A DNA stretch of 64,000 nucleotides from Kiritimatiellia bacterium (lineage in GTDB: Bacteria > Verrucomicrobiota > Kiritimatiellia > PWTM01): assembly GCA_026417735.1 (NCBI GenBank), contig JAOACR010000023.1, positions 124,001 to 188,000 of the forward strand. The letters are read 5' to 3'. This document shows positions 1 through 64,000 of this stretch, piece by piece; within the stretch, counting starts at the first letter, position 1; each line of letters starts with the position of its first letter. The notes beneath the pieces were generated by a model. It was not told where the DNA came from and searched no databases. It saw only the letters and a program-made list of their open reading frames with translations. Made by a program: the position numbers and the translations under genes.

Positions 1-1915
1 CGCGCGTCGGACGCGGTGCGCCGGCGGCCATCGCCAGGAGCTCGTCGGCGGCCAGGCCGATGCGGATCGGATCGGGGTTGGAGTAGGTCCAGTGCGAGAG
101 CACGTCCACGTCGCCGCCGCTCCCCCACACGCTCGCGACTCGGACGGCGGGATCGTGGAACGTCCAGAAGCCCGCTCGCACGCCGCCCTCGCGCAGGCCG
201 CGCGCGACCGCGGTGTTCAGCGCGTTCCAGCCATCGCCGTGCTTCCACCACCAGCGGAGAAAGGCGAGCGTCGGCTCCTCGTCCGGAACCAGGCGCAGGG
301 GCGGAAAGCCCGGCACCTGATCCCATCGGCGGCCGCTTTTCGTGTGGTTGGTCGGAACCGTGAGAAAACCGGCCTGGCGCGCGGCCTCCCGATCGTGCGG
401 GTGATAACAGATCGTCGCGGCGTCGCGCACCTCGCTGTGCAGCAGCGCCCCCTCGAAGGCGGGGCAGTCGCCCCACGCGCGCGCGACGGCCCGGCCGACG
501 CGCCGGCAATAGTCGGCCATGCCGGGGGCGGCGGCACAGACATTGGGCCGATTGGTGAGCGGTCGGCCGGCGGGATCCACGCGCACACGTGACGGATCGT
601 CCTTCCATACCGAGCCGGGCGAGAGCGACGCGATCAGGCGGAAGTCGTCCGCGAGCGCGACATCGAGCATGTGTCGCGTCAGCGCAACGCGCGCGGGCGC
701 GACGGGCGGAGCATCGTCAGGGGCCGCCCAGAGCGCCTTTGCATCCAACGGGATGCCAAGACAGTGTGTAAAGCCGAGGTCCCGAAGGCGGGGCAGCTCC
801 TTCAACACGTTCTCCGGCGAGTAGATCCCCCACATCACCACCGGCATCCGCGGCGGCCGGCGTGGAACGATCCGTACGACGAGATTCGTCTCCGCGAGTG
901 TCGGTGCCGAATCGGCCAACCGCGCGCGCGCCGTTATCGGGTATGCGTCCGGCCGCCAGTTGGTGGGAACCGGGACCGGCACCGTCCGAACGCCGCCGGG
1001 TTCCAGCGCGGCCACGTCCACCGACACGTTTGAATCAAACGCACGCACCTCCACGCGAATCGAACGCACCACGACGAGCCCCCAGTTCGTCAGCGCCAGG
1101 CGCACCATTGCGTTGCTTTCCCCGCGCACGAAGACCCGGCGCTCGCCCGGCAGCGTCCCCAGGCCAAGACCGGTGATCTCGGGCAGCCCGTGAGCCAGCC
1201 GGACCTGCGCAATTCGTCCGGGAAAAGCGTAGTAGTCACTTCCGAGCCGGTCACCGATCGCCAGAGGGCGGTCGTTAGGGGCAACTCCGCCGCGCTCCGG
1301 ATATGTTTGGCGACCTGCCGGCGAACCGTCTACAAAGAACCAGCCGGTACCGCGCCCATCGTACGCAAACAGGATCTGCCGCCACCGGCCCGCCGCCAGT
1401 TCCACCGGTTCGGAAGTCCAAGACTGTGTCTCCCTACCGAACCCCAGCCGTGCGATCAGCCGTCGAGCACCGGTTCGCTCCGGCGCGGAGATCACCAACT
1501 GGTAACCCGTGTGCGTCGCGTACTTTTTATCCAGCAAAAACACTTCGCCGACGTTCGTCACGCCAGGGGCGGGAGAGATCCACGCCGCGATAGCGAATGG
1601 GCCCGGCGGCGAGAGCACGGGATCCGCCGGAGCCAATGCACCTCCCGGAGTGGAGCGATCCGGCGGACCACGGCGGGGCACGAGACAGCAGCCCAGCTGC
1701 TCGTCGTTGACGATCTCCCCCCCTCGCAGGGAAAGCCGTAGGCCGTGCGGTCCCTCGTCTGCGAGCGGATCCTCCGCCCGCACCAGCCAACCGGCGACCG
1801 GCGACGCACCCGTGAGGTCGATCGGTGCCGTCGCCAAGACCGGGACAGCCCTAGTGGTGCACGCGAGCCAGAGCATCGCAGCATGCACAACAAAGGGGTA
1901 CCGGTCGCGGTTCAT
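1..1915 (-). CDS. secreted LamG-domain protein, glycosidase-like (C-terminus cut by window edge)
   Basis: An uninterrupted frame runs from an ATG at 1915 off the left edge, giving about 638 visible residues. It starts with an export signal (hydrophobic stretch FVVHAAMLWLACT). Residues about 100-242 look like a concanavalin/LamG jelly roll: FAIAAWISP, then GRWRQILFAYDG and GWFFVDG, the usual ligand-binding sandwich strands. From about residue 350 (PPRMPVVMWGIYSPENVL) the pattern resembles the TIM-barrel part of secreted glycoside hydrolase-like proteins, with lines such as LRDLGFTHCLGIPLD. The catalytic residues cannot be assigned because the C-terminus is missing. The start has a good Shine-Dalgarno (GGTGGGAG). 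It lies 15 bp after the nitroreductase stop, so the two are probably co-transcribed. A role in binding or cleaving extracellular glycan is inferred. Confidence 0.75.
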   Translation of the reverse strand, partial: MNRDRYPFVVHAAMLWLACTTRAVPVLATAPIDLTGASPVAGWLVRAEDPLADEGPHGLRLSLRGGEIVNDEQLGCCLVPRRGPPDRSTPGGALAPADPVLSPPGPFAIAAWISPAPGVTNVGEVFLLDKKYATHTGYQLVISAPERTGARRLIARLGFGRETQSWTSEPVELAAGRWRQILFAYDGRGTGWFFVDGSPAGRQTYPERGGVAPNDRPLAIGDRLGSDYYAFPGRIAQVRLAHGLPEITGLGLGTLPGERRVFVRGESNAMVRLALTNWGLVVVRSIRVEVRAFDSNVSVDVAALEPGGVRTVPVPVPTNWRPDAYPITARARLADSAPTLAETNLVVRIVPRRPPRMPVVMWGIYSPENVLKELPRLRDLGFTHCLGIPLDAKALWAAPDDAPPVAPARVALTRHMLDVALADDFRLIASLSPGSVWKDDPSRVRVDPAGRPLTNRPNVCAAAPGMADYCRRVGRAVARAWGDCPAFEGALLHSEVRDAATICYHPHDREAARQAGFLTVPTNHTKSGRRWDQVPGFPPLRLVPDEEPTLAFLRWWWKHGDGWNALNTAVARGLREGGVRAGFWTFHDPAVRVASVWGSGGDVDVLSHWTYSNPDPIRIGLAADELLAMAAGAPRPTR

Positions 1916-1930
1916 CGTCGATCTCCCACC

Positions 1931-2455
1931 TCAGCGCAGCTGTTCCTCGTGCAGCAGGTCGGCCAGCGGACGACGAGGGGGGGAGACCGGCTCCTCCGCT
2001 GGCCATCCGATGGGCAGTACCGCGACCGGCCGTTCGCGGTTGCGCGCGCCAACAAGTTCGGCCACCGTGCGTTCGTCGAACGCGCCGATCCAGCAGCTTC
2101 CCAGCCCTAACGCGGCCGCCGCCAGGTGTGCGTGAGCGCAAGCGATGGTAGCGTCCTGTACGGCGTACAGCTCGGCGCCGCGCTGCCCGTACCTATCGCA
2201 GTTGCGGGCAGGCGCAGCAAGAAACACCAACACCACCGGTGCCTCCGAGATGAACCACTGTTCGAACGCGGCACGCGCCAGAGCCACCCGCCGGGAACGG
2301 CTGCGAATGATGACGATCTCAAAGGCCTGTCGGTTGCCTGCGGATGGCGCCTGTCGGGCCGCCTCAAGCACCTGCGTCAGTAAAGCAGGTGGCACCGCCT
2401 CTGGTCGGAACCGTCGGACCGATCGGCGCTGCGCAAACACTTCGAAAAGGTCCAT
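1931..2455 (-). CDS. nitroreductase family FMN oxidoreductase
   Basis: A 174-residue protein with the nitroreductase/flavin reductase fold. The N-terminal RRSVRRFRPEAVPP gives the Arg-Ser-Arg FMN phosphate contact. It is followed by AARQAPSAGNRQAFEIVII, the conserved AP-S-x-N-x-Q flavin segment. A glycine-rich part (AALGLGSCWIGAF) and the C-terminal LPIGWPAEEP complete the family pattern. The length suits the short monodomain type. Such enzymes reduce nitro compounds, quinones or flavins with NAD(P)H in the cytoplasm; the substrate cannot be told from sequence. It is the first gene of a two-gene minus-strand unit with the LamG protein downstream. Confidence 0.88.
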   Translation of the reverse strand: MDLFEVFAQRRSVRRFRPEAVPPALLTQVLEAARQAPSAGNRQAFEIVIIRSRSRRVALARAAFEQWFISEAPVVLVFLAAPARNCDRYGQRGAELYAVQDATIACAHAHLAAAALGLGSCWIGAFDERTVAELVGARNRERPVAVLPIGWPAEEPVSPPRRPLADLLHEEQLR

Positions 2456-2857
2456 GGTTCGTTCACTTTATCGGCTGCGGCACCGCCCGCCAATCTCGAA
2501 GGGCGGCAACCGGCTCTCCAACAACGTCCAACGACGGCGCCGCCAATTGATAACACCCTCACGGACAAGCAATCGGGAATCCCGGCAAGCTGGCGCCACA
2601 CTCTCGCGTGCTTGTCCGCCGGCCACCACGAGGCCGCGCCTCCTGCGGGCTTTATTTGGCGATCCGCGTTCTCGGCCACGCTCAAACGGCACAACTCCGG
2701 CTCGGCGTGATGCGGCCCGCGTTGGAGCGCGCCCTCCAGCCAGCCGGCGGTCGCAATAGCTGTCCCGGCGCACCGCCCCTTTGTAGGGGTGGGGATACAC
2801 CTAGCACCCTAGATTGCCGTGGAATGACGCCGGACAAGAGCACGAGCAGCGCCTTCT
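2456..2857. other. 402-bp non-coding gap between nitroreductase and ssb
   Basis: I find no convincing coding frame, tRNA, tmRNA, SRP RNA or RNase P signature here. It would hold the nitroreductase promoter and the 3' end of the ssb transcript. The one clear element is a short hairpin at 2773-2792. Confidence 0.5.
2773..2792 (-). terminator. hairpin downstream of ssb, possible terminator
   Basis: CCGCCCCT and AGGGGTGG form an 8-bp stem (one G-U) around a TTGT loop, 65 bp beyond the ssb stop. There is no following T-tract, so intrinsic termination is uncertain. Confidence 0.35.
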
Positions 2858-3328
2858 TTAGTTGCGAGGTGTCGGCGGACACGTCGCTGGGGTTGCGCCC
2901 GAAGAGCGCTCACGGGTTGCAGCGGCTGGCGCTGGAACGGAGCCGGTCAACGCGGACGCCATCTGTCCGGCGGGATTCGCCCCACCGTTATGCTTGGGAC
3001 GATCCAGGAACTGCACCCTTTCCGCAACCACCCGCAGTCGGCTGTGAGAGCGACCCTGCTCATCCGTCCACTGGTCGGTCGCCAGCCGTCCTTCGACCAA
3101 CACGCAGGCTCCTTTGCGGAGATAACGGCCGCAGGCGTCGGCGCTACGCTGCCAAACGGTCACGTCCACAAAACAGGTGCGCGTGGTCTCCCGCCCCTCA
3201 GCGGTGCGGTGACGCTCATTGATCGCAACGCCGAGATCCGCGACCGACATGCCGTTGCCAGCGGTGCGCAAGCGGGGATCGCGGGTGAGTCGACCGGCCA
3301 GCACCACGAGGTTCATCGTTGTCATCAT
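2858..3328 (-). CDS. ssb: single-stranded DNA-binding protein, no acidic C-terminal tip
   Basis: A 156-residue SSB that coats single-stranded DNA in replication, recombination and repair. The OB fold spans about residues 5-110: NLVVLAGRLTRDPRLR, then TCFVDVTVWQRSADACGRYL and KGACVLVEGRLATDQW, close to the bacterial consensus. The start at 3328 (second ATG at 3325) is chosen because GAAAGGA lies just upstream. The tail is a short Pro/Ala/Thr-rich linker ending TCPPTPRN and lacks the DDDIPF-type acidic tip that recruits partner proteins. Reading the other two frames beyond the stop does not recover one. It is divergent from the two-component genes and not linked to rpsF or rpsR, the usual neighbours. 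It may be a second, specialised SSB. Confidence 0.92.
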   Translation of the reverse strand: MMTTMNLVVLAGRLTRDPRLRTAGNGMSVADLGVAINERHRTAEGRETTRTCFVDVTVWQRSADACGRYLRKGACVLVEGRLATDQWTDEQGRSHSRLRVVAERVQFLDRPKHNGGANPAGQMASALTGSVPAPAAATRERSSGATPATCPPTPRN

Positions 3329-3468
3329 CGCATCCTTTCGCTTTGGCGCTGACCGTAATGGCCGGCGCCACCGAACGATGGAAGGCGCAGCGCCGGAAAA
3401 TTTCCGCGGCGGCGTCATCACCGCCTTCCGCCCGCCCCCGGAAGACAGACCGATGGTGCGGAAGCCGG

Positions 3469-3497
3469 TTGACAGGTTCCCGGTCAAATCGAATGCT
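3469..3497 (+). promoter_or_regulatory. candidate promoter for the two-component operon
   Basis: A perfect -35 TTGACA (3469-3474) is followed by 17 bp and AATGCT (3492-3497, 3 of 6 to consensus). The segment also holds a TTGAC-N9-GTCAA inverted repeat, which could be a regulator site. The predicted leader to the ATG at 3606 is about 100 nt. Confidence 0.35.
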
Positions 3498-3605
3498 CAC
3501 AATTACCAAACAAGAGGTTGATCGGGCCGGGCGCACGCTAGATTTGGCCCGGTTCGGATCAGACCCCGACAGGAACGAACGTGAGCCGGCCACTTCGCAG
3601 GGCGT

Positions 3606-4292
3606 ATGGCGAGAGAACACATTCTGGTGGTAGAAGACGACGAGGACATCCAGGAGCTCCTTCGCTACAACCTTGAGCGAGAGGGCTACCGCGTGACGAT
3701 CGTCGCGGATGGCGACACCGCGCTGCAACGCGCCCGAGAGGGCGGATTCGATCTGGTGTTGCTCGACCTGATGCTGCCGGGCGTGGACGGAATGGAAGTG
3801 GCGCGGATGCTGCAGGCGGACGGGCGCACCTGCACGCTGCCGATCATCATGCTGACCGCGCGGGGCGACGAGAGCGACATCGTCTCCGGCCTTCGGCTTG
3901 GCGCGGAGGATTACATCACCAAGCCGTTCAACACGAAGGTGCTGCTGGCGCGCATTCGCAACGTGTTCCGCCGGCGGCAGCGCTTGGCGATGAGCGACGA
4001 ACCGATCGCGGTGGGTGACTTCCGCATCCATCCGGGTCGGCGCGAGGTGACGATCAAGGGCAAGCCGGTGGAACTGACGGCGACCGAATTCGGGATTCTG
4101 AGGTTCCTCGCGTCGAAACCGGGATGGGTGTTCACCCGAGACCAGATCGTCGACGCCGTGAAGGGGACGGATTATCCCGTCACCGCCCGTTCGGTGGACG
4201 TCCAGATGGTGAATCTCCGCCGCAAGCTGGGACGGTATGCGGAGTGGCTTGAGACAGTCCGGGGGGTGGGGTACCGTTTCCGTGAGAGTTGA
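3606..4292 (+). CDS. OmpR/PhoB-type response regulator
   Basis: A 228-residue winged-helix response regulator. The receiver domain (about 1-120) starts ILVVEDDEDIQELL with the acidic DD pair. It has the phosphoacceptor Asp in LVLLDLMLPGVDG, the Thr in IIMLTARGDESD and the Lys in EDYITKPFN. The C-terminal Trans_Reg_C domain (about 130-226) carries VELTATEFGILRFLASKPG and the SVDVQMVNLRRKLG recognition helix, ending in ETVRGVGYRFRES. This is the PhoB subgroup. Its stop overlaps the kinase start (TGATG), so the two proteins form one translationally coupled pair. Phosphate control is plausible from the PhoR-like partner, but no pst or phoU gene is present to support it. Confidence 0.93.
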   Translation: MAREHILVVEDDEDIQELLRYNLEREGYRVTIVADGDTALQRAREGGFDLVLLDLMLPGVDGMEVARMLQADGRTCTLPIIMLTARGDESDIVSGLRLGAEDYITKPFNTKVLLARIRNVFRRRQRLAMSDEPIAVGDFRIHPGRREVTIKGKPVELTATEFGILRFLASKPGWVFTRDQIVDAVKGTDYPVTARSVDVQMVNLRRKLGRYAEWLETVRGVGYRFRES

Positions 4293-6130
4293 TGCCCTCG
4301 CGAGGGATTCTGGTCCGGTTGCTCGTGCCGCTCTGCGCGGTTGCCTCGCTTGCCGCTTTGCTGACGGGGTGGTGGCTGGCTCGCGCTCTCCAGCGACTGC
4401 ATGAGGAAAATGCATTCCAGCGGCTGATTGCGGAAAGCCGATATCTCGAGTCGCTGTTTTTTTCTGATCGTTTTGACCGCCCGGACGTTTCGGCGGCCCG
4501 TGATTTGGTCCGTCTCGCGCGCTCCATTTCGACGGACACGCACGTGACGGTGATCGGCCCCGACGGCACGGTTTGGGCGGACTCTGCGGCGAATCCTGCG
4601 CAAATGCCACCCCACGGCGGTCGCCTCGAAGTGGCCGCCGCTCTTGCTGGCCAGATTGGCCGTGCAGTGCGCCAGAGTGACACCACGGGCGTGAAGATGA
4701 TGTATGTGGCCCGACCTCTGCAGCTGGGCGGGCGTGTGATTGGCGTACTGCGAACTGCGATCCCGCTGACCGTATTGGAAGGAGATTTCCGCGCGGTTTC
4801 TCGCCGTCTTGTTGCGGCAGGCGCCGCGCTGTTACTGGCGGTGATGGCCACCGCCGCCGTGATCGCGGTTCGTCTGCAGCGGCCGCTGGCGACGCTCACG
4901 ACGGTCGCCCGCGCCCTCGCGACGGGCGATCTTTCGAGCCGGGCACCTCGTTCGGGCTGCGCTGAGACGGACACGCTGGCCGACGCGCTCAACCACATGG
5001 CCGCGGAACTGCAGCAACGGATCCTTCTGGCGGAGTCTCAACAGCGCGAAATGGAGACGATGCTCGAGAGTCTCACCGAGGGCGTGATCGCGATCGACAC
5101 CGCCGAGCGGTTGCTGTTCGGCAATCGTCGCGCGGCGGACATCCTCGGTACGCGGCTGCGACGCGGCGCCGACCTCCGCGAAACCGTCCGGCTGGTGGAG
5201 CTCCAGCAGATCCTCGTCCGAGCGCTGCGCGAAGGTACGGCTGCCGAGGCGGGCGTCTCGCTGACCGATGGGCGGACCCAGCGGTTCCTCCACGGCCGGG
5301 CCGCCCCGCTCACTGACCCCGTCGGGGGGATCCGCGGCGCGGTGATGGTGTTGAACGACCTCACCGAAATGAACCGGCTGCTGACGCTGCGGCGCGAGTT
5401 CGTAGCGAACGTCACCCATGAGTTGCAGACGCCGCTGACGACGATTCGCGGCTTCCTTGAGACGCTAACCGACCCGCAGCGACCCTCGCCGGAAGATCAG
5501 CAGCGCTTCCTGCAGATTGCACTGCGTCAAACGCGGCGGCTCCAGCGACTGGTGGAAGACCTGATGGAGCTGGCGCGTTTGGATCAGGCGGCAGAGCAGT
5601 CGGTTTTGCGGCCGGTGCCCACCACCAGCGGCGCGATTGCGAACGATGCCGCCGAAGCCTGCGCCGCGCTCGCGGCCGAGAGAAACATTCGCATCGAGGT
5701 GCGCGGCCCGCCCGATCTCGCCTTTCAGGCCGACGCTGACCTCGTCACCCGGGCGCTCGTCAACCTTCTCGACAATGCGATCAAGTACAGTCCGCCGGGC
5801 GGAACCGTGGAGCTGGCATGCCGTCCGGAGGACGGATTCATCGTCTGGAGCGTGACGGACCACGGGCCCGGTATCGAGGCGGTGCACCTGCCACGGCTGT
5901 TTGAGCGCTTCTACCGCGTGGACAAGAGCCGCAGCCGCCGCGAGGGTGGGACTGGCCTGGGCCTTGCGATCGTGAAGCACATTGTGCTCGCACACGGCGG
6001 GACGGTCGGCGTGGAGAGCGAAGTGGGACGGGGCAGTTGCTTCTGGTTTCGACTGCCCCGGACGCCGACCTCGCCGAACGCAAGCCGACTGGCGGACGGC
6101 ACGGTCGGCAGCGCCGCGGCGCAGAGCTAG
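4292..6130 (+). CDS. PhoR-like sensor histidine kinase with PAS domain
   Basis: A 612-residue inner-membrane kinase. The ATG at 4292 overlaps the regulator stop as TGATG and is preferred to the TTG three bases earlier. One membrane helix spans about residues 7-28. A periplasmic sensor of about 140 residues follows, then a second helix (AAGAALLLAVMATAAVIAV, about 175-194) and a HAMP linker. A PAS-like module (about 255-355) holds TEGVIAIDTAERLLFGNRRA. The HisKA H-box FVANVTHELQTPLTTIRGF has phospho-His at about 376. The catalytic domain shows the N-box VNLLDNAIKY, DHGPGIE, the F-box LFERFYRVD and GGTGLGLAIVKHI. The domain order matches PhoR/PhoP kinases. Its stop codon shares four bases (CTAG) with the convergent topoisomerase gene. 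Confidence 0.93.
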   Translation: MPSRGILVRLLVPLCAVASLAALLTGWWLARALQRLHEENAFQRLIAESRYLESLFFSDRFDRPDVSAARDLVRLARSISTDTHVTVIGPDGTVWADSAANPAQMPPHGGRLEVAAALAGQIGRAVRQSDTTGVKMMYVARPLQLGGRVIGVLRTAIPLTVLEGDFRAVSRRLVAAGAALLLAVMATAAVIAVRLQRPLATLTTVARALATGDLSSRAPRSGCAETDTLADALNHMAAELQQRILLAESQQREMETMLESLTEGVIAIDTAERLLFGNRRAADILGTRLRRGADLRETVRLVELQQILVRALREGTAAEAGVSLTDGRTQRFLHGRAAPLTDPVGGIRGAVMVLNDLTEMNRLLTLRREFVANVTHELQTPLTTIRGFLETLTDPQRPSPEDQQRFLQIALRQTRRLQRLVEDLMELARLDQAAEQSVLRPVPTTSGAIANDAAEACAALAAERNIRIEVRGPPDLAFQADADLVTRALVNLLDNAIKYSPPGGTVELACRPEDGFIVWSVTDHGPGIEAVHLPRLFERFYRVDKSRSRREGGTGLGLAIVKHIVLAHGGTVGVESEVGRGSCFWFRLPRTPTSPNASRLADGTVGSAAAQS

Positions 6131-7287
6131 GGCAGAAAGTTTTGGCGCTTCAGCTTGTCGGGCAGATAGACCTCCATCACGTGGTTCAGACCATGCTTCG
6201 CGAACGCCTGCTGTTCCACGCGGACACCCATCTCCAGCATTTGGGTCAGCGCGGCCTGCCAGGGAGGGTGATGCCGGATGAAGGGGTCGTTCTTCAGCGC
6301 GTCGCGCGCGCGCTTCACGTCGGCCTCTTCGAGCGGATGCGTCGCGTCCTCGAGATCGTAGTCCAGGATGTCCTGCGGCGTCACGCCGAGATAGCGCGCC
6401 TGTGGCACGCAGAACAGCCGGTTGATGTGCGCGGCCTGACCGCTGCCACACTTCAGCGTACGGTAGATGTTGCAGTAGCCATACGGATCACCGTCGGTGA
6501 AGGCCAACACGGGTAGCCGCGTGGCGTCGGCCAGACGGCGAACAAACCGGCGGCATGCGCGGGTGGGTACCCCGCTCATCGAGATCAGGATGCACCGGGC
6601 AGCTTCGTACCATCGATGATGCACGAGGCGCTGAAACAGCGAAGCGGTTTCGACCACCAGCACCCATTTCGCCCGGGTCTCAAACTCTAGATGTTCCACC
6701 CGCGACGGTATGCTCCAAGCGCCCGTGCCCAGCTGCGTGCAGTCAATCCGGATCGGCCGGCCGCTGCGTGGGTCGCGGTCCACCACCACCAGCGGACCGC
6801 ACACCTCGCCGCCGCGCTCCTCCGGAATGTAGCCGAGCACCTCACGGTTGACACCCAGCATCGCCTCGATGTCGTCCAGAAGGCTGTCGCTTTCGCTCTG
6901 GTTTTCAAAGCGGCATTCGCCCCAGCTCTTGCTGTTGTAGTAGACCTCGCGCTTGCCCGCGATATCGTCGCGGTCGAGCAAGTCCAGCTTCGTGGTCGCC
7001 AGCAGCCGCATGGACTGCGCAAAGGTCTTCACAGTGCCGACCGACAGGGTACGCGTCGCCATCCGGCCCAGCATTTCCAGATGGCCGGTCTTCGGATCGT
7101 ATCGCACGTTCGAGAGCGCCCGCACCGGGAATCGCAGCTGCGGACGACGGTGACGGCGCAGGATGTCATCGCGAACCTCCGCGGCGACGCGCACGATACG
7201 GCGCGCAGCCTCCGCGCGATCGGCCGCGGTGACTTCGCCACCGGCCGGCGGTGACAGCGTCCGGGACGACCTGGATCTTCGGCCCAT
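6127..7287 (-). CDS. top6A: DNA topoisomerase VI subunit A (Spo11-like)
   Basis: A 386-residue subunit with the full archaeal Topo VI-A architecture. The winged-helix (CAP-like) domain includes PVRALSNVRYDPKTG. It carries the catalytic tyrosine in KREVYYNSK (Tyr116/117), which makes the 5' phosphotyrosyl bond. The Toprim domain supplies metal ligands Glu213 (WVLVVETASLFQRL) and Asp265/Asp267 (LAFTDGDPYGY). The C-terminal ADVKRARDALKNDPF and QMLEMGVRVEQQAF match archaeal sequences such as that of Methanocaldococcus as I remember them. Topo VI normally works as A2B2 with an ATPase B subunit. No B gene lies beside it: rpmE diverges directly upstream. A GAGGTG Shine-Dalgarno supports the start. 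It is unusual in bacteria and probably acquired by transfer. Confidence 0.92.
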   Translation of the reverse strand: MGRRSRSSRTLSPPAGGEVTAADRAEAARRIVRVAAEVRDDILRRHRRPQLRFPVRALSNVRYDPKTGHLEMLGRMATRTLSVGTVKTFAQSMRLLATTKLDLLDRDDIAGKREVYYNSKSWGECRFENQSESDSLLDDIEAMLGVNREVLGYIPEERGGEVCGPLVVVDRDPRSGRPIRIDCTQLGTGAWSIPSRVEHLEFETRAKWVLVVETASLFQRLVHHRWYEAARCILISMSGVPTRACRRFVRRLADATRLPVLAFTDGDPYGYCNIYRTLKCGSGQAAHINRLFCVPQARYLGVTPQDILDYDLEDATHPLEEADVKRARDALKNDPFIRHHPPWQAALTQMLEMGVRVEQQAFAKHGLNHVMEVYLPDKLKRQNFLP

Positions 7288-7387
7288 TGGAGCACCTCAC
7301 TCGATGAGCTCCACAGCCTATCGGCTTTTCGCGCACGCGCCAGCCGGACCGCCTTGCCACAGCTCGGTGGCCCGCCGCTGACCGCGC

Positions 7388-7416
7388 TTGCCGGTTCAAG
7401 GCCGCGGCAGTAAAGT
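7388..7416 (+). promoter_or_regulatory. candidate rpmE promoter
   Basis: TTGCCG (7388-7393), 17 bp, TAAAGT (7411-7416); each hexamer matches consensus at 4 of 6. The predicted start point is near 7423, about 40 nt before rpmE. Confidence 0.4.
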
Positions 7417-7461
7417 GAACGTTTGCGCCGGTGCAGCCGGTCGCAGCAGCTGGACCTGACC

Positions 7462-7671
7462 ATGAAAAAGGATATTCACCCAGAGTACGGGCCCGCGACG
7501 ATCACCTGTGCCTGCGGCAACCGAGTGGAAACGCGCTCCACCGTGCGGGAAATGCACATCAACACGTGCTCCCGCTGCCATCCGTTCTTCTCCGGCCAGG
7601 CGAAGTTGATCGACACCGAGGGGCGCGTGGACCGTTTCCGCAAGCGCTACGGTACGGCGAAGACCAGCTAG
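7462..7671 (+). CDS. rpmE: 50S ribosomal protein L31, zinc-binding form
   Basis: A 69-residue L31 of the C+ type. The four zinc cysteines are visible in ITCACGN and NTCSRCHPFF, and MKKDIHPEYGPATI is the classic N-terminus. It sits on the central protuberance of the large subunit, bridging to the 30S head, and its zinc can serve as a reserve. The ATG at 7462 is chosen because the family begins MKxxIHP; the upstream in-frame codons encode an unrelated Arg-rich extension. It is followed by a terminator and then prfA-prmC, a common bacterial gene order. Confidence 0.96.
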   Translation: MKKDIHPEYGPATITCACGNRVETRSTVREMHINTCSRCHPFFSGQAKLIDTEGRVDRFRKRYGTAKTS

Positions 7672-7685
7672 CGCTGCGGTTCCGA

Positions 7686-7736
7686 CCGGGGCCGGGCGGG
7701 GCGTGTCGGCAGCCCCGGCGGCCCCGGCCCGTTTTT
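7686..7736 (+). terminator. intrinsic terminator between rpmE and prfA
   Basis: A strong GC hairpin pairs CCGGGGCC (7686-7693) with GGCCCCGG (7720-7727), and inside it GGGGC (7698-7702) with GCCCC (7712-7716). A five-T run follows at 7732-7736. It may allow partial read-through into prfA five bases later. Confidence 0.65.
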
Positions 7737-7740
7737 GGCG

Positions 7741-8838
7741 ATGATTCCCGAGCATCTTCTGCAATCGCTCCGCCGCCAGCGCGACGAGCTCGCCGCCGAG
7801 CTCGGCCGGCCCGGCGCCGCCACATCGGCCTCGCGTTACCGCCGGCTCATTGCCGACCACGCGCGCCTGCAGCGGATCTGCGAGCTGGCCGAACGGCGGG
7901 ACGCGCTGTCGCGGGAGCGCGACGAGGCGCGCCGGCTGGCCGAGGACCCCGCCGGTGAGCCGGAACTCCGTGAGCTGGCGACCGCCGACGTCGAGCGGCT
8001 CAGTGGACAACTGGCGGACACCGAGCGCCAGATCGTCGAAGCCATGGCGCCACCGCCCGAGTCGGACGAGCGCAACGTGATCATGGAGATCCGCGCCGGC
8101 ACCGGCGGGGAGGAGGCGGCGCTGTTCGCGGCCGACCTGTTTCGAATGTACTCCCGTTACGCGGACCGGAAAGGATGGCGGGTCAGCGTGCTGGACGTCA
8201 GCGCCTCGGACATCGGCGGCTACAAGGAGATCATCTTTTCCGTCGAGGGTCCCGGTGCACACGGCTGGCTCCGTTTCGAGAGCGGCACACATCGCGTGCA
8301 GCGCATACCGGTGACCGAACAGCAAGGACGCATTCACACGTCCACCGCCACCGTCGCGGTGCTGCCAGAAGCGGAGGAGATCGACGAGATCGCCATTGCA
8401 CCCGACGAGATCCGGATGGATCTGTTCCGGGCGTCTGGTGCGGGCGGGCAAAAGGTGAACAAGACCGAGTCCGCCGTGCGCCTCACCCACCTGCCGACCG
8501 GCATCGTGGTGCAGTGTCAAGATGAGCGGTCCCAAACGCGTAACAAGGAGAAAGCGATGCGGGTGCTCCGCGCCCGGTTGCTGGATTTGAAACTCCGCGA
8601 CGAGGCCGCACGGCGCTCGGACGCTCGCCGCGCGCAGATCGGCAGCGGCGACCGCAGCGAGCGCATCCGCACCTACAACTTTCCGCAAAGCCGCGTCACC
8701 GATCACCGCATCAATTACACCACCCATCGGCTGCCGGAGATTCTCGACGGCGACCTCGACGAACTGATCGGTGAGCTGCGGCGCCGCGACCACGATGAGC
8801 GGATTCGACGCGCGCTGGAGGAGCTGGTCAGGACATGA
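7741..8838 (+). CDS. prfA: peptide chain release factor 1
   Basis: A 365-residue class I release factor that reads UAA and UAG and triggers peptidyl-tRNA hydrolysis on the ribosome. The GGQ catalytic motif appears in [20 protein letters not shown]. The flanking blocks [38 protein letters not shown] and [13 protein letters not shown]-like ending ([17 protein letters not shown]) are the RF1/RF2 core. The position in front of prmC, the absence of a programmed frameshift and the RF1-type [12 protein letters not shown] block favour RF1. ATG 7741 is preferred to a TTG two codons upstream that lies inside the terminator T-run. The stop overlaps prmC by ATGA. Confidence 0.95.
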
Positions 8839-9707
8839 CGGCCCGCGGGGGGCGGACCGCGCTCGACGCGGCGCGTGAGCTGACTCGGAGGCTGGAGGCG
8901 GCGGGGCGTGCCGAGCCAGCGGCGCTTGCGGAATGGGCGGTCGCAGCGGTGCTCGGCGTCGGCCGCGCGACGTTGCGCGCGGGGCTCGCGCCGACCCCGT
9001 CGGCTGGCGCGGTCGCGCAGTTGGACCGCATCGCCGCCCGCCTGCTGGCGGGTGAACCGCTTGCCTACGCTCTCGGCTGGGCTGAATTCCTGGGTCGGCC
9101 CTTCGCGATGGACGGCCGCGCGATGATTCCACGCCCTGAAACCGAGGAGCTGGCCACACTCGTGCTGCGGGAGGCACTGCCCCCCGGAGCGGTCGCCGAC
9201 GTCTGGGACATCGGCACCGGCAGCGGCGTGCTCGCGATCACTTTCGCTCTCGAGCGGCCAACCGCGCGCATCACCGCGACCGATCTTGACCCTGCCGCAC
9301 TTGATCTCGCCCGTGCAAACGCCGCACGACATCACGTTGCCGACCGCATCCGCTGGATCGCCGCAGATCTCTTCGGTGACGCCGGTACGGAGGTGGCGGA
9401 CCTCGTGGTCTCAAACCCGCCCTATGTCGCGCGGTCGGACCTTTCGCGGCTCGCTCCCGAGGTCCGGGACCACGAACCCCGCATCGCGTTGGACGGCGGC
9501 CCGGACGGCCTCGAGGTGATCCGGCGGCTGATTCCGGCCGCATTCACCGCACTACGCCCCGGCGGGCGGCTGTATCTGGAAATCGGCGACGCGCAAGGAG
9601 CCGCCGTGCTCGAGCTCATGACCGCGACCGGCTTCACCGCAACCCGCCTGCTCCGCGATATGTCCTGCCACGGTCGCTTTGCCACCGCGCAGCGGCCCGG
9701 CCGGTGA
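8835..9707 (+). CDS. prmC: release factor glutamine N5-methyltransferase
   Basis: A 290-residue SAM-dependent methyltransferase that methylates the Gln of the GGQ motif in release factors. The N-terminal helical substrate-binding part (about 1-95) contains [21 protein letters not shown]. The Rossmann domain has [13 protein letters not shown] for SAM binding, [18 protein letters not shown], and the catalytic NPPY in [15 protein letters not shown]. The C-terminal block [19 protein letters not shown] is characteristic of PrmC rather than PrmB. It is translationally coupled to prfA through ATGA, so enzyme and substrate are made together. Confidence 0.95.
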
Positions 9708-10266
9708 TCTCCGACATCTCTGCCGCCATCCGGTTCACCCTTCCCCGCCTCGATCAACTCTGAGGCCGTGCGTAAGCAAGATTCCGCTCGAGGCCTGGCG
9801 CGGGGACGGTACGCCGCGTCGAACCCGCGAATCACCTTCCCCACAGGGCCGCGCAAATGCCGGTTACTTAGAGAACGGAAGGTTGTGCCTACCGCTGGCG
9901 CCAACCTCACCGCAGGCTCTCAACCATCGTTGCCGGGAATACCCACCTGTGTTACCGCATCTGTCATCCGCTGCGCGCATCTGACGCGAGCGGTACCGTG
10001 TGGTGCCGTCTCACGGAGCGCGTTACACTACCCTCAACGCACACCGTTGAACGGGTTCGGCGCACTCCCAACGGTCAAACCATCGGCGGCGAGACAACTC
10101 TGATCACACGCCTGAACTCTTTCACTGGCAAGGCCTCACCATAGCGATCCTTTCCGTCGCCGATGGTAGAGGTCAGGCACCGCCGGCCGTCATCCATCGG
10201 GGCGCGAAAGGAACGCTGCAGCGGTGGCGCGCTGCCCCAGAGCGTTGGCACGTTGCGCCAGCGGTC
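9708..10266. other. 559-bp gap with several inverted repeats, possible structured RNA
   Basis: No frame here looks coding. The gap lies after prmC on the plus strand and after the last operon gene (fmdB-like) on the minus strand. It contains ACCTTCC (9834-9840) with GGAAGGT (9877-9883), an overlapping alternative GGTTG (9881-9885) with CAACC (9902-9906), and a long hairpin at 10132-10174. I looked for tmRNA, RNase P, SRP RNA and cobalamin riboswitch signatures and found none. Confidence 0.4.
10132..10174. repeat. long imperfect hairpin
   Basis: GGCCTC pairs with GAGGTC (one G-U). Inside it, ACCAT pairs with ATGGT next to a bulged A, and GCGA pairs with TCGC around a 9-nt loop, about 15 base pairs in all. 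It could be a bidirectional 3'-end or stability element for the operon that ends at 10267. No T-tract follows. Confidence 0.4.
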
Positions 10267-10509
10267 TCAGCCCAGCGGACAGGTGCCGCCGGCACATCCA
10301 CCGCTGGCACAGGGCGAGCTGGGCAGCGGACAGGCTCCGCCGGCGCAGCCGGAGGGCGACCCGGTCCGCACAGCGGCGGTGAATGTGGAGTACTGGCGCA
10401 TCAGCGCCGATGAGCCGCACTTCGGACATCGCGGCCGCGGGTCGGACTCCCGAACCAGCAGCTCCGCCTCCGCACCGCATTTGCGGCACTTGTACTCGTA
10501 GAGCGGCAT
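10267..10509 (-). CDS. FmdB-family zinc-ribbon protein with Cys-rich tail
   Basis: An 80-residue protein. The FmdB/CxxC_CxxC_SSSS zinc ribbon occupies residues 1-42: MPLYEYKCRKCG (Cys8, Cys11) and PRCPKCGS, followed by the RQYSTF strand. FmdB-like proteins are small putative regulators or metal-binding factors of uncertain function. The C-terminal 30 residues are a Gly/Pro linker with five more cysteines (GCAGGACPL, SPC, SGGCAGGTCPLG), which looks like a soft-metal-binding tail. It is the last gene of the ArsR-RND operon, 5 bp after the thioredoxin gene. A role in metal handling is inferred from that context. Confidence 0.85.
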   Translation of the reverse strand: MPLYEYKCRKCGAEAELLVRESDPRPRCPKCGSSALMRQYSTFTAAVRTGSPSGCAGGACPLPSSPCASGGCAGGTCPLG

Positions 10510-10514
10510 CGGCC

Positions 10515-10829
10515 TCAGGCGCTCGTGATCACCTGCTGCAGTTTCGCCTCACTCTGCACGCCAATCAGCTGCTGCACGACCCTGCCGTCCTTGAACAGAA
10601 TCAGCGTGGGAATGCTCCGCACGTTGAAGCGAACCGCAAGATCTGGCTGCTCATCTACGTTTACCTTGGCGATCTTCGCGGGCGCAACGGCGGGAGCCAG
10701 CCGCTCGAGAATCGGCGTCTGCATGCGGCAGGGGCCGCACCAGGGCGCCCAGAAGTCGACCAGCGTCACGCCCGTCGCGATGGTGTTGTCAAAGTTCTCC
10801 GTTGTCAGCTCCAACAGTCCTGCGCTCAT
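10515..10829 (-). CDS. trxA: thioredoxin
   Basis: A 104-residue cytoplasmic disulfide reductase of normal length. The active site WCGPC sits in VDFWAPWCGPCRMQTPILERL. The cis-Pro is in VRSIPTLILFKDG, and the C-terminal helix follows GVQSEAKLQQVI. The start at 10829 (MSAGLLELT) is preferred because a purine-rich GAGAGGAAAGGA precedes it; an earlier in-frame ATG would add an atypical extension. It lies inside the metal-efflux operon, 55 bp after the DUF2892 gene and 5 bp before the FmdB-like gene. It may keep ArsR, the Cys-rich FmdB tail or metal-stressed thiols reduced. That role is inference; the fold assignment is firm. Confidence 0.92.
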   Translation of the reverse strand: MSAGLLELTTENFDNTIATGVTLVDFWAPWCGPCRMQTPILERLAPAVAPAKIAKVNVDEQPDLAVRFNVRSIPTLILFKDGRVVQQLIGVQSEAKLQQVITSA

Positions 10830-10884
10830 GTTCGATGTCCTTTCCTCTCCATGTTCCACAAAAGAACCGGCTCGGCCAAGCCGT

Positions 10885-11088
10885 TCAACCTTGACGCTCC
10901 GTTCGGAACCTGCCCGTGCGCCGCAGCAGCGTTTCGGCGGGGCAAAATCCGGTGAATGCCGATTGCACGAGGTTCACGGCGACGAACACCACCACCAACA
11001 GCCACGCCTCATGAACAAGGCGGCTCAACACGACACCGGCCAGCACGAGCGTCCCCGCCAGCACCCGAATGGCCCGCTCCACCGTCAT
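10885..11088 (-). CDS. DUF2892 (YgaP-type) two-helix membrane protein
   Basis: A 67-residue inner-membrane protein. Two hydrophobic helices (AIRVLAGTLVLAGVVLS and LLVVVFVAVNLVQSAFTG) are followed by the family signature FTGFCPAETLLRR. DUF2892 domains often form the membrane anchor of rhodanese proteins or stand alone next to thiol and sulfur or metal-handling genes. The conserved Cys in GFCP faces the membrane edge and may react with thiols. The ATG overlaps the DUF302 stop as ATGA, so expression is coupled. Function within the operon is not known. Confidence 0.85.
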   Translation of the reverse strand: MTVERAIRVLAGTLVLAGVVLSRLVHEAWLLVVVFVAVNLVQSAFTGFCPAETLLRRTGRFRTERQG

Positions 11089-11564
11089 CGCCGCACCTCC
11101 GTCTCGGATGCCGCCCGAACAAACGCCGCCTGCTCGCGCGCGACCGGGCCGCCCATCACCCGCGCGATGGTTCCGCCCCAAAGGCGTCCAATCAGCGCGG
11201 CGTTCATCGTACCGATTTTCACACCGCTGGCGGTCTCATACACCGCGATTGAACACGGCATCAGCGTGGCGACGACGCGCGCCCGCTCGTCGCGCAGCAC
11301 TGCGGCGGCGTGGTCGGCCCGGCAGAGCTTGATCACCCGGACCGGCCGTCCCGGATCGCCCCCGTGCCGACGGATCGTTTCATCCATTGGCAGCACCGAG
11401 GAAACGACCCACCCGGCCCGGACGGCCGCATTGGTGATCGCCGCAACGGTCTCCTCCAAACCCAGCGGGCTTTCGGTCTCCCGCAGCATGAGGCGAGGGG
11501 TCAGTGTCCCCGCGACGGCGAGAACCGCCAACGCCCCCGTCAGAAATCCGCTCCACCATCTCAT
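11085..11564 (-). CDS. membrane-anchored DUF302 domain protein
   Basis: A 159-residue protein. A single N-terminal helix (FLTGALAVLAVAGTL, about 7-21) anchors or exports it. The DUF302 (TT1751-like) domain spans about residues 38-150. It includes GLEETVAAITNAAVRAGWVV, the middle VIKLCRADHAAAVL and the late PCSIAVYETASGVKIGTMN. DUF302 folds are small homodimeric alpha/beta proteins often found with heavy-metal or thiosulfate genes; the ligand is not established. The single Cys in KLCRAD and the MPC pair are candidate metal or thiol sites. It is the seventh gene of the operon and overlaps the DUF2892 start. Confidence 0.85.
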   Translation of the reverse strand: MRWWSGFLTGALAVLAVAGTLTPRLMLRETESPLGLEETVAAITNAAVRAGWVVSSVLPMDETIRRHGGDPGRPVRVIKLCRADHAAAVLRDERARVVATLMPCSIAVYETASGVKIGTMNAALIGRLWGGTIARVMGGPVAREQAAFVRAASETEVRR

Positions 11565-11588
11565 CGTTCCGATCCTCCAACCGGCCGG

Positions 11589-11762
11589 TCAGCGGGGCGG
11601 CGCGGCGAGCATCGCGCCCAGCAGCGCCCAGACGATCATCGCGGTCCACGGGTTTGAGGTCAGCGGGCAGCCACCGGTGCGGCACCCGATGAAGCGGTAG
11701 ACCGTCCATCCCAGCGCGGCTCCCGCCGCCGCGCCCATCACGATTCGGAGCGCGCCGCTCAT
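11589..11762 (-). CDS. small membrane protein, DUF6132-like
   Basis: A 57-residue protein that starts MSGALRIVMGAAAG. The first helix (ALRIVMGAAAGAALGWTVY) leads into FIGCRTGGCPLTSNPWT, then a second helix (AMIVWALLGAMLAA). The GC-x-TG-x-CP-x-TSNP motif is typical of small DUF6132-type proteins found near thioredoxin, rhodanese and metal genes. The two conserved cysteines would lie at the membrane surface and could form a disulfide or bind metal. The ATG overlaps the PII-like stop by four bases (ATGA), and the DUF302 gene follows 24 bp later. Confidence 0.7.
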   Translation of the reverse strand: MSGALRIVMGAAAGAALGWTVYRFIGCRTGGCPLTSNPWTAMIVWALLGAMLAAPPR

Positions 11763-12052
11763 CCGAGCATCTCCTCCACGGGCAGCACGAACGCGCGGAC
11801 CCCCTCGCCGGGATAGAGCGTTGCCCGGAACGCCTCGACCGCTGCCCGTAGCTCAACCAGCTTCGGGTCCTCGACGACCGTAAAGATCATCACCGAGCGA
11901 CCGGGGAACAGCGGCGTGCCGAGCCGCCGGCCGGTGGTGCCCTCGCCGATCACACCGCGGAACTCGGAATACGCGTGGACCTCGTGGCTGGCGATGAGCC
12001 GCCGCAGGTCGTCCTCACGGCCCTCCGGACCAATCAGCACCAGCATTTTCAT
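11759..12052 (-). CDS. PII-like signalling protein (PII-NG type)
   Basis: A 97-residue ferredoxin-like protein. It starts MKMLVLIGPEGREDDLRRLI, then AYSEFRGVIGEGTTGRRLG in the T-loop position. VMIFTVVEDPKLVELRAAVEA and EGVRAFVLPVEEMLG complete the beta-alpha-beta repeats of the PII/CutA superfamily. The canonical uridylylated Tyr T-loop and the GlnB signature are absent. A divergent PII group (PII-NG) has been described next to CzcA/CusA efflux genes, and this locus has that arrangement. The ATG overlaps the RND stop (ATGA). A trimeric cytoplasmic sensor of metal or nucleotide that tunes the pump is the inferred role. Confidence 0.72.
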   Translation of the reverse strand: MKMLVLIGPEGREDDLRRLIASHEVHAYSEFRGVIGEGTTGRRLGTPLFPGRSVMIFTVVEDPKLVELRAAVEAFRATLYPGEGVRAFVLPVEEMLG

Positions 12053-15000
12053 TGGGGCACCTCCCCGCGGTTCCCGCCGACGTCTCCGCCGCGGACCAGC
12101 GCGTACGCCACCGGGATCACCACCAGCGTGAACAGCGTGGACACCAACAGCCCGAACATCAGTGCCCACGCCAGACCGCTAAAAATCGGATCAAACGTGA
12201 TCGGCCAGGCACCGAGCAGCGTGGTGCCGGCGGTCAGTGCGATCGGGCGCATGCGTACCACACCGGAATCCAGGATCGCGTCGCGCAGCGTCGCGCCGCG
12301 CGCGACCGCACCCCGAATGAAGTCAATCAGCAGCACGCCGTTCCGGATCACGATGCCGCCGAGCGCGATCATGCCGATCATCGCGGTCGCAGTGAAAAAC
12401 ACCGGGGTGTCGAAGCCGCCGACCGGCCGGGCGACGATCGCATTCAGCAGCGTGAAGCCCGGCATGATCCCGATCAGCGTCATTGGAATTGCGAGCATCA
12501 CGACCACCGGCATCGAGTAGGAGCGCGTCTCGTAGACCAGCAGCACGTAGATCGCCAGCAGCGCCGCCCCGAATGCGAGGCCGAGATCGCGGAACACGTC
12601 GAGCGTGATTTTCCATTCGCCCTCGCCGCGCCAGTTCACCTGGATGCCGCCGGGCAACGGGTTTCGTTCGAAATGGCGCTGCAGCGCGAGCACCGCGTAG
12701 GCGGGACCGCGGCCGGCGACCTCGGCGGTGACGTACACGACCCGCTCCTGGTTCTTGTGGAAGATGGCCGGCGGCGCGACCGTTTCGCGAAACCGTCCCA
12801 GCTCGCCGATTTGCACGATCTGCCCCATGCCGCCCTTCACCGGTACCGACGCCAGCCGCGCCGGATCGCTGCGCAGTTCGCGCGGCAACCGCAGCACGAT
12901 CGGCCACTCGTTCTGCTCGGCCGGCTCGTGCAGCACGCCCGCCGGCGCCCCGTGCAGCGCCATCGCGAGCGTCTGCGCGATCGCTTCGGTCGACACACCG
13001 TTCAGCGCCGCCTTGTCGCGATCCACTTCGAACACCAGCTGCGGACGGGCCGCCTCGGTGGTATCATCCACGTCCACGACGCCGGGTTCCTGTTCCATCC
13101 GCTGGCGGACAATTCGCGCGGCCGCGATCAAGTCCTCATAGCGATGCTCCGGGCCTCCGTACACCTCGGCGACGAGCGTCGCGAGCACCGGCGGACCTGG
13201 CGGCAGTTCGATCAGTTGCAACGTCGCCCCGGTCCGCCGTGCGATCTCCGCCAGCGCGGGCCGCAACCGCAGCGCAATGGAATGGCTGTCCGCGGCGCGC
13301 TTCGTGCGATGCAGCAGGTTGATGCGGACGTCCGCCAAATGCGGAGCGCGGCGCAGGTAGTAGTGGCGGACGAGGCCGTTGAAGTCCATCGGCGAGGCGT
13401 CCCCGACGATGGTCGTGAAGTCGCGCACCTCGGGGACGGTGCGCAACAGCTGTTCCACCTCGCGCACGACCGCATCGGTCGCCTCCAGCGTCGATCCCTC
13501 GGGCAGGTCCACCACCACCTGCAGCTCGTTCTTGTTGTCGAACGGCAGCATCTTCAGCGGGACGACCTCCAGCGCCAGCCAGACCGATCCGGCAAACAGC
13601 AGCGCGACGAGGCTCAGCAGCGCCCACGCGCGGCGACGCGAGTCCACAAACGGCGCAAGCAACCGGCTGTAGAACCGCCAGGTGAGCCCCGCCCGGTTGA
13701 CCGCCTCCGACCCCGGCGACGCAGTGGTGTGACCGGCGAGAAGCATCTTCGAAATCCACGGGGTCACGGTCGCCGCAACCAGCAGCGAGGCGAGCATCGT
13801 CAGCGGCACGTTCAGCGCCATCGGCCGCATGTACGGGCCCATCATGCCAGTGATGAAAAACATCGGCAGGAACGCGACGATCACCGAGAGCGTCGCGAGC
13901 GTGACCGGCGGCAGCACCTCCACAACCGCGGTCTGGATCGCGTCGTCCGGCGGCAGGCGCCGGCGCTGAAGGTGGCGGTAGATGTTGTCGACCACCACGA
14001 TGGGATTGTCCACCAGCAAACCGAGCGCGAGGATCAGCGCAAATAGCGTGACCCGGTTGATCGTGTAGCCCGCCAGCAGGTTCACCAGCAGCGTCAGCGA
14101 GTAGGTGATCGGCACGGCGAGCGCAACGATCGCGCCAACCCGCCAGTTCATTCCCAGCGCGATCAGCCCCACCACCGCAATGATCGCCTGGCCGAGCGAA
14201 CGAACCAAGTCGTTGACCTTGTCGTTCGCGGTCGCGCCATAGTCGCGCGTAATCCGGATGCCGACGTCCTCCGGAATCAGCGAGCCCCGCAGCGATTCCA
14301 GCGTGCGCTGAACGTCGCGCGAAACCCACACCGCGTTGCTACCCTTCCGCTTCGCCACCGCGATCGTCACGGCCGCGTACTCCGCGCCGACCGGGTGTGC
14401 GCCGTCGGCCGGGCCAAAGCCGATCCTCGAGTAGGAGCGGGGTTCGTCGGGTCCGTCCACCACCTCCGCAACGTCGCGCAGGTACACCGGCCGGCCCGCA
14501 TGCACGCCGACCATCAGGTTGCGGACCTCGTCCGGCGAACGCAGGAACGGGCCGACCTCCACGGGAATCTCACGGTTCGCCCGCTGCATCGAACCGGCCT
14601 GAAGATGGTGGTTGGAGACCTTCAGCGCGCCGGCGACCTCCAGCGGCGAAAGCTGATGCGCCGCGAGCCGGTCGGGGTCGAGCCGCACCTGTACCACGCG
14701 CGGCTCGCCGCCGTGCAGCGTGATCCGCGCGCTGTTGTGCACATGCTGAAGCTTCGCGGCGACCTCCTCGGCGAGACGGTACAGCTCGTGCGTGCCGTAA
14801 CGATCCGAGTAGAGCGTCGCCGCGACGATCGGCACATCGTCAATCTCAACCGGCTTCACGACCCATCCCGCAACACCAGGTGTCGTGCGGTCAATGTTCT
14901 GGAAGATCTTGTTGTAGAGCTTGATCAGGCTTTCTTCCCGGTCCTCGCCGACGTGAAAGCGGACCGTCACGACCGCCTGGCCCGGCATGGACATCGAGTA

Positions 15001-15261
15001 CACGTACTCGACTCCGTCAATCTGGTAGAGCAGACGCTCCAGCCGCGACGCGACCCGTCGCTCGATCTCTTCCGCGCTGCCCCCCGGATAGGAGATCAGC
15101 ACATCGGCGAGCGGTACGACGATCTGTGGCTCCTCCTCGCGCGGCGTCGCCATCAACGCGACGAAACCCGCCGCAAGGCTGATCACCATCAGCAGCGCCG
15201 ACAGGTGCCCCTGCAGAAAACTCCGGACCAGTCCGTCTCCCCGCTCACCATTCGCGGACAT
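12049..15261 (-). CDS. RND efflux transporter, CzcA/CusA-like inner-membrane pump
   Basis: A 1070-residue resistance-nodulation-division pump of usual length, with twelve predicted membrane helices in two halves. N-terminal cues are MVISLAAGFVALMATPREEEPQI and ADVLISYPGGSAEEIERRV, the RND entry. Helix 4 has LGLLVDNPIVVVDNIYRHL, whose acidic residues are candidates for proton relay. The second half has MIGMIALGGIVIRNGVLLIDFI. Two large periplasmic porter/docking segments separate the halves. It would drive export of metal ions or another toxic compound through the periplasm to the TolC partner using the proton gradient. The substrate cannot be read from sequence. Metal is inferred from ArsR and the PII-like neighbour. 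Confidence 0.9.
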   Translation of the reverse strand: MSANGERGDGLVRSFLQGHLSALLMVISLAAGFVALMATPREEEPQIVVPLADVLISYPGGSAEEIERRVASRLERLLYQIDGVEYVYSMSMPGQAVVTVRFHVGEDREESLIKLYNKIFQNIDRTTPGVAGWVVKPVEIDDVPIVAATLYSDRYGTHELYRLAEEVAAKLQHVHNSARITLHGGEPRVVQVRLDPDRLAAHQLSPLEVAGALKVSNHHLQAGSMQRANREIPVEVGPFLRSPDEVRNLMVGVHAGRPVYLRDVAEVVDGPDEPRSYSRIGFGPADGAHPVGAEYAAVTIAVAKRKGSNAVWVSRDVQRTLESLRGSLIPEDVGIRITRDYGATANDKVNDLVRSLGQAIIAVVGLIALGMNWRVGAIVALAVPITYSLTLLVNLLAGYTINRVTLFALILALGLLVDNPIVVVDNIYRHLQRRRLPPDDAIQTAVVEVLPPVTLATLSVIVAFLPMFFITGMMGPYMRPMALNVPLTMLASLLVAATVTPWISKMLLAGHTTASPGSEAVNRAGLTWRFYSRLLAPFVDSRRRAWALLSLVALLFAGSVWLALEVVPLKMLPFDNKNELQVVVDLPEGSTLEATDAVVREVEQLLRTVPEVRDFTTIVGDASPMDFNGLVRHYYLRRAPHLADVRINLLHRTKRAADSHSIALRLRPALAEIARRTGATLQLIELPPGPPVLATLVAEVYGGPEHRYEDLIAAARIVRQRMEQEPGVVDVDDTTEAARPQLVFEVDRDKAALNGVSTEAIAQTLAMALHGAPAGVLHEPAEQNEWPIVLRLPRELRSDPARLASVPVKGGMGQIVQIGELGRFRETVAPPAIFHKNQERVVYVTAEVAGRGPAYAVLALQRHFERNPLPGGIQVNWRGEGEWKITLDVFRDLGLAFGAALLAIYVLLVYETRSYSMPVVVMLAIPMTLIGIMPGFTLLNAIVARPVGGFDTPVFFTATAMIGMIALGGIVIRNGVLLIDFIRGAVARGATLRDAILDSGVVRMRPIALTAGTTLLGAWPITFDPIFSGLAWALMFGLLVSTLFTLVVIPVAYALVRGGDVGGNRGEVPQ

Positions 15262-15264
15262 CGC

Positions 15265-16308
15265 TCAGCCCTCCGCGCGCAGCAGCACCACCACGTCGCC
15301 ATCGTCGAGGCCCGAAAGCACCTCGATCTGGCCGTCCCGCCCCACGCCCGTTCGCACCAGCCGGCGCACCATCCGGTCACCCCGGACCACCCGGACGTAT
15401 TCCAGTTGGCCCACCCGTTCCACCGCCCCCGCCGGCACCCGGATGCGCTCCAACGGCTCGGTCGGCACGATCAGCCGCGCAAACGCGCCGGGCTTGAGCC
15501 CCTCCGACTCCGCCAGCCGCACCTTCACGCGCTGCGTGCGCGTCGCCGGATCCACCTCCGACACGATTTCCGACACCGTCCCGCGCCGACAGACCGCGGG
15601 CTGGGCGAACTCCACCTCCACCTCCTGGCCAACACTCAGCCGCTCCACCAGCCGCATCGGCACCGCCGCTTCCACCCGCATCCGGCGGGGGTCATACACC
15701 GCCAGCAGCGGCATGCCCGGCGACGCGAGGTCTCCGGGCTCCACACGCCGGTCGGTGACCACACCGTCCATCGGCGAGATGATGCGGGTGTAGGACAGCA
15801 TCACCTTCGCCCGTTCGAGCTGCGCACGGGCTGCCTCGCGCGCGGTTTCCGCAGCCAGCAGCTGTTGCTCCGTCGCCGCGTTGGAGTCGAACAGGCCCTT
15901 CGTGCGCCGATATTCCGCCTCGGCCTGGCGCAGCTGCGCCTCCGCGGCGGCGACCTGCTCGGCGATCTCCCGGTCATCAAGCCGGATCAGCTCCTGCCCT
16001 TCGCGCACCACCGCGCCCGCCCCTACCAGCACCTCCCGCACGTGCGCTGGGACTTTCGCGCTCAGCGTCGCCTTCGACTCGGATTCCACTGTCGCCGGCA
16101 CCTCCACCCAGCCGGGCGCACGCACGCGGGCGACGCGCAGCGTCACCGCTCCCGGGGGCAACGGATCGCCCAGCGGGGCCGGCGCCACACCCGGCGCCAC
16201 GTTCTGCCCACAGCCACCGGCCGACCACACCACCAGCGCGACGAGTCCCGCCGCTCCCAGCAGCGGCTTCCGAGCCGCCGCCAACTTCGAGATCCACCGT
16301 GTGTTCAT
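15265..16308 (-). CDS. RND periplasmic adaptor lipoprotein (HlyD/MFP family)
   Basis: A 347-residue membrane-fusion protein that bridges the RND pump and the outer-membrane channel. The start at 16308 follows GGGAGG and gives a lipoprotein signal with lipobox Cys at about residue 33 (VVWSAGGC). Family features in order are VEVPATVESESKATLSAKVP, a coiled-coil hairpin rich in Ala/Glu (EIAEQVAAAEAQLRQAEAEY) and the lipoyl half RIISPMDGVVTDRRVEPGDL. The beta-barrel and membrane-proximal strands run to the C-terminus. It lies 3 bp upstream of the pump gene and 38 bp downstream of the tolC-like gene. Confidence 0.9.
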   Translation of the reverse strand: MNTRWISKLAAARKPLLGAAGLVALVVWSAGGCGQNVAPGVAPAPLGDPLPPGAVTLRVARVRAPGWVEVPATVESESKATLSAKVPAHVREVLVGAGAVVREGQELIRLDDREIAEQVAAAEAQLRQAEAEYRRTKGLFDSNAATEQQLLAAETAREAARAQLERAKVMLSYTRIISPMDGVVTDRRVEPGDLASPGMPLLAVYDPRRMRVEAAVPMRLVERLSVGQEVEVEFAQPAVCRRGTVSEIVSEVDPATRTQRVKVRLAESEGLKPGAFARLIVPTEPLERIRVPAGAVERVGQLEYVRVVRGDRMVRRLVRTGVGRDGQIEVLSGLDDGDVVVLLRAEG

Positions 16309-16346
16309 CGCCAACCTCCCTTGCATGCCGCCACCGTCGATATTCC

Positions 16347-17681
16347 TCACCGCGCGCCGCCCCGTGCCGCAAACGCGGCCGCCAGCCGTCCCTGCGCCCG
16401 CTCCACGTTCGCGAGCGCGATCCGGTGGTCGTACAGCGCGGCGACGTGACGGCTGCGAATCGACGCCTGCGCCACTTCCGCGTTCAACAGCTCCGCGAGG
16501 TCCGCGGCGCCCTGCTCGTACCGCGCGCGCGCAATGCGCAGCGCTTCGTCCGCCGCGGACGCCGCCCGTGTGACCACCTTCAGCCGCTCCGCCGCCTCGC
16601 GGGCACGGATCACCGCCTGCCGCAGCTCGAAGCGCAGCTGGTCCATCGTCCGTCGCGCTTCCGCGTCCGCCGCGCGCACCTCCGCAGCGGCTTCCTCCAC
16701 CGCGCCGCGCCGACGAAAACCGTCAAACAGGTCGAGCTCCGCAACAACCCCCGCCAGGTAACTGCGTTCGAAGCCGTCGACGTCCTCCGCGTCCCAGTCG
16801 CTCGACGCGAATGCGCTGAGCGTTGGACGGAACTCCGCGCGCGCGCGTCGCGCAGCGGCGCGACGCGCGTCTGCTGCCGCGGCGACCGCACGCGCGGCGG
16901 GATGGTCCTCCAGCGGCAGGTCGTCCCGCAGTTCACCCTCGGGCTCTACCGTCACCTCGCCGCGCTCCGGAAGCCGCTCGGGCGAGGCCAGATCGCGCCC
17001 GATCGCGGTATTCAGTGCGGCGATCGCCAGGCTGACGGCGTTGCGCGCGCGCACCAAGTCCTCCCGCGCCTCGCTCAGCCGCACCTCGATCGACAGCACG
17101 TCACCACGGATCGCCGCGCCGCGGGCCTCGCGTTCCCGCGCAATCCGCAGGCTCTCCTCCAGCGACGCGACCTGCGCGGTCTGCACCCGCTCGAACTCGC
17201 GCGCCTGCAGCGCGCCGTACCAGGCGCGCGTCACCTCGTAGGCGAGCTGGTTCCGCACCGCCTCTGCGGCCGCCTCTCGCGCACGCGCCATTGCGGCGGC
17301 CGCCTCGACGCCTGCCGCGCGCCGTCCGAAGTCCAGCAGTCGCCACTTCAGCCCGATCGAGAGCCGCGTGTTGCCGGTGTCGTCCGGATCGTTCGGATCG
17401 AACGCGGGATCGCGCATATCGAGCGCACGCTGGTTGAGCGCCATCATGAACGCCTGCGGCGGATTGTCGGTGCGAGCATGCTGAGCGGACACGCCCACCA
17501 TCGGCCACCCGGCGGACCGCGCCTGTCGCAGCGCCGCCCGCGCGGCGATCACCCGCTCCTCCGCCGCCGCCGCGTCTGGATTGTGCTCCAGCGCGGCCCG
17601 GATGCACTCTTCCAGCGTCAGCGCACCAGCCGGCATCGCCGCCGCCATCGCGACTGAGATCCAACACGCCGCCACTGTCAT
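16347..17681 (-). CDS. TolC-like outer-membrane efflux protein
   Basis: A 444-residue outer-membrane factor. The signal peptide (MTVAACWISVAMAAAMPAGA) is followed by LTLEECIRAALEHNPDAAAAEE, the opening helix of OEP repeats. Two repeats of long Ala-rich helices with beta strands follow (LSIGLKWRLLDFGRRAAGVE and VVAELDLFDGFRRRGAVEEA, then RARYEQGAADLAELLNAEVA). This is the trimeric channel-tunnel layout. The start at 17681 follows GAAAGGAGGTG and overlaps the arsR stop (ATGA). In-frame sequence further upstream lies inside arsR and is not used. Confidence 0.9.
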   Translation of the reverse strand: MTVAACWISVAMAAAMPAGALTLEECIRAALEHNPDAAAAEERVIAARAALRQARSAGWPMVGVSAQHARTDNPPQAFMMALNQRALDMRDPAFDPNDPDDTGNTRLSIGLKWRLLDFGRRAAGVEAAAAMARAREAAAEAVRNQLAYEVTRAWYGALQAREFERVQTAQVASLEESLRIAREREARGAAIRGDVLSIEVRLSEAREDLVRARNAVSLAIAALNTAIGRDLASPERLPERGEVTVEPEGELRDDLPLEDHPAARAVAAAADARRAAARRARAEFRPTLSAFASSDWDAEDVDGFERSYLAGVVAELDLFDGFRRRGAVEEAAAEVRAADAEARRTMDQLRFELRQAVIRAREAAERLKVVTRAASAADEALRIARARYEQGAADLAELLNAEVAQASIRSRHVAALYDHRIALANVERAQGRLAAAFAARGGAR

Positions 17682-18016
17682 CCCGCACCTCCTTTCGCCC
17701 CGGCCGCTCCCGCGCAACAGACGCACCGCACCAGTTTCTGGATCCGCTCGTCCCCGATTCGGTACCGCACCCGCCGTCCGTCCCGCACCGCGCTCAGCGC
17801 ACCCGCGCGCCGCAGCTGGTTGAGGTGCTGCGACGTCGCCGCCGGCGACTCGCCCACCGCCCGCGCCAGTTCCCCGACCGACGCGCCCCGCCGGTCCCGC
17901 AGCAGCTCCAGCAGCTTTAGCCGAACCGGGTGCGCGATCACCCGCAGCAGGTCCGCGACTTGCTCGAGCGTCGCCGCCGGGAGTCCGCCGCACGACCATT
18001 CGCGTCTGTTGTTCAT
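17678..18016 (-). CDS. ArsR/SmtB-family metal-responsive repressor
   Basis: A 112-residue winged-helix repressor and first gene of the ten-gene operon. DLLRVIAHPVRLKLLELL is the ArsR dimer/DNA motif. GELARAVGESPAATSQHLNQL is the recognition helix, followed by the RRVRYRIGDE wing. A C-terminal CVCC-type cluster (Cys98, Cys100, Cys101) with Cys9 could ligate a soft metal or metalloid such as As(III), Cd(II) or Cu(I). It is not the canonical ELCVCDL site of ArsR or CadC. Its ATG is only 6 nt from a strong -10 element, so the transcript appears leaderless. The protein probably represses its own operon and perhaps the divergent permease. Confidence 0.92.
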   Translation of the reverse strand: MNNRREWSCGGLPAATLEQVADLLRVIAHPVRLKLLELLRDRRGASVGELARAVGESPAATSQHLNQLRRAGALSAVRDGRRVRYRIGDERIQKLVRCVCCAGAAGAKGGAG

Positions 18017-18022
18017 AGTCTC

Positions 18023-18050
18023 AATATATCATGAGTATTTGATATGTCAA
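18023..18050 (-). promoter_or_regulatory. arsR operon promoter with overlapping operator
   Basis: -35 TTGACA (18045-18050), 16-bp spacer, -10 TATATT (18023-18028). An inverted repeat fills the promoter: ATATATCA (18024-18031) and TGATATGT (18040-18047), 6-bp perfect core arms and an 8-bp spacer, like ArsR-type operators. Repressor binding would cover both -35 and -10. The start point falls at or beside the A of the arsR ATG (18016), and no Shine-Dalgarno is present. Confidence 0.75.
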
Positions 18051-18120
18051 CTGCGATCGCGCGGCGCGCCGCTTGCGCGGGCCGCAGCTGACGGCGACGA
18101 TACGGCGCCGGGACAACCGC

Positions 18121-19398
18121 ATGGACCTGTCGTGGTGGCCACCGGCGGTGTTCGCCGCCGCATATGTGCTGTTTGTGCTGCTGCCGCGCCGGCGCGCACT
18201 GTGCGCCGTGGGCGCGGCGGCGGTGCTGATGCTGGTCGGCGCGGTGCCCTGGCGGATCGCGCTGACCGAGCACGTGTCGTGGAACGTCGTGCTGTTGTTC
18301 TTCGGCACGCTGATCCTGGCGGAACTGTTCATGCAGTCGCGCATGCCCGCTGTAATCGCGGAGGCGGTGCTGCGGCGAACGCGCACCGGCACCGGTGCGA
18401 TGCTCGCGATCTGTGGGCTGGCCTCGGCGATGTCGGTGGTGCTGGAGAACGTCGCGGTAGTGTTGCTCGTCGCGCCGGTCGCGCTGACGTTGTGCCGGCG
18501 GTTGGGCGTCTCCCCGGTTCGGCTGTTGGTGCTCATCGCGCTCTGCTCGAATCTACAGGGCACCGCCACACTCATCGGTGACCCGCCCAGCATGATCCTC
18601 GCCGGCCACATGCATCTGTCGTTCAACCAGTTCTTCTTCTATCGCGGGCGACCCTCCGTGTTCTGGATCGTGCAGTCCGGCGCGGTCGCCTCGATGGTGG
18701 TCAGCGGCTGGCTGCTGCGCCGTCACCGTGAACCGGTCGAGCCGATCACGATCGAGCCGCCGCGCGCGTGGACGCCGACCGTGCTGCTGGCGGTGTTCGT
18801 GGTCGGCCTGACCACCACGCACCGGTTCGATCCGGACTTTCAGTGGCTGGCCGGCGCCTGGGCGAGCGCGCTGGCCGCGGTGGGCTTGCTCTGGTATCGC
18901 ACCGCCGCGCGCTGGGGCCGGCTGCGAGACCTGATCCGGTCGCTGGACTGGGACACGACGTTCTTCCTGATGGGCGTCTTTGTGCTGGTGGGCTCGCTGT
19001 CCTCGTCGGGCTGGTTGGACCGGCTCGCCCGCATGCTCGCCGGCTGGTCCGGCCGCAGCGTCGGCGGCGCCTTCGCCCTGGTGCTGGCGCTCAGCGTGGC
19101 GGTGTCCGGATTCGTGGACAACGTGCCCTACCTGGCGGCAATGATTCCGGTGGTCAGCACGCTCTCGACGCAGATCGGCGCGCGGGAACCCGCACTGCTG
19201 TTGTTCGCGCTGTTGATCGGCTCATGTCTGGGCGGCAATTTGACGCCGATCGGTGCCTCCGCAAACGTTGTCGCGGTCGGACTGCTGCGCCGCGAGGGCC
19301 ACCTGGTGCGGTTTGGCGAGTTTCTCCGCATCGGCGCGCCCTTCACGCTCGCCGCGGTGGGCGCCGGCGCCGCGGTGCTCTGGTGGCTCTGGCGATGA
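18121..19398 (+). CDS. ArsB/NhaD-superfamily permease (SLC13-like)
   Basis: A 425-residue inner-membrane transporter with about eleven hydrophobic helices. It starts at ATG 18121 (MDLSWWPPAVFAAAY). Superfamily marks are VLENVAVVLLVAPVALTL, the GDPPSMILAG loop and a repeated SGFVDNVPYLAAMIPVV with LGGNLTPIGASANVV. The two inverted Asn/Pro repeats are typical of Na+ or H+-coupled anion/arsenite exporters. It is divergent from arsR, 104 bp away, so the operator at 18023-18050 could also influence it. Arsenite export is possible, but organic anion or Na+/H+ exchange is not excluded. Its stop overlaps the SGNH hydrolase gene (ATGA). Confidence 0.85.
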   Translation: MDLSWWPPAVFAAAYVLFVLLPRRRALCAVGAAAVLMLVGAVPWRIALTEHVSWNVVLLFFGTLILAELFMQSRMPAVIAEAVLRRTRTGTGAMLAICGLASAMSVVLENVAVVLLVAPVALTLCRRLGVSPVRLLVLIALCSNLQGTATLIGDPPSMILAGHMHLSFNQFFFYRGRPSVFWIVQSGAVASMVVSGWLLRRHREPVEPITIEPPRAWTPTVLLAVFVVGLTTTHRFDPDFQWLAGAWASALAAVGLLWYRTAARWGRLRDLIRSLDWDTTFFLMGVFVLVGSLSSSGWLDRLARMLAGWSGRSVGGAFALVLALSVAVSGFVDNVPYLAAMIPVVSTLSTQIGAREPALLLFALLIGSCLGGNLTPIGASANVVAVGLLRREGHLVRFGEFLRIGAPFTLAAVGAGAAVLWWLWR

Positions 19399-20024
19399 GC
19401 GGTCGCCGGCGCTGGGTCGTGTACGGCTCGAGCATCTCCACCGAGCGCGTGCGCTGGGCGCCGTGGCGCGCATGCGGCGGTGCGTGGGTTGCGGTACTGC
19501 GTTCCACCCGGCCCGACATCGAAGTGCTGAACCGCTCCGGCTGGGGATGGACGTCCCGCGACGCGGTACGCGCGTTCGGACCCCGCGTGCTGGCCCTGCA
19601 GCCGGATGGCGTGCTGATCGAGTTCGCGATCAACGACGCAGACGAGCGACGCCGCTGCACGCTCGAGGAGTCCTCCGATCATCTGACGACGCTGCTACGC
19701 GCGCTCGCCGGCACCAATCCGGCCTCCCGCGCCGTCGTGATGATCCCGCCCCCACCGTCCGGCCGGTACGCCCCAACGCGACCGCGCTTCTCCGACTACG
19801 CCGCCGTCTGGCGCCGCACCGCAGCCGACCACCACGCGGCGCTGGCGGACCTGGCCGCCGGCTGGGAGGCGTTCGTCGCCGCGCATCCCGGTGGTGAATC
19901 TGCTTGCCGTCCCGACGGTCTGCACCCCGCCTCGGCCGCCGCCGACTGGATCGCGTCGGTCGTGTCCAGCGCGATCGACTCCGCTCCCCCCCTCCTCCGG
20001 TCTGACCCGTCCCCTTCGTGCTAG
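19395..20024 (+). CDS. SGNH/GDSL-type hydrolase
   Basis: A 209-residue esterase-like protein. Block I is WVVYGSSISTE (nucleophile Ser in a GSS variant of GDS), block III is LIEFAINDADE (the G-x-N-D Asn), and block V is PDGLHPAS with the Asp-His pair. The middle GWGWTSRDAVRAF resembles block II. No export signal is visible, so it may be cytoplasmic. It is translationally coupled to the upstream permease by ATGA, but a functional link is unclear. The substrate, probably an ester of a sugar or lipid, cannot be given. Confidence 0.8.
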   Translation: MSGRRRWVVYGSSISTERVRWAPWRACGGAWVAVLRSTRPDIEVLNRSGWGWTSRDAVRAFGPRVLALQPDGVLIEFAINDADERRRCTLEESSDHLTTLLRALAGTNPASRAVVMIPPPPSGRYAPTRPRFSDYAAVWRRTAADHHAALADLAAGWEAFVAAHPGGESACRPDGLHPASAAADWIASVVSSAIDSAPPLLRSDPSPSC

Positions 20025-20089
20025 CGTCGTACACGCCGACACACTGCCGAAGGTTTGCAACCGCGCCACATCACCGTCACGATGCGGGC

Positions 20090-23000
20090 ATGAATACGGG
20101 ACTGCTTCTGCTCGCGATCTTGGCACCTTGGCATACGGACCTCTCGGCCGGGCTCGACGGCATCTGGCGCCGCCGACTCGCCGTGGAGCTCACCAACGCG
20201 TCGCCGACCGCCGCCGTGGCGGAAACCGTCGAACTGGACCTTGCGCCGTTGGCTGGCGCGCGCGTCGCGGAGCTGCGCGTCGCGATCGAGCCGGACACTG
20301 AACTGCTGTACGACATCGTCACCACCACGGGGCGGTCCCGCCGTGAGGGCACCGTGCTGGTCGGCGACCGGCTGTGCGTCCCGGTTCATCTCGGGGCTGG
20401 CGGCGTCGTGCGCCTCTATGTCTACGCCGACAACCCGCGCGCGGCGCCGGTGCCGGAGTTCTGGAGGGCGGGCCTGCGGAACGGCGCATTCGAATTCGCG
20501 GAGCGCGGTCGCCCGCACGACTGGCAGCCCGCCACCACCAGTCCCGCCCATCGAACCGCCTGGAGCCCCACGGCGGGCCGCGGCGGCACGGCGGGGGTAA
20601 CGGTCTCCGTGGCCAGCGGCGCACCGCCCGCGTGGGTGCAGTGGCGCCAGCACATCCCGGCGCTGGCGGGTGGCCGCCGGTACGAGCTCTCCGGTTGGGT
20701 CCGCTCACACGAACTCCGCGGCCGCGCCGGCTGGTTCGTGCACGTGCACACCAACGGGGGCCCTCCGATCATCCGCCATGCCGATCTCGACAGTCGTACC
20801 TGCGACTGGACCCGCGTCGCCGTGGCGTTCGATGTGCCGACGGGCGCCACCAGCGCCACGGTCGGCACACTGCTGTACGGCGACGGCGAGGCGGCGTACG
20901 ACGACGTCACGCTCCTACCAATCTCCGGCGGCCCCGCACTCAAGGTGGTCTCCGCGCGCGTCGAGGTGCTGCCCCCGACCCCGTCGCCGCCGCCGTTCGA
21001 ACCGCGCTTCGTGCCGGGCGACGTTGTCGCCGCGCGCGTGGAGCTCGCCAGCCCCGTCACCACGGCGGCGCCCGGCGCGGTGCTCGTTGATCTTCGCCCT
21101 CTCGGCGGCCGCTGGTATGGCGGCCGGCCCGCCGGCGGACTGCGCGCAACACGGCCTGACGGCACACCGGTTGGCGCCGTGCGGCTAGGCGAGCTCGCGC
21201 TGCTCGAGCGAGCGCCCGACGCACCCGCCGCTTGGGACGTGTTCCTTTGCGACCTCGCAGCCGCTCCCCTCGAGCTCTCAGCGTTTCCGACCACAGACAA
21301 CCTCGCGCCCCCCTTGTGTTCCGCGGACGGTCGCTCGCCGGGACGCAGCTGGCGATTCCAGGGCCGCGCCGACCTCGCTCGCGCTGGCGCCCATATGGTG
21401 GACGGCGTCCCAACATTGGAATTCGATTCGACCGCCGCCTCCAACGCTTGGACGGGATGGACCTCCGAGCCGATTCCGGTGGAACCTGGGGCCAGCTACG
21501 TGCTGGCCGGCCTCCTGAAGGCGGAGGGCGGCGCCGCCGGCGCAGCCGTTCACGCCCATTTGCGCACGGCGGACGGTGCGCTGGTGCCGGGAGAGTGGGC
21601 GATCAGCACTGCGCCCGGCGCAACCCACCACGGCTGGACGCTCAGCAGCACAGTCTTTCGTGCACCGCCCGAGGCCGCGACCATCTCGCTGCATCTGACG
21701 GTGAACCGACCCGGCGTGCTACGGCATCGCGCAGTGTATCTGGCGCGCGTGGAACGCGGCCGCATCGCCGCGCTGGCGGCGCCCGGCGCGGCAGCCGGCC
21801 CGTCGCCCCGCCTCTGGAACGCAGATCCGCTGGTGAAGATCTTCCGCGATGACCCGCCGCCCGCCGCGGCGGCCGCACCGATTCGGCTGAGGGCCGCCCG
21901 CGGCGAGGCCGAGGTTGCCCAGCTGGCCGTGTACGCCGGTGACGCGCCGCGCGAGGTCGTGCTCGAGCCGACGCCGCTGCGAGGTCCGGGTGGCTCAACC
22001 CTCACCGCAGAAGTGGCGGCGGTCGGCTACGTGCCGGTGGACCACCCGAGTGGATACTTTCGCGATGACGGCCCGCCGGGCCATCGCCGCCGGCCACGCC
22101 GCGGCGGAAGCACGGACGGCTGGGCCGCAGAATGGCCGGACCCGCTGGTGCCAACCAACCGCGCAAGGGTGGAGGCCCGCTGCAACCAGCCGTTCTGGAT
22201 CACGATCCGCGTTCCCGACAGCGCTCCAAGCGCTCTCCATGAGGGGAGCGTGCAAGTGCGCATTGACGGGCGCATGTTCGCTGAAGTGCCGCTCTCGGTG
22301 GAGGTGCTGCCCCTCACCCTGCCGCGCCGACCGTCGCTGCAGATTCTGCTCGACCTGCGGACGGGACCCGGCGGTGACTTTGGCAGCGGCATTGCAGAGG
22401 TCGGCGGCGGGCGCCGACGGGCTTGGCTGAAGCTGCTGGCCGAACATCGCGTGGGCATTGACCGTATCCTGCCCGAGCCGGAGTTCCGCCGGCTCAATGG
22501 CCAGGTGGAGATGGACTCCGCCGCCTATGAGGCCGAGGCGGCGTACTGCTTCAACGAACTGGGCATGGCCGCCGCCTATGCCCCCCATTTCTTCTACCTG
22601 TTCGGGTGGGCCTACCGGCCGTCGTCCCGCTTCGGCTTGGAGGCGATGTCGACGGAATGGAAGTCGGCCATGCAGCAGGCCGCCCGCCTGTTTGCAGACC
22701 GAATGCGTGCACGGGGGTGGCATGACCGGTACCTGCTCTACATCGCTGACGAGCCCCACGTTCACCACCAGTTCGTCGTGGAACAGATGCGGGAGCTCTG
22801 CCGAATGTACCACGAGTCGGGCGCCCGGCTGCCCATCTATTCGAGCACATGGCGTCACTGTGCCGCGTGGGACGACGCGCTCGACGTGTGGGGTGTGGGC
22901 CAGTATGGCTGTTTCCCGGTCGAGACAATGGAGCGGTTGCGCGCGGCCGGTCGGGGCATCCTGTTCACCTGCGACGGACAAATGGCGATCGACACGCCAT

Positions 23001-23449
23001 ACCTGGCCACCGAGCGGCTGCTCCCCTACTACTGCTACCGGTATGGTGCCCGGGGCTACGAGTTTTGGGGTGTCTCGTGGTGGACGTTCGATCCGTGGCG
23101 CTTCGGTTGGCATTCATACATTCGACAGAGCGATGACGGCGCGCACTACTACTTCACCCGTTATCCGAATGGCGACGGCTATCTCGCCTATCCGGGCGCG
23201 AGCGTAGGTGTCGAGGGGCCGGTCCCCTCAATCCGTCTCGCCCAGGTGCGCGAAGGCGCCGAGGACTACGAACTGCTGAAACTGCTCGAGGCCGTCGGCG
23301 GTGCGGCGTCGCCGGCGCTCGCGGCCGCGCGCGAACTGGTCCCGATCCCGAACGCGGGCGGGCTGCGTTCCCTCTCGATTTTGCCTGACCCGGCGGCGGT
23401 GCGGCGCGTCCGCGAGCGCGTGCTCGACGAGCTCACCGCGCGCCGCTGA
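20090..23449 (+). CDS. secreted multidomain glycan-active protein, DUF4091/GH123-like
   Basis: A 1119-residue secreted protein; ATG 20090 gives the signal MNTGLLLLAILAPW. At least two carbohydrate-binding-like jelly rolls are visible. The first starts at GLRNGAFEFAERGRPHDW (about residue 128) and the second around GRSWRFQGRADLARAGAH (about 420). The C-terminal third is a DUF4091/GH123-like TIM barrel: LLYIADEPHVHHQFV contains an Asp887-Glu888 pair in the position used by GH123 hexosaminidases. EFWGVSWWTFDPW and SIRLAQVREGAEDYELLKLL are DUF4091 hallmarks. It would act on glycans outside the cytoplasm. The stop codon abuts the convergent glycosidase stop (TGATCA). Confidence 0.82.
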   Translation: MNTGLLLLAILAPWHTDLSAGLDGIWRRRLAVELTNASPTAAVAETVELDLAPLAGARVAELRVAIEPDTELLYDIVTTTGRSRREGTVLVGDRLCVPVHLGAGGVVRLYVYADNPRAAPVPEFWRAGLRNGAFEFAERGRPHDWQPATTSPAHRTAWSPTAGRGGTAGVTVSVASGAPPAWVQWRQHIPALAGGRRYELSGWVRSHELRGRAGWFVHVHTNGGPPIIRHADLDSRTCDWTRVAVAFDVPTGATSATVGTLLYGDGEAAYDDVTLLPISGGPALKVVSARVEVLPPTPSPPPFEPRFVPGDVVAARVELASPVTTAAPGAVLVDLRPLGGRWYGGRPAGGLRATRPDGTPVGAVRLGELALLERAPDAPAAWDVFLCDLAAAPLELSAFPTTDNLAPPLCSADGRSPGRSWRFQGRADLARAGAHMVDGVPTLEFDSTAASNAWTGWTSEPIPVEPGASYVLAGLLKAEGGAAGAAVHAHLRTADGALVPGEWAISTAPGATHHGWTLSSTVFRAPPEAATISLHLTVNRPGVLRHRAVYLARVERGRIAALAAPGAAAGPSPRLWNADPLVKIFRDDPPPAAAAAPIRLRAARGEAEVAQLAVYAGDAPREVVLEPTPLRGPGGSTLTAEVAAVGYVPVDHPSGYFRDDGPPGHRRRPRRGGSTDGWAAEWPDPLVPTNRARVEARCNQPFWITIRVPDSAPSALHEGSVQVRIDGRMFAEVPLSVEVLPLTLPRRPSLQILLDLRTGPGGDFGSGIAEVGGGRRRAWLKLLAEHRVGIDRILPEPEFRRLNGQVEMDSAAYEAEAAYCFNELGMAAAYAPHFFYLFGWAYRPSSRFGLEAMSTEWKSAMQQAARLFADRMRARGWHDRYLLYIADEPHVHHQFVVEQMRELCRMYHESGARLPIYSSTWRHCAAWDDALDVWGVGQYGCFPVETMERLRAAGRGILFTCDGQMAIDTPYLATERLLPYYCYRYGARGYEFWGVSWWTFDPWRFGWHSYIRQSDDGAHYYFTRYPNGDGYLAYPGASVGVEGPVPSIRLAQVREGAEDYELLKLLEAVGGAASPALAAARELVPIPNAGGLRSLSILPDPAAVRRVRERVLDELTARR

Positions 23450-24919
23450 TCATCGTCTCGCTTCGCCGCTTGCGGAGGCGGCCGGTGCGACATCTTCGCC
23501 GCACGGCCGAAGTACCAGCGCGGCACGATCCACCAGCGCGATCGGCGAATCGCAGATCGGAACGCCGCGGAAACACCACCCTGTCGCTTCCCGTGACCAC
23601 GCGCCGACTGGGATTTCGCACACTGTGCCGCTACGGAAATCCACCCACACCGGCTCCGCAAACTGTGCGGCGGGCAATCGGAGATCCACCCGCCTCCAAT
23701 CGTCCCGCTCCACGGGTGGGGCCGACGTCCTCCAGATCGCCACCAGATCGGCGGCGGGATCGCTCCGGCGGTACGCGGAGACCGCGAGCCCGCCGGTGAC
23801 CGACGCCTGCCACGGAAACTCCCGCAGCCGGGCCCAGCGGCCATCCAGCACCGAGAACAGATGCTGCGCGGCGAACCACGCCTCTTTTTTCCCCACCACA
23901 CGGCCATCCTCGCTCATTCGCAGCAGTCCCTTCGTATTCCAGCCCCCGGGGTAGCGCAGGTCCGCGATCGTGAACAGATGGATGACCGGCACCTCCTCGT
24001 GAAGGTGGGCAAGTAGCCGCCGGAGGTTCCACTTCGCCTGCGTGCGCTCGCTCCACGGACGACCGCGGAGTGCGCCGAACGTGTTGCTGGTGGAGGGCGC
24101 GCCGGTTTCGCCCTGCAGCACCGCCGCATGTGGCGCCCACCGGGCAGCGAGCGCGCGAACGCGATGAAGGAGGCGCAGGTCATCCGGATTTTCGGGGTAG
24201 CCGTGCACCGTGATCGCGTCAAACAAATGGGTTCGGCCGGTCTCCGCGAGGCGGCGGAGAAACCGCTCTGCAAAGCGCGTATCACCCGCGAGCGCCAGCG
24301 CCCAGATCTGTGCGTCCGGCTGTTCGCGGCGGATCACCGCGGCAGTACGGGCATGAAACTCCGCGAACTCCTCAGGCCCGATGCCGCTTTGCGGCAGGTC
24401 CGGCTCGTTCCAGACCTCCCACTCGCGAACGCGGCCGCGGAACCGGCGAACCGTTGCCGCAACCCATCGCTCCCACGCAGAAAGGGCCTCGTCGGAGTTC
24501 GGCAGCGCCGCGCCCAATCCCGTGCCGCCGCCGCCAGCATAGTTGGTGTTCCCGTAGCTGAGCTCCAGCCACGGCCGCACACCCCGCGCGAGCGCATCCT
24601 CCACGATCGCCTCCAGCCACTCGAGGTCGATCCTGCCCCGTTCGCGTTCACACTTCTGCCAGCCGGCCTGCAGCCGCACGCGCGTAGCGCCAAGCTCGCC
24701 CAGCTGCTCGCGATAGGCCTCATACCGCGCGTAGTCGCGGTCGAGCGTTTCCGCGCCGATCGACCAGGGCGACTCGCCCACCTCGCGCGCGGTCCGCGGC
24801 TGGAGCCGCCCGAGCGCTCGCCAGCTCCCGCGGTCGTCCGCGGCCACGCTCGCGGCCGCCAGCAGCGCCACAGCAGCCCGCCGCCCGACACAACGGACCT
24901 GCCGCCTGCTCATCCCCAT
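23450..24919 (-). CDS. secreted clan GH-A glycosidase, GH39-like
   Basis: A 489-residue protein with a signal region (RRAAVALLAAASVAADD) and a TIM-barrel catalytic domain. The acid/base Glu172 is in VREWEVWNEPDLPQSG and the likely nucleophile Glu271 is in AAVLQGETGAPSTS, giving the WNEP...xxGE pattern of clan A. YARYEAYREQLGELGATRVR and HLFDAITVHGYPEN are typical of GH39-type enzymes. After about residue 370 a beta-rich domain follows. Distantly related GH5, GH30 or GH51 membership cannot be excluded. It converges on the DUF4091 gene with no spacing, and a GGGAG Shine-Dalgarno precedes the start. Confidence 0.78.
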   Translation of the reverse strand: MGMSRRQVRCVGRRAAVALLAAASVAADDRGSWRALGRLQPRTAREVGESPWSIGAETLDRDYARYEAYREQLGELGATRVRLQAGWQKCERERGRIDLEWLEAIVEDALARGVRPWLELSYGNTNYAGGGGTGLGAALPNSDEALSAWERWVAATVRRFRGRVREWEVWNEPDLPQSGIGPEEFAEFHARTAAVIRREQPDAQIWALALAGDTRFAERFLRRLAETGRTHLFDAITVHGYPENPDDLRLLHRVRALAARWAPHAAVLQGETGAPSTSNTFGALRGRPWSERTQAKWNLRRLLAHLHEEVPVIHLFTIADLRYPGGWNTKGLLRMSEDGRVVGKKEAWFAAQHLFSVLDGRWARLREFPWQASVTGGLAVSAYRRSDPAADLVAIWRTSAPPVERDDWRRVDLRLPAAQFAEPVWVDFRSGTVCEIPVGAWSREATGWCFRGVPICDSPIALVDRAALVLRPCGEDVAPAASASGEARR

Positions 24920-25120
24920 TGCGCTCCCGTCACTGCTAAAGCGTGGGCTGACGGGGGTGGAGCGTCAACCGGCGCGCGGGCGCCCCCTCTTGACAGTGGA
25001 CCGGCTTGGTCCGACCATGGTCGCGCATCCACCATGGATCGATCCGACCCCATGCCGGGCGGGTGAGCCCGTGACCCCGCGTCCGCCACCGCGCCTGCAT
25101 CGCGCCGCGGAGCGCCCACG

Positions 25121-26593
25121 ATGCCGCTGAGCTTGTGCGTCGTTGACGATCCCGCGGAGTGGCCGCTGCACGCGCCGAACCTGCAGGTGGTCTCGGCGCG
25201 CGAGTATCTGACCGACCCGCGCTACTCGAGCCTGCCGCGCTGCCGCGTGTACAACCTGTGTCGGTCCTACCGCTACCAGACGGCGGGCTACTACGTCTCG
25301 CTGCTCGCGGAGGCGCGCGGGCATAAGCCCCTGCCGAACGTCGCGACGATGCAGGACCTGCGTTTTCCCTCCGTCGCGCGCGCGATGTCCGGCGATCTCG
25401 ACGACGTGATGGACCGTGCGCTCGCGCATCTGCAGAGTAACCGCAGTTCGCTGCCGGTGTATTTCGGGCGGAGCCTCAACGCCCGGTACGACCGGCTCGC
25501 GCGCAGCCTCTTCAACCTGTTCCCGGTGCCACTGCTGAAGGCGCACTTCGTGCGCGGCGAAGACGGATGGGAACTGCACAGCGCGGTCGCGATCTCGATG
25601 GACGAGGTGCCGGCCGCGCACCGCGAGGTGGTGCTCCAGCACGCGAACCGCTACTTCTCCCACCCCAGTGCGACCCGCTCCCGCCGCGCCCCCGCGCGCT
25701 ACCGGCTCGCGATCCTGCGCGACCGCAAGGACCCGACTCCTCCCTCCGACGAGAAGGCGCTCGAACGGTTCTGCGAGGCGGCCGAGCGGCTGCGCATCTC
25801 GGCCGAGCTGATCAGCGAGGACGACTACGGCGAGCTCGCGGAGTTCGACGCGCTTTTCATCCGCGAGACCACCGCGGTGAACAATCCCACCTACCGCTTC
25901 GCGCGCCGCGCAGAGGCGGAGGGCATGGTGGTGATCGACGATCCGGACTCGATCGTGAAGTGCACCAACAAGGTGTTCCTCGCGGAGCTGCTCCGCCGGC
26001 ACGACATTCCGATCCCGACCACGCTCATCCTACACCGCAACAACGTCGAGGAGGTCCGGCGCACGCTCGGGCTGCCGATCGTGCTCAAGCAGCCCGACTC
26101 CGCGTTCTCGCTGGGCGTCGTGCGCGTGGACACCGACGAGGAGTACGCGCAGCAGACGAGCCGGCTGCTCGAGACCTCCGATCTGCTCATCGCGCAGGAG
26201 TACGTGCGGACCGATTTCGACTGGCGCATCGGCATCCTCGATCGGCGGCCGCTCTTTGCCTGCCAGTACTTCATGGCGCGCAACCACTGGCAGGTGTACC
26301 ACCACCAGGGCAACGGCGAGGCCGCCTACGGCCCCTACAAGGCGCTCCCGGTGGAGCTGGCGCCGCGCCGGGTCGTTCAAACCGCACTGCGGGCAGCAAA
26401 CCTGATCGGCCAGGGGTTCTACGGCGTTGACCTGAAGGTGGTGAACGGTCGCTGCTACGTAATCGAGGTGAACGACAACCCGAGCGTCGAAAGCGACGTG
26501 GAGGATCGTGTGCTTCGGGATGCGCTGTACGACCGTGTGATGGAAGTCTTTCTGAAGCGGCTCGACCAGCGACGAGAGGGCCGCGAGACCTGA
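25121..26593 (+). CDS. RimK-like ATP-grasp ligase with N-terminal RLAN domain
   Basis: A 490-residue protein in two parts. The N-terminal about 200 residues (LCVVDDPAEWPLHAPNLQVV, VYNLCRSYRYQTAGYYVSLL, GHKPLPNVATMQDLR) match the RLAN domain found on RimK-like ATP-grasp enzymes. The ATP-grasp part starts around 275: DDPDSIVKCTNKVFLAELL, LGLPIVLKQPDSAFSLGV with the ATP-binding Lys, LIAQEYVRTDFDWRIGIL, and the Mg/Glu-Asn pair in YVIEVNDNPSVESDVED. Such enzymes ligate amino acids or peptides to carboxylates using ATP, and RLAN types are proposed to modify peptides or proteins. No dedicated substrate or peptidase partner lies next to it, so the target is unknown. Confidence 0.85.
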   Translation: MPLSLCVVDDPAEWPLHAPNLQVVSAREYLTDPRYSSLPRCRVYNLCRSYRYQTAGYYVSLLAEARGHKPLPNVATMQDLRFPSVARAMSGDLDDVMDRALAHLQSNRSSLPVYFGRSLNARYDRLARSLFNLFPVPLLKAHFVRGEDGWELHSAVAISMDEVPAAHREVVLQHANRYFSHPSATRSRRAPARYRLAILRDRKDPTPPSDEKALERFCEAAERLRISAELISEDDYGELAEFDALFIRETTAVNNPTYRFARRAEAEGMVVIDDPDSIVKCTNKVFLAELLRRHDIPIPTTLILHRNNVEEVRRTLGLPIVLKQPDSAFSLGVVRVDTDEEYAQQTSRLLETSDLLIAQEYVRTDFDWRIGILDRRPLFACQYFMARNHWQVYHHQGNGEAAYGPYKALPVELAPRRVVQTALRAANLIGQGFYGVDLKVVNGRCYVIEVNDNPSVESDVEDRVLRDALYDRVMEVFLKRLDQRREGRET

Positions 26594-26625
26594 GGCCCGC
26601 GAGTCTGGTCGCCCTCCCCGCGCGA

Positions 26626-28563
26626 TCAGCCGATCGACGAACCCGGCGGCAGCTCGCCGTCCACCGTCACCAATCGCAGCCGGTCACCCGACGACGCCGC
26701 CAGCAACATGCCGCGAGATTCGATCCCCCGGATCTTCGCGGGTGCCAGATTCGCAACGACCACAATGGTCCGCCCCACCAGCTCCTCCGCCCGGTAGTGC
26801 TGCGCGATGCCCGCGACGATCGTTCGCCGCTCCGCGCCCAGGTCGATCTCCAGCTTCAGCAGTTTCGAGGTGTTCGGTACCGGCGCCGCGGACAGCACAC
26901 GCGCGGTCCGCAGCTCCGCGCGGCGGAACTCCTCCAGCGAGAGCACGACGCCCTCCGGCGCCGCGGTTGGCGGCTGTCCGGCGGGAGCCGCCGCCGGCGG
27001 AGCCTCCACCCGCGGGAACAGCGGGCCGGTGGCGCGCAGGGGCGCATCCGCCGGAATCGCGGGCGCATCGGCTAGATCCACAGGAGCCGACGGCTCCGCC
27101 GGCAACCCGAGCGCGCCTCTCAGTTCGCCCATCTTGCCGGGCATCACCGGGTGCAGCAGCGTCGCGCAGATCCGCAGCGCCTCCGCCGCCGTCCGCAGCG
27201 TCGCGTGCAGCGGACCCCGGTCTGCCGCTTTCGCCTGGTTCCACGGCGCACGCACCTCAAGATAGCGGTTGATCGCCCGCACCGCCGCAAGCGTCGCCGC
27301 GACGGCTTCATCCAGCCGGTAGCTCGTCAGCATTCCCACGACCGAGCCGCGCGCCGCGTCGAGTGCCGCAGCGAGCTCGCCGGTGGCGGGGTCGTCTGGC
27401 CGGCCGGCCGGGGGCAGACGCCCGCCACAGTAGCGGCCCGCCATCGTCACCAGCCGGCTCAGCAGATTGCCGAGATCGTTCGCAAGGTCGCTGTTGTATC
27501 GGCGGAGAAACGCCGCCTCCGAAAACGACGCGTCCTGGCCCAGTGTCATCTCTGCGACGAGAAAATACCGAAACGCATCCACCCCGTAGCGGCCGACCAT
27601 GTCGAGCGGGTTCACCACGTTGCCGAGCGACTTGCTCATCTTGGTGTCGCCCATCAGCCACCAGCCGTGCGCGAGGATCGTGCGGGGCATCGGCAAACCA
27701 AGTGCTTTCAGCATGGTCGGCCAATACACGCTGTGCGTGGTCAGGATGTCCTTGCCGATGAGCTGCAACGAGACAGGCCACCACCGGCGGAACGTCGCCT
27801 CATCGCGCCCGTAGCCGATCGCAGTGATGTAGTTCAGTAGCGCGTCGAACCACACGTAGCAGACGTAGTCGCGGTCGAAGGGGAGCTCGATGCCCCATTC
27901 GAGCCGGCTCTTCGGCCGCGAAATGCACAGATCCCCCAGCTCCCGCGTGCGCAGGAAGCCGAGCGTTTCATTCCGCCGGAAGTCCGGCCGGATGAAGTCC
28001 GGATGTGACTCGATGTGGTCCAGCAGCCAGTCGCGGTAGGCGCTCATCCGAAAGAAGTAGTTCGTCTCGCGGATCCGCACGATACCGGGCAAGTCTGCCG
28101 GCGAACGCCCGGGTGGCAGGTTCAGGTCACGCTCGGTCACAAACGTCTCGCTACCGACGTCGTACCAGCCGTCGTACTCCGCGCGGTAGATCTCACCCCG
28201 CTCGTACAACTCGCGCAGCACCGCCTGCACCGCGGTCGTATGCCGGGGCTCGGTCGTGCGGATGAAGTCATCATTCGTGATGCCCAGCGTGCGCCACAGT
28301 TCCTGGAAGCGCAGCACCATCCGGTCGGCGTGTTCCTTGGGTGGAATGCCAGCCGCGCGCGCGGCCTGCTGCACTTTCTGCCCGTGTTCGTCGGTGCCGG
28401 TGAGAAAGAACGTCGGCACGCCGAACAGCCGGTGATACCGCGCAAGCACGTCCGCCACAACGGTCGTGTAGGCGTGCCCGATGTGCGGGCGGTCGTTGAC
28501 ATAGTAAATCGGCGTGGTCACGTAGAACCGGTCCACGGGCACACGCTGCCACAGCGAGCTCAT
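26626..28563 (-). CDS. metG: methionine-tRNA ligase
   Basis: A 645-residue class Ia synthetase. The HIGH signature appears as PHIGHAY (residues 26-32), and KMSKS appears in LMGDTKMSKSLGNVVNP. The C-terminal about 110 residues (EEFRRAELRTARVL, TIVAGIAQHYRAEELVG) are the tRNA-binding OB fold that dimerises many MetRS. The zinc knuckle Cys pairs are absent (YDGWYDVGSETFVTE), so this is the zinc-free type. A Pro/Ala-rich linker (about 545-575) joins the parts. The start at 28563 follows GGGAGG and overlaps the epimerase stop (ATGA), so the two are co-transcribed. It charges both initiator and elongator tRNA-Met. Confidence 0.96.
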   Translation of the reverse strand: MSSLWQRVPVDRFYVTTPIYYVNDRPHIGHAYTTVVADVLARYHRLFGVPTFFLTGTDEHGQKVQQAARAAGIPPKEHADRMVLRFQELWRTLGITNDDFIRTTEPRHTTAVQAVLRELYERGEIYRAEYDGWYDVGSETFVTERDLNLPPGRSPADLPGIVRIRETNYFFRMSAYRDWLLDHIESHPDFIRPDFRRNETLGFLRTRELGDLCISRPKSRLEWGIELPFDRDYVCYVWFDALLNYITAIGYGRDEATFRRWWPVSLQLIGKDILTTHSVYWPTMLKALGLPMPRTILAHGWWLMGDTKMSKSLGNVVNPLDMVGRYGVDAFRYFLVAEMTLGQDASFSEAAFLRRYNSDLANDLGNLLSRLVTMAGRYCGGRLPPAGRPDDPATGELAAALDAARGSVVGMLTSYRLDEAVAATLAAVRAINRYLEVRAPWNQAKAADRGPLHATLRTAAEALRICATLLHPVMPGKMGELRGALGLPAEPSAPVDLADAPAIPADAPLRATGPLFPRVEAPPAAAPAGQPPTAAPEGVVLSLEEFRRAELRTARVLSAAPVPNTSKLLKLEIDLGAERRTIVAGIAQHYRAEELVGRTIVVVANLAPAKIRGIESRGMLLAASSGDRLRLVTVDGELPPGSSIG

Positions 28564-29522
28564 CGAACACCTCCCGCCGCAGCCGCCACCCGGCCGCGCC
28601 ACAGCTCCGCCAGGCCGTCCGCAAGCGTGACGCCCGGCTCGAATCCCAGCACCTCACGGATCCGCGAAATGTCCGCCACCGAGTGGCGGACGTCGCCCGG
28701 GCGGGGCGGCTCAAACCGAGGGGCGGGACTGTGGCCGGCCAGCGGCCCCAGCACGCCGAGTACCTCAAGCAGCGAGCTGGCGCGACCGGTGCCGACGTTG
28801 AACACCTCGCCGCGGCCGACCGCCGGCGAGTCCGCGGCGCGTCGAATCGCCGCAACGACGTCCCGCACAAACACAAAGTCCCTCGTCTGCCGGCCATCGC
28901 CGAACACCCGCGGCGGCTCGCCGCGCGCCAGCGCCTCAACAAACCGCGAGATCACGCCCGAATAGGGCGACGACGGATCCTGACGCGGCCCGTACACGTT
29001 GAAGAAGCGCAGCGAAACCGTGCCGAGCCCATACAGCTCCGCATGCACCCGCGCGATCTGCTCGCCGGCCAGCTTCGCCGCCGCATAGGGCGAGGCCGGC
29101 ACCGGTGGCATGTCTTCGCGCTTGGGCAACGTCGGCTCGTTCCCGTAGACCGCGGCGGAACTCGCGCACACGACCCGCCGCACGCCCGCCGCCCGCGCCG
29201 CCTCCAGCACCCGCACTGTTCCCATCACGTTGATCTCGTAGTTCTCCGCCGGCCGTTCCACCGAGTCCGCCACCGACACGAGTGCCGCGAGGTGAACAAC
29301 AACCCCCACCCCGTCCATCGCGGCGGCCAGCTGCGCCTCCGACCGCACATCGCCAACGATCAGATCCACCCGCCCCCGCACGCCGGCGAGGTTCTCCGCA
29401 CGGCCGCTGGACAGGTTGTCGAACGCCCGCACCTCCACGCCGTCGGCGGCCAGCGCCTCGACCAGATGCGAACCTATGAACCCGGCGCCGCCGGTCACCA
29501 GCACGAGGGAACGATCTGGCAT
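28560..29522 (-). CDS. NAD-dependent sugar-nucleotide epimerase/dehydratase
   Basis: A 320-residue extended short-chain dehydrogenase. The NAD site is VTGGAGFIGSHLVEAL near the N-terminus. It is followed by VVHLAALVSVADSVERP, the catalytic YxxxK in SPYAAAKLAGEQIA, and RFFNVYGPRQDPSSPY. The C-terminal GRQTRDFVFVRDVVAAI and VFNVGTGRASSLLEV resemble UDP-glucose 4-epimerase (WbpP/GalE) types. It supplies an epimerised or oxidised UDP- or dTDP-sugar for surface polysaccharide; the exact sugar is unknown. The upstream in-frame extension is not used because the family begins at this Rossmann motif. Confidence 0.88.
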   Translation of the reverse strand: MPDRSLVLVTGGAGFIGSHLVEALAADGVEVRAFDNLSSGRAENLAGVRGRVDLIVGDVRSEAQLAAAMDGVGVVVHLAALVSVADSVERPAENYEINVMGTVRVLEAARAAGVRRVVCASSAAVYGNEPTLPKREDMPPVPASPYAAAKLAGEQIARVHAELYGLGTVSLRFFNVYGPRQDPSSPYSGVISRFVEALARGEPPRVFGDGRQTRDFVFVRDVVAAIRRAADSPAVGRGEVFNVGTGRASSLLEVLGVLGPLAGHSPAPRFEPPRPGDVRHSVADISRIREVLGFEPGVTLADGLAELWRGRVAAAAGGVR

Positions 29523-29556
29523 CGATGTCGCCCAATCCGGGCGTGCAACGGCGCCG

Positions 29557-30441
29557 TCAGGCCCGCGTCGCGTCGAGCACGCCCCGAAAGTATCCCACCG
29601 ACTCGGCGACACCCGGCAGCGGGTCGTTCTCGTCCTTTTCGAACTCGAGACTGCACACGCCGGCGAAGTTGACCTCGCGCAGCGCGCGCACCAGCTCGCG
29701 AATGTCAATGATGCCGCGGCCGAGTTCGACCGTCTTGCCGCTCTTGTCCGCCGCGGTAACGTTCTTCAGGTGGAGATCGTAGATGCGCGTGTGGTGACGA
29801 CGCAGGTCCTCGATCGGGCAGACGCCACCGCGCAGGTTGTGGCCGATGTCAAGACAGATGCCGATGCGGGGATCGAGATCCGCAATCCATTTCATCGTCG
29901 CATCAGCGGTCGCGTACGGGAGGTTGTCCGGCCCGTGGTTGTGGATCGCATAGCGCACGTCGTATTCACGGACCTTGCGCTCCACGTACTTCAGCAGTCG
30001 GGCGGATTCGACGCGCCGCTTCTCCACCGTCTCAAATGGCACACCAATGATGATCTTCACGCCGACCCGCTTCGCATACTCAAACGCCTGGTCCACGGCG
30101 GCCTCGTCGCCCATGTAGATGGGCCCCACACCATACCCGGTCACGCCATACTTGCGGCACAGCTCGTGGAACGCGCGGATGTCCGCTTCGCCCGCGGTCA
30201 GCGGCAGATGAAAGTCCTTGATGCAGAGATAGCGGACGTCCACTCGCTGCAGCATCTTCAGCGTGTCTTCGAGCGAAAACTTCCGGAAGGTGTAACCGGC
30301 CATCCCCAGCCGGAACGGCTCCTCTTTGCTGCCCGCACCGGCGGCCGTGCGCTGATCGGCCGCGACCGTGCGGACAGCTAGCGCGGCCGTTCCCACCACA
30401 GAAGCTCCAACGAACGCGCGACGGCTGAGTGTCGTGGTCAT
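29557..30441 (-). CDS. Tat-exported sugar phosphate isomerase/epimerase-type TIM barrel
   Basis: A 294-residue protein. The N-terminus MTTTLSRRAFVGASVVGTAA is a twin-arginine export signal (SRRAFVG). The AP endonuclease 2-type barrel follows: FRLGMAGYTFRKFSLEDTL, YLCIKDFHLPLTA, YAIHNHGPDN, GICLDIGHNLRGG and VCSLEFEKDEND. His and Glu/Asp metal ligands typical of xylose-isomerase-like TIM barrels are visible. Many such exported members occur in PVC bacteria near glycoside hydrolases, usually with unknown substrates. A keto/aldose isomerase or sugar dehydratase role is inferred. It lies 34 bp before the epimerase gene on the same strand. Confidence 0.85.
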   Translation of the reverse strand: MTTTLSRRAFVGASVVGTAALAVRTVAADQRTAAGAGSKEEPFRLGMAGYTFRKFSLEDTLKMLQRVDVRYLCIKDFHLPLTAGEADIRAFHELCRKYGVTGYGVGPIYMGDEAAVDQAFEYAKRVGVKIIIGVPFETVEKRRVESARLLKYVERKVREYDVRYAIHNHGPDNLPYATADATMKWIADLDPRIGICLDIGHNLRGGVCPIEDLRRHHTRIYDLHLKNVTAADKSGKTVELGRGIIDIRELVRALREVNFAGVCSLEFEKDENDPLPGVAESVGYFRGVLDATRA

Positions 30442-30611
30442 TGCCTGTCTCCGGCTGTCTCGTTCCCACACCGGGCGGTCGAGCCCGGACAAGCTCCGAA
30501 GCATAGCCCCCCCGCTTGCACGCGGTCAAATGCCGCTCCCCCGGCCGACCCCACCTGCCCAAAAACCCAGCGCAGCCTGCTCCCGGCCGCCGCTCGTGCT
30601 CTCCGAGTGAC

Positions 30612-33008
30612 TCAGGGTACCCGGATCGATTCAACCGGTCCGCCGCTCTTCCCCCGGATCCCCCCTTCGATCAGGGTTGCGGCCTCCGGCGAGAGGTGCA
30701 GCGTCAGAGTCAGCTGCACGTCACCCTCTGTCGCCTCGATACGAACGTCCGGCCCCGCGCGATCCCAGTCCACAGCCGCATTGGCATCCACTGCGATCAC
30801 GGCCGCGATGCGGCGCGAAGTGGTTTTCTGCCGCGTCGTGGCGGTGAAATGCCACTGGCGCGGAGGTTCTCGCGGAGCGACCGCGGGGTAGTCCGCCGAC
30901 GGTGGCACCGGCCACCCGTCGGTCTGCTCAAAGCGGAAACCGCCCGCGGTGAAGAGACGCACCCACATCTGCGCCTCTCCCCTCCGGCCGACGACTGTCT
31001 GCGAGCCTTCGTCCAGTTCCATCCGCTCCTTCGCATGCAGCAGCCACTGAAACTCTGCCGGCTGATCGGCCTCCAGCTCGTCCAGCACCACCACCCACGC
31101 CGGCCGCACCAAAAGTAGGTGCCGGCGAAATCGCCGCAGCGCCCCGCGATACGCCGCGCTCGCGTCGCCGAGCACATACCCCCAGCCTGGCCGGCTGCGA
31201 AACTCCACCAGCCGGCCGTTTGCACGAGCGTCGCGAACCACCTGTCCCCGCCCGTTCACCAGCACGCAGTTGTGCGCCACCGTTTGCCGTGTATAGTGCG
31301 CGTGGTGCGGTGCGCCGTAGAACGGAAAGTAGTACCCCGCGGGAATTGCGAGTGCCCGGCCTCCCTTCATGATCACAAAGGAGTTTTGATCCGCGTGGCT
31401 GTGGCTCACCGAGCCGTAGGGCGACGATTTGAACATCACCATGAGATCGCGCTCGGGCCGAGCCAGATCGCTGTGGAACACCGCCCATCCAATTCCCCAC
31501 CAGACGCCGTCCGGCGGCAGGTTCGTTGGCGGCAGAGGTTCGAGATCGTCCGGCAAGACCAGGCCGGCCTGCCAGCCCACGCCGGGCGGCCGGCCGCGGT
31601 GATCGCGCAGCAGTGTCACCCAGCCGCGAGCGGCCGGATCTCGGTACTTCAGCGCGTGAAACTGGATCAGCGCACGCACGCCGGCAGCGCCCTGCGGTAC
31701 CTGCCCCTCCTCACCATCGCCCCATGGCTGAACCTCCCCGAGGGGCGACACGTTGTACATGAAAAACCGCCGGACATCCCGGTAGAATGGGCGCTGCCAC
31801 AGATCGAAGCCGGTCGCCGCGCGCAGCGATTCAAAGGGCAGCAGGTAGATCGTGTTGTACGCCAGTCCGTAGGCGATGCCCTCCGCCCAGCCCCCGTCAG
31901 CGCCCGCCCAGTGGGGAAACACGGTCAGCGCGGCCCTGAGCGCATAGTCCAACCACGCCTCCGCGCGAGGCTCCTCCGCCAGCGCGATCGCGTGCTCCAT
32001 CAGATAGCCCGGCAAACGCCCGTTATGGCTCTCCTCCGGTCGCGCAAGAAAGTCCCACCGCTCCAACCGCCGCAGCATCTGATCGGCCCGTGCCACCAGC
32101 ATCTGGCGCACGCGCTCCCGCTCGGCCCCGTCGAGCAGATCATACAGCCAGTCGAATGCCTGCGCGGCCGACTTCGCCAGACCCAGACCAATCTCGTCAC
32201 CGTACGGTGAAGAGACCGACGAGATCCCCTCCGGATCCCACTCCGTGGCGCCCAACAGCAGCGCCTTTGCGGCTTCTCCGTACCGCCGCTCGCCCGAGAG
32301 CAGATACATCAGCGCCAGCGCGGTCATTCCCTCATCGTGGTACCGCCGCATCCGGCGAAACGCCTCAACATAGGCCAGCCGTCTCGCCGCAGGATCGGAG
32401 AGCTTGTCGTAATCGGGCTCGGACGGCGGTTTCAAATTGAGCGCTGAATCCGCTGCACCTCTCAGGGACGCAAAAGCCTCACGTCGCGTCGTCGCGAGCG
32501 TTGCGCGTACCGCCTCAAGCTGCGCACGCGGGAACAGCAGACGTGGACGTTCTCGTGGGACGCGTGCGAGCAGCACCGACGCCGGAACCCATGGCTGTGC
32601 GACCGCGTTCGACGCGATCACAAACGTTTGCGGGGCGCGCACGGCCAACACATAGCCCTTCGCATCCAACGCCTGCACCTCCCAGCGGTACGGTCCCGGC
32701 GCCAGCACAACCGACGGCACGTGCACCGGCTCGCTTAGCGCCGGCGACTCATACACCGCAGCGCCGCGCGAGTCCGTGATCCGCAGGCGGTATCGCACGC
32801 GGCCGCGGGGCCCCGCCGGCCACCAGCAAAAGCCGGGCGGCGAGATCTCGAGCAGCTCGTCCTCCGCTGGCCGGGGGAAGCACGCGCCCTCGGGCCGCTC
32901 TGTCGGAAACGCAACCTCCGCGGCGGACGCCGCAGCCATCGCCACCGTAACCAGCCAGGCGGTACATCTCCGAGCCTCGCGCCCGCCACTGCGCCCCGGC
33001 CACCGCAT
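30612..33008 (-). CDS. secreted heparinase II/III-like polysaccharide lyase
   Basis: A 798-residue secreted protein. The start at 33008 is chosen because GGAG precedes it by four bases and it gives a shorter signal n-region; an in-frame ATG at 33032 is also possible. The N-terminal part (PRPAEDELLEISPPGFCWWP, YRWEVQALDAKGYVL) is a DUF4962-like beta domain. An (alpha/alpha) toroid follows from about residue 170, including DEGMTALALMYLLSGE and EESHNGRLPGYLMEHAI. The heparinase II/III beta-sandwich has SSPYGSVSHSHADQNSFVI, whose His is a candidate metal or catalytic residue, and YTRQTVAHNCVLVNG. Uronate-containing glycans are the usual substrates; the exact one is not known. It is divergent from the GH50-like gene. 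Confidence 0.87.
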   Translation of the reverse strand: MRWPGRSGGREARRCTAWLVTVAMAAASAAEVAFPTERPEGACFPRPAEDELLEISPPGFCWWPAGPRGRVRYRLRITDSRGAAVYESPALSEPVHVPSVVLAPGPYRWEVQALDAKGYVLAVRAPQTFVIASNAVAQPWVPASVLLARVPRERPRLLFPRAQLEAVRATLATTRREAFASLRGAADSALNLKPPSEPDYDKLSDPAARRLAYVEAFRRMRRYHDEGMTALALMYLLSGERRYGEAAKALLLGATEWDPEGISSVSSPYGDEIGLGLAKSAAQAFDWLYDLLDGAERERVRQMLVARADQMLRRLERWDFLARPEESHNGRLPGYLMEHAIALAEEPRAEAWLDYALRAALTVFPHWAGADGGWAEGIAYGLAYNTIYLLPFESLRAATGFDLWQRPFYRDVRRFFMYNVSPLGEVQPWGDGEEGQVPQGAAGVRALIQFHALKYRDPAARGWVTLLRDHRGRPPGVGWQAGLVLPDDLEPLPPTNLPPDGVWWGIGWAVFHSDLARPERDLMVMFKSSPYGSVSHSHADQNSFVIMKGGRALAIPAGYYFPFYGAPHHAHYTRQTVAHNCVLVNGRGQVVRDARANGRLVEFRSRPGWGYVLGDASAAYRGALRRFRRHLLLVRPAWVVVLDELEADQPAEFQWLLHAKERMELDEGSQTVVGRRGEAQMWVRLFTAGGFRFEQTDGWPVPPSADYPAVAPREPPRQWHFTATTRQKTTSRRIAAVIAVDANAAVDWDRAGPDVRIEATEGDVQLTLTLHLSPEAATLIEGGIRGKSGGPVESIRVP

Positions 33009-33250
33009 TTCACTCCGACCGGCTCTGTTCATCGCACGTCACCCAGCCGCGCACCGGCAGCTGCCGCCGCAAAATTGAAGCACCTGGCCCCGCACACGTC
33101 CGGCCGGCGGCCGCCCGACACTGGCCGGGGCGGTGGTCAGCGATCCACCGGCCTCTTCGACCGTTCTCATGCGACCGCGCATCAACGAATACGCGCTCGA
33201 CCGGCCTTGCGGCAAACCCTATCGTATGCGGCACCGGGGAGAACCCAATA

Positions 33251-35305
33251 ATGACCTGCACACACTGGAGCACGACGTTGCTCATGCTTGTCGCCGTTGG
33301 GGGTGTGGCCGCCGCGGACGCGGTGTCGCTGATTCGTGGGCCCGACAGCCCTTCGCCTTCCCCCACTGGCGCCAGGATCGAGCCGCGTCCCGACGGCGGC
33401 TGGCGAGTCCTCCCGCTGAAGACGACCCGCCATCCCGGCATCGAGTGGCGGCCCACCTCACCCTGGAACCTTGCGGCACGCACCGCGCTGCAGGTGCGCG
33501 TCGCCAATCCCACGCCTGAGCCGATCCGCATTTCCGTGCGGCTGGATGACGTCGCAACGCTGGGCGCCGAGCCCAAACTGCAGCGCGCCGCCACCGTTCC
33601 GCCCCGCGCGACCGGCGAGCTTGCCGTCGTTTTCACCTCGCGCCCCTACGACACCGACCATCCTCAGTCCCTCATCGGCATGCGCGGTTGGCCGGGCGAC
33701 TGGCCGGTGGATCGTTCTTCGCTCGTGCGGTGCTGGGTGTTCGGCGAGGCGCGAACCAGTGCGGTGTTCGAAGTCCTGGACGTTCTCGCGCTGGGCTCAA
33801 CCACGGTGATTCCGACCAACCGCTTCTTTCCCTTCATTGATCGTTTCGGCCAGTTTCTTCACGCTGACTGGCCCGGAAAGACGCTCCACGAGGATGATCT
33901 CGTGAAGAGCCTTCTTGAGGAGCGCCGCGAGCTCGCAGCTCACCCCCCTCCGGCCGACCGCGACGATTGGGGGGCGTGGACCGGCGGGCCGGCGCTCTCG
34001 ACCGGCCGGTTCTTCCGCATCGAGCGCCATGACGGCCGCTGGTGGTTTGTGGCGCCGTCGGGACGGCTGTTTTGGTCGCTCGGCGTGAACTGCGTCCGCG
34101 CCGAGGCGCCTACCCCGGTCACCGACCGCGAGTTCTATTTTGCGGATCTGCCGCCGTCCAACTCGCCCTTCGCCCGTTTCTACGGCCGCAGTTCCTGGGC
34201 GCCACACGGCTGGTACAGCAACCGCACGTACCGAACCTACGATTTTGCGGCCGCCAACCTCCTGCGAAAACACGGCCAGATGTGGAATGAGGCATGGGTG
34301 GATCACACGCTTGACCGGCTCCCGAGTTGGGGTTGGACCACGATCGCGAACTGGTCCGCACCCGAGGTCACCCGGCGGCGCCGTCTGCCCTACACGTACA
34401 ACGCTTCGTTCGCTTCACCCCCGATTGAAGGCTCCCACGGTTACTGGGGCAAGTTTCCGGATCCATTCGCGGCTGGGTTCCGCGAGGGTGCACGCCGGGC
34501 GATGGAGACGGCGACGCGCGAGGGAGCGGTCGGAGACCCCTGGTGCCTCGGTTTCTTCATCCACAACGAGCTCGGGTGGGGCCGCCCGGAGGACCTCGGC
34601 GCCGCGGCGCTGCGGTCTCCGCCGACGCAGCCCGCGCGAACTGCTGCGGTCGCCCGGTTGCGCGCGCGACACGCGGACGACCTGGCAAGGCTGAACGCTG
34701 CCTGGCGGACCACATTCGACGATTGGGACCGCGTTGTCCCGCCGTCTCCGCCGATGACTGCGGCCGCCAGCAATGACCTGGCCGAACTGACTGCGCTGAT
34801 CGCCGATCAGTACTTTCGCGTGATCGCCGGCGAGGTTCGGCGCGCAGCACCTGGGCAAATGTACTTCGGATGCCGGTTCGCGTGGGTGAACGAGCTGGCG
34901 ATCCGTGCTGCGGCCGCCCACTGCGATGTGATCAGCTTCAACCGCTACACTTGGACACTCGACGACTTTCGGCTGCCGGCCGGCGTCGACCGGCCGGTGA
35001 TTGTCGGCGAGTTTCACTTCGGTGCGCTCGACCGGGGTCCGTTCCATCCCGGTCTTCGGGCGGCTGCCGACCAGCATGACCGCGCCGCGAAGTTCCAGGC
35101 CTATGTCCGCAGCGCGTTGCGCCATCCCAACATTGTCGGTGTCCACTGGTTCCAGTACCGCGACCAACCGACCACCGGGCGGGGCGACGGCGAGAACTAT
35201 CAGATCGGTCTGGTGGACATTTGTGACACGCCATACCCCGAGCTGCGCGCGGCGTCGCGTGCGCTGGGCGCGGAGATGTACCGCGTGCGCGCTGGACTGC
35301 AATGA
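33251..35305 (+). CDS. secreted GH50 beta-agarase-like glycoside hydrolase
   Basis: A 684-residue secreted protein with signal MTCTHWSTTLLMLVAVGGVAA. The N-terminal beta sandwich (about 30-200) precedes a TIM barrel. Likely acid/base Glu440 lies in LGFFIHNELGWGRPEDL and nucleophile Glu587 in VIVGEFHFGALDRGPFHPG. Both motifs closely resemble GH50 agarases as I remember them (xxNELSWG and GEFHFG). FYGRSSWAPHGWYSNRTYRT and NIVGVHWFQYRDQPTTGR also fit. GH50 enzymes cleave agarose or related galactans. Sequence alone does not prove that substrate here. GGGGAG precedes the start. Confidence 0.85.
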   Translation: MTCTHWSTTLLMLVAVGGVAAADAVSLIRGPDSPSPSPTGARIEPRPDGGWRVLPLKTTRHPGIEWRPTSPWNLAARTALQVRVANPTPEPIRISVRLDDVATLGAEPKLQRAATVPPRATGELAVVFTSRPYDTDHPQSLIGMRGWPGDWPVDRSSLVRCWVFGEARTSAVFEVLDVLALGSTTVIPTNRFFPFIDRFGQFLHADWPGKTLHEDDLVKSLLEERRELAAHPPPADRDDWGAWTGGPALSTGRFFRIERHDGRWWFVAPSGRLFWSLGVNCVRAEAPTPVTDREFYFADLPPSNSPFARFYGRSSWAPHGWYSNRTYRTYDFAAANLLRKHGQMWNEAWVDHTLDRLPSWGWTTIANWSAPEVTRRRRLPYTYNASFASPPIEGSHGYWGKFPDPFAAGFREGARRAMETATREGAVGDPWCLGFFIHNELGWGRPEDLGAAALRSPPTQPARTAAVARLRARHADDLARLNAAWRTTFDDWDRVVPPSPPMTAAASNDLAELTALIADQYFRVIAGEVRRAAPGQMYFGCRFAWVNELAIRAAAAHCDVISFNRYTWTLDDFRLPAGVDRPVIVGEFHFGALDRGPFHPGLRAAADQHDRAAKFQAYVRSALRHPNIVGVHWFQYRDQPTTGRGDGENYQIGLVDICDTPYPELRAASRALGAEMYRVRAGLQ

Positions 35306-35327
35306 TCGCGGCGGTCTCGGGGAGCCC

Positions 35328-36047
35328 TTAGCCGGCCCGCAGCAGTTCCTCCTCCGCCCGGCGAACCGCATCCAGCATCTCGCCGGCGCTCGCCGCTTCG
35401 CGCAACCATGTCAGCAGGTCGGTGTGATGGCAGATCGCGCAGACGCGCGCAAGGACCGGCAGATGAAGGGACGGGTCGTCGAGCGCCAGCAGAAAGAAAA
35501 TGTCGGTGAGGCCGCCGTCCGGCCCGCCGAACGGCACCGGTTGGCGGGTGCGCGCCAGCAGCACAAATGATTCCGCGAACAGCCATTCCCGATGGTGCTC
35601 CGGATGCGGCACCGCAACGCCGCCGGCAAGTGCAGTGGAGCCGGCCGCCTCGCGTGCCTCCAGCGACGAGAGGAGCGCTACCGCATCGGTCACCAGACCG
35701 GTGCGCGCCGCAAACAAGCTCAGCTCCCGCAGCACCGAGGGCTGCGTTCGGGCGTCCAGCGCCGGTTCCACGCGTGCGGCCCCCAGCAGATCGGTGACCC
35801 GCAGCGCGGCATCGCCGCGCGCCGCACGTCGTTGGCGCACATCCTGCTCCAGCGCACGCAGCCTCGGCGGTGCAAGGCCGAGCACCCGTCTCGATGCCCA
35901 TCCGTCGAGGTGCGCCCTGCGGAACACCACGCGCCCGCCGGTTTGTTCGCAGGGAATCTCCCCCGCCCGGATCAGTTGCCGGACTTCATCCTCGGAGACA
36001 TGCAGATACTCTGCCGCCTCCCGTATCCCGAGCGTTCGATGCGGCAT
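35328..36047 (-). CDS. HTH-EIIA fusion: excisionase-type helix-turn-helix with fructose-type PTS EIIA domain
   Basis: A 239-residue two-domain protein. The N-terminal helix-turn-helix (about 5-65: TLGIREAAEYLHVSEDEVRQ and VVFRRAHLDGWASR) is a MerR/excisionase-like DNA-binding fold. The C-terminal about 140 residues form a fructose/mannitol-type EIIA: ELSLFAARTGLVTDAVALLS, the phospho-His148 in AGGVAVPHPEHHREWLF, and LTDIFFLLALDDPSLHLP. It probably reads PTS phosphorylation state and controls transcription rather than transporting sugar, since no EIIB or EIIC gene is near. It converges on the GH50 gene with 22 bp between them. ATG 36047 is preferred to a GTG 13 codons upstream. Confidence 0.82.
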   Translation of the reverse strand: MPHRTLGIREAAEYLHVSEDEVRQLIRAGEIPCEQTGGRVVFRRAHLDGWASRRVLGLAPPRLRALEQDVRQRRAARGDAALRVTDLLGAARVEPALDARTQPSVLRELSLFAARTGLVTDAVALLSSLEAREAAGSTALAGGVAVPHPEHHREWLFAESFVLLARTRQPVPFGGPDGGLTDIFFLLALDDPSLHLPVLARVCAICHHTDLLTWLREAASAGEMLDAVRRAEEELLRAG

Positions 36048-36109
36048 GTGCAGACCGGACCATCGCCGGCCCTTCGATGATACCACGGCGGCCGCCGCGT
36101 TCGCAGCGT

Positions 36110-37033
36110 CTAGCCCGCGACGCGGCGCTCCGGCTTCACCACCGCCATCGCCACAACGATCAATGCCCCTCCAATCAAGCTCCAGAGCGTGGGCCGTTCA
36201 CCCAGCAGCACCAGTGAAAACAAGGTCGCCAGCACCGGTTTCAAAAAGAACATCATCGCGGCCTGCGACGCCGCCAGTTGTCGCATACCGTGGAAGTACG
36301 CCCCGTACCCGGCCGCGGTCGCCAACAGCGCAAGATAGAGGATCGCCCACCAATGTCGCGTGGTCGCGATCCGCCAGGGCGCACCATCCAGCAGCCACGT
36401 CACCGGCAGCAAACCCGCCGCTCCCATCAGAAATGACCCTGCCGCAACCCACAACGGATCGCGCCGTTCCATCGCTTTTTTCGACAGCAGCGTGTAGAGC
36501 GCAAACGCGGTCATCGAGGCCAGCATCAGTGCGACACCGCCCATCGCCCGCCGGTCCAGCCCTCCGTGCCCCGCCAGAAAACACGCCGTGCCCGCCAGCG
36601 CCAGACCCAACGCGAGCAGCTGCTCGCGGCGAATGCGCTCCCCGAGCACCGCGGGCGCCATCACCGCGACGATCACCGGATGTGCGCTGAACAAGATCGC
36701 CGCCTGGTGTGCGGGCATCCGCGCCACCGCGCCATGATACAAGCCGATGCCCAGCGTAACACCGATCAGCCCCAGCCCCGCCCACTGAACGAGGTCGCGC
36801 CCGCCAAGCGTGCGCGCCTCCCGTCCCGCCATCGCCCCCGCCGCCGGCAACAGCGCAAGCCCGCCGATCAAAAACCTCCAGAACGCCAGCTGCAGAGGGG
36901 GCCGGACCGGTGAGATCGCCTTCGCGACCACTTCGATCGTGCTGAACAACGCAACCGCGCACGCGAGCCACACGAATCCGAGCATGTCGCGCGTCACGGC
37001 TGCGACGGCGACGCCCCTCCGGTCAGAGGCCAT
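36110..37033 (-). CDS. EamA-type (DMT family) transporter
   Basis: A 307-residue inner-membrane protein with about ten helices in two EamA repeats. Repeat one starts FVWLACAVALFSTIEVVAKA and repeat two GVALMLASMTAFALYTLLSK. Both end in the PVLATLFSLVLLGERP-like conserved motif. The family exports amino acids, nucleotides or other metabolites; no substrate is visible. The ATG at 37033 overlaps the end of glgP by 11 bp. A second in-frame ATG at 36985 begins right at the first helix and is a possible alternative. The glgP overlap suggests co-transcription. Confidence 0.82.
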   Translation of the reverse strand: MASDRRGVAVAAVTRDMLGFVWLACAVALFSTIEVVAKAISPVRPPLQLAFWRFLIGGLALLPAAGAMAGREARTLGGRDLVQWAGLGLIGVTLGIGLYHGAVARMPAHQAAILFSAHPVIVAVMAPAVLGERIRREQLLALGLALAGTACFLAGHGGLDRRAMGGVALMLASMTAFALYTLLSKKAMERRDPLWVAAGSFLMGAAGLLPVTWLLDGAPWRIATTRHWWAILYLALLATAAGYGAYFHGMRQLAASQAAMMFFLKPVLATLFSLVLLGERPTLWSLIGGALIVVAMAVVKPERRVAG

Positions 37034-39527
37034 TGCCGTTGGCGTCCGCGATCTGGATTGGCACCGGCACCGCCTGCCAGATCTGCTCCGCGTACTCCCG
37101 CACCGTCCGGTCGCTCGAAAACCATCCCATCCGAGCAACATTCAGCACCGCACGCCGCGTCCACTCTTCGGGTTGCCGCCACAGCGCCGACACCTGCCCC
37201 TGACAGTCCACATAGCTCCGGAAATCCGCCAGATGAAAATACCGGTCCCCCGCCTCGACCAATTGCTGCCACAGCTCAATGAACAGATCTGGCTGCTCCG
37301 GAATGAACTCGTTGCGCCGGATCGCTTCCATCACCCGGGCCAGTTCCGCATCCCTGGACAGATACTCCACCGGCCGATACCGACCGCTGTCCCGAAGTTC
37401 GGCAATCTCTTCCGCGCGAAGCCCGAAAATGAAGACGTTCTCGACGCCCACCGATTCCGCAATCTCAATATTGGCGCCATCCCACGTTCCAATGGTCAGC
37501 GCGCCATTGAGCGCCAGCTTCATGTTCCCGGTGCCCGACGCCTCCATCCCCGCGGTTGAAATCTGCTCCGAGAGATCCGCGGCGGGCATGATCGTTTCCG
37601 CCAACGAAACCCGGTAGTCCGGCAGAAACACCACCTTCAACCGTCCGGCGACATCCGGGTCACGGTTCACCATTCGCGCGACACTGTTGATGAGCTTGAT
37701 GATGCGTTTCGCAATGTGGTAGCTCGGCGCCGCTTTCGCGCCAAACACAAACACCCGCGGCACGATGTCGAGATCCGGGCGGTCCTTCAGGCGGTGAAAC
37801 AGCGCAATGATGTGCATCACGTTCAGCAGCTGCCGCTTATACTCATGCAGCCGCTTCACCTGCACATCGAACATCGCGTTCGGATCTACCGTCTCCCCGC
37901 AGAGACGGCGGATCAGTTGCGCGAGCCGCAGCTTGTTTCGCCGCTTCACCTCACGAAACTGCTCGCGGAACCCCGCATCGTCCGCGAAGGGCTCGAGGGC
38001 CCGCAGCGCCTCGGGCTGCTGGATCCACGCCTCGCCAATTGCCCCGCGGATCAGCTCGGCCAGCTCCGGATTACAGGACAGCAGCCAGCGCCGGTGGTTG
38101 ATACCGTTGGTCTTGTTATTGAAACGCTCCGGCCACATGTCCACGAAGTGCGGCAACAGCCGGCGCTTCAGGAGCTCGCTGTGCAGCGTCGAGACCCCGT
38201 TCACCGAGTGGCTGCCCACCACCGCCAGGTTCGTCATGCGCACCTGCTTCGGCTGGGTCTCTTCGATCAGCGAGATCTCTCGCACTTTCGTGATGTCGCC
38301 GGGGAACCGCGCCTCCACCTTTTGCAGCACACGCGCGTTGATATCGTAGATGATCTGGAGATGGCGTGGGAGCACCCGTTCGAGCAGATCTACCGGCCAC
38401 TTCTCCAGCGCCTCCGGCAACAACGTGTGGTTCGTGTAGGCGAACGTCTTCGTGGTGATATCCCAGGCGGTGTCCCAGGGCAGGTCTGTTTCGTCGAGGA
38501 AGTACCGCATCAGCTCGACCACCGCGAGCGCCGGATGTGTGTCGTTCATGTGGATCGCGTTCTTTTTGGGGAACAGCGACCAGTCGGAGTGGTTCTTCAG
38601 GTAGCGGCGGATGAGGTCACGGATCGAGCAGGTGACCAGAAAATACTCCTGGATCAGTCGAAGCTCCTTGCCGGCGTACACAAAGTCCGAAGGATACAGC
38701 ACCTTCGTGATCGTCTCCGCCCAGTTTTCGCTCTCGACCGCCTTCACGTACTCCCCACGGTTGAAGACGTCCAGCCGGAATCCCTCCGACGCACGTGACG
38801 CCCACAGTCGCAGCAGGTTCGCCGTCTTGCAGCCGTGTCCGATCACCGCGATGTCATGCGGGACACCCTCGATCATCTGCCAGTCCGTCCACACGTGCCG
38901 CTCGCGCCCGCCGGGTCCCGGCACCTTCCGGACCCGCCCGTAGAGCAGCACCGGCACGGTGTACTCCGGCCGCACCGCCTCCCACGGTGTGCCGTACTTC
39001 AGCCAGTCGTCCGGCTTTTCCACCTGCCAGCCATCGTCGAACTCCTGCTTGAAGATCCCATGCTCGTACCGCAGGCCGTAGCCGTAGCCCGGCAGCTGCA
39101 GCGCCGCCATCGACTCCAGAAAACACGCCGCGAGCCGACCAAGACCCCCGTTGCCAAGCCCGGCGTCGGGCTCCAGTTCACAGAGCTGGTCCAGATCCAG
39201 GTCCAGCGAGGCCATCGCCTCCCGCGCCTCGTCCAGCGCGCCCAGCGCCTGCAGGTTGTGGCGCAACAGCCGGCCGATGAGATACTCCATCGAAAGGTAG
39301 TAGACGCGCTTCACGTCGCGGTCCAGGTATGTCCGCTGCGTCACAATCATCCGTGTCGCCGCGAGGTCGCGCGTCACGTGACAGAGCGCCATCAGCTTGT
39401 CGAACGGCGTCGCGGTCCGCCAATCCTTGTAGCAGGTGTACTTGATGTGCCCCAGAAACCGCTCGCGGATCTGCTGCGCGGTCACCGACGCCACGGCGTC
39501 CTGCAAATGGATCTCGTTCGATGTCAT
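37023..39527 (-). CDS. glgP: glycogen/starch phosphorylase
   Basis: An 834-residue glycogen phosphorylase of normal length that releases glucose-1-phosphate from alpha-1,4-glucan. The PLP-binding region follows VFVFGAKAAPSYHIAKRIIK, and RLHEYKRQLLNVMHI is a family signature. The N-terminal SMEYLIGRLLRHNLQALGAL, ACFLESMAALQLPGYGYGLRYEHG, and the late MEASGTGNMKLALNGALTIG with NIEIAESVG are conserved. It mobilises storage glucan in the cytoplasm. No glgA or glgC is next to it. The gene downstream (EamA) overlaps it. The hypothetical exported protein lies 113 bp upstream on the same strand. Confidence 0.95.
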   Translation of the reverse strand: MTSNEIHLQDAVASVTAQQIRERFLGHIKYTCYKDWRTATPFDKLMALCHVTRDLAATRMIVTQRTYLDRDVKRVYYLSMEYLIGRLLRHNLQALGALDEAREAMASLDLDLDQLCELEPDAGLGNGGLGRLAACFLESMAALQLPGYGYGLRYEHGIFKQEFDDGWQVEKPDDWLKYGTPWEAVRPEYTVPVLLYGRVRKVPGPGGRERHVWTDWQMIEGVPHDIAVIGHGCKTANLLRLWASRASEGFRLDVFNRGEYVKAVESENWAETITKVLYPSDFVYAGKELRLIQEYFLVTCSIRDLIRRYLKNHSDWSLFPKKNAIHMNDTHPALAVVELMRYFLDETDLPWDTAWDITTKTFAYTNHTLLPEALEKWPVDLLERVLPRHLQIIYDINARVLQKVEARFPGDITKVREISLIEETQPKQVRMTNLAVVGSHSVNGVSTLHSELLKRRLLPHFVDMWPERFNNKTNGINHRRWLLSCNPELAELIRGAIGEAWIQQPEALRALEPFADDAGFREQFREVKRRNKLRLAQLIRRLCGETVDPNAMFDVQVKRLHEYKRQLLNVMHIIALFHRLKDRPDLDIVPRVFVFGAKAAPSYHIAKRIIKLINSVARMVNRDPDVAGRLKVVFLPDYRVSLAETIMPAADLSEQISTAGMEASGTGNMKLALNGALTIGTWDGANIEIAESVGVENVFIFGLRAEEIAELRDSGRYRPVEYLSRDAELARVMEAIRRNEFIPEQPDLFIELWQQLVEAGDRYFHLADFRSYVDCQGQVSALWRQPEEWTRRAVLNVARMGWFSSDRTVREYAEQIWQAVPVPIQIADANGNGL

Positions 39528-39640
39528 CTCGCTGCCGGTCCTGTGGAGGGGATACGGTGCCCCGTGATCTGCCTCAACGCAAGCCGGGCGCGCCGAACGC
39601 GATGCTCAGGTCCGCCAATCTGCGGGCAGGCCCCGACAGT

Positions 39641-40258
39641 TTACCGCGCCGGAGCGGCGGCCTCCCCTCCGCCGTCCGCAGCCCGCTCTCTCTGCATTGC
39701 CGCGCGAATCTTTTCGCTTTTTTCCACCAGCGCCGCCCATTTCACCGGATCGCGGGCCATCACCTCGAGCGTTTTCGCAGAGGCATCCACCGCCAGCACC
39801 TTGGTCCCCGCGACCACCCGCACCACATACCCCTCCACCCGGCTGCCGCGTTCCTCCCGCATCCACGCCCCGTACTCCGAGACCGACGCCGCCAGTTCTT
39901 TCGACGCCTTCTGCAGCTCGACCAGCTTCGACGGATCCAGCTCCACCGCCTCCCGCCCTTCGTCAAAGATCCAAAGCTCACCGTTCCGGTTGCTCCGCGC
40001 GATGAAGTACCACTCCAGCGTCGCCGAAGCGCGCGAACCCATCCCGCGCACCTGAATGTTCACCGCGACGGAGCGGCTGTAGTCCCGCGAATGGGTTCCC
40101 CACGTCGGCATCACCACCTGCGCACCCCTCGTCGACGAAGCCCGCGTCACCTTCAGATACGCCTGAGGTTCCTGTGCGCCGACGCGACAGACCACAACGA
40201 GTACCGTCGCAGCAACCAGGCCAAACCGCCACACCCGCCACGAGTCCGACACTTTCAC
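39641..40258 (-). CDS. exported protein of unknown function
   Basis: A 205-residue protein that begins with a GTG preceded by GAAGGAG. The signal peptide is clear (FGLVAATVLVVVCRVGA, then QEPQ). The mature part is beta-rich at first (SVAVNIQVRGMGSRASATLEWYFIA), then helical (LVELQKASKELAASVSEYGAW, WAALVEKSEKIRAAMQRE). Arg/Glu-rich strands (RVEGYVVRVVAGTKVLAVDAS) sit between. I recognise no domain. Small proteins of this shape occur in Verrucomicrobia-type genomes. It sits upstream of glgP on the same strand, 113 bp away, with the tRNA-Gln promoter region on its other side. Confidence 0.7.
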   Translation of the reverse strand: MKVSDSWRVWRFGLVAATVLVVVCRVGAQEPQAYLKVTRASSTRGAQVVMPTWGTHSRDYSRSVAVNIQVRGMGSRASATLEWYFIARSNRNGELWIFDEGREAVELDPSKLVELQKASKELAASVSEYGAWMREERGSRVEGYVVRVVAGTKVLAVDASAKTLEVMARDPVKWAALVEKSEKIRAAMQRERAADGGGEAAAPAR

Positions 40259-40388
40259 CCGCCCGGCTCCTTCTTCGTTTCTCTTGGTGCCCGGGCCGCA
40301 ATCATGGATCTCCCACACCCTTGGCCCACCCGAGCTTCGCGCTCGTTTCACGCTCCAATCACAGCGTTTTGTACCGGCCGGCTCGCCC

Positions 40389-40417
40389 TTGACGGCCGGC
40401 GACCAAGGCTCAATCAT
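40389..40417 (+). promoter_or_regulatory. tRNA-Gln promoter
   Basis: TTGACG (40389-40394), 17 bp, AATCAT (40412-40417). The predicted start is about 4 nt before the tRNA, as expected for a stable RNA gene. Confidence 0.55.
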
Positions 40418-40427
40418 GAACTGCGTC

Positions 40428-40501
40428 TGCCGGATGGTGTAATGGTAGCACAGCAGACTCTGGATCTGTTTGTCTAGGTTCGAATCCTAGTCCGGCAACC
40501 A
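40428..40501 (+). tRNA. tRNA-Gln (anticodon CTG)
   Basis: The acceptor arms TGCCGGA (40428-40434) and TCCGGCA (40491-40497) pair fully. The anticodon stem GCAGA/TCTGT encloses loop CTCTGGA, giving anticodon CTG at 40460-40462, read as glutamine. The T loop GGTTCGAATCC is canonical and CCA is encoded (40499-40501). A U1-A72 pair is typical of tRNA-Gln. It stands alone and reads opposite to dnaN and the exported protein. Confidence 0.95.
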
Positions 40502-40518
40502 CCGTTTTCCACATCCGC

Positions 40519-41610
40519 TCAGGTCAGTCGAAGCGGCATGATCACATAAAGGAACGCCTCATCCGCCTTCAGCACGCCGGGCGTGTCCACATCGGAAATC
40601 TCGAAGTAGACCTGGTCGGAAACCAGCGTCTTCAGAGGATCCATCAGAAAATCAGGGTTGAACGGAATCGCGAGCGGCGCGCCACTGTACTGGACAGGCA
40701 CAGTTTCCTTTGCCTCGCCGATCTCTGGCGTCTCGCAGTAGACCTCCATCTGCCCGTCCGAAAACCGAAGCTGAACCGAGTTGCTGACCTCGCTGGTCAC
40801 CAGCGACACGCGCCGTAGCGCGTTGAGAAACGCCTCCCGGCTAAGCGTCACGCGCACCCCGCTTTGCTTGGGCACCACCTGTCGGTAGTTCGGGAATTTT
40901 CCCTCAATGAGTGCACTGAACAGCAGAACGTTCCCGCAATCCAGCGCCATTTGCCGACCGACCGACATCAACGTCACCGGACCATCCCCCTCGAGGATGT
41001 TCACCATTTCCACCGCGGTACGCGTAGGCACAATGAGCGACGCCGACTTTCGCCCGTCGTCCACCTCCTGCTCCACCAACGCCATCCGCCGCCCGTCCGT
41101 CGCCACCGCAGTCACCCGCGACTCCGAGATCTCGATCAGCACACCGGTCAGCACCTCGCGCGACTCATCCTTCGACGTTGCATACACGGTCCGCTGCAAC
41201 ATCCCGCGCAGCGCACGCCGATCCAGCGTGCATGACACCGCACCGTCGAGCTTCGGCGTCAGGGGAAAATCATCCGCAGTGATCCCATTCAGTCGGAACC
41301 GAACACTCTCCGACACCAGCGTCGTCGACTGCCGCTCATCCGTCGTGATCTGAATCTCGGCGCCCGGCATCTCACGAACAATCGGCAGCAACCGTTTCGC
41401 GTCGAGCGTGGTCGCCCCCTCCTCGCTCACCACCGCCGGTACGATCGCGCGGATTGTTAGCCTCATGTCGCTGCCCGTCAGCGTGAGGGCCTGTCCCCGG
41501 CATTCCAGAAGCACGTTGGAGAGCACGGGGATCGTTGAGCGGGTCGCAATCGCGGGAAGCACTGTCTGGAGAGCGTCGAGCAGGTCGGCTTTGCTAACGG
41601 TAAATTTCAT
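40519..41610 (-). CDS. dnaN: DNA polymerase III beta subunit (sliding clamp)
   Basis: A 363-residue beta clamp, normal length, that forms a ring dimer around DNA and tethers the replicase. Signature segments are MKFTVSKADLLDALQTVLPA, TRSTIPVLSNVLLECRGQALTL, LIEGKFPNYRQVVPK and the C-terminal PGVLKADEAFLYVIMPLRL. Three clamp folds are spread evenly. dnaA is not next to it, unlike the common dnaA-dnaN order. The upstream gene on the same strand is the 2135-residue protein, 229 bp away, with a promoter and DnaA-box-like sequences in between. The start follows GGAG by 10 bp. Confidence 0.95.
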   Translation of the reverse strand: MKFTVSKADLLDALQTVLPAIATRSTIPVLSNVLLECRGQALTLTGSDMRLTIRAIVPAVVSEEGATTLDAKRLLPIVREMPGAEIQITTDERQSTTLVSESVRFRLNGITADDFPLTPKLDGAVSCTLDRRALRGMLQRTVYATSKDESREVLTGVLIEISESRVTAVATDGRRMALVEQEVDDGRKSASLIVPTRTAVEMVNILEGDGPVTLMSVGRQMALDCGNVLLFSALIEGKFPNYRQVVPKQSGVRVTLSREAFLNALRRVSLVTSEVSNSVQLRFSDGQMEVYCETPEIGEAKETVPVQYSGAPLAIPFNPDFLMDPLKTLVSDQVYFEISDVDTPGVLKADEAFLYVIMPLRLT

Positions 41611-41658
41611 TAGCAGCGTTCTCCGGGTATGGACTCAAAACAAATGGAAGCCGTCTTC

Positions 41659-41687
41659 AGTATGGCCGTGAATCATAGGGCTGGCAA
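41659..41687 (-). promoter_or_regulatory. dnaN promoter
   Basis: TTGCCA (41682-41687), 17 bp, CATACT (41659-41664). The predicted start near 41652 leaves a leader of about 40 nt before the ATG. Confidence 0.55.
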
Positions 41688-41742
41688 GCTGGAGATGTGA
41701 CGGAACCCGGCGATTTCTGAGCCGAACAGCGGCGTTGACGGC

Positions 41743-41821
41743 CTGTGGACGGAGCTGTGAACACAGTGCGCGGGAACTTTGATGCTCCGAGGGCGCGTCG
41801 CCGGCTGCGAGAGCGTCCACA
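41743..41821. promoter_or_regulatory. cluster of three DnaA-box-like 9-mers upstream of dnaN
   Basis: CCGTCCACA (minus strand, 41743-41751), GTGTTCACA (minus strand, 41756-41764) and GCGTCCACA (plus strand, 41813-41821) lie within 79 bp. Each matches the high-GC DnaA box TTGTCCACA at 6-7 of 9. The second also forms half of a CTGTG-AA-CACAG palindrome. They may allow DnaA control of dnaN, or be chance. Confidence 0.3.
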
Positions 41822-41839
41822 ATCGAGTTGACAGCTTCT

Positions 41840-44800
41840 TCACTGCGGGGATGCCGGTGGACTGGGGGGCGCAGCTTCCCGGACCAGCGATCCGTGGGAC
41901 TCACTGACGATCAGCAGAGAGAACCGCACGACGGCGGCGAGAGAGGGGTCCTGGCTGGAGGCATAGTCGAAGCGTCCGCGCAGATCGGTGTAGCCGTCCT
42001 TGTAAAACTTTACGCTGCCGTCGGGAAGACGCGCGTAGACCTTCACATACGCACCGGGCACCGGTGCGGTGGAGTCGGCCCGCGTCAGCAGCAGCTGGCC
42101 GTATGGCTCGATGAGGTGTAGGCGCAGCGCGTTCGCGTAGTAGGGTTGTGTTTGCCGGAGAGTGCCGGAGACCGCCTCGATCATGAGATCTAACGAGCGC
42201 ATCGCCTCGGGGACCTCAACCCGGGCGGGAGTGCCGTCTTGGGGAACGCTGATGGTCAAGGAGTGCGCCGGGCGGACGTGCGCGAAGTGGCGGGTGTCCT
42301 GGGTCATGAACGGGTTCCGGGAAAAGAGCAGTTCGAGGTCCATCGGGTAGAAGTTCAATGTGACGGTTTGCAGATGGCGACCAACCACCTCAAGGACGCG
42401 GCCGTGAAGGCGTAGGTCAAGAGATGGCTGCTCCGCGGCGACCTGTTGCTGCACGAGGTCGCGGTTTTGTGGATCGGTCGCCGCTGCGGCGGGACCACCT
42501 TCAGCCTCCCGGATGTGCGCCAGCAGTGTCTGAACGCGGCTGCGCCAGCGGGGGACAGGGTAGTCCGCGTAGGGGGCGAGCGCGCGCTGGGCGTCGTCTG
42601 GGCGGCCGCGGCACAGCGCCAGCCAGGCGGTGAGATAGTCGTACTGGAGTCGCTCGGCGACGTTGGCGCGGTCGGTCTGAGCGAGGAGCCCGAGGCTTTC
42701 GGCAATGCGATCCTGCAACGCGAGGTAGTAGGTGGCGGCAAGCCGGTCCTCGTCGTTGAGGTGGGGTTTGTAGCAGAGCGTGCGGAGGAAGAGTGTGTAC
42801 TGGGCGCGGAAGGCGGGGTTCTGGATGCGCGGCTCGCGACCCACAGGGTGCGCGCGCGCATTGATCAGCGGTGCATATTCGAGGTGTTGATAGCGGCCGC
42901 GTTCGACGGGGTGAACCGTGAGGAGCGGGCTCTCGAACCACAGGCCGCACTGGTCCGCGAAGGGATGGCGCGCAAGAAATTGAGCGATGCGCGCACGGTC
43001 GTTGTGCAGGATGGAGTAGGACCAAAGGGTCGCATCATAGATTCGGCGGCGCTCGAGCGCTTCAATGATGCGGCGATAGGTGTCCGCGTCGCGGAGCCGC
43101 CACGCGATATCCGCGAGGCGCACGCGGTACAGATTTTCTCGTTCTAGGAAGGCGAGAAGCTGTTCGGTGGAGCCGTTCTGGGAGATCTCGGGCCAGGAGG
43201 CCACGTCGGCGGGCGGGGGCTCGGCGACAACGCGGAAACGGAAGGGTTCCGCACGGGCCAGCACGGCGGTCTCAGTGCTGACCGTGGCCGGATAGTGGGT
43301 GAACTCACCGGGCGCGGGGAAGTAGAAGAAGTACTCGATCGTGGTGGTTTCGTAGGGGTTGAGCACGCGGGAAACTGGCTCCACGGGCAGCGGAGTGAGC
43401 GGGACCGCGCCGGCAGGCACCTGCAGGAGCACGGAAACGAACCGCCGCTGTGCACCGGGGTTGGTCAGCACGACCTTGGCGCCGTAAGGGATGCCGACAA
43501 GGAACGGCCCGGTAATGTAGTTCTCGATGCGCTCTTCGCCTTCGTAGCGCCAGGGGTTGTCGGCCCGGAAGAAGTTCTGTGCGACGAGGACCGGCGAGGG
43601 TCCGGCAGCAGGGGCGGCGGGGCGGACGTGCCGCACAAGCAAAAAGATCGGTTGTTCGCTGCGCAACAGAATGCGCTCGCCCTGAGCTTCACGAATCAGA
43701 GGAGAGGATTCAAACGGCAGGTCAAGGGTGGACAGCGCCAACAGCATCTCGGTGAGATTCGTGGTGGTGAAAAGAAAGTCAGTGGAAAGGAACGGCCGGC
43801 CGTCGGGGTGAGCGGCAAGCTCCGCCCAGAAACGACCCGCGGGCACGAGCGTGGGAGCCTGCTCGGCGAGGGGGCGCCGGTAGTAGCCCTGCTCGGCGAG
43901 TTCCCGGGGCATGTCTGGGCGGCGGTAGAAGGGCGCAACCGCCCGCCCCTCCGCCGCGGCGTTGTCGAAGAGAAAGCGGTCAGCCTCGGCTTGAGGCTTG
44001 TCGCCCTTCGCAGCGAGCCGGCGCGGCTCGCCGCGGTCCTGCAGCTCGTCCCTGCGGAGCAATTCGATTTCGCGTTCCTTTCGGTCCGCGGTTGGGACCG
44101 CACGGGCACGTAACTCGGCCGCAGACGGCGCCGGTGGAGCGGCAGCCGCGGCGACGGCTTTGGCGGCCTCCAGTTGTGCGGCTTGTTGGGCCTCGCCGGC
44201 GAACGCAAGTTTCTCCGCTGGCGGTGACGGGGGCAGTTCGCCGGCGAGGAAGAGAAAGCGGCGGTGAAACTCCTCGCGGTCGCGGGGAGTCTGAGCGGCG
44301 AGATCGGCGAGGTCGCGAGCGATCGATGCGCGCTGGTCCGGCAAGCGCCGGGCGAGGAGCGCCTTTTCTGCCGCATTCAGCCGGGCGTACCGGGCCGGCT
44401 CAAGCCAGCGGGTGAGGTCGCGGCCGAGCAGCCATTCGTCGAGGAACGTCGGGTCGCGCTTGTTCGAGAGGTAGGGCGCGACAACAGTGTCGAAGAAGGG
44501 GCGGTCCTTGTGGTAGAGAAACAGGTGGAGTTCGTGACAGGCGTACCGAGAGTAGAGCTCGGCCTTCTGTTGCGGCGAGAGCGTGGACCAGCGGGTAAGG
44601 AACTCGAACTCGGCGAGCGGAGCCTCGGGAGCAACCGCACTGTAGAAGGCGAAGAGCTTCGAGAGCGAGTCCACCGCGGTGACGACTGCACCTGCCGTGA
44701 TCTGGTGCCGTTCGCCGGGCGAGAGCGGCACAATCGCGGCGTACTCGGCGTGGGGGACCGCAGGATCTAGCGAACGCGGGAGCGCGCGGGAGGCGCGCTC

Positions 44801-47800
44801 GCCGGGCGGGTCGCCGAGCGGCCACACTCGCTGGACCGCATGGCAGGGATCCACCACCAGCGCGCGCAGGAAACAGCAACCGGCGAGGTCGCGTCGTGGG
44901 ATGCGAATGCGGCCCTCTGCGTCGGGTTTCAGGTTCAACAGCACGGTCGCGGGGCGCGCGAGGAAATCCAACGACCATGGCGACAAGTCCGGAGGTTCGG
45001 GGGCGGCCGCGTCTGCCGCACCGCGGGTAGCGGCGACCGCACGGCGGCCCATGCCGGGCCCCGCACCGGCGAGCGCGGCCTGGCGGCCGAGGAACTGCCC
45101 GCCCTGCTCGAGGCGTTCCGCTTCCACGGACGTCTCGCGCAGCGCCCATGGATTGAGCAGGAGGCTAGGCCGCTCGGCCATGTTGCCCAGGAACTTCAGC
45201 GCGCCGCGGCGGTCCAGAACATAGCGGAACTCGTCGCCGAGCTGGCGACCGGATTCGTAGAACGTTCGGGTCTCCGTGCGGGACCAGGCGCGCAGCTCCG
45301 GCCACTCAGCGCCAGCCGGGGAGTCAAACAGGTCCGCAACGAGATAGCGTCCGGCGGCCAGATGGACGCGCACATGACGACCGGCCGGTAGAACCCGCAG
45401 CACGAGATGATCGGCCTCGTCCGGCTCGCGGACTAGCTGGATGGGCTCCAGCGGGGGCGTCTCGATCGCCCGCCGCGGAGAGAGGAGAAAGCGGCCAAAC
45501 GGTTCGCCCCGAGTGATGCGGACGGGGATTTCAATCTGCCGGGAACGGATGAACAGCGAGTAGTCCCCCGGTTCCAGATCGCGGAGCACGAGCGAACCGT
45601 CCGCGATCGCGAGCGCGGCGGAACGGTCGCGAATGAACCGATCTCGCCGAACCTCGAGCAGCGAGAACTCAGCGAGCGGATCGGCCGCCTCCAGCCGCTC
45701 GAGCGGCAGGCGAAGCGGGCGACCGGCGGTGCCGTGCAGCGCGGAGGGCCACCAGCAGCGGTCTCGGGGCGGGTTCCAGTGGAAAGTGTGGGGCTGCTGG
45801 TCGCGGAACTCTCGCCAGGCGGTCTCCGCGCGCGGATCGAGATCCGGCGGCGGCGCTAGCTCAAGCGAAACCGATACGCGTTCGATGTCAGACAGAGGCC
45901 CCAGTGCGGCGCGCCCTTGGTCGTCTGTGCGGAGCGAAACGCGGACCGGCTCGCGCGTCCACGGATGGTGCAGCTCACAGTGTAGCGTGACGCCCGCGAG
46001 CGGTTCGCCGTCGAGACCGCGCGCCTCGGCGACGTAGCCGTCCGGCGTCAGCGTCAACAGCACCTGGCGTGTCGCGAGCGTGTTGAGGAGAGGCGCAATG
46101 CGAAACTCCCTCCTGGAGACCAGCTCGAGGGGTTCCCCCGGCGTTTGACGGCGGATCTTGCAGAAACACGAGATTTCTATGGACGCCGGGTGCCTCGGCA
46201 GCGGCACCTCCAGTTTCAGCTCGCGGTCCAACGCGAGCTCGGGAGAGCGGAAGGTGTGCCGCCGGGTGATGCCGCGGGTGTCGGTGACCGTGACGGTGAC
46301 CGCCGACTCTTCCAGCTGCACGGACGCCGGGTTGACCGGCTGGCCATGGAGCGTCAGCAGCGGGCGGAGCGCGATCACTGCGGGAGCGTCGCCCCGGAGA
46401 GACTCCGCGACGATCAGCGGTCGTGCGTCGAGTTGATAGGTCTCCGGCAAGTGCCGAAACCGCGAAAGCGAGGCGAAACCACCGGCGTGCACGACCATCG
46501 TCTCGTCACGTTCGCCCTCGGGTGCAAACGGGACAATGATGCGGCCCTCCGCATCAGGTCCGAACTCACGTCCACCGATCCAGGCACGGGCATCGGGTAC
46601 CGGCCGGCCGGCCTCGTCGAGCACTCGGAACACGTGGCCGGCTGCAGAGATGTCCTGTACGACCTCCAGCCGCCCCTTCTGCACGAACGCGCGGCTGCTG
46701 CGCCCCTCGCCGATGAAGTCGATCACCCAGACGCCGCGGCCCTTCAACTCCGGGAACTCGAACGTGCGTTCCACGCGCAGCTCTTTTGCCTCGCGGAACT
46801 CGAACTTTTTCTCCGGGAACGAGGGAGCCAGTCCGTCGAGGTTGATCGCGAGATTCAGCGGTCGGCCGGTGTCTCGGTAGTAGTTGAGCGTGTTGATCTC
46901 GTAAATCTTCACGATCAGAGTCGGCACGTTTTTGATGAAGAGCTTCAGCCGAACGATTTGATCGGGGAGAAACACCGGCGGGTTGTCGGGTGCGAAGTCG
47001 AGGTCCACACGTTCCTTGATCGCGCGGTACTCCTCGGGGGAAATCATCGCAGCCCACTGCTGCGGGTCGCCGATTCCGTTGACGATTTTTGCCTCTGCAA
47101 AGATGCGGCGAAGGAACTCGTCGCGGATCCACGGCCGAAACTCGTCGAAGTTGGGTGCATCACGCAGCAACCACAGCAGGTACTGACGCACGACGGGCTC
47201 CTCGACTCCGATCGGCGGCAGCAGGAGTTCGGAGAACGACGCGTCAAGACGGGCCAGATGCTGGGGGCGGGGCAGCGAGTCGCGGAGCGGCTGGGGCAGA
47301 TAGGGCACGTCGCGCGGCAGTTTCAGGTATTCGAGGAAACGTTCCCGAGAGGGCTTTCCGACCGCGAGGTCGTGGACGAGTCGGTGGTAGAGCACGTTCG
47401 CTTTGAGCGAATTGTGGACGGGATCGAGCCCCTTCACGTATTGCCAGGCCCGCTCGAGGTAGGCCTCACGCTCGGCGGCGTCGATTTCGATGTCTGTCTC
47501 GCTGGTGGGCACGAGGCGGGAGAGGTAGACAGAAACGAACGCCGCCTCGTTGCGCAGCTGTGGCCGGAGACGCAGCAGCTCGTCGAGCTGTTCGAGGGTG
47601 AGCTGCTGGTGGATGGCCATCTGACCAAAGGGCGGGCTGTCGGGGGCGGCCAAGTCCTCCGCGATCAGCGCGGCGAGGTTGGGCAGGTCCGGCCGACGCA
47701 ACCGGCGAAGCAGGTCGCGGCGCTGCTGCGGGTTGAGGGGGAGGCGGGCGACCGCATGGAGGCCGGCGTCGGAGACTGCGGAGAGATCTCCCCGGCCCTT

Positions 47801-48247
47801 GAGCGCGGCGTCGAGGAAACGGGAGCCGGTGACCAGCGCCGGATCCAGCCGGGTGGGCAGATCGGCGCGCCGTTCCGGTGCACGGCGACTGTGGTCGAAT
47901 CTCAGGTTGAGCTCCCGCCGCAGATAGTCCAGCGAGGATTTCGGGTCGTGCTCATAGTCGAGCAGGGCCTGCCGGTGGCGGAGCTCGCGCGCGGCGGGAG
48001 GTTCGGCACCTTTGCGCGCGCGAATCCAGTCGTCGAGGATCCGCCGCACCTCGTCGCGCCGGCCCTGGTTCTGCGCATGAAGCGCGCGGAAAAAGAAGTG
48101 GTCGTCAGTGCCGGGCACCAGCTCGGCGAGCGCGGCCTCGCGGTTGGTGGAGAGTGCAAAGAGTTCCAGAAACCGCAGGCTCTGCGCGCCGGCGGGATGA
48201 AGGATTAGGAGGCTCACCAGCCCCGGCCCGATGTGGCGGACGTTCAT
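41840..48247 (-). CDS. giant secreted protein, macroglobulin-like beta-domain array (2135 aa)
   Basis: The signal MNVRHIGPGLVSLLILHPAGA is followed by a helical N-terminus (to about 400). Next come beta domains in which GVWVIDFIGEGRSSRAFVQ and VFRVLDEAGRPVPDARAWI resemble bacterial alpha-2-macroglobulin MG domains. Ig- and carboxypeptidase-regulatory-like strands follow (LRTDDQGRAALGPLS). Around residues 1350-1400 an Ala/Glu-rich linker appears. About 1700-1915 is a helical-repeat region (LAATYYLALQDRIAESLGLL). The end returns to a beta domain (YTDLRGRFDYASS). No CGEQ thioester is present. I know no named family for the whole. ATG 48247 with GGGGAG upstream is preferred to a start 20 codons earlier. 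Periplasmic or surface location is inferred. Confidence 0.8.
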   Translation of the reverse strand: MNVRHIGPGLVSLLILHPAGAQSLRFLELFALSTNREAALAELVPGTDDHFFFRALHAQNQGRRDEVRRILDDWIRARKGAEPPAARELRHRQALLDYEHDPKSSLDYLRRELNLRFDHSRRAPERRADLPTRLDPALVTGSRFLDAALKGRGDLSAVSDAGLHAVARLPLNPQQRRDLLRRLRRPDLPNLAALIAEDLAAPDSPPFGQMAIHQQLTLEQLDELLRLRPQLRNEAAFVSVYLSRLVPTSETDIEIDAAEREAYLERAWQYVKGLDPVHNSLKANVLYHRLVHDLAVGKPSRERFLEYLKLPRDVPYLPQPLRDSLPRPQHLARLDASFSELLLPPIGVEEPVVRQYLLWLLRDAPNFDEFRPWIRDEFLRRIFAEAKIVNGIGDPQQWAAMISPEEYRAIKERVDLDFAPDNPPVFLPDQIVRLKLFIKNVPTLIVKIYEINTLNYYRDTGRPLNLAINLDGLAPSFPEKKFEFREAKELRVERTFEFPELKGRGVWVIDFIGEGRSSRAFVQKGRLEVVQDISAAGHVFRVLDEAGRPVPDARAWIGGREFGPDAEGRIIVPFAPEGERDETMVVHAGGFASLSRFRHLPETYQLDARPLIVAESLRGDAPAVIALRPLLTLHGQPVNPASVQLEESAVTVTVTDTRGITRRHTFRSPELALDRELKLEVPLPRHPASIEISCFCKIRRQTPGEPLELVSRREFRIAPLLNTLATRQVLLTLTPDGYVAEARGLDGEPLAGVTLHCELHHPWTREPVRVSLRTDDQGRAALGPLSDIERVSVSLELAPPPDLDPRAETAWREFRDQQPHTFHWNPPRDRCWWPSALHGTAGRPLRLPLERLEAADPLAEFSLLEVRRDRFIRDRSAALAIADGSLVLRDLEPGDYSLFIRSRQIEIPVRITRGEPFGRFLLSPRRAIETPPLEPIQLVREPDEADHLVLRVLPAGRHVRVHLAAGRYLVADLFDSPAGAEWPELRAWSRTETRTFYESGRQLGDEFRYVLDRRGALKFLGNMAERPSLLLNPWALRETSVEAERLEQGGQFLGRQAALAGAGPGMGRRAVAATRGAADAAAPEPPDLSPWSLDFLARPATVLLNLKPDAEGRIRIPRRDLAGCCFLRALVVDPCHAVQRVWPLGDPPGERASRALPRSLDPAVPHAEYAAIVPLSPGERHQITAGAVVTAVDSLSKLFAFYSAVAPEAPLAEFEFLTRWSTLSPQQKAELYSRYACHELHLFLYHKDRPFFDTVVAPYLSNKRDPTFLDEWLLGRDLTRWLEPARYARLNAAEKALLARRLPDQRASIARDLADLAAQTPRDREEFHRRFLFLAGELPPSPPAEKLAFAGEAQQAAQLEAAKAVAAAAAPPAPSAAELRARAVPTADRKEREIELLRRDELQDRGEPRRLAAKGDKPQAEADRFLFDNAAAEGRAVAPFYRRPDMPRELAEQGYYRRPLAEQAPTLVPAGRFWAELAAHPDGRPFLSTDFLFTTTNLTEMLLALSTLDLPFESSPLIREAQGERILLRSEQPIFLLVRHVRPAAPAAGPSPVLVAQNFFRADNPWRYEGEERIENYITGPFLVGIPYGAKVVLTNPGAQRRFVSVLLQVPAGAVPLTPLPVEPVSRVLNPYETTTIEYFFYFPAPGEFTHYPATVSTETAVLARAEPFRFRVVAEPPPADVASWPEISQNGSTEQLLAFLERENLYRVRLADIAWRLRDADTYRRIIEALERRRIYDATLWSYSILHNDRARIAQFLARHPFADQCGLWFESPLLTVHPVERGRYQHLEYAPLINARAHPVGREPRIQNPAFRAQYTLFLRTLCYKPHLNDEDRLAATYYLALQDRIAESLGLLAQTDRANVAERLQYDYLTAWLALCRGRPDDAQRALAPYADYPVPRWRSRVQTLLAHIREAEGGPAAAATDPQNRDLVQQQVAAEQPSLDLRLHGRVLEVVGRHLQTVTLNFYPMDLELLFSRNPFMTQDTRHFAHVRPAHSLTISVPQDGTPARVEVPEAMRSLDLMIEAVSGTLRQTQPYYANALRLHLIEPYGQLLLTRADSTAPVPGAYVKVYARLPDGSVKFYKDGYTDLRGRFDYASSQDPSLAAVVRFSLLIVSESHGSLVREAAPPSPPASPQ

Positions 48248-48292
48248 GGTCGCATCTCCCCTTGAGGCGGGTGCAGTTCGCCGCCTCACCGG

Positions 48293-48322
48293 AGTATACG
48301 CCGCCACAGGGAAATTTGTTCA
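48293..48322 (-). promoter_or_regulatory. candidate promoter of the giant gene
   Basis: -10 TATACT (48293-48298) and TGAACA (48317-48322) 18 bp away. The predicted leader is about 40 nt. Confidence 0.4.
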
Positions 48323-48354
48323 GCATGGCCGGGCTGCCGTGGTCCCCCCGCAGT

Positions 48355-48383
48355 TTGAGGCCGCGCGCAAAGTCGCGTAGACT
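48355..48383 (+). promoter_or_regulatory. lipoprotein gene promoter
   Basis: TTGAGG (48355-48360), 17 bp, TAGACT (48378-48383). The predicted start near 48390 is about 22 nt before the ATG. Confidence 0.5.
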
Positions 48384-48411
48384 GGGGTCCCAAGTGTGCG
48401 GGCAGCACTCG

Positions 48412-48858
48412 ATGGCAACCTGGATCCGATCGGCGTTGAGATGGTGGGTCACCTTCGCGATTGCGGTGGCCGGCAGCTTGGGAACGACCGGGTGCGACAG
48501 CGATGATCACACGCCGCCTGCGAAGGCGGACGAACACAAGGAAGAAGAAGAGACCTATGATCTGACCGGCTTGTGGCGGTTGAAAGGCCAGCAGGCAACC
48601 TACTCTCTGCGGCAAAACGGTCCCTCGCTACAAGGCCGATATTACGATCCGGCAGACCCCACCGTCCACGGTGACATCGCCGGTGTGGTGGACGGCGACG
48701 AGGTCGCGCTCTATGTGGCGGTGACCTTCGACACGCATCCGCAGGACAACTTCGTCGCGAAGAAGGAAGGGGTAATCCGCAACCGCGATCACATGACGCT
48801 GGTGGTCACGGAAGGACCGAAATACGTGGGCAAGGTCCAGGAATGGTACCGCCTCTAG
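48412..48858 (+). CDS. lipoprotein of unknown function
   Basis: A 148-residue lipoprotein. After helix WVTFAIAVAGSLG the lipobox is GTTGC (Cys about 29), followed by an acidic linker (DSDD, HKEEEETYD). The rest is beta-rich (LTGLWRLKGQQATYSLRQNG, VVDGDEVALYVAVTF, MTLVVTEGPKYVGKV), suggesting a small beta barrel like a lipocalin or DUF-type sandwich. I recognise no named family. It is followed 30 bp later by the MBOAT gene on the same strand, so it may be co-expressed with the O-acetylation pair. The start is set by the signal peptide. Confidence 0.75.
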   Translation: MATWIRSALRWWVTFAIAVAGSLGTTGCDSDDHTPPAKADEHKEEEETYDLTGLWRLKGQQATYSLRQNGPSLQGRYYDPADPTVHGDIAGVVDGDEVALYVAVTFDTHPQDNFVAKKEGVIRNRDHMTLVVTEGPKYVGKVQEWYRL

Positions 48859-48888
48859 CCCGGCCCCGATGTAGCCCGGCGGTGGCCA

Positions 48889-50328
48889 GTGCTGTTCAAT
48901 TCATTTGAGTTCTTCCTGCTGCTGATCGCGGTGCTGGCCGCCGTCCGGATCGTCGGTCCTCAGCGGATCCGACTGCGCAACGCCATTCTTCTGGGCGCCA
49001 GCTATGTGTTCTATGGCTGGTGGGACTGGCGGTTTCTGTCGCTGATCGCGGTCGGCTCGGCGCTCGACTACGGCGTGGGGCTGGGGCTGGAGCGGTGGCG
49101 CTCCGCCGGCGCGCGGCGCGCGTTGCTGGCGGTCAGCCTGATGGGCAACCTCGGCGTGCTCGGCGTGTTCAAATATGCGGATTTCTTCCTCTCTAGTCTG
49201 CGGGTGGCGCTCGCCGCGTTGGGCGTTGAGATCGAGACGGGGACGCTCGAGCTGGTGCTGCCGGTCGGCATCAGCTTCTACACGTTTCAAAAGCTGGGCT
49301 ACGTGCTTGAGGTTGCGGCCGGACGGATGCTGCCGGTGCGCGATCCGCTCGCGTTCTTCACGTTTGTGAGTTTTTTTCCGCAACTGGTGGCCGGACCCAT
49401 TGAGCGTGCGGGGAGCCTGCTGCCGCAGTTCCTGCAGCGTCGCGATGTTCGCGAGGCCGACGTGGTGACGGGTCTGCGGTGGATGCTGCTGGGGCTGTGG
49501 AAGAAGGTCGTGGTGGCGGACCGGCTCGCGGCGTTTGTGGATGCGGTCTACGCGCAGCCGACCACCGCCTACGGCGCGCGGCTGCTGCTGGCGACCTGCG
49601 CGTTCGGAGTTCAGATCTACGGGGATTTTTCCGGATACAGCGACATTGCGCGGGGCGCGGCGCGGTTGCTCGGGTTTGATCTGATGGAGAACTTCCGGCG
49701 GCCGTATCTGGCCGCGGACATCCGGCAATTCTGGAGCCGCTGGCACATTTCGCTCTCCTCCTGGTTCCGCGACTACGTGTACATCCCGCTCGGCGGGAAC
49801 CGGCGGGGCCGAGTTCGATGGGCGCTGAACGTGGTGACGGTGTTTGCGCTGAGCGGCCTCTGGCACGGCGCGAACTGGACGTTCGTGCTGTGGGGGCTGC
49901 TGCATGCGGGCTATCTGATCGGGGGGCGGCTGCTGCAACCGGCGCGGGAGTGGGGATGGAGGATGATGGGGCCGTTGGCGGTGCTGCGGCGCCCCGCCGC
50001 GATCGGGGCGACGTGGGCGCTGGTGTCGCTGGGCTGGGTGTTGTTTCGGGCGCCCTCGGTGGCGGATGCGGCGGCAGTTCTGCGGGGGATCTTGGGCCTG
50101 GATGAGCGGGCGTGGTTCGACGGCGTTTTGGCCGGTGTGGATCCTATTGCGTGGGCGGCGGCGGCCGCGCTGATGGTGTTTGAGGCGGGAGCGGAGTGGC
50201 TGCCGCCGCGGTGGCGGTTCGAGATGTGGCCGGCGGTGGTGCGGTGGGCGGTTTACGGGATTGGCGCGTTGACGGTCATGAATCTGGGCGCGGCAAAGGA
50301 AATCCCGTTCATCTATTTTCAGTTCTGA
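48889..50328 (+). CDS. MBOAT-family O-acyltransferase (AlgI-like)
   Basis: A 479-residue polytopic membrane protein beginning GTG (LFNSFEFFLLL), the usual AlgI/DltB-type start. Core motifs are KYADFFLSSLRVAL, VLPVGISFYTFQKLGYVL, FFPQLVAGPIERA, and FWSRWHISLSSWFRDYVYIPLGG. The catalytic His is in LSGLWHGANWTFVLWG. These proteins pass acyl groups across the membrane to a periplasmic polysaccharide or peptidoglycan. The adjacent SGNH gene is the expected transferase partner, as in AlgI-AlgJ/X systems, so the pair likely O-acetylates an exopolysaccharide. The glycan is not identified. Confidence 0.92.
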   Translation: MLFNSFEFFLLLIAVLAAVRIVGPQRIRLRNAILLGASYVFYGWWDWRFLSLIAVGSALDYGVGLGLERWRSAGARRALLAVSLMGNLGVLGVFKYADFFLSSLRVALAALGVEIETGTLELVLPVGISFYTFQKLGYVLEVAAGRMLPVRDPLAFFTFVSFFPQLVAGPIERAGSLLPQFLQRRDVREADVVTGLRWMLLGLWKKVVVADRLAAFVDAVYAQPTTAYGARLLLATCAFGVQIYGDFSGYSDIARGAARLLGFDLMENFRRPYLAADIRQFWSRWHISLSSWFRDYVYIPLGGNRRGRVRWALNVVTVFALSGLWHGANWTFVLWGLLHAGYLIGGRLLQPAREWGWRMMGPLAVLRRPAAIGATWALVSLGWVLFRAPSVADAAAVLRGILGLDERAWFDGVLAGVDPIAWAAAAALMVFEAGAEWLPPRWRFEMWPAVVRWAVYGIGALTVMNLGAAKEIPFIYFQF

Positions 50329-50344
50329 GACCGCGGGCGAACCC

Positions 50345-51349
50345 GTGAACCTGACACTTAAAATGGGCGTGATGGTGGCGCTGGTGCTCGTCGCGCAGAC
50401 GGGGCTCGGTCTCCGACAGGTCCGTCGGCCACCGCTGGCGGTCCGCGAGCTGCGCGCCGCGGCCCGCCGGCCGGTGGTCTTCCTCGGCGACAGCGTGAAC
50501 CACACGGTAGACCCGAGCGACCACGACCGCGCCTGGATCTCTCAGATGCTCGGGCGGCGACTGGTGGCGCGGGTGGGCGCGGCGTCGCGGGGGGGGTGGG
50601 ACATGGAGGTGTTTGAGGCGGCATCGACACACATCGCGCGCGTGGCAACGTCTCCTCGCACGGTGCTGATCACAGTGAACCCTGCTTCGCTATGGGGAGA
50701 CGGCCGCAGCCCGTACACCACTCATGCGAATCTTGCGCTGGATCTGCGCCGCACCGACAGTGTGATGTGGGCGGCGCTGGCACAGCCGCTGCGTGTGTTT
50801 CGGGGTCCCGCTGTGCGGCCGGGCATCTCACTGGCGGAGTATCTCGCGCAGCCGGTGATCTACCGCGGTCAGGTGCTGGGCCGCCGCGGTGAGTTTGAGC
50901 CGGGCGCTCCGCGGTTTGCGGCGACCAATGCCGCCTCGCTGCGCGATCACGTGGTTGTGCGCTACCTGCAGCCGCTGGCGCCAAACAACCGACTGCTGAG
51001 ACTTGCGGCGCGTGCAGCGGAACGGCTCACCCGCCATCGCCACCGCGCGATTTTCTTCGTGGTGCCGGTGGATGTGGAGCGGTGCGCACGCGTCGCGCCG
51101 GAGATTGAGGTGGTGCTGTCGGAGAAAGTCGCCGCGGTGCGAAAGGCGGTCGAACCGGCGGGGGGAGAGGTGGTCGACATGTCGTGTGAGCTGGGGGCGG
51201 ACCACTTCATCCCATCGCCGTATCCGAACGAACACTTGAACGAGCGGGGGCGGAACCGCGTGGCAGACCGGCTCGCAGCGCTCGTGACGAACCCGCCGGC
51301 GCGTCGCGCTATCGGCGCCGCACATGCGGCGACGCGCCCGGCTCGCTGA
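50345..51349 (+). CDS. membrane-anchored SGNH hydrolase/acetyltransferase, AlgX/AlgJ-like
   Basis: A 334-residue protein with GTG start and N-terminal anchor (MGVMVALVLVAQTGLG). The SGNH block I is VVFLGDSVNHT (nucleophile Ser) and the C-terminal Asn/His block is PNEHLNERGRN. VLITVNPASLWG stands near the block III position. It is 16 bp downstream of the MBOAT gene, matching the acyl-transfer pairing seen in alginate and other O-acetylation systems: MBOAT moves acetyl to the periplasm and SGNH loads it on the glycan. It overlaps the convergent thiL gene by 41 bp at their 3' ends. Confidence 0.85.
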   Translation: MNLTLKMGVMVALVLVAQTGLGLRQVRRPPLAVRELRAAARRPVVFLGDSVNHTVDPSDHDRAWISQMLGRRLVARVGAASRGGWDMEVFEAASTHIARVATSPRTVLITVNPASLWGDGRSPYTTHANLALDLRRTDSVMWAALAQPLRVFRGPAVRPGISLAEYLAQPVIYRGQVLGRRGEFEPGAPRFAATNAASLRDHVVVRYLQPLAPNNRLLRLAARAAERLTRHRHRAIFFVVPVDVERCARVAPEIEVVLSEKVAAVRKAVEPAGGEVVDMSCELGADHFIPSPYPNEHLNERGRNRVADRLAALVTNPPARRAIGAAHAATRPAR

Positions 51350-52331
51350 CGAAATGCTCGTAGCCGCGGGCGGCGATCGGGATGTGCCGCTCACCGCTGA
51401 GCAGATCCAACCGGCCCGTCTCGGCGGTGATCACGCCGATTTCGGAGAGCCGCAGCTTCGAAAACCGGCGCGGCCATGCGCGACGGAGGGCGGAGACGTC
51501 CTGCGGGTGCACCGTGAAGAGCAGCTCGAAGTCCTCGCCGTCCCCGAGCGCGTGATCGAGCGCGGAGCGGCCGTCGCGCAGACGTCGGGCGGCGGCGGAA
51601 ATCGGCACCGCATCCGCGCGGATCCGCGCGCCCACACCGCTTTCTTCCATCAACCGGCGCAAATCGGAGGCAAGCCCGTCGCTCAGGTCCATCATTGAGG
51701 TCGCCAATCGACGGCGCGCGAGCCACGCGCCTTCCGCGACGCGGGGCTCGAACGTCAGGTGGTGCCCCAGGATGCTGCCGCCGAGCTCGCCGGTGACGAA
51801 GATCCGATGACCCGGTCGGGCGCCGCATCGGAGCACCGCCCCGCCTCGGGGAACCCGTCCAACCGCAAACGCGTGCAGCTCCAGCCGGTCACCTTTTGCC
51901 ACATCGCCGCCGATCACCGCCGCGCCCCACCGTCGGCAGAGCGCAGTGGCGCCCCGGTAGGCGTCCTCAATCTGGCGTAGCGGTGCGGTGGGTGGCGCGA
52001 CGAGGTCAAAGAGCACGTACAACGGCGTGCCGCCCATCGCGGCGATGTCGCTGATCACGCGGCCGGCCGCCTTGTGGCCGATGCGACGGCCGGGCGTCCC
52101 CGGCAGGAAATGGACCCCCTCGATCACCGGGTCGGTGGTCAAGAGCCAGTCGTCGTGGGAGCCGGGAATCCGCACCACCGCGCAGTCGTCGCCGATGCCG
52201 CGGATCACGTGGCGGCCATCGTCGACCAGGCGGGCAAGGAGCCGGATCAGGCCGCGCTCACCCGCGTCGCGAACGCTCCGAATGCGATGACGAAGTGCCC
52301 GTCCGCTTGGCGTTGGAACTGCCCGACTCAT
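51309..52331 (-). CDS. thiL: thiamine-monophosphate kinase
   Basis: A 340-residue ThiL that phosphorylates thiamine monophosphate to the diphosphate cofactor using ATP. The N-terminal GERGLIRLLARLVDD leads to IGDDCAVVRIPG and LLTTDPVIEGVHF, the Mg-binding acidic motif. GHKAAGRVISDIAAMGGTPLYV is the family nucleotide region. MMDLSDGLASDLRRLMEESG and ALGDGEDFELLFTVHP complete the AIRS-like fold. It stands alone here; no other thi gene is visible. Its end overlaps the SGNH gene by 41 bp on the opposite strand. Confidence 0.93.
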   Translation of the reverse strand: MSRAVPTPSGRALRHRIRSVRDAGERGLIRLLARLVDDGRHVIRGIGDDCAVVRIPGSHDDWLLTTDPVIEGVHFLPGTPGRRIGHKAAGRVISDIAAMGGTPLYVLFDLVAPPTAPLRQIEDAYRGATALCRRWGAAVIGGDVAKGDRLELHAFAVGRVPRGGAVLRCGARPGHRIFVTGELGGSILGHHLTFEPRVAEGAWLARRRLATSMMDLSDGLASDLRRLMEESGVGARIRADAVPISAAARRLRDGRSALDHALGDGEDFELLFTVHPQDVSALRRAWPRRFSKLRLSEIGVITAETGRLDLLSGERHIPIAARGYEHFVSEPGASPHVRRR

Positions 52332-52381
52332 CGACCAAGCTCACGATACCGTGCACCGCAGGCAGCGGCAAACAGACGGAC

Positions 52382-52410
52382 TTGACCGCCTGCGGCACCG
52401 CGGGTATCTA
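52382..52410 (+). promoter_or_regulatory. tRNA-Val promoter
   Basis: TTGACC (52382-52387), 17 bp, TATCTA (52405-52410). The predicted start is about 10 nt before the tRNA. Confidence 0.5.
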
Positions 52411-52427
52411 GGCGAGTGCGACGGTGT

Positions 52428-52502
52428 GGGCGCTTAGCTTAGTGGGAGAGCGCTTGCTTCACACGCAAGAGGTCACAGGTTCAAATCCTGTAGCGCCCAC
52501 CA
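52428..52502 (+). tRNA. tRNA-Val (anticodon CAC)
   Basis: Acceptor arms GGGCGCT (52428-52434) and AGCGCCC (52492-52498) pair fully. The anticodon stem CTTGC/GCAAG encloses TTCACAC, giving CAC at 52460-52462, which reads GTG codons. The T arm ACAGGTTCAAATCCTGT is canonical and CCA is encoded (52500-52502). It is divergent from thiL and followed by about 130 bp before the end of the convergent GT9 gene. Confidence 0.96.
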
Positions 52503-52634
52503 TCCCATGCCGTAGCAGCACCGCTCCCCCAGGGGTCCGAGGCTTGGAAGGGCCGCCGGGATCTTCATCCAAGCATTGGAAGCGGCTCCTCGGCGGACGG
52601 CCCCCATACAACCCGGCTGCCATGGACGGTCTGC

Positions 52635-53582
52635 TCAGCGCTCCGCAGCTGCGAGCAGCTCGCGCAGCGCTTGAAGGACCTGCCCGGGCGGAAGATCGTC
52701 CATCCGTTCCGTTGGCGATCGAACGATGCGCACCTGCGCGCCGCGGGGCCCCCAGACGGTCGGGTCAGTGGGACCGAACAGCGCAACGACCGGCCGGCCG
52801 AGCGCGGCGGCGATGTGAGTGACGCCCGAATCGTTGCCTAGAAATGCGGCGCAATGGGAGAGCACACCGGCCAGGCTCAGCAGGTCAAGGCCCTCCAGGA
52901 GACGGCCCTCTGTTTCACGCGCGAGCTCGCGGATGGAAGGTGCGATCGCATGGTCGGCCTCGCCAATCACAAAGACCAAAGGCCTTTCCGCGGCGATTGC
53001 CCGGGCCACATCGGCAAACCGGTTGAGCGGCCAGTTTTTTCGCGGACTGCCGCTGCCGCAGTGGATGGCGACCGGCGGCGTCCGAACACCGAGCTGATCA
53101 AGCCGCGTGCGCCCCTGTTCGAGAAACTCCGGCTTCAGTCGGAGTGCCGGCACCGCGCCGGCCTCGTAGAGCGCAAGCGATTCCAGCGGCTGCACCAGGT
53201 GGTCCACGATGTGGCCGGCGGGACCGACCGGTGATCGGTAGAGCAGTCGCCGGACGCCGTGCGCGAGGAGGTTGTCACGGACGACGCCGTCGGGATCGTG
53301 TAGGAAGCTGATCACAAAATCGAACGAGGCAAGATGCCGGCGGGTTTCGTCGTCAATTTGTGGCCGCAGGCCGAAGAAGCGAGCAATCCCGGCGGTGTCG
53401 AGGCCGCGCAGTCGGTCGGCGAGGCCGGCGGCTTCCGCGAGGCGGGTGATGTGGGGATAGCCGATCAGCTCGATGTAGGCGGCCGGCCACTGCCGCCGCA
53501 GCGCCTGCAGCACGGGAAGCGTGAAAATGAAATCGCCGATCGCGCCGCCCCGCAGGATGAGGATTCTGGGAGGTCGGGTCAC
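52635..53582 (-). CDS. GT9 (heptosyltransferase-type) glycosyltransferase
   Basis: A 315-residue enzyme of the GT9/heptosyltransferase fold. RILILRGGAIGDFIFTLPVL is the N-terminal acceptor-side motif. VAIHCGSGSPRKNWPLNRFADVA starts the donor half, and FLGNDSGVTHIAAALGRPVVALFGPTDP is the ADP-heptose-type binding signature. VWGPRG follows near the end. It probably adds a sugar to lipopolysaccharide core or another outer-membrane glycan at the cytoplasmic face. It lies 15 bp downstream of the four-helix-type membrane protein on the same strand. Confidence 0.9.
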   Translation of the reverse strand: MTRPPRILILRGGAIGDFIFTLPVLQALRRQWPAAYIELIGYPHITRLAEAAGLADRLRGLDTAGIARFFGLRPQIDDETRRHLASFDFVISFLHDPDGVVRDNLLAHGVRRLLYRSPVGPAGHIVDHLVQPLESLALYEAGAVPALRLKPEFLEQGRTRLDQLGVRTPPVAIHCGSGSPRKNWPLNRFADVARAIAAERPLVFVIGEADHAIAPSIRELARETEGRLLEGLDLLSLAGVLSHCAAFLGNDSGVTHIAAALGRPVVALFGPTDPTVWGPRGAQVRIVRSPTERMDDLPPGQVLQALRELLAAAER

Positions 53583-53597
53583 ACTGGGCCGCCGGGG

Positions 53598-54137
53598 TCA
53601 GTAGGCTGTGAGCGCGAGCGCCACGAAGACCACACCGAGCGCCGCGATGGCGGAGGCAGTGTGGCGCACGCGCCTCTCGTCCCAAAGCCACGCCGTCCAT
53701 CGTCGGAACCGATAGGGGCCGAGCACCCAGGCGATCCCAGCAATGACGGCGGCGTACGCGAACAGGGACATGGCCACGCTCCATGGCGAGGGGTGCAGTC
53801 GCGCCGCGCGCAGCAACGGATTTGCGGCCAGTAGCACCAGCCCGCCGAGCGCACGCACCGCGAGCAGCTCGTCCATCAGAAACCCGACCGCGGCGACCGA
53901 CACTACGTATCCGGGCCACAGCCACACCTTCAAGTGCTCGAAGCGGCCGAGCCGGGCGTGGCCCACGATCCACGCCACCCAGAACAATGCCACCGCGCTC
54001 AGCGCCCACGCCCAACCGCGATGACGGGGAAAGCGGGCGAACGTCGCCCGGATGACGGCCGGCCTCACGAAAGAGACCGCGGCCAGCGCAAGCGTGCCAC
54101 CGCCCAGCGCCAGCGTCATGATCGCGAGACTGCTCAT
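53598..54137 (-). CDS. polytopic membrane protein of unknown function
   Basis: A 179-residue protein with about five hydrophobic helices: IMTLALGGGTLALAAVSFV, WAWALSAVALFWVAWIVG, LWPGYVVSVAAVGFLMDEL, SVAMSLFAYAAVIAGIAWVLG and IAALGVVFVALALTAY. Charged loops (RFPRHRG, WDERRVRH) alternate. I recognise no domain. It lies 15 bp upstream of the GT9 gene and about 100 bp after recA, and could be in the same unit as GT9. Function unknown. Confidence 0.75.
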   Translation of the reverse strand: MSSLAIMTLALGGGTLALAAVSFVRPAVIRATFARFPRHRGWAWALSAVALFWVAWIVGHARLGRFEHLKVWLWPGYVVSVAAVGFLMDELLAVRALGGLVLLAANPLLRAARLHPSPWSVAMSLFAYAAVIAGIAWVLGPYRFRRWTAWLWDERRVRHTASAIAALGVVFVALALTAY

Positions 54138-54194
54138 CGGCCTGGCAGCCTATCGCTCTGCGCCGACCGGTTCAAACACGTCTTGCCCCCGAGC

Positions 54195-54242
54195 GAACGG
54201 GCCCGACTCGAGGCGCGCACGCGAAAGGAGGCCGGCCCGTTC
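54195..54242. terminator. inverted repeat at the end of recA
   Basis: GAACGGGCC (54195-54203) and GGCCCGTTC (54234-54242) form a perfect 9-bp stem reaching into the recA stop codon, with a 30-nt loop that is itself GC-rich. There is no T-tract, so a 3'-end or stability role is more likely than classic termination. Confidence 0.45.
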
Positions 54243-55302
54243 ACTCCGCGGGCGGCGCGGCGGCGAGGGGAGCGGCCTTTGCGCGAATGCGCTCGACGAG
54301 CTTCGCGGCAAGCTCGGGCTGTCGTTTCAACTCCGCGACCGCCGCCTCGCGGCCCTGGCCGATTTGCTGGCCCTCGAACGACAGCCACGCGCCCCGCTTC
54401 TCGATCAGGCCGGCCGCGATCGCGGCGTCCATGATCGAGCCCTCCCACGAGATGCCCTCATTGTAAAGGATGTCAAACTCGGCCTCCGCGAAGGGTGGCG
54501 CAAGCTTGTTCTTCACCACTTTCACCTTCGTACGGCTGCCGATCGCGGCGCCGGAGCCGTCCTTGATCGCGCCAATCCGACGGATGTCGAGCCGGACGGA
54601 GGCATAGAACTTCAGCGCGCGGCCGCCCGGCGTGGTCTCCGGATTGCCAAACATCACACCGATTTTCTCGCGGATCTGATTGGTAAAGATGCAGCAGGTC
54701 TTCGAGCGACTGATCGCGCCGGTGAGCTTGCGCATCGCTTGCGACATCAGCCGCGCCTGCAGGCCGACAAAGCTCTCGCCCATCTGACCTTCCAGTTCCG
54801 CCTTCGGTGCCAATGCGGCCACGGAGTCCACCACCACCACGTCCAGCGAGTTGCTCCGGACCAGCTGGTCGGCGATGTTCAACGCCTCCTCCCCCGAGTC
54901 GGGCTGCGACACCAGCAGCGCATCAAGGTCCACGCCGATGCGTTTGGCGTAGTTCGGATCGAGCGCGTGCTCGGTGTCGATGAACGCCGCCAGACCGCCG
55001 GCCTTCTGTGCGTTCGCGATCACGTGCAGCACGAGCGTCGTCTTGCCGGAGGATTCGGGGCCGAACACCTCGATGATACGTCCGCGCGGAACGCCACCGA
55101 TGCCGAGCGCCAAGTCCAGTGTGAGGGCGCCGGTGGAGATGCTCGGCACGCGGACGAGCGACTCCTCGCTGCCGAGCCGCATGATCGAGCCGTCGCCGTA
55201 CTCCTTCTGGATCTGCGCCAGCACGCTGGCCAGCGCGGGTGGCAGATCGCGGCCGGCCGGCTTGCCGCCGCTGTCAGCGGGGGATTTCGTGGTCCTCGCC
55301 AT
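54241..55302 (-). CDS. recA: RecA recombinase
   Basis: A 353-residue RecA, normal length, driving homologous recombination and SOS signalling on ssDNA. Walker A is [15 protein letters not shown], the Walker B region is [20 protein letters not shown], and L2 is in [35 protein letters not shown] and [20 protein letters not shown] are family blocks. The acidic C-tail is absent (ends [13 protein letters not shown]), as in some RecAs. It overlaps the thpR 3' end by 29 bp on the same strand, so the two are co-transcribed. No LexA-like operator was found close by. Confidence 0.97.
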
Positions 55303-55921
55303 CGCGAACGCGTCCTTTCAGCGCCGACTCGTGCGCCACGGTGTACACGGGGCCGTGGGCGTTCAGCCGGCTGCGCATCAACAGCACGCGGTCCGCCACC
55401 ACACGTCCCCAGACGGTGTCGTTCATAGTGGACCGTAGCGCCGAAGTCAACGCCGCAAGCCCGCGCCCGGACCGCACCCGGCCGAGCGTGATGTGCGGTA
55501 CGAACGGCCGCGACTCAATCGGGAATCCCGCGGCGCGCAGCGAGCTGACGAGCGCGCCTTGCAGTTCGGCCAGTTGCGGCGGCGCGCGCACTCCGGCCCA
55601 CAGCACGCGGGGACGCTCCGGCCGGCCAAACACCCCCCATCCGATCACCTCGAACTCGAACGGGCCGCACGTGCCCGCGCACTCCTCCATCCGCGCCGCC
55701 ACCTCCGGCACGCGTTCGACGGGGGTTTCGCCAAGAAAAATCAACGTTAAGTGCAACCCCTCCGTCCGTACCCAGCCGACGTCCGCGCCGACCGCGCGCC
55801 AGCGGTGCTGCAGCGTCAGCAGCTGCCGACGGGTCGGCTCGTCCAGCGCAATCGCAATGAACAGCCGCCAGAAGGCTTCTGCCCCGCTCTCGGGCCGCGG
55901 ACCATCCACCGCCGCGCTCAC
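55274..55921 (-). CDS. thpR: RNA 2',3'-cyclic phosphodiesterase (2H phosphoesterase)
   Basis: A 215-residue 2H phosphoesterase. The two catalytic HxTx motifs are visible as [10 protein letters not shown] and [30 protein letters not shown] is the usual N-terminus. ThpR (formerly LigT) hydrolyses 2',3'-cyclic phosphate RNA ends in vitro; its cellular role is not clear. It is often next to recA, and here it overlaps recA by 29 bp. The start is GTG; the Shine-Dalgarno GGCGGAGG is immediately adjacent, so a GTG four codons later is possible. The outer-membrane-type protein ends 18 bp upstream. Confidence 0.88.
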
Positions 55922-55939
55922 CCTCCGCCGGGGCGAATC

Positions 55940-56707
55940 TCACAACCGGCGCCGAAGGCCGGCCGCGATCTCAATCCCGGACAGATCGTTGGCAACCTCC
56001 TCGTACAGCCAGTTCTCGCCGCCCGCAAAGTCTAGCTGGTAGCCGCCGCCGAGAAACCACTCCCACCGTTCCTCCAGTGGGCCGGTCAGCTCAAGCCGGG
56101 CGATTCCCACCAGACGGGGATCGAGATCCACCGTGTCTTGTACACGCGTCGGCCGGCCGTAATGATCGACAAACTCATACGTCATCGTGACCTCGGAACT
56201 GACGTACACGAACCGCAAACCCACTTCGCCGTTCAGCCGAAGCCGCTGCCCGGCTCGTTCGGCACGGTAGATCAGCGACGCGCCGACGGGCAGCGCAAGC
56301 GCAGACCCCCCCAAGTGAGGTCGGAGCACCGCTTCAATGTCCTCGAAGTACTCCCGCTCCTCGGCCGACCAGCGTTCCACGCCTACCCCCACCGCCAGCC
56401 CGAACGAGCGGGTCCACCACAACGACCACTGCAGTTCCAGCCCGAGCGCGTGGCGGTAATCCTTGTGACGTGGCAACACCACGCGCAGTCTCGCCAGCAC
56501 CGCCTCTTCTCGCGACGGCTGCGCGCTCAGCGGTTCGGCGGGAACCGCGCGCACCTCTCCCTCCGCAACGGGCGGCTCCGCGGCCGCAGGCGCTGAGGAC
56601 ACCTCGGGCGGAGAGAGCACAGGCTGCGGCACCGGCGGCGCATCGGCCTGTGCGCTCCAGCCTGCAATCCCCAGTCCCGCGAGCAATCCGATCGTCACAA
56701 ACTTCAT
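55940..56707 (-). CDS. outer-membrane-type beta-barrel protein, unknown
   Basis: A 255-residue protein. The signal MKFVTIGLLAGLGIAGWSAQADA is followed by a Pro/Ala/Glu-rich spacer (to about residue 65). The rest is a run of amphipathic strands with alternating aromatics: LQWSLWWTRSFGLAVGVGVE, LALPVGASLIYRAERAG, GEVGLRFVYVSSEVTMTYE, RLVGIARLELTGPLEERWEW and FLGGGYQLDFAGGENWLYEE. The last residues (EIAAGLRRRL) look like a barrel closing strand but end in Leu rather than Phe. This is a small outer-membrane barrel shape of unknown function. It heads the unit with thpR and recA (18 bp spacing). A near-leaderless promoter is visible. Confidence 0.75.
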   Translation of the reverse strand: MKFVTIGLLAGLGIAGWSAQADAPPVPQPVLSPPEVSSAPAAAEPPVAEGEVRAVPAEPLSAQPSREEAVLARLRVVLPRHKDYRHALGLELQWSLWWTRSFGLAVGVGVERWSAEEREYFEDIEAVLRPHLGGSALALPVGASLIYRAERAGQRLRLNGEVGLRFVYVSSEVTMTYEFVDHYGRPTRVQDTVDLDPRLVGIARLELTGPLEERWEWFLGGGYQLDFAGGENWLYEEVANDLSGIEIAAGLRRRL

Positions 56708-56716
56708 GATTCACAG

Positions 56717-56722
56717 ATTTTA
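56717..56722 (-). promoter_or_regulatory. extended -10 promoter of the outer-membrane-type gene
   Basis: TAAAAT (56717-56722) with a TG two bases upstream (extended -10, TGGTAAAAT) lies only 9 nt from the ATG, giving a leader of about 3 nt. No clear -35 was found. Confidence 0.45.
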
Positions 56723-56800
56723 CCAGATTCCCGCTCCGCCGCACAGGGCGGCGGTGGAACAACGACCGCGCGCATGCCGAGTGGGCCGGCCAGGCGGTGT

Positions 56801-56829
56801 TTGAATCGGCTCCGCTGATCAGCTATGCT
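56801..56829 (+). promoter_or_regulatory. BON lipoprotein gene promoter
   Basis: TTGAAT (56801-56806), 17 bp, TATGCT (56824-56829). The predicted start is near 56836, about 27 nt before the ATG. Confidence 0.5.
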
Positions 56830-56862
56830 GCGCTCGTGGACATAACTGAGAGGGCCCTCGCA

Positions 56863-57201
56863 ATGAACCGTTGGATTTCCGGTGTTTGGCTCGGCAGTGC
56901 GGCGTTGATGCTGTCGGTGATGGCGGGCTGCGCAACGGGGAACATTCAGCCCACCGCGGGTACCGACGACGATGCGATTGTCGTCGCGGTGCGTGAACGT
57001 CTGGCCGCCGACCCGATCACGCAGCGCTACTCCATCGGTGTGTCAAGTGTGCGGGGCTTCGTCACTCTCAGCGGCGCCGTGCCCATCGAGGCGCGCGCGC
57101 GCGCACTGTCGATCGCGCGCGGCACGGAGGGCGTCCGGGCGGTGGAGGACCGGATGTCGGATCGGCCCTGGTCGTCCACATTGACCCCAACGCGAAATTG
57201 A
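56863..57201 (+). CDS. BON-domain lipoprotein
   Basis: A 112-residue lipoprotein. The signal MNRWISGVWLGSAALMLSVM is followed by lipobox MAGC (Cys about 23). The BON domain (about 36-105) contains DAIVVAVRERLAADPI, SVRGFVTLSGAVPIEARAR and ALSIARGTEGVRAVEDRM, the typical alpha-beta-alpha-beta pattern seen in OsmY/Kbp-type proteins. BON domains bind phospholipid or other surfaces and are common in periplasmic stress proteins. Its stop overlaps the TPR gene start (TGATG). The start is chosen by the lipoprotein signal. Confidence 0.88.
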   Translation: MNRWISGVWLGSAALMLSVMAGCATGNIQPTAGTDDDAIVVAVRERLAADPITQRYSIGVSSVRGFVTLSGAVPIEARARALSIARGTEGVRAVEDRMSDRPWSSTLTPTRN

Positions 57202-58352
57202 TGACGGACTCGCGCGACGCCGTCTCCGCCGCCGATCTCGCCCACGACATCTACGAGACACGGGATCGGGCGGTCCGCCCGCTGTTCCGCTCTCCTCGAC
57301 CCGTCCGGGAGCGGCGGCGCCGCGCCCGCCGCTGGGTGTCCGCGCTGGTGATCGTCGCCGTACTGTATGCGGGCGGAGGTCTGGTCTATGTGATGGTTCG
57401 CCGGCGGGAGGCACCGGCGACGCCGGCGCCGGCATCCCCGCCGGCCACCGCCGCTGCGCGAGTGGGAGGCGCCGCGGACGCAAGCCTTCTGACCACCATC
57501 GAGCGATTGCGGGAGCAGAGCCGGCGCGAGAGCGCGGATCTGCCGGAGTTTCACCGGCTGCTCGATCGCGGGCTGGTTGCAAAAGCCGGCGCGCTGGCCG
57601 ACCGCGCGCTCGAAGCTGCGCCAGAGAGCATCGCCTGGCGCGCGGCGCGGGCACGCGTGCGGCTGCAGCTGGAGCAGCTGCGCGAAGCGGAGGAGGACTG
57701 TCTGGCCGTGCTGGCGGCGCAGCCCCGGAACGTCGAGGCGCGGGAGACGCTCGCGATGTCGCTGCTGATGCAGTCGCGGCCGGCGCCCGCCTACGCGGCG
57801 GCGCGGTGGGTCTTGGAGGACGATCCCGGGCGCACGTCCGCGCTCGAAATTGCCGCGCGTGCCGCGATCGAGGGTGGGCTGTATCCCGATGCGATCGTGC
57901 ACCTCCGCCGCTGGCTCGAGCTGCGACCCGGTCTGGCGGTCGCGCGCGATCTGCTCGGACTGGCCTACCTACGCAGTGGCGAGTATGGCAAGGCGGCGTT
58001 CGTGCTGGAGGATCTCGCGCGCGAGCCCGCCGCAACCGAGGCGACTTTCCTCAACCTGGCGCTGGTGTACGCCGCGCTGCGGCAATCGGGCGACGTGACG
58101 CGCGTCTTTGGCGATGCGGCCCAGCGGCTCTCCCCGAAGACGGTCGTGCAGTGGTTTGCGCGCCCCGACTTTGCTCAGCTGCGGGACGACTCGAGGGTGA
58201 TGGCGTTCATGGAACACCTGATCAGCGCCACCACGCCGGCGCTCTCGCTGCGGATGCCGGAGCGGCCGAGCGGACCCGGGGCGGGCGAGCTAACGCTCGG
58301 TCTCGCACCGCCGAGCGAGGCGATCTGGACGCGCCGGCGGGTGGAGCGCTGA
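57201..58352 (+). CDS. membrane-anchored TPR protein
   Basis: A 383-residue protein. After a basic N-terminus (ERRRRARRW) one membrane helix follows (VSALVIVAVLYAGGGLVYVMV, about 47-67), with a Pro/Ala linker. Tetratricopeptide-like repeats run from about 115 to 290: AGALADRALEAAPESIAWRA, QLREAEEDCLAVLAAQPRNV, PAYAAARWVLEDDPGRTSAL, IVHLRRWLELRPGLAVARDL and AAFVLEDLAREPAATEATFL. TPR proteins scaffold protein complexes; most of this one is probably periplasmic. Its ATG overlaps the BON stop. The GT2 gene starts 14 bp after its stop. Confidence 0.85.
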   Translation: MTDSRDAVSAADLAHDIYETRDRAVRPLFRSPRPVRERRRRARRWVSALVIVAVLYAGGGLVYVMVRRREAPATPAPASPPATAAARVGGAADASLLTTIERLREQSRRESADLPEFHRLLDRGLVAKAGALADRALEAAPESIAWRAARARVRLQLEQLREAEEDCLAVLAAQPRNVEARETLAMSLLMQSRPAPAYAAARWVLEDDPGRTSALEIAARAAIEGGLYPDAIVHLRRWLELRPGLAVARDLLGLAYLRSGEYGKAAFVLEDLAREPAATEATFLNLALVYAALRQSGDVTRVFGDAAQRLSPKTVVQWFARPDFAQLRDDSRVMAFMEHLISATTPALSLRMPERPSGPGAGELTLGLAPPSEAIWTRRRVER

Positions 58353-58365
58353 GTCGGTTCGTCGC

Positions 58366-59406
58366 ATGGTGCCGGCGCTGCCCGGAGCCGACAGCCCGCG
58401 CGTCTCGGTGCTGATGCCGTGCCGCAATGCGCGTTCGACGATCGAACGCGCCGTCGAAAGCCTCCGCCGACAGACGCTCGCGGACTTTGAGGTCGTTGTA
58501 GTGGACGACGGCTCCACGGACGGCACCGGCGCGTGGCTGCGCGAGTATGCACGGCGCGATCACCGGTTCCGTGTGATGCGTTCCAAATCGCGCCCCGGAC
58601 TTGTCGCAGCGCTGAACGAGGGTCTGTCCCGCTGCCGCGCCCCCTACGTGGCCCGCATGGACGCCGACGACATCGCGCACCCGCGGCGGTTGGAGCTGCA
58701 GGCCGCATTCCTCGACGCGCATCCGGAGGTCGCCGTGGTCGCCGCGCGTGTTCGCGCTGCCGGCGATCCGCCTGGCCCCGGGTGGCGGCGCTATGTGAGC
58801 TGGGTGAACCGGCCGCTGCACCACGGCGCGATCGTCCGAAACCTGCTGATCGAGAGCCCGCTGCCGCATCCGTCCGTGATGGTCCGCCGCCGTTGGTATC
58901 AGCGCGTGGGTGGTTACCGCGAGTTCGACGGGCCCGAGGATTACGATTTGTGGCTGCGGATGTGGCGGGCCGGTGCGAAGTTTGCGCGGCTGCCCGACGT
59001 GCTGCTCGACTGGTGGGACTGGCCGGGACGGCTCACCCGAACGGACCCGCGCTATTCTCCGGAACAGTTCTTGCGGTTGAAAGCGCAGGCGCTGGTCGAG
59101 GGGCCGCTGGGCACCGCCGATGCGGTGATCATTTGGGGAGCGGGGCGGATTGGGCGCCGGCTGGCCCGCGAGCTGGAGCACGCCGGTCGTCCGCCTGCCG
59201 CATTTGTGGATATTGATCCGCGCAAAATCGGGCGACTTCGCCGTGGTCGGCCGGTGCTGGCGCCGCACGAGCTGCCCGATGCGATCGCGGGCCGTCGCGC
59301 GATCGTGCTGGCCGCCGTCGGCGCACCAGGCGGCCGTGCGCAGATTCGCGCGCGTCTTCGTGCGCTGGGATTGCGCGAAGGCCGTGACTGGTGGGCCGTC
59401 GCCTGA
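58366..59406 (+). CDS. GT2 glycosyltransferase with C-terminal nucleotide-binding-like domain
   Basis: A 346-residue protein of two modules. The GT-A part (about 1-230) has VSVLMPCRNARSTIERAVES, FEVVVVDDGSTDGTGAWL and the DxD region ARMDADDIAHPRRLELQ, the acceptor block being PEDYDLWLRMWRAGAKF. The C-terminal about 95 residues (AVIIWGAGRIGRRLAREL, AFVDIDPRKIGRLRRGRPVL, RAIVLAAVGAPGGRAQI) look like a Rossmann-type domain of the PglD or aminotransferase-partner kind (GxGxxG). It probably transfers a sugar to a surface glycan precursor and uses the second domain to bind or choose a partner. It is 14 bp after the TPR gene. Confidence 0.87.
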   Translation: MVPALPGADSPRVSVLMPCRNARSTIERAVESLRRQTLADFEVVVVDDGSTDGTGAWLREYARRDHRFRVMRSKSRPGLVAALNEGLSRCRAPYVARMDADDIAHPRRLELQAAFLDAHPEVAVVAARVRAAGDPPGPGWRRYVSWVNRPLHHGAIVRNLLIESPLPHPSVMVRRRWYQRVGGYREFDGPEDYDLWLRMWRAGAKFARLPDVLLDWWDWPGRLTRTDPRYSPEQFLRLKAQALVEGPLGTADAVIIWGAGRIGRRLARELEHAGRPPAAFVDIDPRKIGRLRRGRPVLAPHELPDAIAGRRAIVLAAVGAPGGRAQIRARLRALGLREGRDWWAVA

Positions 59407-59510
59407 ATGTCCACAATCGGAGGAGCGGCGGGTGGTCTCCGTTTTTCCCGCGGACAGGGCCCCCAATGATGCGTGGGTTGTGCGATGCAAGGACCCTGCG
59501 GGACCGCTCA

Positions 59511-59540
59511 TTGCGGTGTGCGTCCTTCGTGTCCTATACT
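59511..59540 (+). promoter_or_regulatory. GH116 gene promoter
   Basis: TTGCGG (59511-59516), 18 bp, TATACT (59535-59540). The predicted start is near 59547, about 36 nt before the ATG at 59583. Confidence 0.5.
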
Positions 59541-59582
59541 CGCAAACAGCGGTCTCATTGGTTGCGATGGAGGCGCTGGCCA

Positions 59583-62500
59583 ATGGTACGCAAACCAACT
59601 GGAAGCAGTAATCTTCACCGGCGTCGGTTCTTGGCGCTCAACGCCTATACCGTGGCAGCGACGTGGTTGGGCTCAACGGTATCGGCCGCGTCGCGGCAAA
59701 TTCGGCCGGACTTTGAGCGACTGGTACCCGCGCTGAAAGGCTTGGATCCCAGCTGGATCGCAGGACTCACCGCTCATTCCGAGCCGCTTCGGGCCACATG
59801 GCCGGAGTCGAAGTGGATCGGCATGCCAGTTGGGGGTATCTGCGCCGGACAGTTGTATTTGAGCGGGGATGGCCGGTTGTGGCTCTGGGATATTACCAAT
59901 GAACATCGGCCGACCGCGACAGAAAGCTATCGGAGTCCGAAGGAGCCTCGCTCGCCGGTGCGGCAGGGGTTTGCGATTCGTTTGCTTGACGAACCGCCCC
60001 ATCTTCGCCCGCTCGATCATACAGGTTGGGAGACGGTGGAATTCACGGGCGAGTACCCGATTGCGCAGGTGGTGTACCGTGATGGTGCATCGCCGCTCGA
60101 AGTCCGCCTGGAGGCGTTCAGCCCGTTCGTGCCCTTGAATGCGATGGACTCCGCGCTGCCCGCCACCGTTCTGCGATTTACCGTCGTCAACCGGGGCTCG
60201 AAGCCGGTTCGGTTCGAGTTTGCGGGCTGGCTGGAGAACATGGTCCGTCGGCGTAGCGGATTGGGGCGGGACGAAGTGCGGGTCAATCGCGTAGTAACGA
60301 CGGAATGGGGTCATTGCTTGCTCGGCGGTGTCAGTGAACGGCCTGCTGGTGCAGCCCAAGCGGAGCGACCGGACATCGTGTTTGAGGATTTTGAGCGGGA
60401 GACCTATGCACCTTGGCATGTCGAGGGGACAGCGTTTGGTCAAGGCCCGGTGCGGCAGGCGGATGTGCCCCCCTATATGGGGCTGCTCGGGATTCATGGT
60501 GAGAGGGCGGTCAATTCACATGCGGCGGGATCCGGCTCAGTAGCCGAACGAGACCGGGCGACTGGTGTTTTGCTCAGCCCTCCCTTCCGGATCGAGCGGC
60601 ACTACATCCGGCTGCGAATCGGTGGCGGTGCCCATACGGGGCGAACCTGTGCGGAACTGTTGGTGGATGGGCAGGTGGTGCGGTCCGCGACCGGCCGGAA
60701 CGTGAATCGGATGGAGCCGGTGGTTTGGGATGTGCGCGAGTGGGCCGGCCGCGAGGCGCGCATTCGGATCGTGGACCGTGCCAGCGAGGGGTGGGGACAG
60801 ATCGGGGTGGACCATATTGTCTTCACGGACGCAGGTCCCACACCCGCGGAAATGGCACGCCGACCGGACCACGGCAGCGTTGCACTCGCGTTGATCGGCG
60901 GTGCAGACCGTTCGGCCGCAAAGGTGGCAGGGGAGCTTCCGGCCGCCGCGTTCGATGCCGGTGGGACAGCTGAGGCGGTTTCGATCGTCGAGCCGCTGGT
61001 AGGTGCCCTGGTACGCCGCTTCGAGCTGCCGCCGGGTGATCGCCAGGAGATTGTGGCGGTGCTTGCGTGGTACTTCCCCCATCTCGAGGAGGTGCCCGCG
61101 TTCGGCAGTCTGGCGACCTCACGACGGCGCTGGTATGCATCGCGTTTCCGCGATGCCGCTGAGGTGGCCGCCCATGTTGCGACGCGGCTCGAAGAATTGA
61201 CAGGCCTGACGCGGTCATGGCGGGACACGTGGTATGACACCACACTGCCCCGCTGGTTGATGGACCGCATCGGTGCCACGGTCTGCAATCTCGCGACCAA
61301 CACCTGCATCTGGTTTGATGACGGCCGCTTCTACGCGTGGGAAGGTGTCGGCTGCTGCGCGGGTACTTGCACCCATGTCTGGCAGTATGCGCAGGCGGTG
61401 AGCCGCTTGTTTCCGGAGCTGGAACGCAGCGCCCGCGAGATTGCCGATTTCGGGCATGGGTGGGATCCGACGACAGGCGCAATCTGGTTTCGTGGTGAGC
61501 ACCACCGAGGCTGGGCAGTGGACGGACAGGCGGGCACCATTCTTCGTGTCCTCCGCGAACATCGAATGAGCGTTGACGACACGTTCCTTCGCCGCCTCTG
61601 GCCACGGGTGCGACGCGCAATCGAGTTTCTCATCGGGCAGGACGGCGATGGTGACGGGTTGCTCGCGGGGCGACAGCACAACACGCTGGACGAAGACTGG
61701 TTCGGCCCCGTGGCATGGTTGAGCGGGATGTATCTCGCCGCGCTGCGGGCGGCCGAGGCAATGGCTCGGATCGTCGGCGATGCCGCCACGGCAGAGCGTT
61801 ATCGCGCGCTGGCCGAGCGCGGCAGCGAAACGCTGGTTCGAGAGCTGTTCGATGGCGAGTACTTCATTAACATTCCCGATCCGGCGCATCCGACCGCGGT
61901 GAACTCCGGCACCGGCTGTCTGATCGACCAAGTCTACGGCCAGTGCTGGGCCTGGCAGCTCGGTTTGCCTCGTGTGATTCCCCAGCGGGAAACATTGTCC
62001 GCACTGCGGGCGATCTGGCGCTACAACTTTGTGCCCGATGTCGGCCCCTGGCGGCGAGCAAATCCGGACGGGCGTTACTTTGCGATGGACGGCGAGGCGG
62101 GCGTGGTCATGTGCACCTTTCCAAGGGAGGATTGGGACTTCCAACGTGCGAAGGGCGGTCCGGATCGACCTGCGTCTCACGCGCAATATTTCAACGAATG
62201 TTGGACGGGGTCGGAGTACCAGTTGGCGGCGCACATGATTTTTGAGGGTCTGGTCACCGAGGGCCTTGCGATCGTGCGCGCAGTGCACGACCGCTACGCG
62301 CCGGCGAAGCGCAATCCATACAACGAAATCGAGTGCGGCGACCACTACGCACGTGCCCTGGCAAGTTGGGCAGTGCTGCTGGCGTTGTCGGGTTTCGAGC
62401 ACGACGGCCCCGCCGGTCTGCTCGGCTTTGCGCCGCGTCTGACGCCGGACAGCTTTCGCGCGCCATTCACCGCGGCCGGAGGTTGGGGGACATACGAACA

Positions 62501-62732
62501 GCGCCGAGAAAATGGACGATGGCGCGCGCGCATCACCGTGCGGTACGGGCGTCTCCGCCTTTCGGAATTGCGATTGTCGCCGCCCCGCCGCGCGCCAGTG
62601 GAGGTGCGTCTGGCGGGCCGGGCGGTTGTGACGCAGAGTTCGGCAATGCCCGACGGGCGACTCGCACTGCGCTGGGTGGAGCCGCTAGAGGTGGGACCCG
62701 ATGGACCGCTCGAGGTAGAAATTGCTGGCTGA
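59583..62732 (+). CDS. exported GH116-like beta-glucosidase with inserted beta-sandwich
   Basis: A 1049-residue exported enzyme; HRRRFLALNAYTVAATWLG is a Tat-like signal after ATG 59583. The N-terminal GBA2-like sandwich begins WIGMPVGGICAGQLYLSGDG. It is interrupted at about residues 260-430 by a sugar-binding-like jelly roll (IVFEDFERETYAPWH, SPPFRIERHYIRLRIGGGAH, GQIGVDHIVFTDAG). The (alpha/alpha)6 catalytic domain (about 560-1000) has the likely nucleophile Glu587 in FYAWEGVGCCAGTCTHVW. Acid/base is Asp703 or Asp705 in QHNTLDEDWFGPV. Human GBA2 uses the same positions as I recall them. CTHVWQYAQAVSRLFPELER is a typical family motif. Substrate unknown; glucosides or glucosylceramides are typical of GH116. 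Confidence 0.87.
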   Translation: MVRKPTGSSNLHRRRFLALNAYTVAATWLGSTVSAASRQIRPDFERLVPALKGLDPSWIAGLTAHSEPLRATWPESKWIGMPVGGICAGQLYLSGDGRLWLWDITNEHRPTATESYRSPKEPRSPVRQGFAIRLLDEPPHLRPLDHTGWETVEFTGEYPIAQVVYRDGASPLEVRLEAFSPFVPLNAMDSALPATVLRFTVVNRGSKPVRFEFAGWLENMVRRRSGLGRDEVRVNRVVTTEWGHCLLGGVSERPAGAAQAERPDIVFEDFERETYAPWHVEGTAFGQGPVRQADVPPYMGLLGIHGERAVNSHAAGSGSVAERDRATGVLLSPPFRIERHYIRLRIGGGAHTGRTCAELLVDGQVVRSATGRNVNRMEPVVWDVREWAGREARIRIVDRASEGWGQIGVDHIVFTDAGPTPAEMARRPDHGSVALALIGGADRSAAKVAGELPAAAFDAGGTAEAVSIVEPLVGALVRRFELPPGDRQEIVAVLAWYFPHLEEVPAFGSLATSRRRWYASRFRDAAEVAAHVATRLEELTGLTRSWRDTWYDTTLPRWLMDRIGATVCNLATNTCIWFDDGRFYAWEGVGCCAGTCTHVWQYAQAVSRLFPELERSAREIADFGHGWDPTTGAIWFRGEHHRGWAVDGQAGTILRVLREHRMSVDDTFLRRLWPRVRRAIEFLIGQDGDGDGLLAGRQHNTLDEDWFGPVAWLSGMYLAALRAAEAMARIVGDAATAERYRALAERGSETLVRELFDGEYFINIPDPAHPTAVNSGTGCLIDQVYGQCWAWQLGLPRVIPQRETLSALRAIWRYNFVPDVGPWRRANPDGRYFAMDGEAGVVMCTFPREDWDFQRAKGGPDRPASHAQYFNECWTGSEYQLAAHMIFEGLVTEGLAIVRAVHDRYAPAKRNPYNEIECGDHYARALASWAVLLALSGFEHDGPAGLLGFAPRLTPDSFRAPFTAAGGWGTYEQRRENGRWRARITVRYGRLRLSELRLSPPRRAPVEVRLAGRAVVTQSSAMPDGRLALRWVEPLEVGPDGPLEVEIAG

Positions 62733-62787
62733 CCGACCGCGGTAGAGGACGCACGAAGGGCAGGACTGTCGTGATGGAGGGCCGGGG

Positions 62788-62816
62788 TTGTGGCATCGAA
62801 CCGCCTGGGATAGACT
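62788..62816 (+). promoter_or_regulatory. tpiA promoter
   Basis: TTGTGG (62788-62793), 17 bp, TAGACT (62811-62816). The predicted start is near 62823, about 26 nt before the ATG. Confidence 0.5.
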
Positions 62817-62848
62817 GCTGCGCTCGTGTTTGAGAAAGGATGACCGCG

Positions 62849-63604
62849 ATGCGTACGCCGATTGTGGCCGGCAATTGGAAGATGCATAAAACCGCCCGTG
62901 AGGCCGCCGCGCTCGCCGCGGAGATCCGGGGCGCGCTGGCAGGCTTTGCCGCCGTGGAATGTGTGCTCTGCCCGCCGTTCACGAGCCTTCGGGCGGTGCG
63001 CGAGGTGATTGCGGATACCCCGATCCGGCTTGGCGCGCAGAACGTGCACTGGGAGAACTCAGGCGCGTTCACGGGGGAAATCTCCGCGGCCATGCTGGTG
63101 GAGGAAGGATGCCGATATGTGATCGTCGGCCACAGCGAGCGCCGGCAGTACTTTGGAGAAACGGATGACACGGTGAACCGCCGCGCGCGCGCGGCGCTGG
63201 CGGCGGGGCTGTGCCCGATCGTGTGTGTCGGCGAAACGCTCGCGGAGCGTGAAGCCGGCCAGACGCTCTCGGTGATTGAACGCCAGGTGCGCGCGGGCCT
63301 GGCAGGGCTAGTGGGCGCGGATTGGGACCGGTTGGTGATCGCGTACGAACCGGTCTGGGCGATCGGCACTGGCCGCACCGCAACCGCCGCGCAGGCACAA
63401 GAAGTGCATGCGCTCATCCGCCGGTTGCTGGGCGATCTGGCCGGCGGGGCGGCGTCGAGGGTCCGCATTCAGTACGGCGGTAGCGTGAAGCCGGAAAATG
63501 CGGCGGAACTGTTCCGCCAGCCCGATGTGGACGGCGGGTTGATCGGTGGCGCCTCATTGCAGGCCGCCTCGTTCGCCGCGATCGTGCGCGCGGCGGCGCG
63601 TTGA
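62849..63604 (+). CDS. tpiA: triosephosphate isomerase
   Basis: A 251-residue TIM barrel interconverting dihydroxyacetone phosphate and glyceraldehyde-3-phosphate in glycolysis. Catalytic Lys11 is in GNWKMHK, His in [12 protein letters not shown] and Glu in [17 protein letters not shown]. The phosphate loops [18 protein letters not shown] and [16 protein letters not shown] are intact. ATG 62849 is preferred to one three codons upstream because GAAAGGA would then be 8 bp away; for the earlier ATG it would be directly adjacent. secG follows 33 bp later, a common arrangement. Confidence 0.97.
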
Positions 63605-63637
63605 ACCGGCGGCGGGTGCAGACGGGAGACTCGAGTC

Positions 63638-64000
63638 ATGGAGGTTCTGAGAGGTTTGCTGGTGGTGATCGAGGCGCTACTGAGCCTGATGGTGATTGGT
63701 GTGATCCTGCTGCAGAAATCGCGGGAGCAGGGGCTTGGCCTCGCGTTCGGCGCGAACATCGGCGAGACGATCTTCGGTTCCCGGGCCGGCAATGTGCTGA
63801 CGCGCGCGACGATCTGGCTCGCCTCCCTGTTCATGATCAACACGGTTGTGCTGGCGATCCTCTTCAGCGGGCGGCGCGAAAGCCTGTTGGAAAAAGCCGA
63901 GGGAGCACGCGCAACCACCGAGCAACCCGCACGACCGGCCTCCGCCACCCCGGCACCGGCGCAGCCGGGCACCGCCCCTGCGCCGACTGCACCCGCCGCT
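63638..64000 (+). CDS. secG: SecG translocase subunit (3' end beyond window)
   Basis: 121 codons are visible before the window edge. The first helix (LLVVIEALLSLMVIGVILLQ) runs into KSREQGLGLAFGANIGETIFG, the SecG signature. A second helix follows (LASLFMINTVVLAILFS). The C-terminus is an Ala/Pro/Thr-rich extension that continues past the edge; such long tails occur in PVC bacteria. SecG stimulates protein export as part of SecYEG. A GGGAG sequence upstream of the ATG supports the start. It follows tpiA. Confidence 0.94.
   Translation, partial: MEVLRGLLVVIEALLSLMVIGVILLQKSREQGLGLAFGANIGETIFGSRAGNVLTRATIWLASLFMINTVVLAILFSGRRESLLEKAEGARATTEQPARPASATPAPAQPGTAPAPTAPAA

Follow-up and report, generated by a model that had tools for sequence, protein, structure and literature searches.

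The 64,000-nt window analyzed here (the whole stretch of DNA taken from one contig of a Kiritimatiellia genome) contains, on the minus strand, a gene cluster in which a small ArsR/SmtB-type regulator is followed by the three components of a TolC-adaptor-RND efflux system (Table 1). The regulator scores above the cut-off of both Pfam HTH_5 and HTH_20 and reaches 74.3 bits with NCBIfam NF033788 (cut-off 55), and its sequence relatives in the PDB include YgaV, the best match, SmtB and BigR. The RND pump stays under the cut-off of all 14 NCBIfam models listed for it. A CitMHS/ArsB-like permease is encoded divergently (18121-19398, plus strand), about 70 bp from the candidate operator. Joint control of this permease was considered and rejected: tblastn detects it in the window stretch alone among the 101 arsR stretches, and the promoter scan detects no plus-strand promoter for it.

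Table 1. Features of the arsR-efflux locus (window coordinates)
Feature	Position	Strand	Evidence
RND inner-membrane pump (AcrB-like superfamily)	12049..15261	-	Pfam ACR_tran, 549 bits
RND periplasmic adaptor (HlyD/CusB-like)	15265..16350 (start approximate)	-	Pfam HlyD_D23; TIGR01730 above cut-off
TolC-type outer-membrane efflux protein	16347..17681	-	Pfam OEP, 200 bits; ATG overlaps arsR stop (ATGA)
SD of second gene, AAAGGAGGT, within arsR 3' end, 5 nt from next ATG	17687..17695	-	
arsR, 112-aa ArsR/SmtB-type winged-helix regulator, ATG at 18016	17678..18016	-	Pfam, NCBIfam, PDB relatives
Discriminator GAGACT, 6 nt; predicted +1 = A of ATG at 18016	18017..18022	-	Spacing; pyrimidine at -1 in relatives
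-10 hexamer TATATT, TG extension 18030-18031	18023..18028	-	Promoter scan; TANNNT in 78/79 leaderless-type loci
Candidate ArsR operator, imperfect inverted repeat, arms 18024-18031 and 18040-18047	18024..18047		Repeat in window; family palindrome at same place
-35 hexamer TTGACA	18045..18050	-	Promoter scan; exact TTGACA in 71/79 leaderless-type loci

The promoter of this cluster abuts the first gene. The original prediction, a TTGACA-16-TATATT promoter ending 6 nt from the arsR ATG, is borne out by the minus-strand letters, where TTGACA is followed after 16 nt by TATATT, the discriminator GAGACT and the ATG (18016-18014), with the TG extension located one base upstream of the -10 hexamer. This is the sole sigma70-like site found by the scan between 14000 and 22000 (0.2 expected from shuffles), and the pattern TTGACA-N15-18-TANNNT-N5-9-ATG occurs at only 4 places in the 3.09-Mb genome, with none in the reversed control. 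Only four codons (12 nt) separate the ATG from an in-frame TGA directly upstream of the -10 hexamer, which makes an earlier ATG, GTG or TTG start of arsR impossible. No Shine-Dalgarno (SD) match is detectable upstream of the arsR start in the window. In a published survey, leaderless genes were recognized by a -10-like signal some 10 bp upstream of the start codon (PMC3160421), and the 6 nt that separate the -10 hexamer from the ATG in the window fall within the range of about 6-9 nt typical of such genes.

This arrangement is widely conserved among the relatives of the gene. A profile (A1) was built from 19 loci picked by protein similarity, the window gene included (L001, L003-L005, L007-L021; left out were the paralogue L002, L006, which is the same gene as L138, and L022-L031), and by eye all of these, except for L017, which was kept although promoterless, have a promoter just before the start, most with a block near TTGACATATCATGATATCATGATATnTTG. 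The class-wide profile search yielded 101 loci in 96 of the 345 Kiritimatiellia genomes, with named relatives indicating Kiritimatiellia, the cultured Pontiella sulfatireligans among them; 99 loci were readable after two (L130, L155) were dropped at contig ends. In 79 of the 99, a promoter (score of at least 9) ends 6-9 nt before an in-frame start codon (gap of 6 nt in 40 loci, 7 in 32, 8 in five and 9 in two); the start is ATG in 73 and GTG in six, and the spacer is 16 nt long in 74. Seven loci of the class have an earlier in-frame start codon as well, 0-1 nt downstream of the -10 hexamer; in these, the one at 6-7 nt was used. The pattern spans 41 of the 52 genera and 25 of the 30 families represented among the 99 loci, with the proviso that the profile and its threshold favor close homologs and that related rows are not independent. 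Few discriminators recur (74 distinct among the 79, with a mean pairwise identity of 0.36 for those of 6 nt), so that the distance is conserved and the sequence is not. One of the 79, L138 (G008:C181), combines the conserved promoter with a TGA in frame at codon 15, which may reflect a pseudogene, a sequencing error or a different start; this locus was counted for the promoter, and its short length kept it out of the tree and the cysteine alignment.

A chance promoter is ruled out by comparison with other genes. In a common test (score of at least 9.5, start 5-9 nt after the -10 hexamer), 78 of the 99 arsR loci are positive, vs 2 of 372 neighboring ORFs and none of 213 ORFs drawn from the genome of the window, all control ORFs being of 200 aa or more; at a score of at least 9, the same test gives 80/99, 5/372 and 2/213, respectively. 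With the distance shifted to 35-39 nt, a score of 9.5 is reached in 17/99, 0/372 and 1/213 cases, the first value being raised because several candidate starts were allowed per arsR.

At bacterial transcription start sites, position +1 is preferentially a purine and position -1 a pyrimidine. Immediately upstream of the arsR start codon, 73 of the 79 loci have a pyrimidine (C in 72%), as do 38 of 41 after reduction to one locus per genus; for second genes that start at ATGA overlaps, the figure is 13 of 33 (Fisher p 8e-9 against the 73/79, relatedness ignored). This bias before the start codon, the strongest sequence evidence on this point, points to the A of the AUG as the +1 position of the arsR mRNA. 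Transcription from 1-5 nt upstream of the ATG, with a very short leader and initiation still independent of SD, would accommodate the gaps of 7-9 nt in 39 of the 79 loci and the 11-nt gap of the same-genus locus L146; the pyrimidine, however, is found at 38 of the 40 loci whose gap is 6 nt and at 29 of the 32 whose gap is 7 nt, as predicted by a start at the A of AUG whatever the gap, which makes this alternative rather unlikely. The claim of a leaderless arsR transcript is thus strongly supported by comparison, through the spacing, the initiator signature and the lack of an SD, and a start at the A of the AUG is the predicted one.

The second part of the original prediction, an 8-bp-armed inverted repeat with one mismatch overlapping both hexamers, can be read directly from the window: perfect 6-bp arms, ATATCA-N8-TGATAT at 18026-18045, extend to 8-bp arms with one mismatch, and the repeat covers five bases of the -10 and three of the -35 hexamer. 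Shuffling the local 42 nt 2000 times, with free placement of the repeat, produces an equally good 8-bp repeat in 299 cases, so that the window repeat alone is not significant. The family adds to this picture. With the center fixed relative to the -35 hexamer, the palindrome across the 79 loci has a mean of 5.4 of 8 outer pairs, vs 2.7 in shuffles, and 40 of the 79 loci reach at least 6 pairs, vs 1.7% of the shuffles of the 79 sites; the window itself pairs at 6 of the 8 positions. A chance palindrome, which is possible from the window alone with free placement, is accordingly disfavored by family conservation. No second copy of ATATCA-N8-TGATAT, with up to one mismatch allowed, was found in the 3.09-Mb genome, and a regulon sharing this operator within the genome was rejected for this reason.

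Regulators of the ArsR/SmtB type bind as dimers to an inverted repeat at their own promoter. The window has an inverted repeat over the promoter of a repressor-first operon, as in leaderless autorepressor operons of the NreA and AcuR type, and autorepression by ArsR through the overlapping palindrome is a natural inference. It could be argued that ArsR does not repress itself and that the palindrome serves another regulator or none, because ArsR binding is a prediction and such repeats arise by chance in an AT-rich segment; against this, the palindrome occurs with the arsR family across genera while the downstream genes differ, and the element is single-copy in the genome, so that this option is quite improbable. 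Least probable is that the -35/-10 match is incidental, the block being an ArsR operator alone and the real promoter lying further upstream with a normal leader: operator conservation could indeed preserve the parts of both hexamers that the palindrome includes, but the hexamers and their spacing persist in the six of the 79 loci with a weak palindrome (3 or fewer of 8 pairs; L102, L106, L123, L172, L186 and L187), the scan from 14000 to 22000 detects no other promoter-like site, and it would be hard to see why the spacing to the start codon is so constant.

The second gene of the operon is apparently translated in a different manner. A second gene follows within 120 nt in 67 of the 79 loci (none in eight; the contig ends in four), and an SD of at least 5 bases precedes arsR in 0 and the second gene in 51 of these 67, the latter count being inflated by the use of the best of several candidate starts. 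Thus, with an SD-less arsR and an SD-led second gene, the repressor and the pump probably share one transcript but not one route of translation. It had been proposed that leaderless autorepression would make translation of arsR insensitive to SD control; this would apply to the arsR start alone, which lacks an SD, and does not carry over to the pump genes, which look SD-led and, given the strong SD of the second gene and its overlap with the arsR stop, stay under SD control. A better wording of the consequence would be that a single repressed promoter gives rise to separate translation of the repressor and the pump.

The lack of an SD at arsR has to be read against the genomic background, in which there is little SD enrichment. 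In a crude count, SD-like motifs precede 38 of 190 ORFs, vs 31 and 34 of 190 at shifted positions, and among single-ATG ORFs the respective numbers are 9 and 5 of 72; an arsR without an SD may thus be nothing unusual in this genome, whereas the placement of its promoter is. A search for the 16S 3' end with the exact string GGATCACCTCCTTT gave no match. In a published SD survey, Kiritimatiellae are included in a table of anti-SD types with a value of 63 (the column heading lies outside the available excerpt), an entry that might argue against a shortage of SD sequences in the class (PMC10783764). For TANNNT before the ATG in 140 ORFs of the genome, 12 cases are at 6-9 nt, a range picked after the counts were seen, and 14 at 4-10 nt, vs 0.6-0.8 per position further away, and this excess may indicate that a minority of the genes are leaderless. 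A TetR/CecR-type regulator gene of the same genome (L033/L222; G000:C17:60128-60166, minus strand) has TTGACA-17-TATGTT 7 nt before its ATG with, by eye, AAACAnATGTTT-like repeats inside the promoter; the gaps in two same-genus relatives are 12 nt (L223) and 9 nt (L224), and the other five relatives recovered lack the pattern.

The 20 loci of the class outside the pattern consist of five with leaders, L132 (17 nt to a TTG), L146 and 13 without such a promoter at that place. The five leadered loci, L170, L176, L177, L180 and L181, have kept the promoter with a leader of 27-54 nt, SD matches of 4, 0, 5, 4 and 6 bases and palindromes of 5, 7, 7, 4 and 4 of 8 pairs, respectively. Beyond the class, 18 loci come from other classes of the same phylum; among these, L204 and L214 are leaderless-like, as is L215 with a weaker promoter, L217 is possibly of this type (a promoter-like site with a score of 9.5, 9 nt before a start), L210 combines the promoter and a palindrome-like block with an SD leader, and the remaining ones have no such promoter. 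A contig labeled as planctomycete carries a leaderless-like locus (L051), and in WGMA01000027.1, a contig labeled Phycisphaera, a promoter and palindrome of the same kind precede a related arsR with an AGGAGG leader (L045). On a poorly resolved tree (118 proteins, 110 columns, 52 of 115 inner branches open), parsimony gives five changes of leader state and nine changes of downstream gene type. The leader states were labeled by hand, with other-class loci without a recognized promoter, L217 included, set to 'internal' by default; the 'oth' rows were left out of the counts, and the downstream types are coarse ORF clusters in which RND takes precedence.

Leaderless autorepressors and leaderless arsR mRNA are both already published, and what stands out here is the wide conservation. 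In the Mesorhizobium nreAXY operon, a leaderless transcript is supported by 5' RACE and a dyad operator lies in the -35/-10 spacer; the likeness extends to the place of the repressor as the first gene of an efflux operon and to uniformity among the nre-containing strains, but NreA is a nickel regulator of the CsoR/RcnR family, and the arrangement is reported as conserved in Mesorhizobium strains, as against 25 family groups here (PMC12724321). The acuR-acuI-dddL operon of Rhodobacter sphaeroides likewise begins with the repressor gene, has a leaderless mRNA and an 8-bp inverted-repeat operator over the promoter, and its repressor is translated less than the downstream genes; the differences are that AcuR belongs to the TetR family, responds to acrylate and controls a catabolic operon (PMC3017554). 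Start-site mapping in Cupriavidus metallidurans CH34 placed arsR among regulators with leaderless mRNAs (5' UTR <5 nt), and here the likeness rests on the leaderless arsR mRNA, the organism being a proteobacterium and the gene part of an arsenic cluster (PMC7563307). The repressor mRNAs of lambda cI and Tn1721 tetR are also leaderless, as cited in PMC3017554, with proteins and operators unrelated to those of ArsR, and the available excerpt of PMC3032703 contains no mention of a leaderless arsR. The leaderless repressor genes encountered here in print belong to single operons or gene lists; by comparison, the present case is one regulator with a promoter fused to the start codon and a palindrome, across 25 family groups, with differing downstream genes and some leadered members. 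It can serve as a comparative system for the question of why autorepressors are leaderless, with the cultured Pontiella sulfatireligans F21 (L052) within it.

Taken together, these comparisons make it likely that an autorepressing, leaderlessly translated ArsR controls its own TolC-adaptor-RND operon. Under this scheme, a single sigma70-type promoter would drive arsR-tolC-adaptor-RND, with the polymerase taking the A of the arsR ATG as its first base and the mRNA thus starting with 5'-AUG; arsR would be translated without a leader or SD, and the next pump gene from its own SD at the ATGA overlap. An ArsR dimer bound to the inverted repeat, which takes up the -35/-10 spacer and reaches into both hexamers, would exclude the polymerase until an inducer releases ArsR from the repeat. 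The layout of the sequence and its conservation, the signature of the start site, the lack of an SD at the first gene and, at many loci, its presence at the second are directly observed; from these we infer the actual +1 position, the binding of the dimer, autorepression and the existence of an inducer. A more speculative and doubtful extension is that leaderlessness itself is selected, the promoter-operator being kept throughout Kiritimatiellia at a fixed distance from the arsR start codon so that, on one mRNA, the repressor and the pump use 5'-AUG and SD initiation, respectively, with their ratio shifting under stress; if so, the leadered lineages with the same promoter and palindrome would be natural controls.

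The cysteines of ArsR bear on the signal to which it might respond. Classical arsenic-responsive ArsR proteins have a cysteine motif in the alpha3 DNA-binding region, and the persulfide sensors BigR and SqrR have two conserved cysteines. The ArsR of the window contains no cysteine in residues 10-97, and Cys98, present in 96 of 97 aligned proteins, is the sole near-invariant one, the remaining cysteines being variable. Similarly, for all the likeness to YgaV and BigR among the PDB sequence matches, the protein scores 46.7 bits with the BigR model, far under the cut-off of 155. An assignment of arsenic or persulfide as the inducer was dropped because the cysteine pattern matches neither known type; a thiol-reactive signal is plausible, possibly sensed through Cys98. 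The downstream partners across the loci include RND pumps, MMPL-type transporters or a multidomain protein in which a pyridine-nucleotide-disulfide oxidoreductase is joined to rhodanese, TusA and DsrE-like domains. In a set of related loci (L182, L185, L205, L207-L209, L211-L213, L217 and L221), arsR directly follows a gene the product of which, on visual inspection of the sequence upstream, has a DsrE-type end; this hints that the arsR branch concerned is linked to sulfur.
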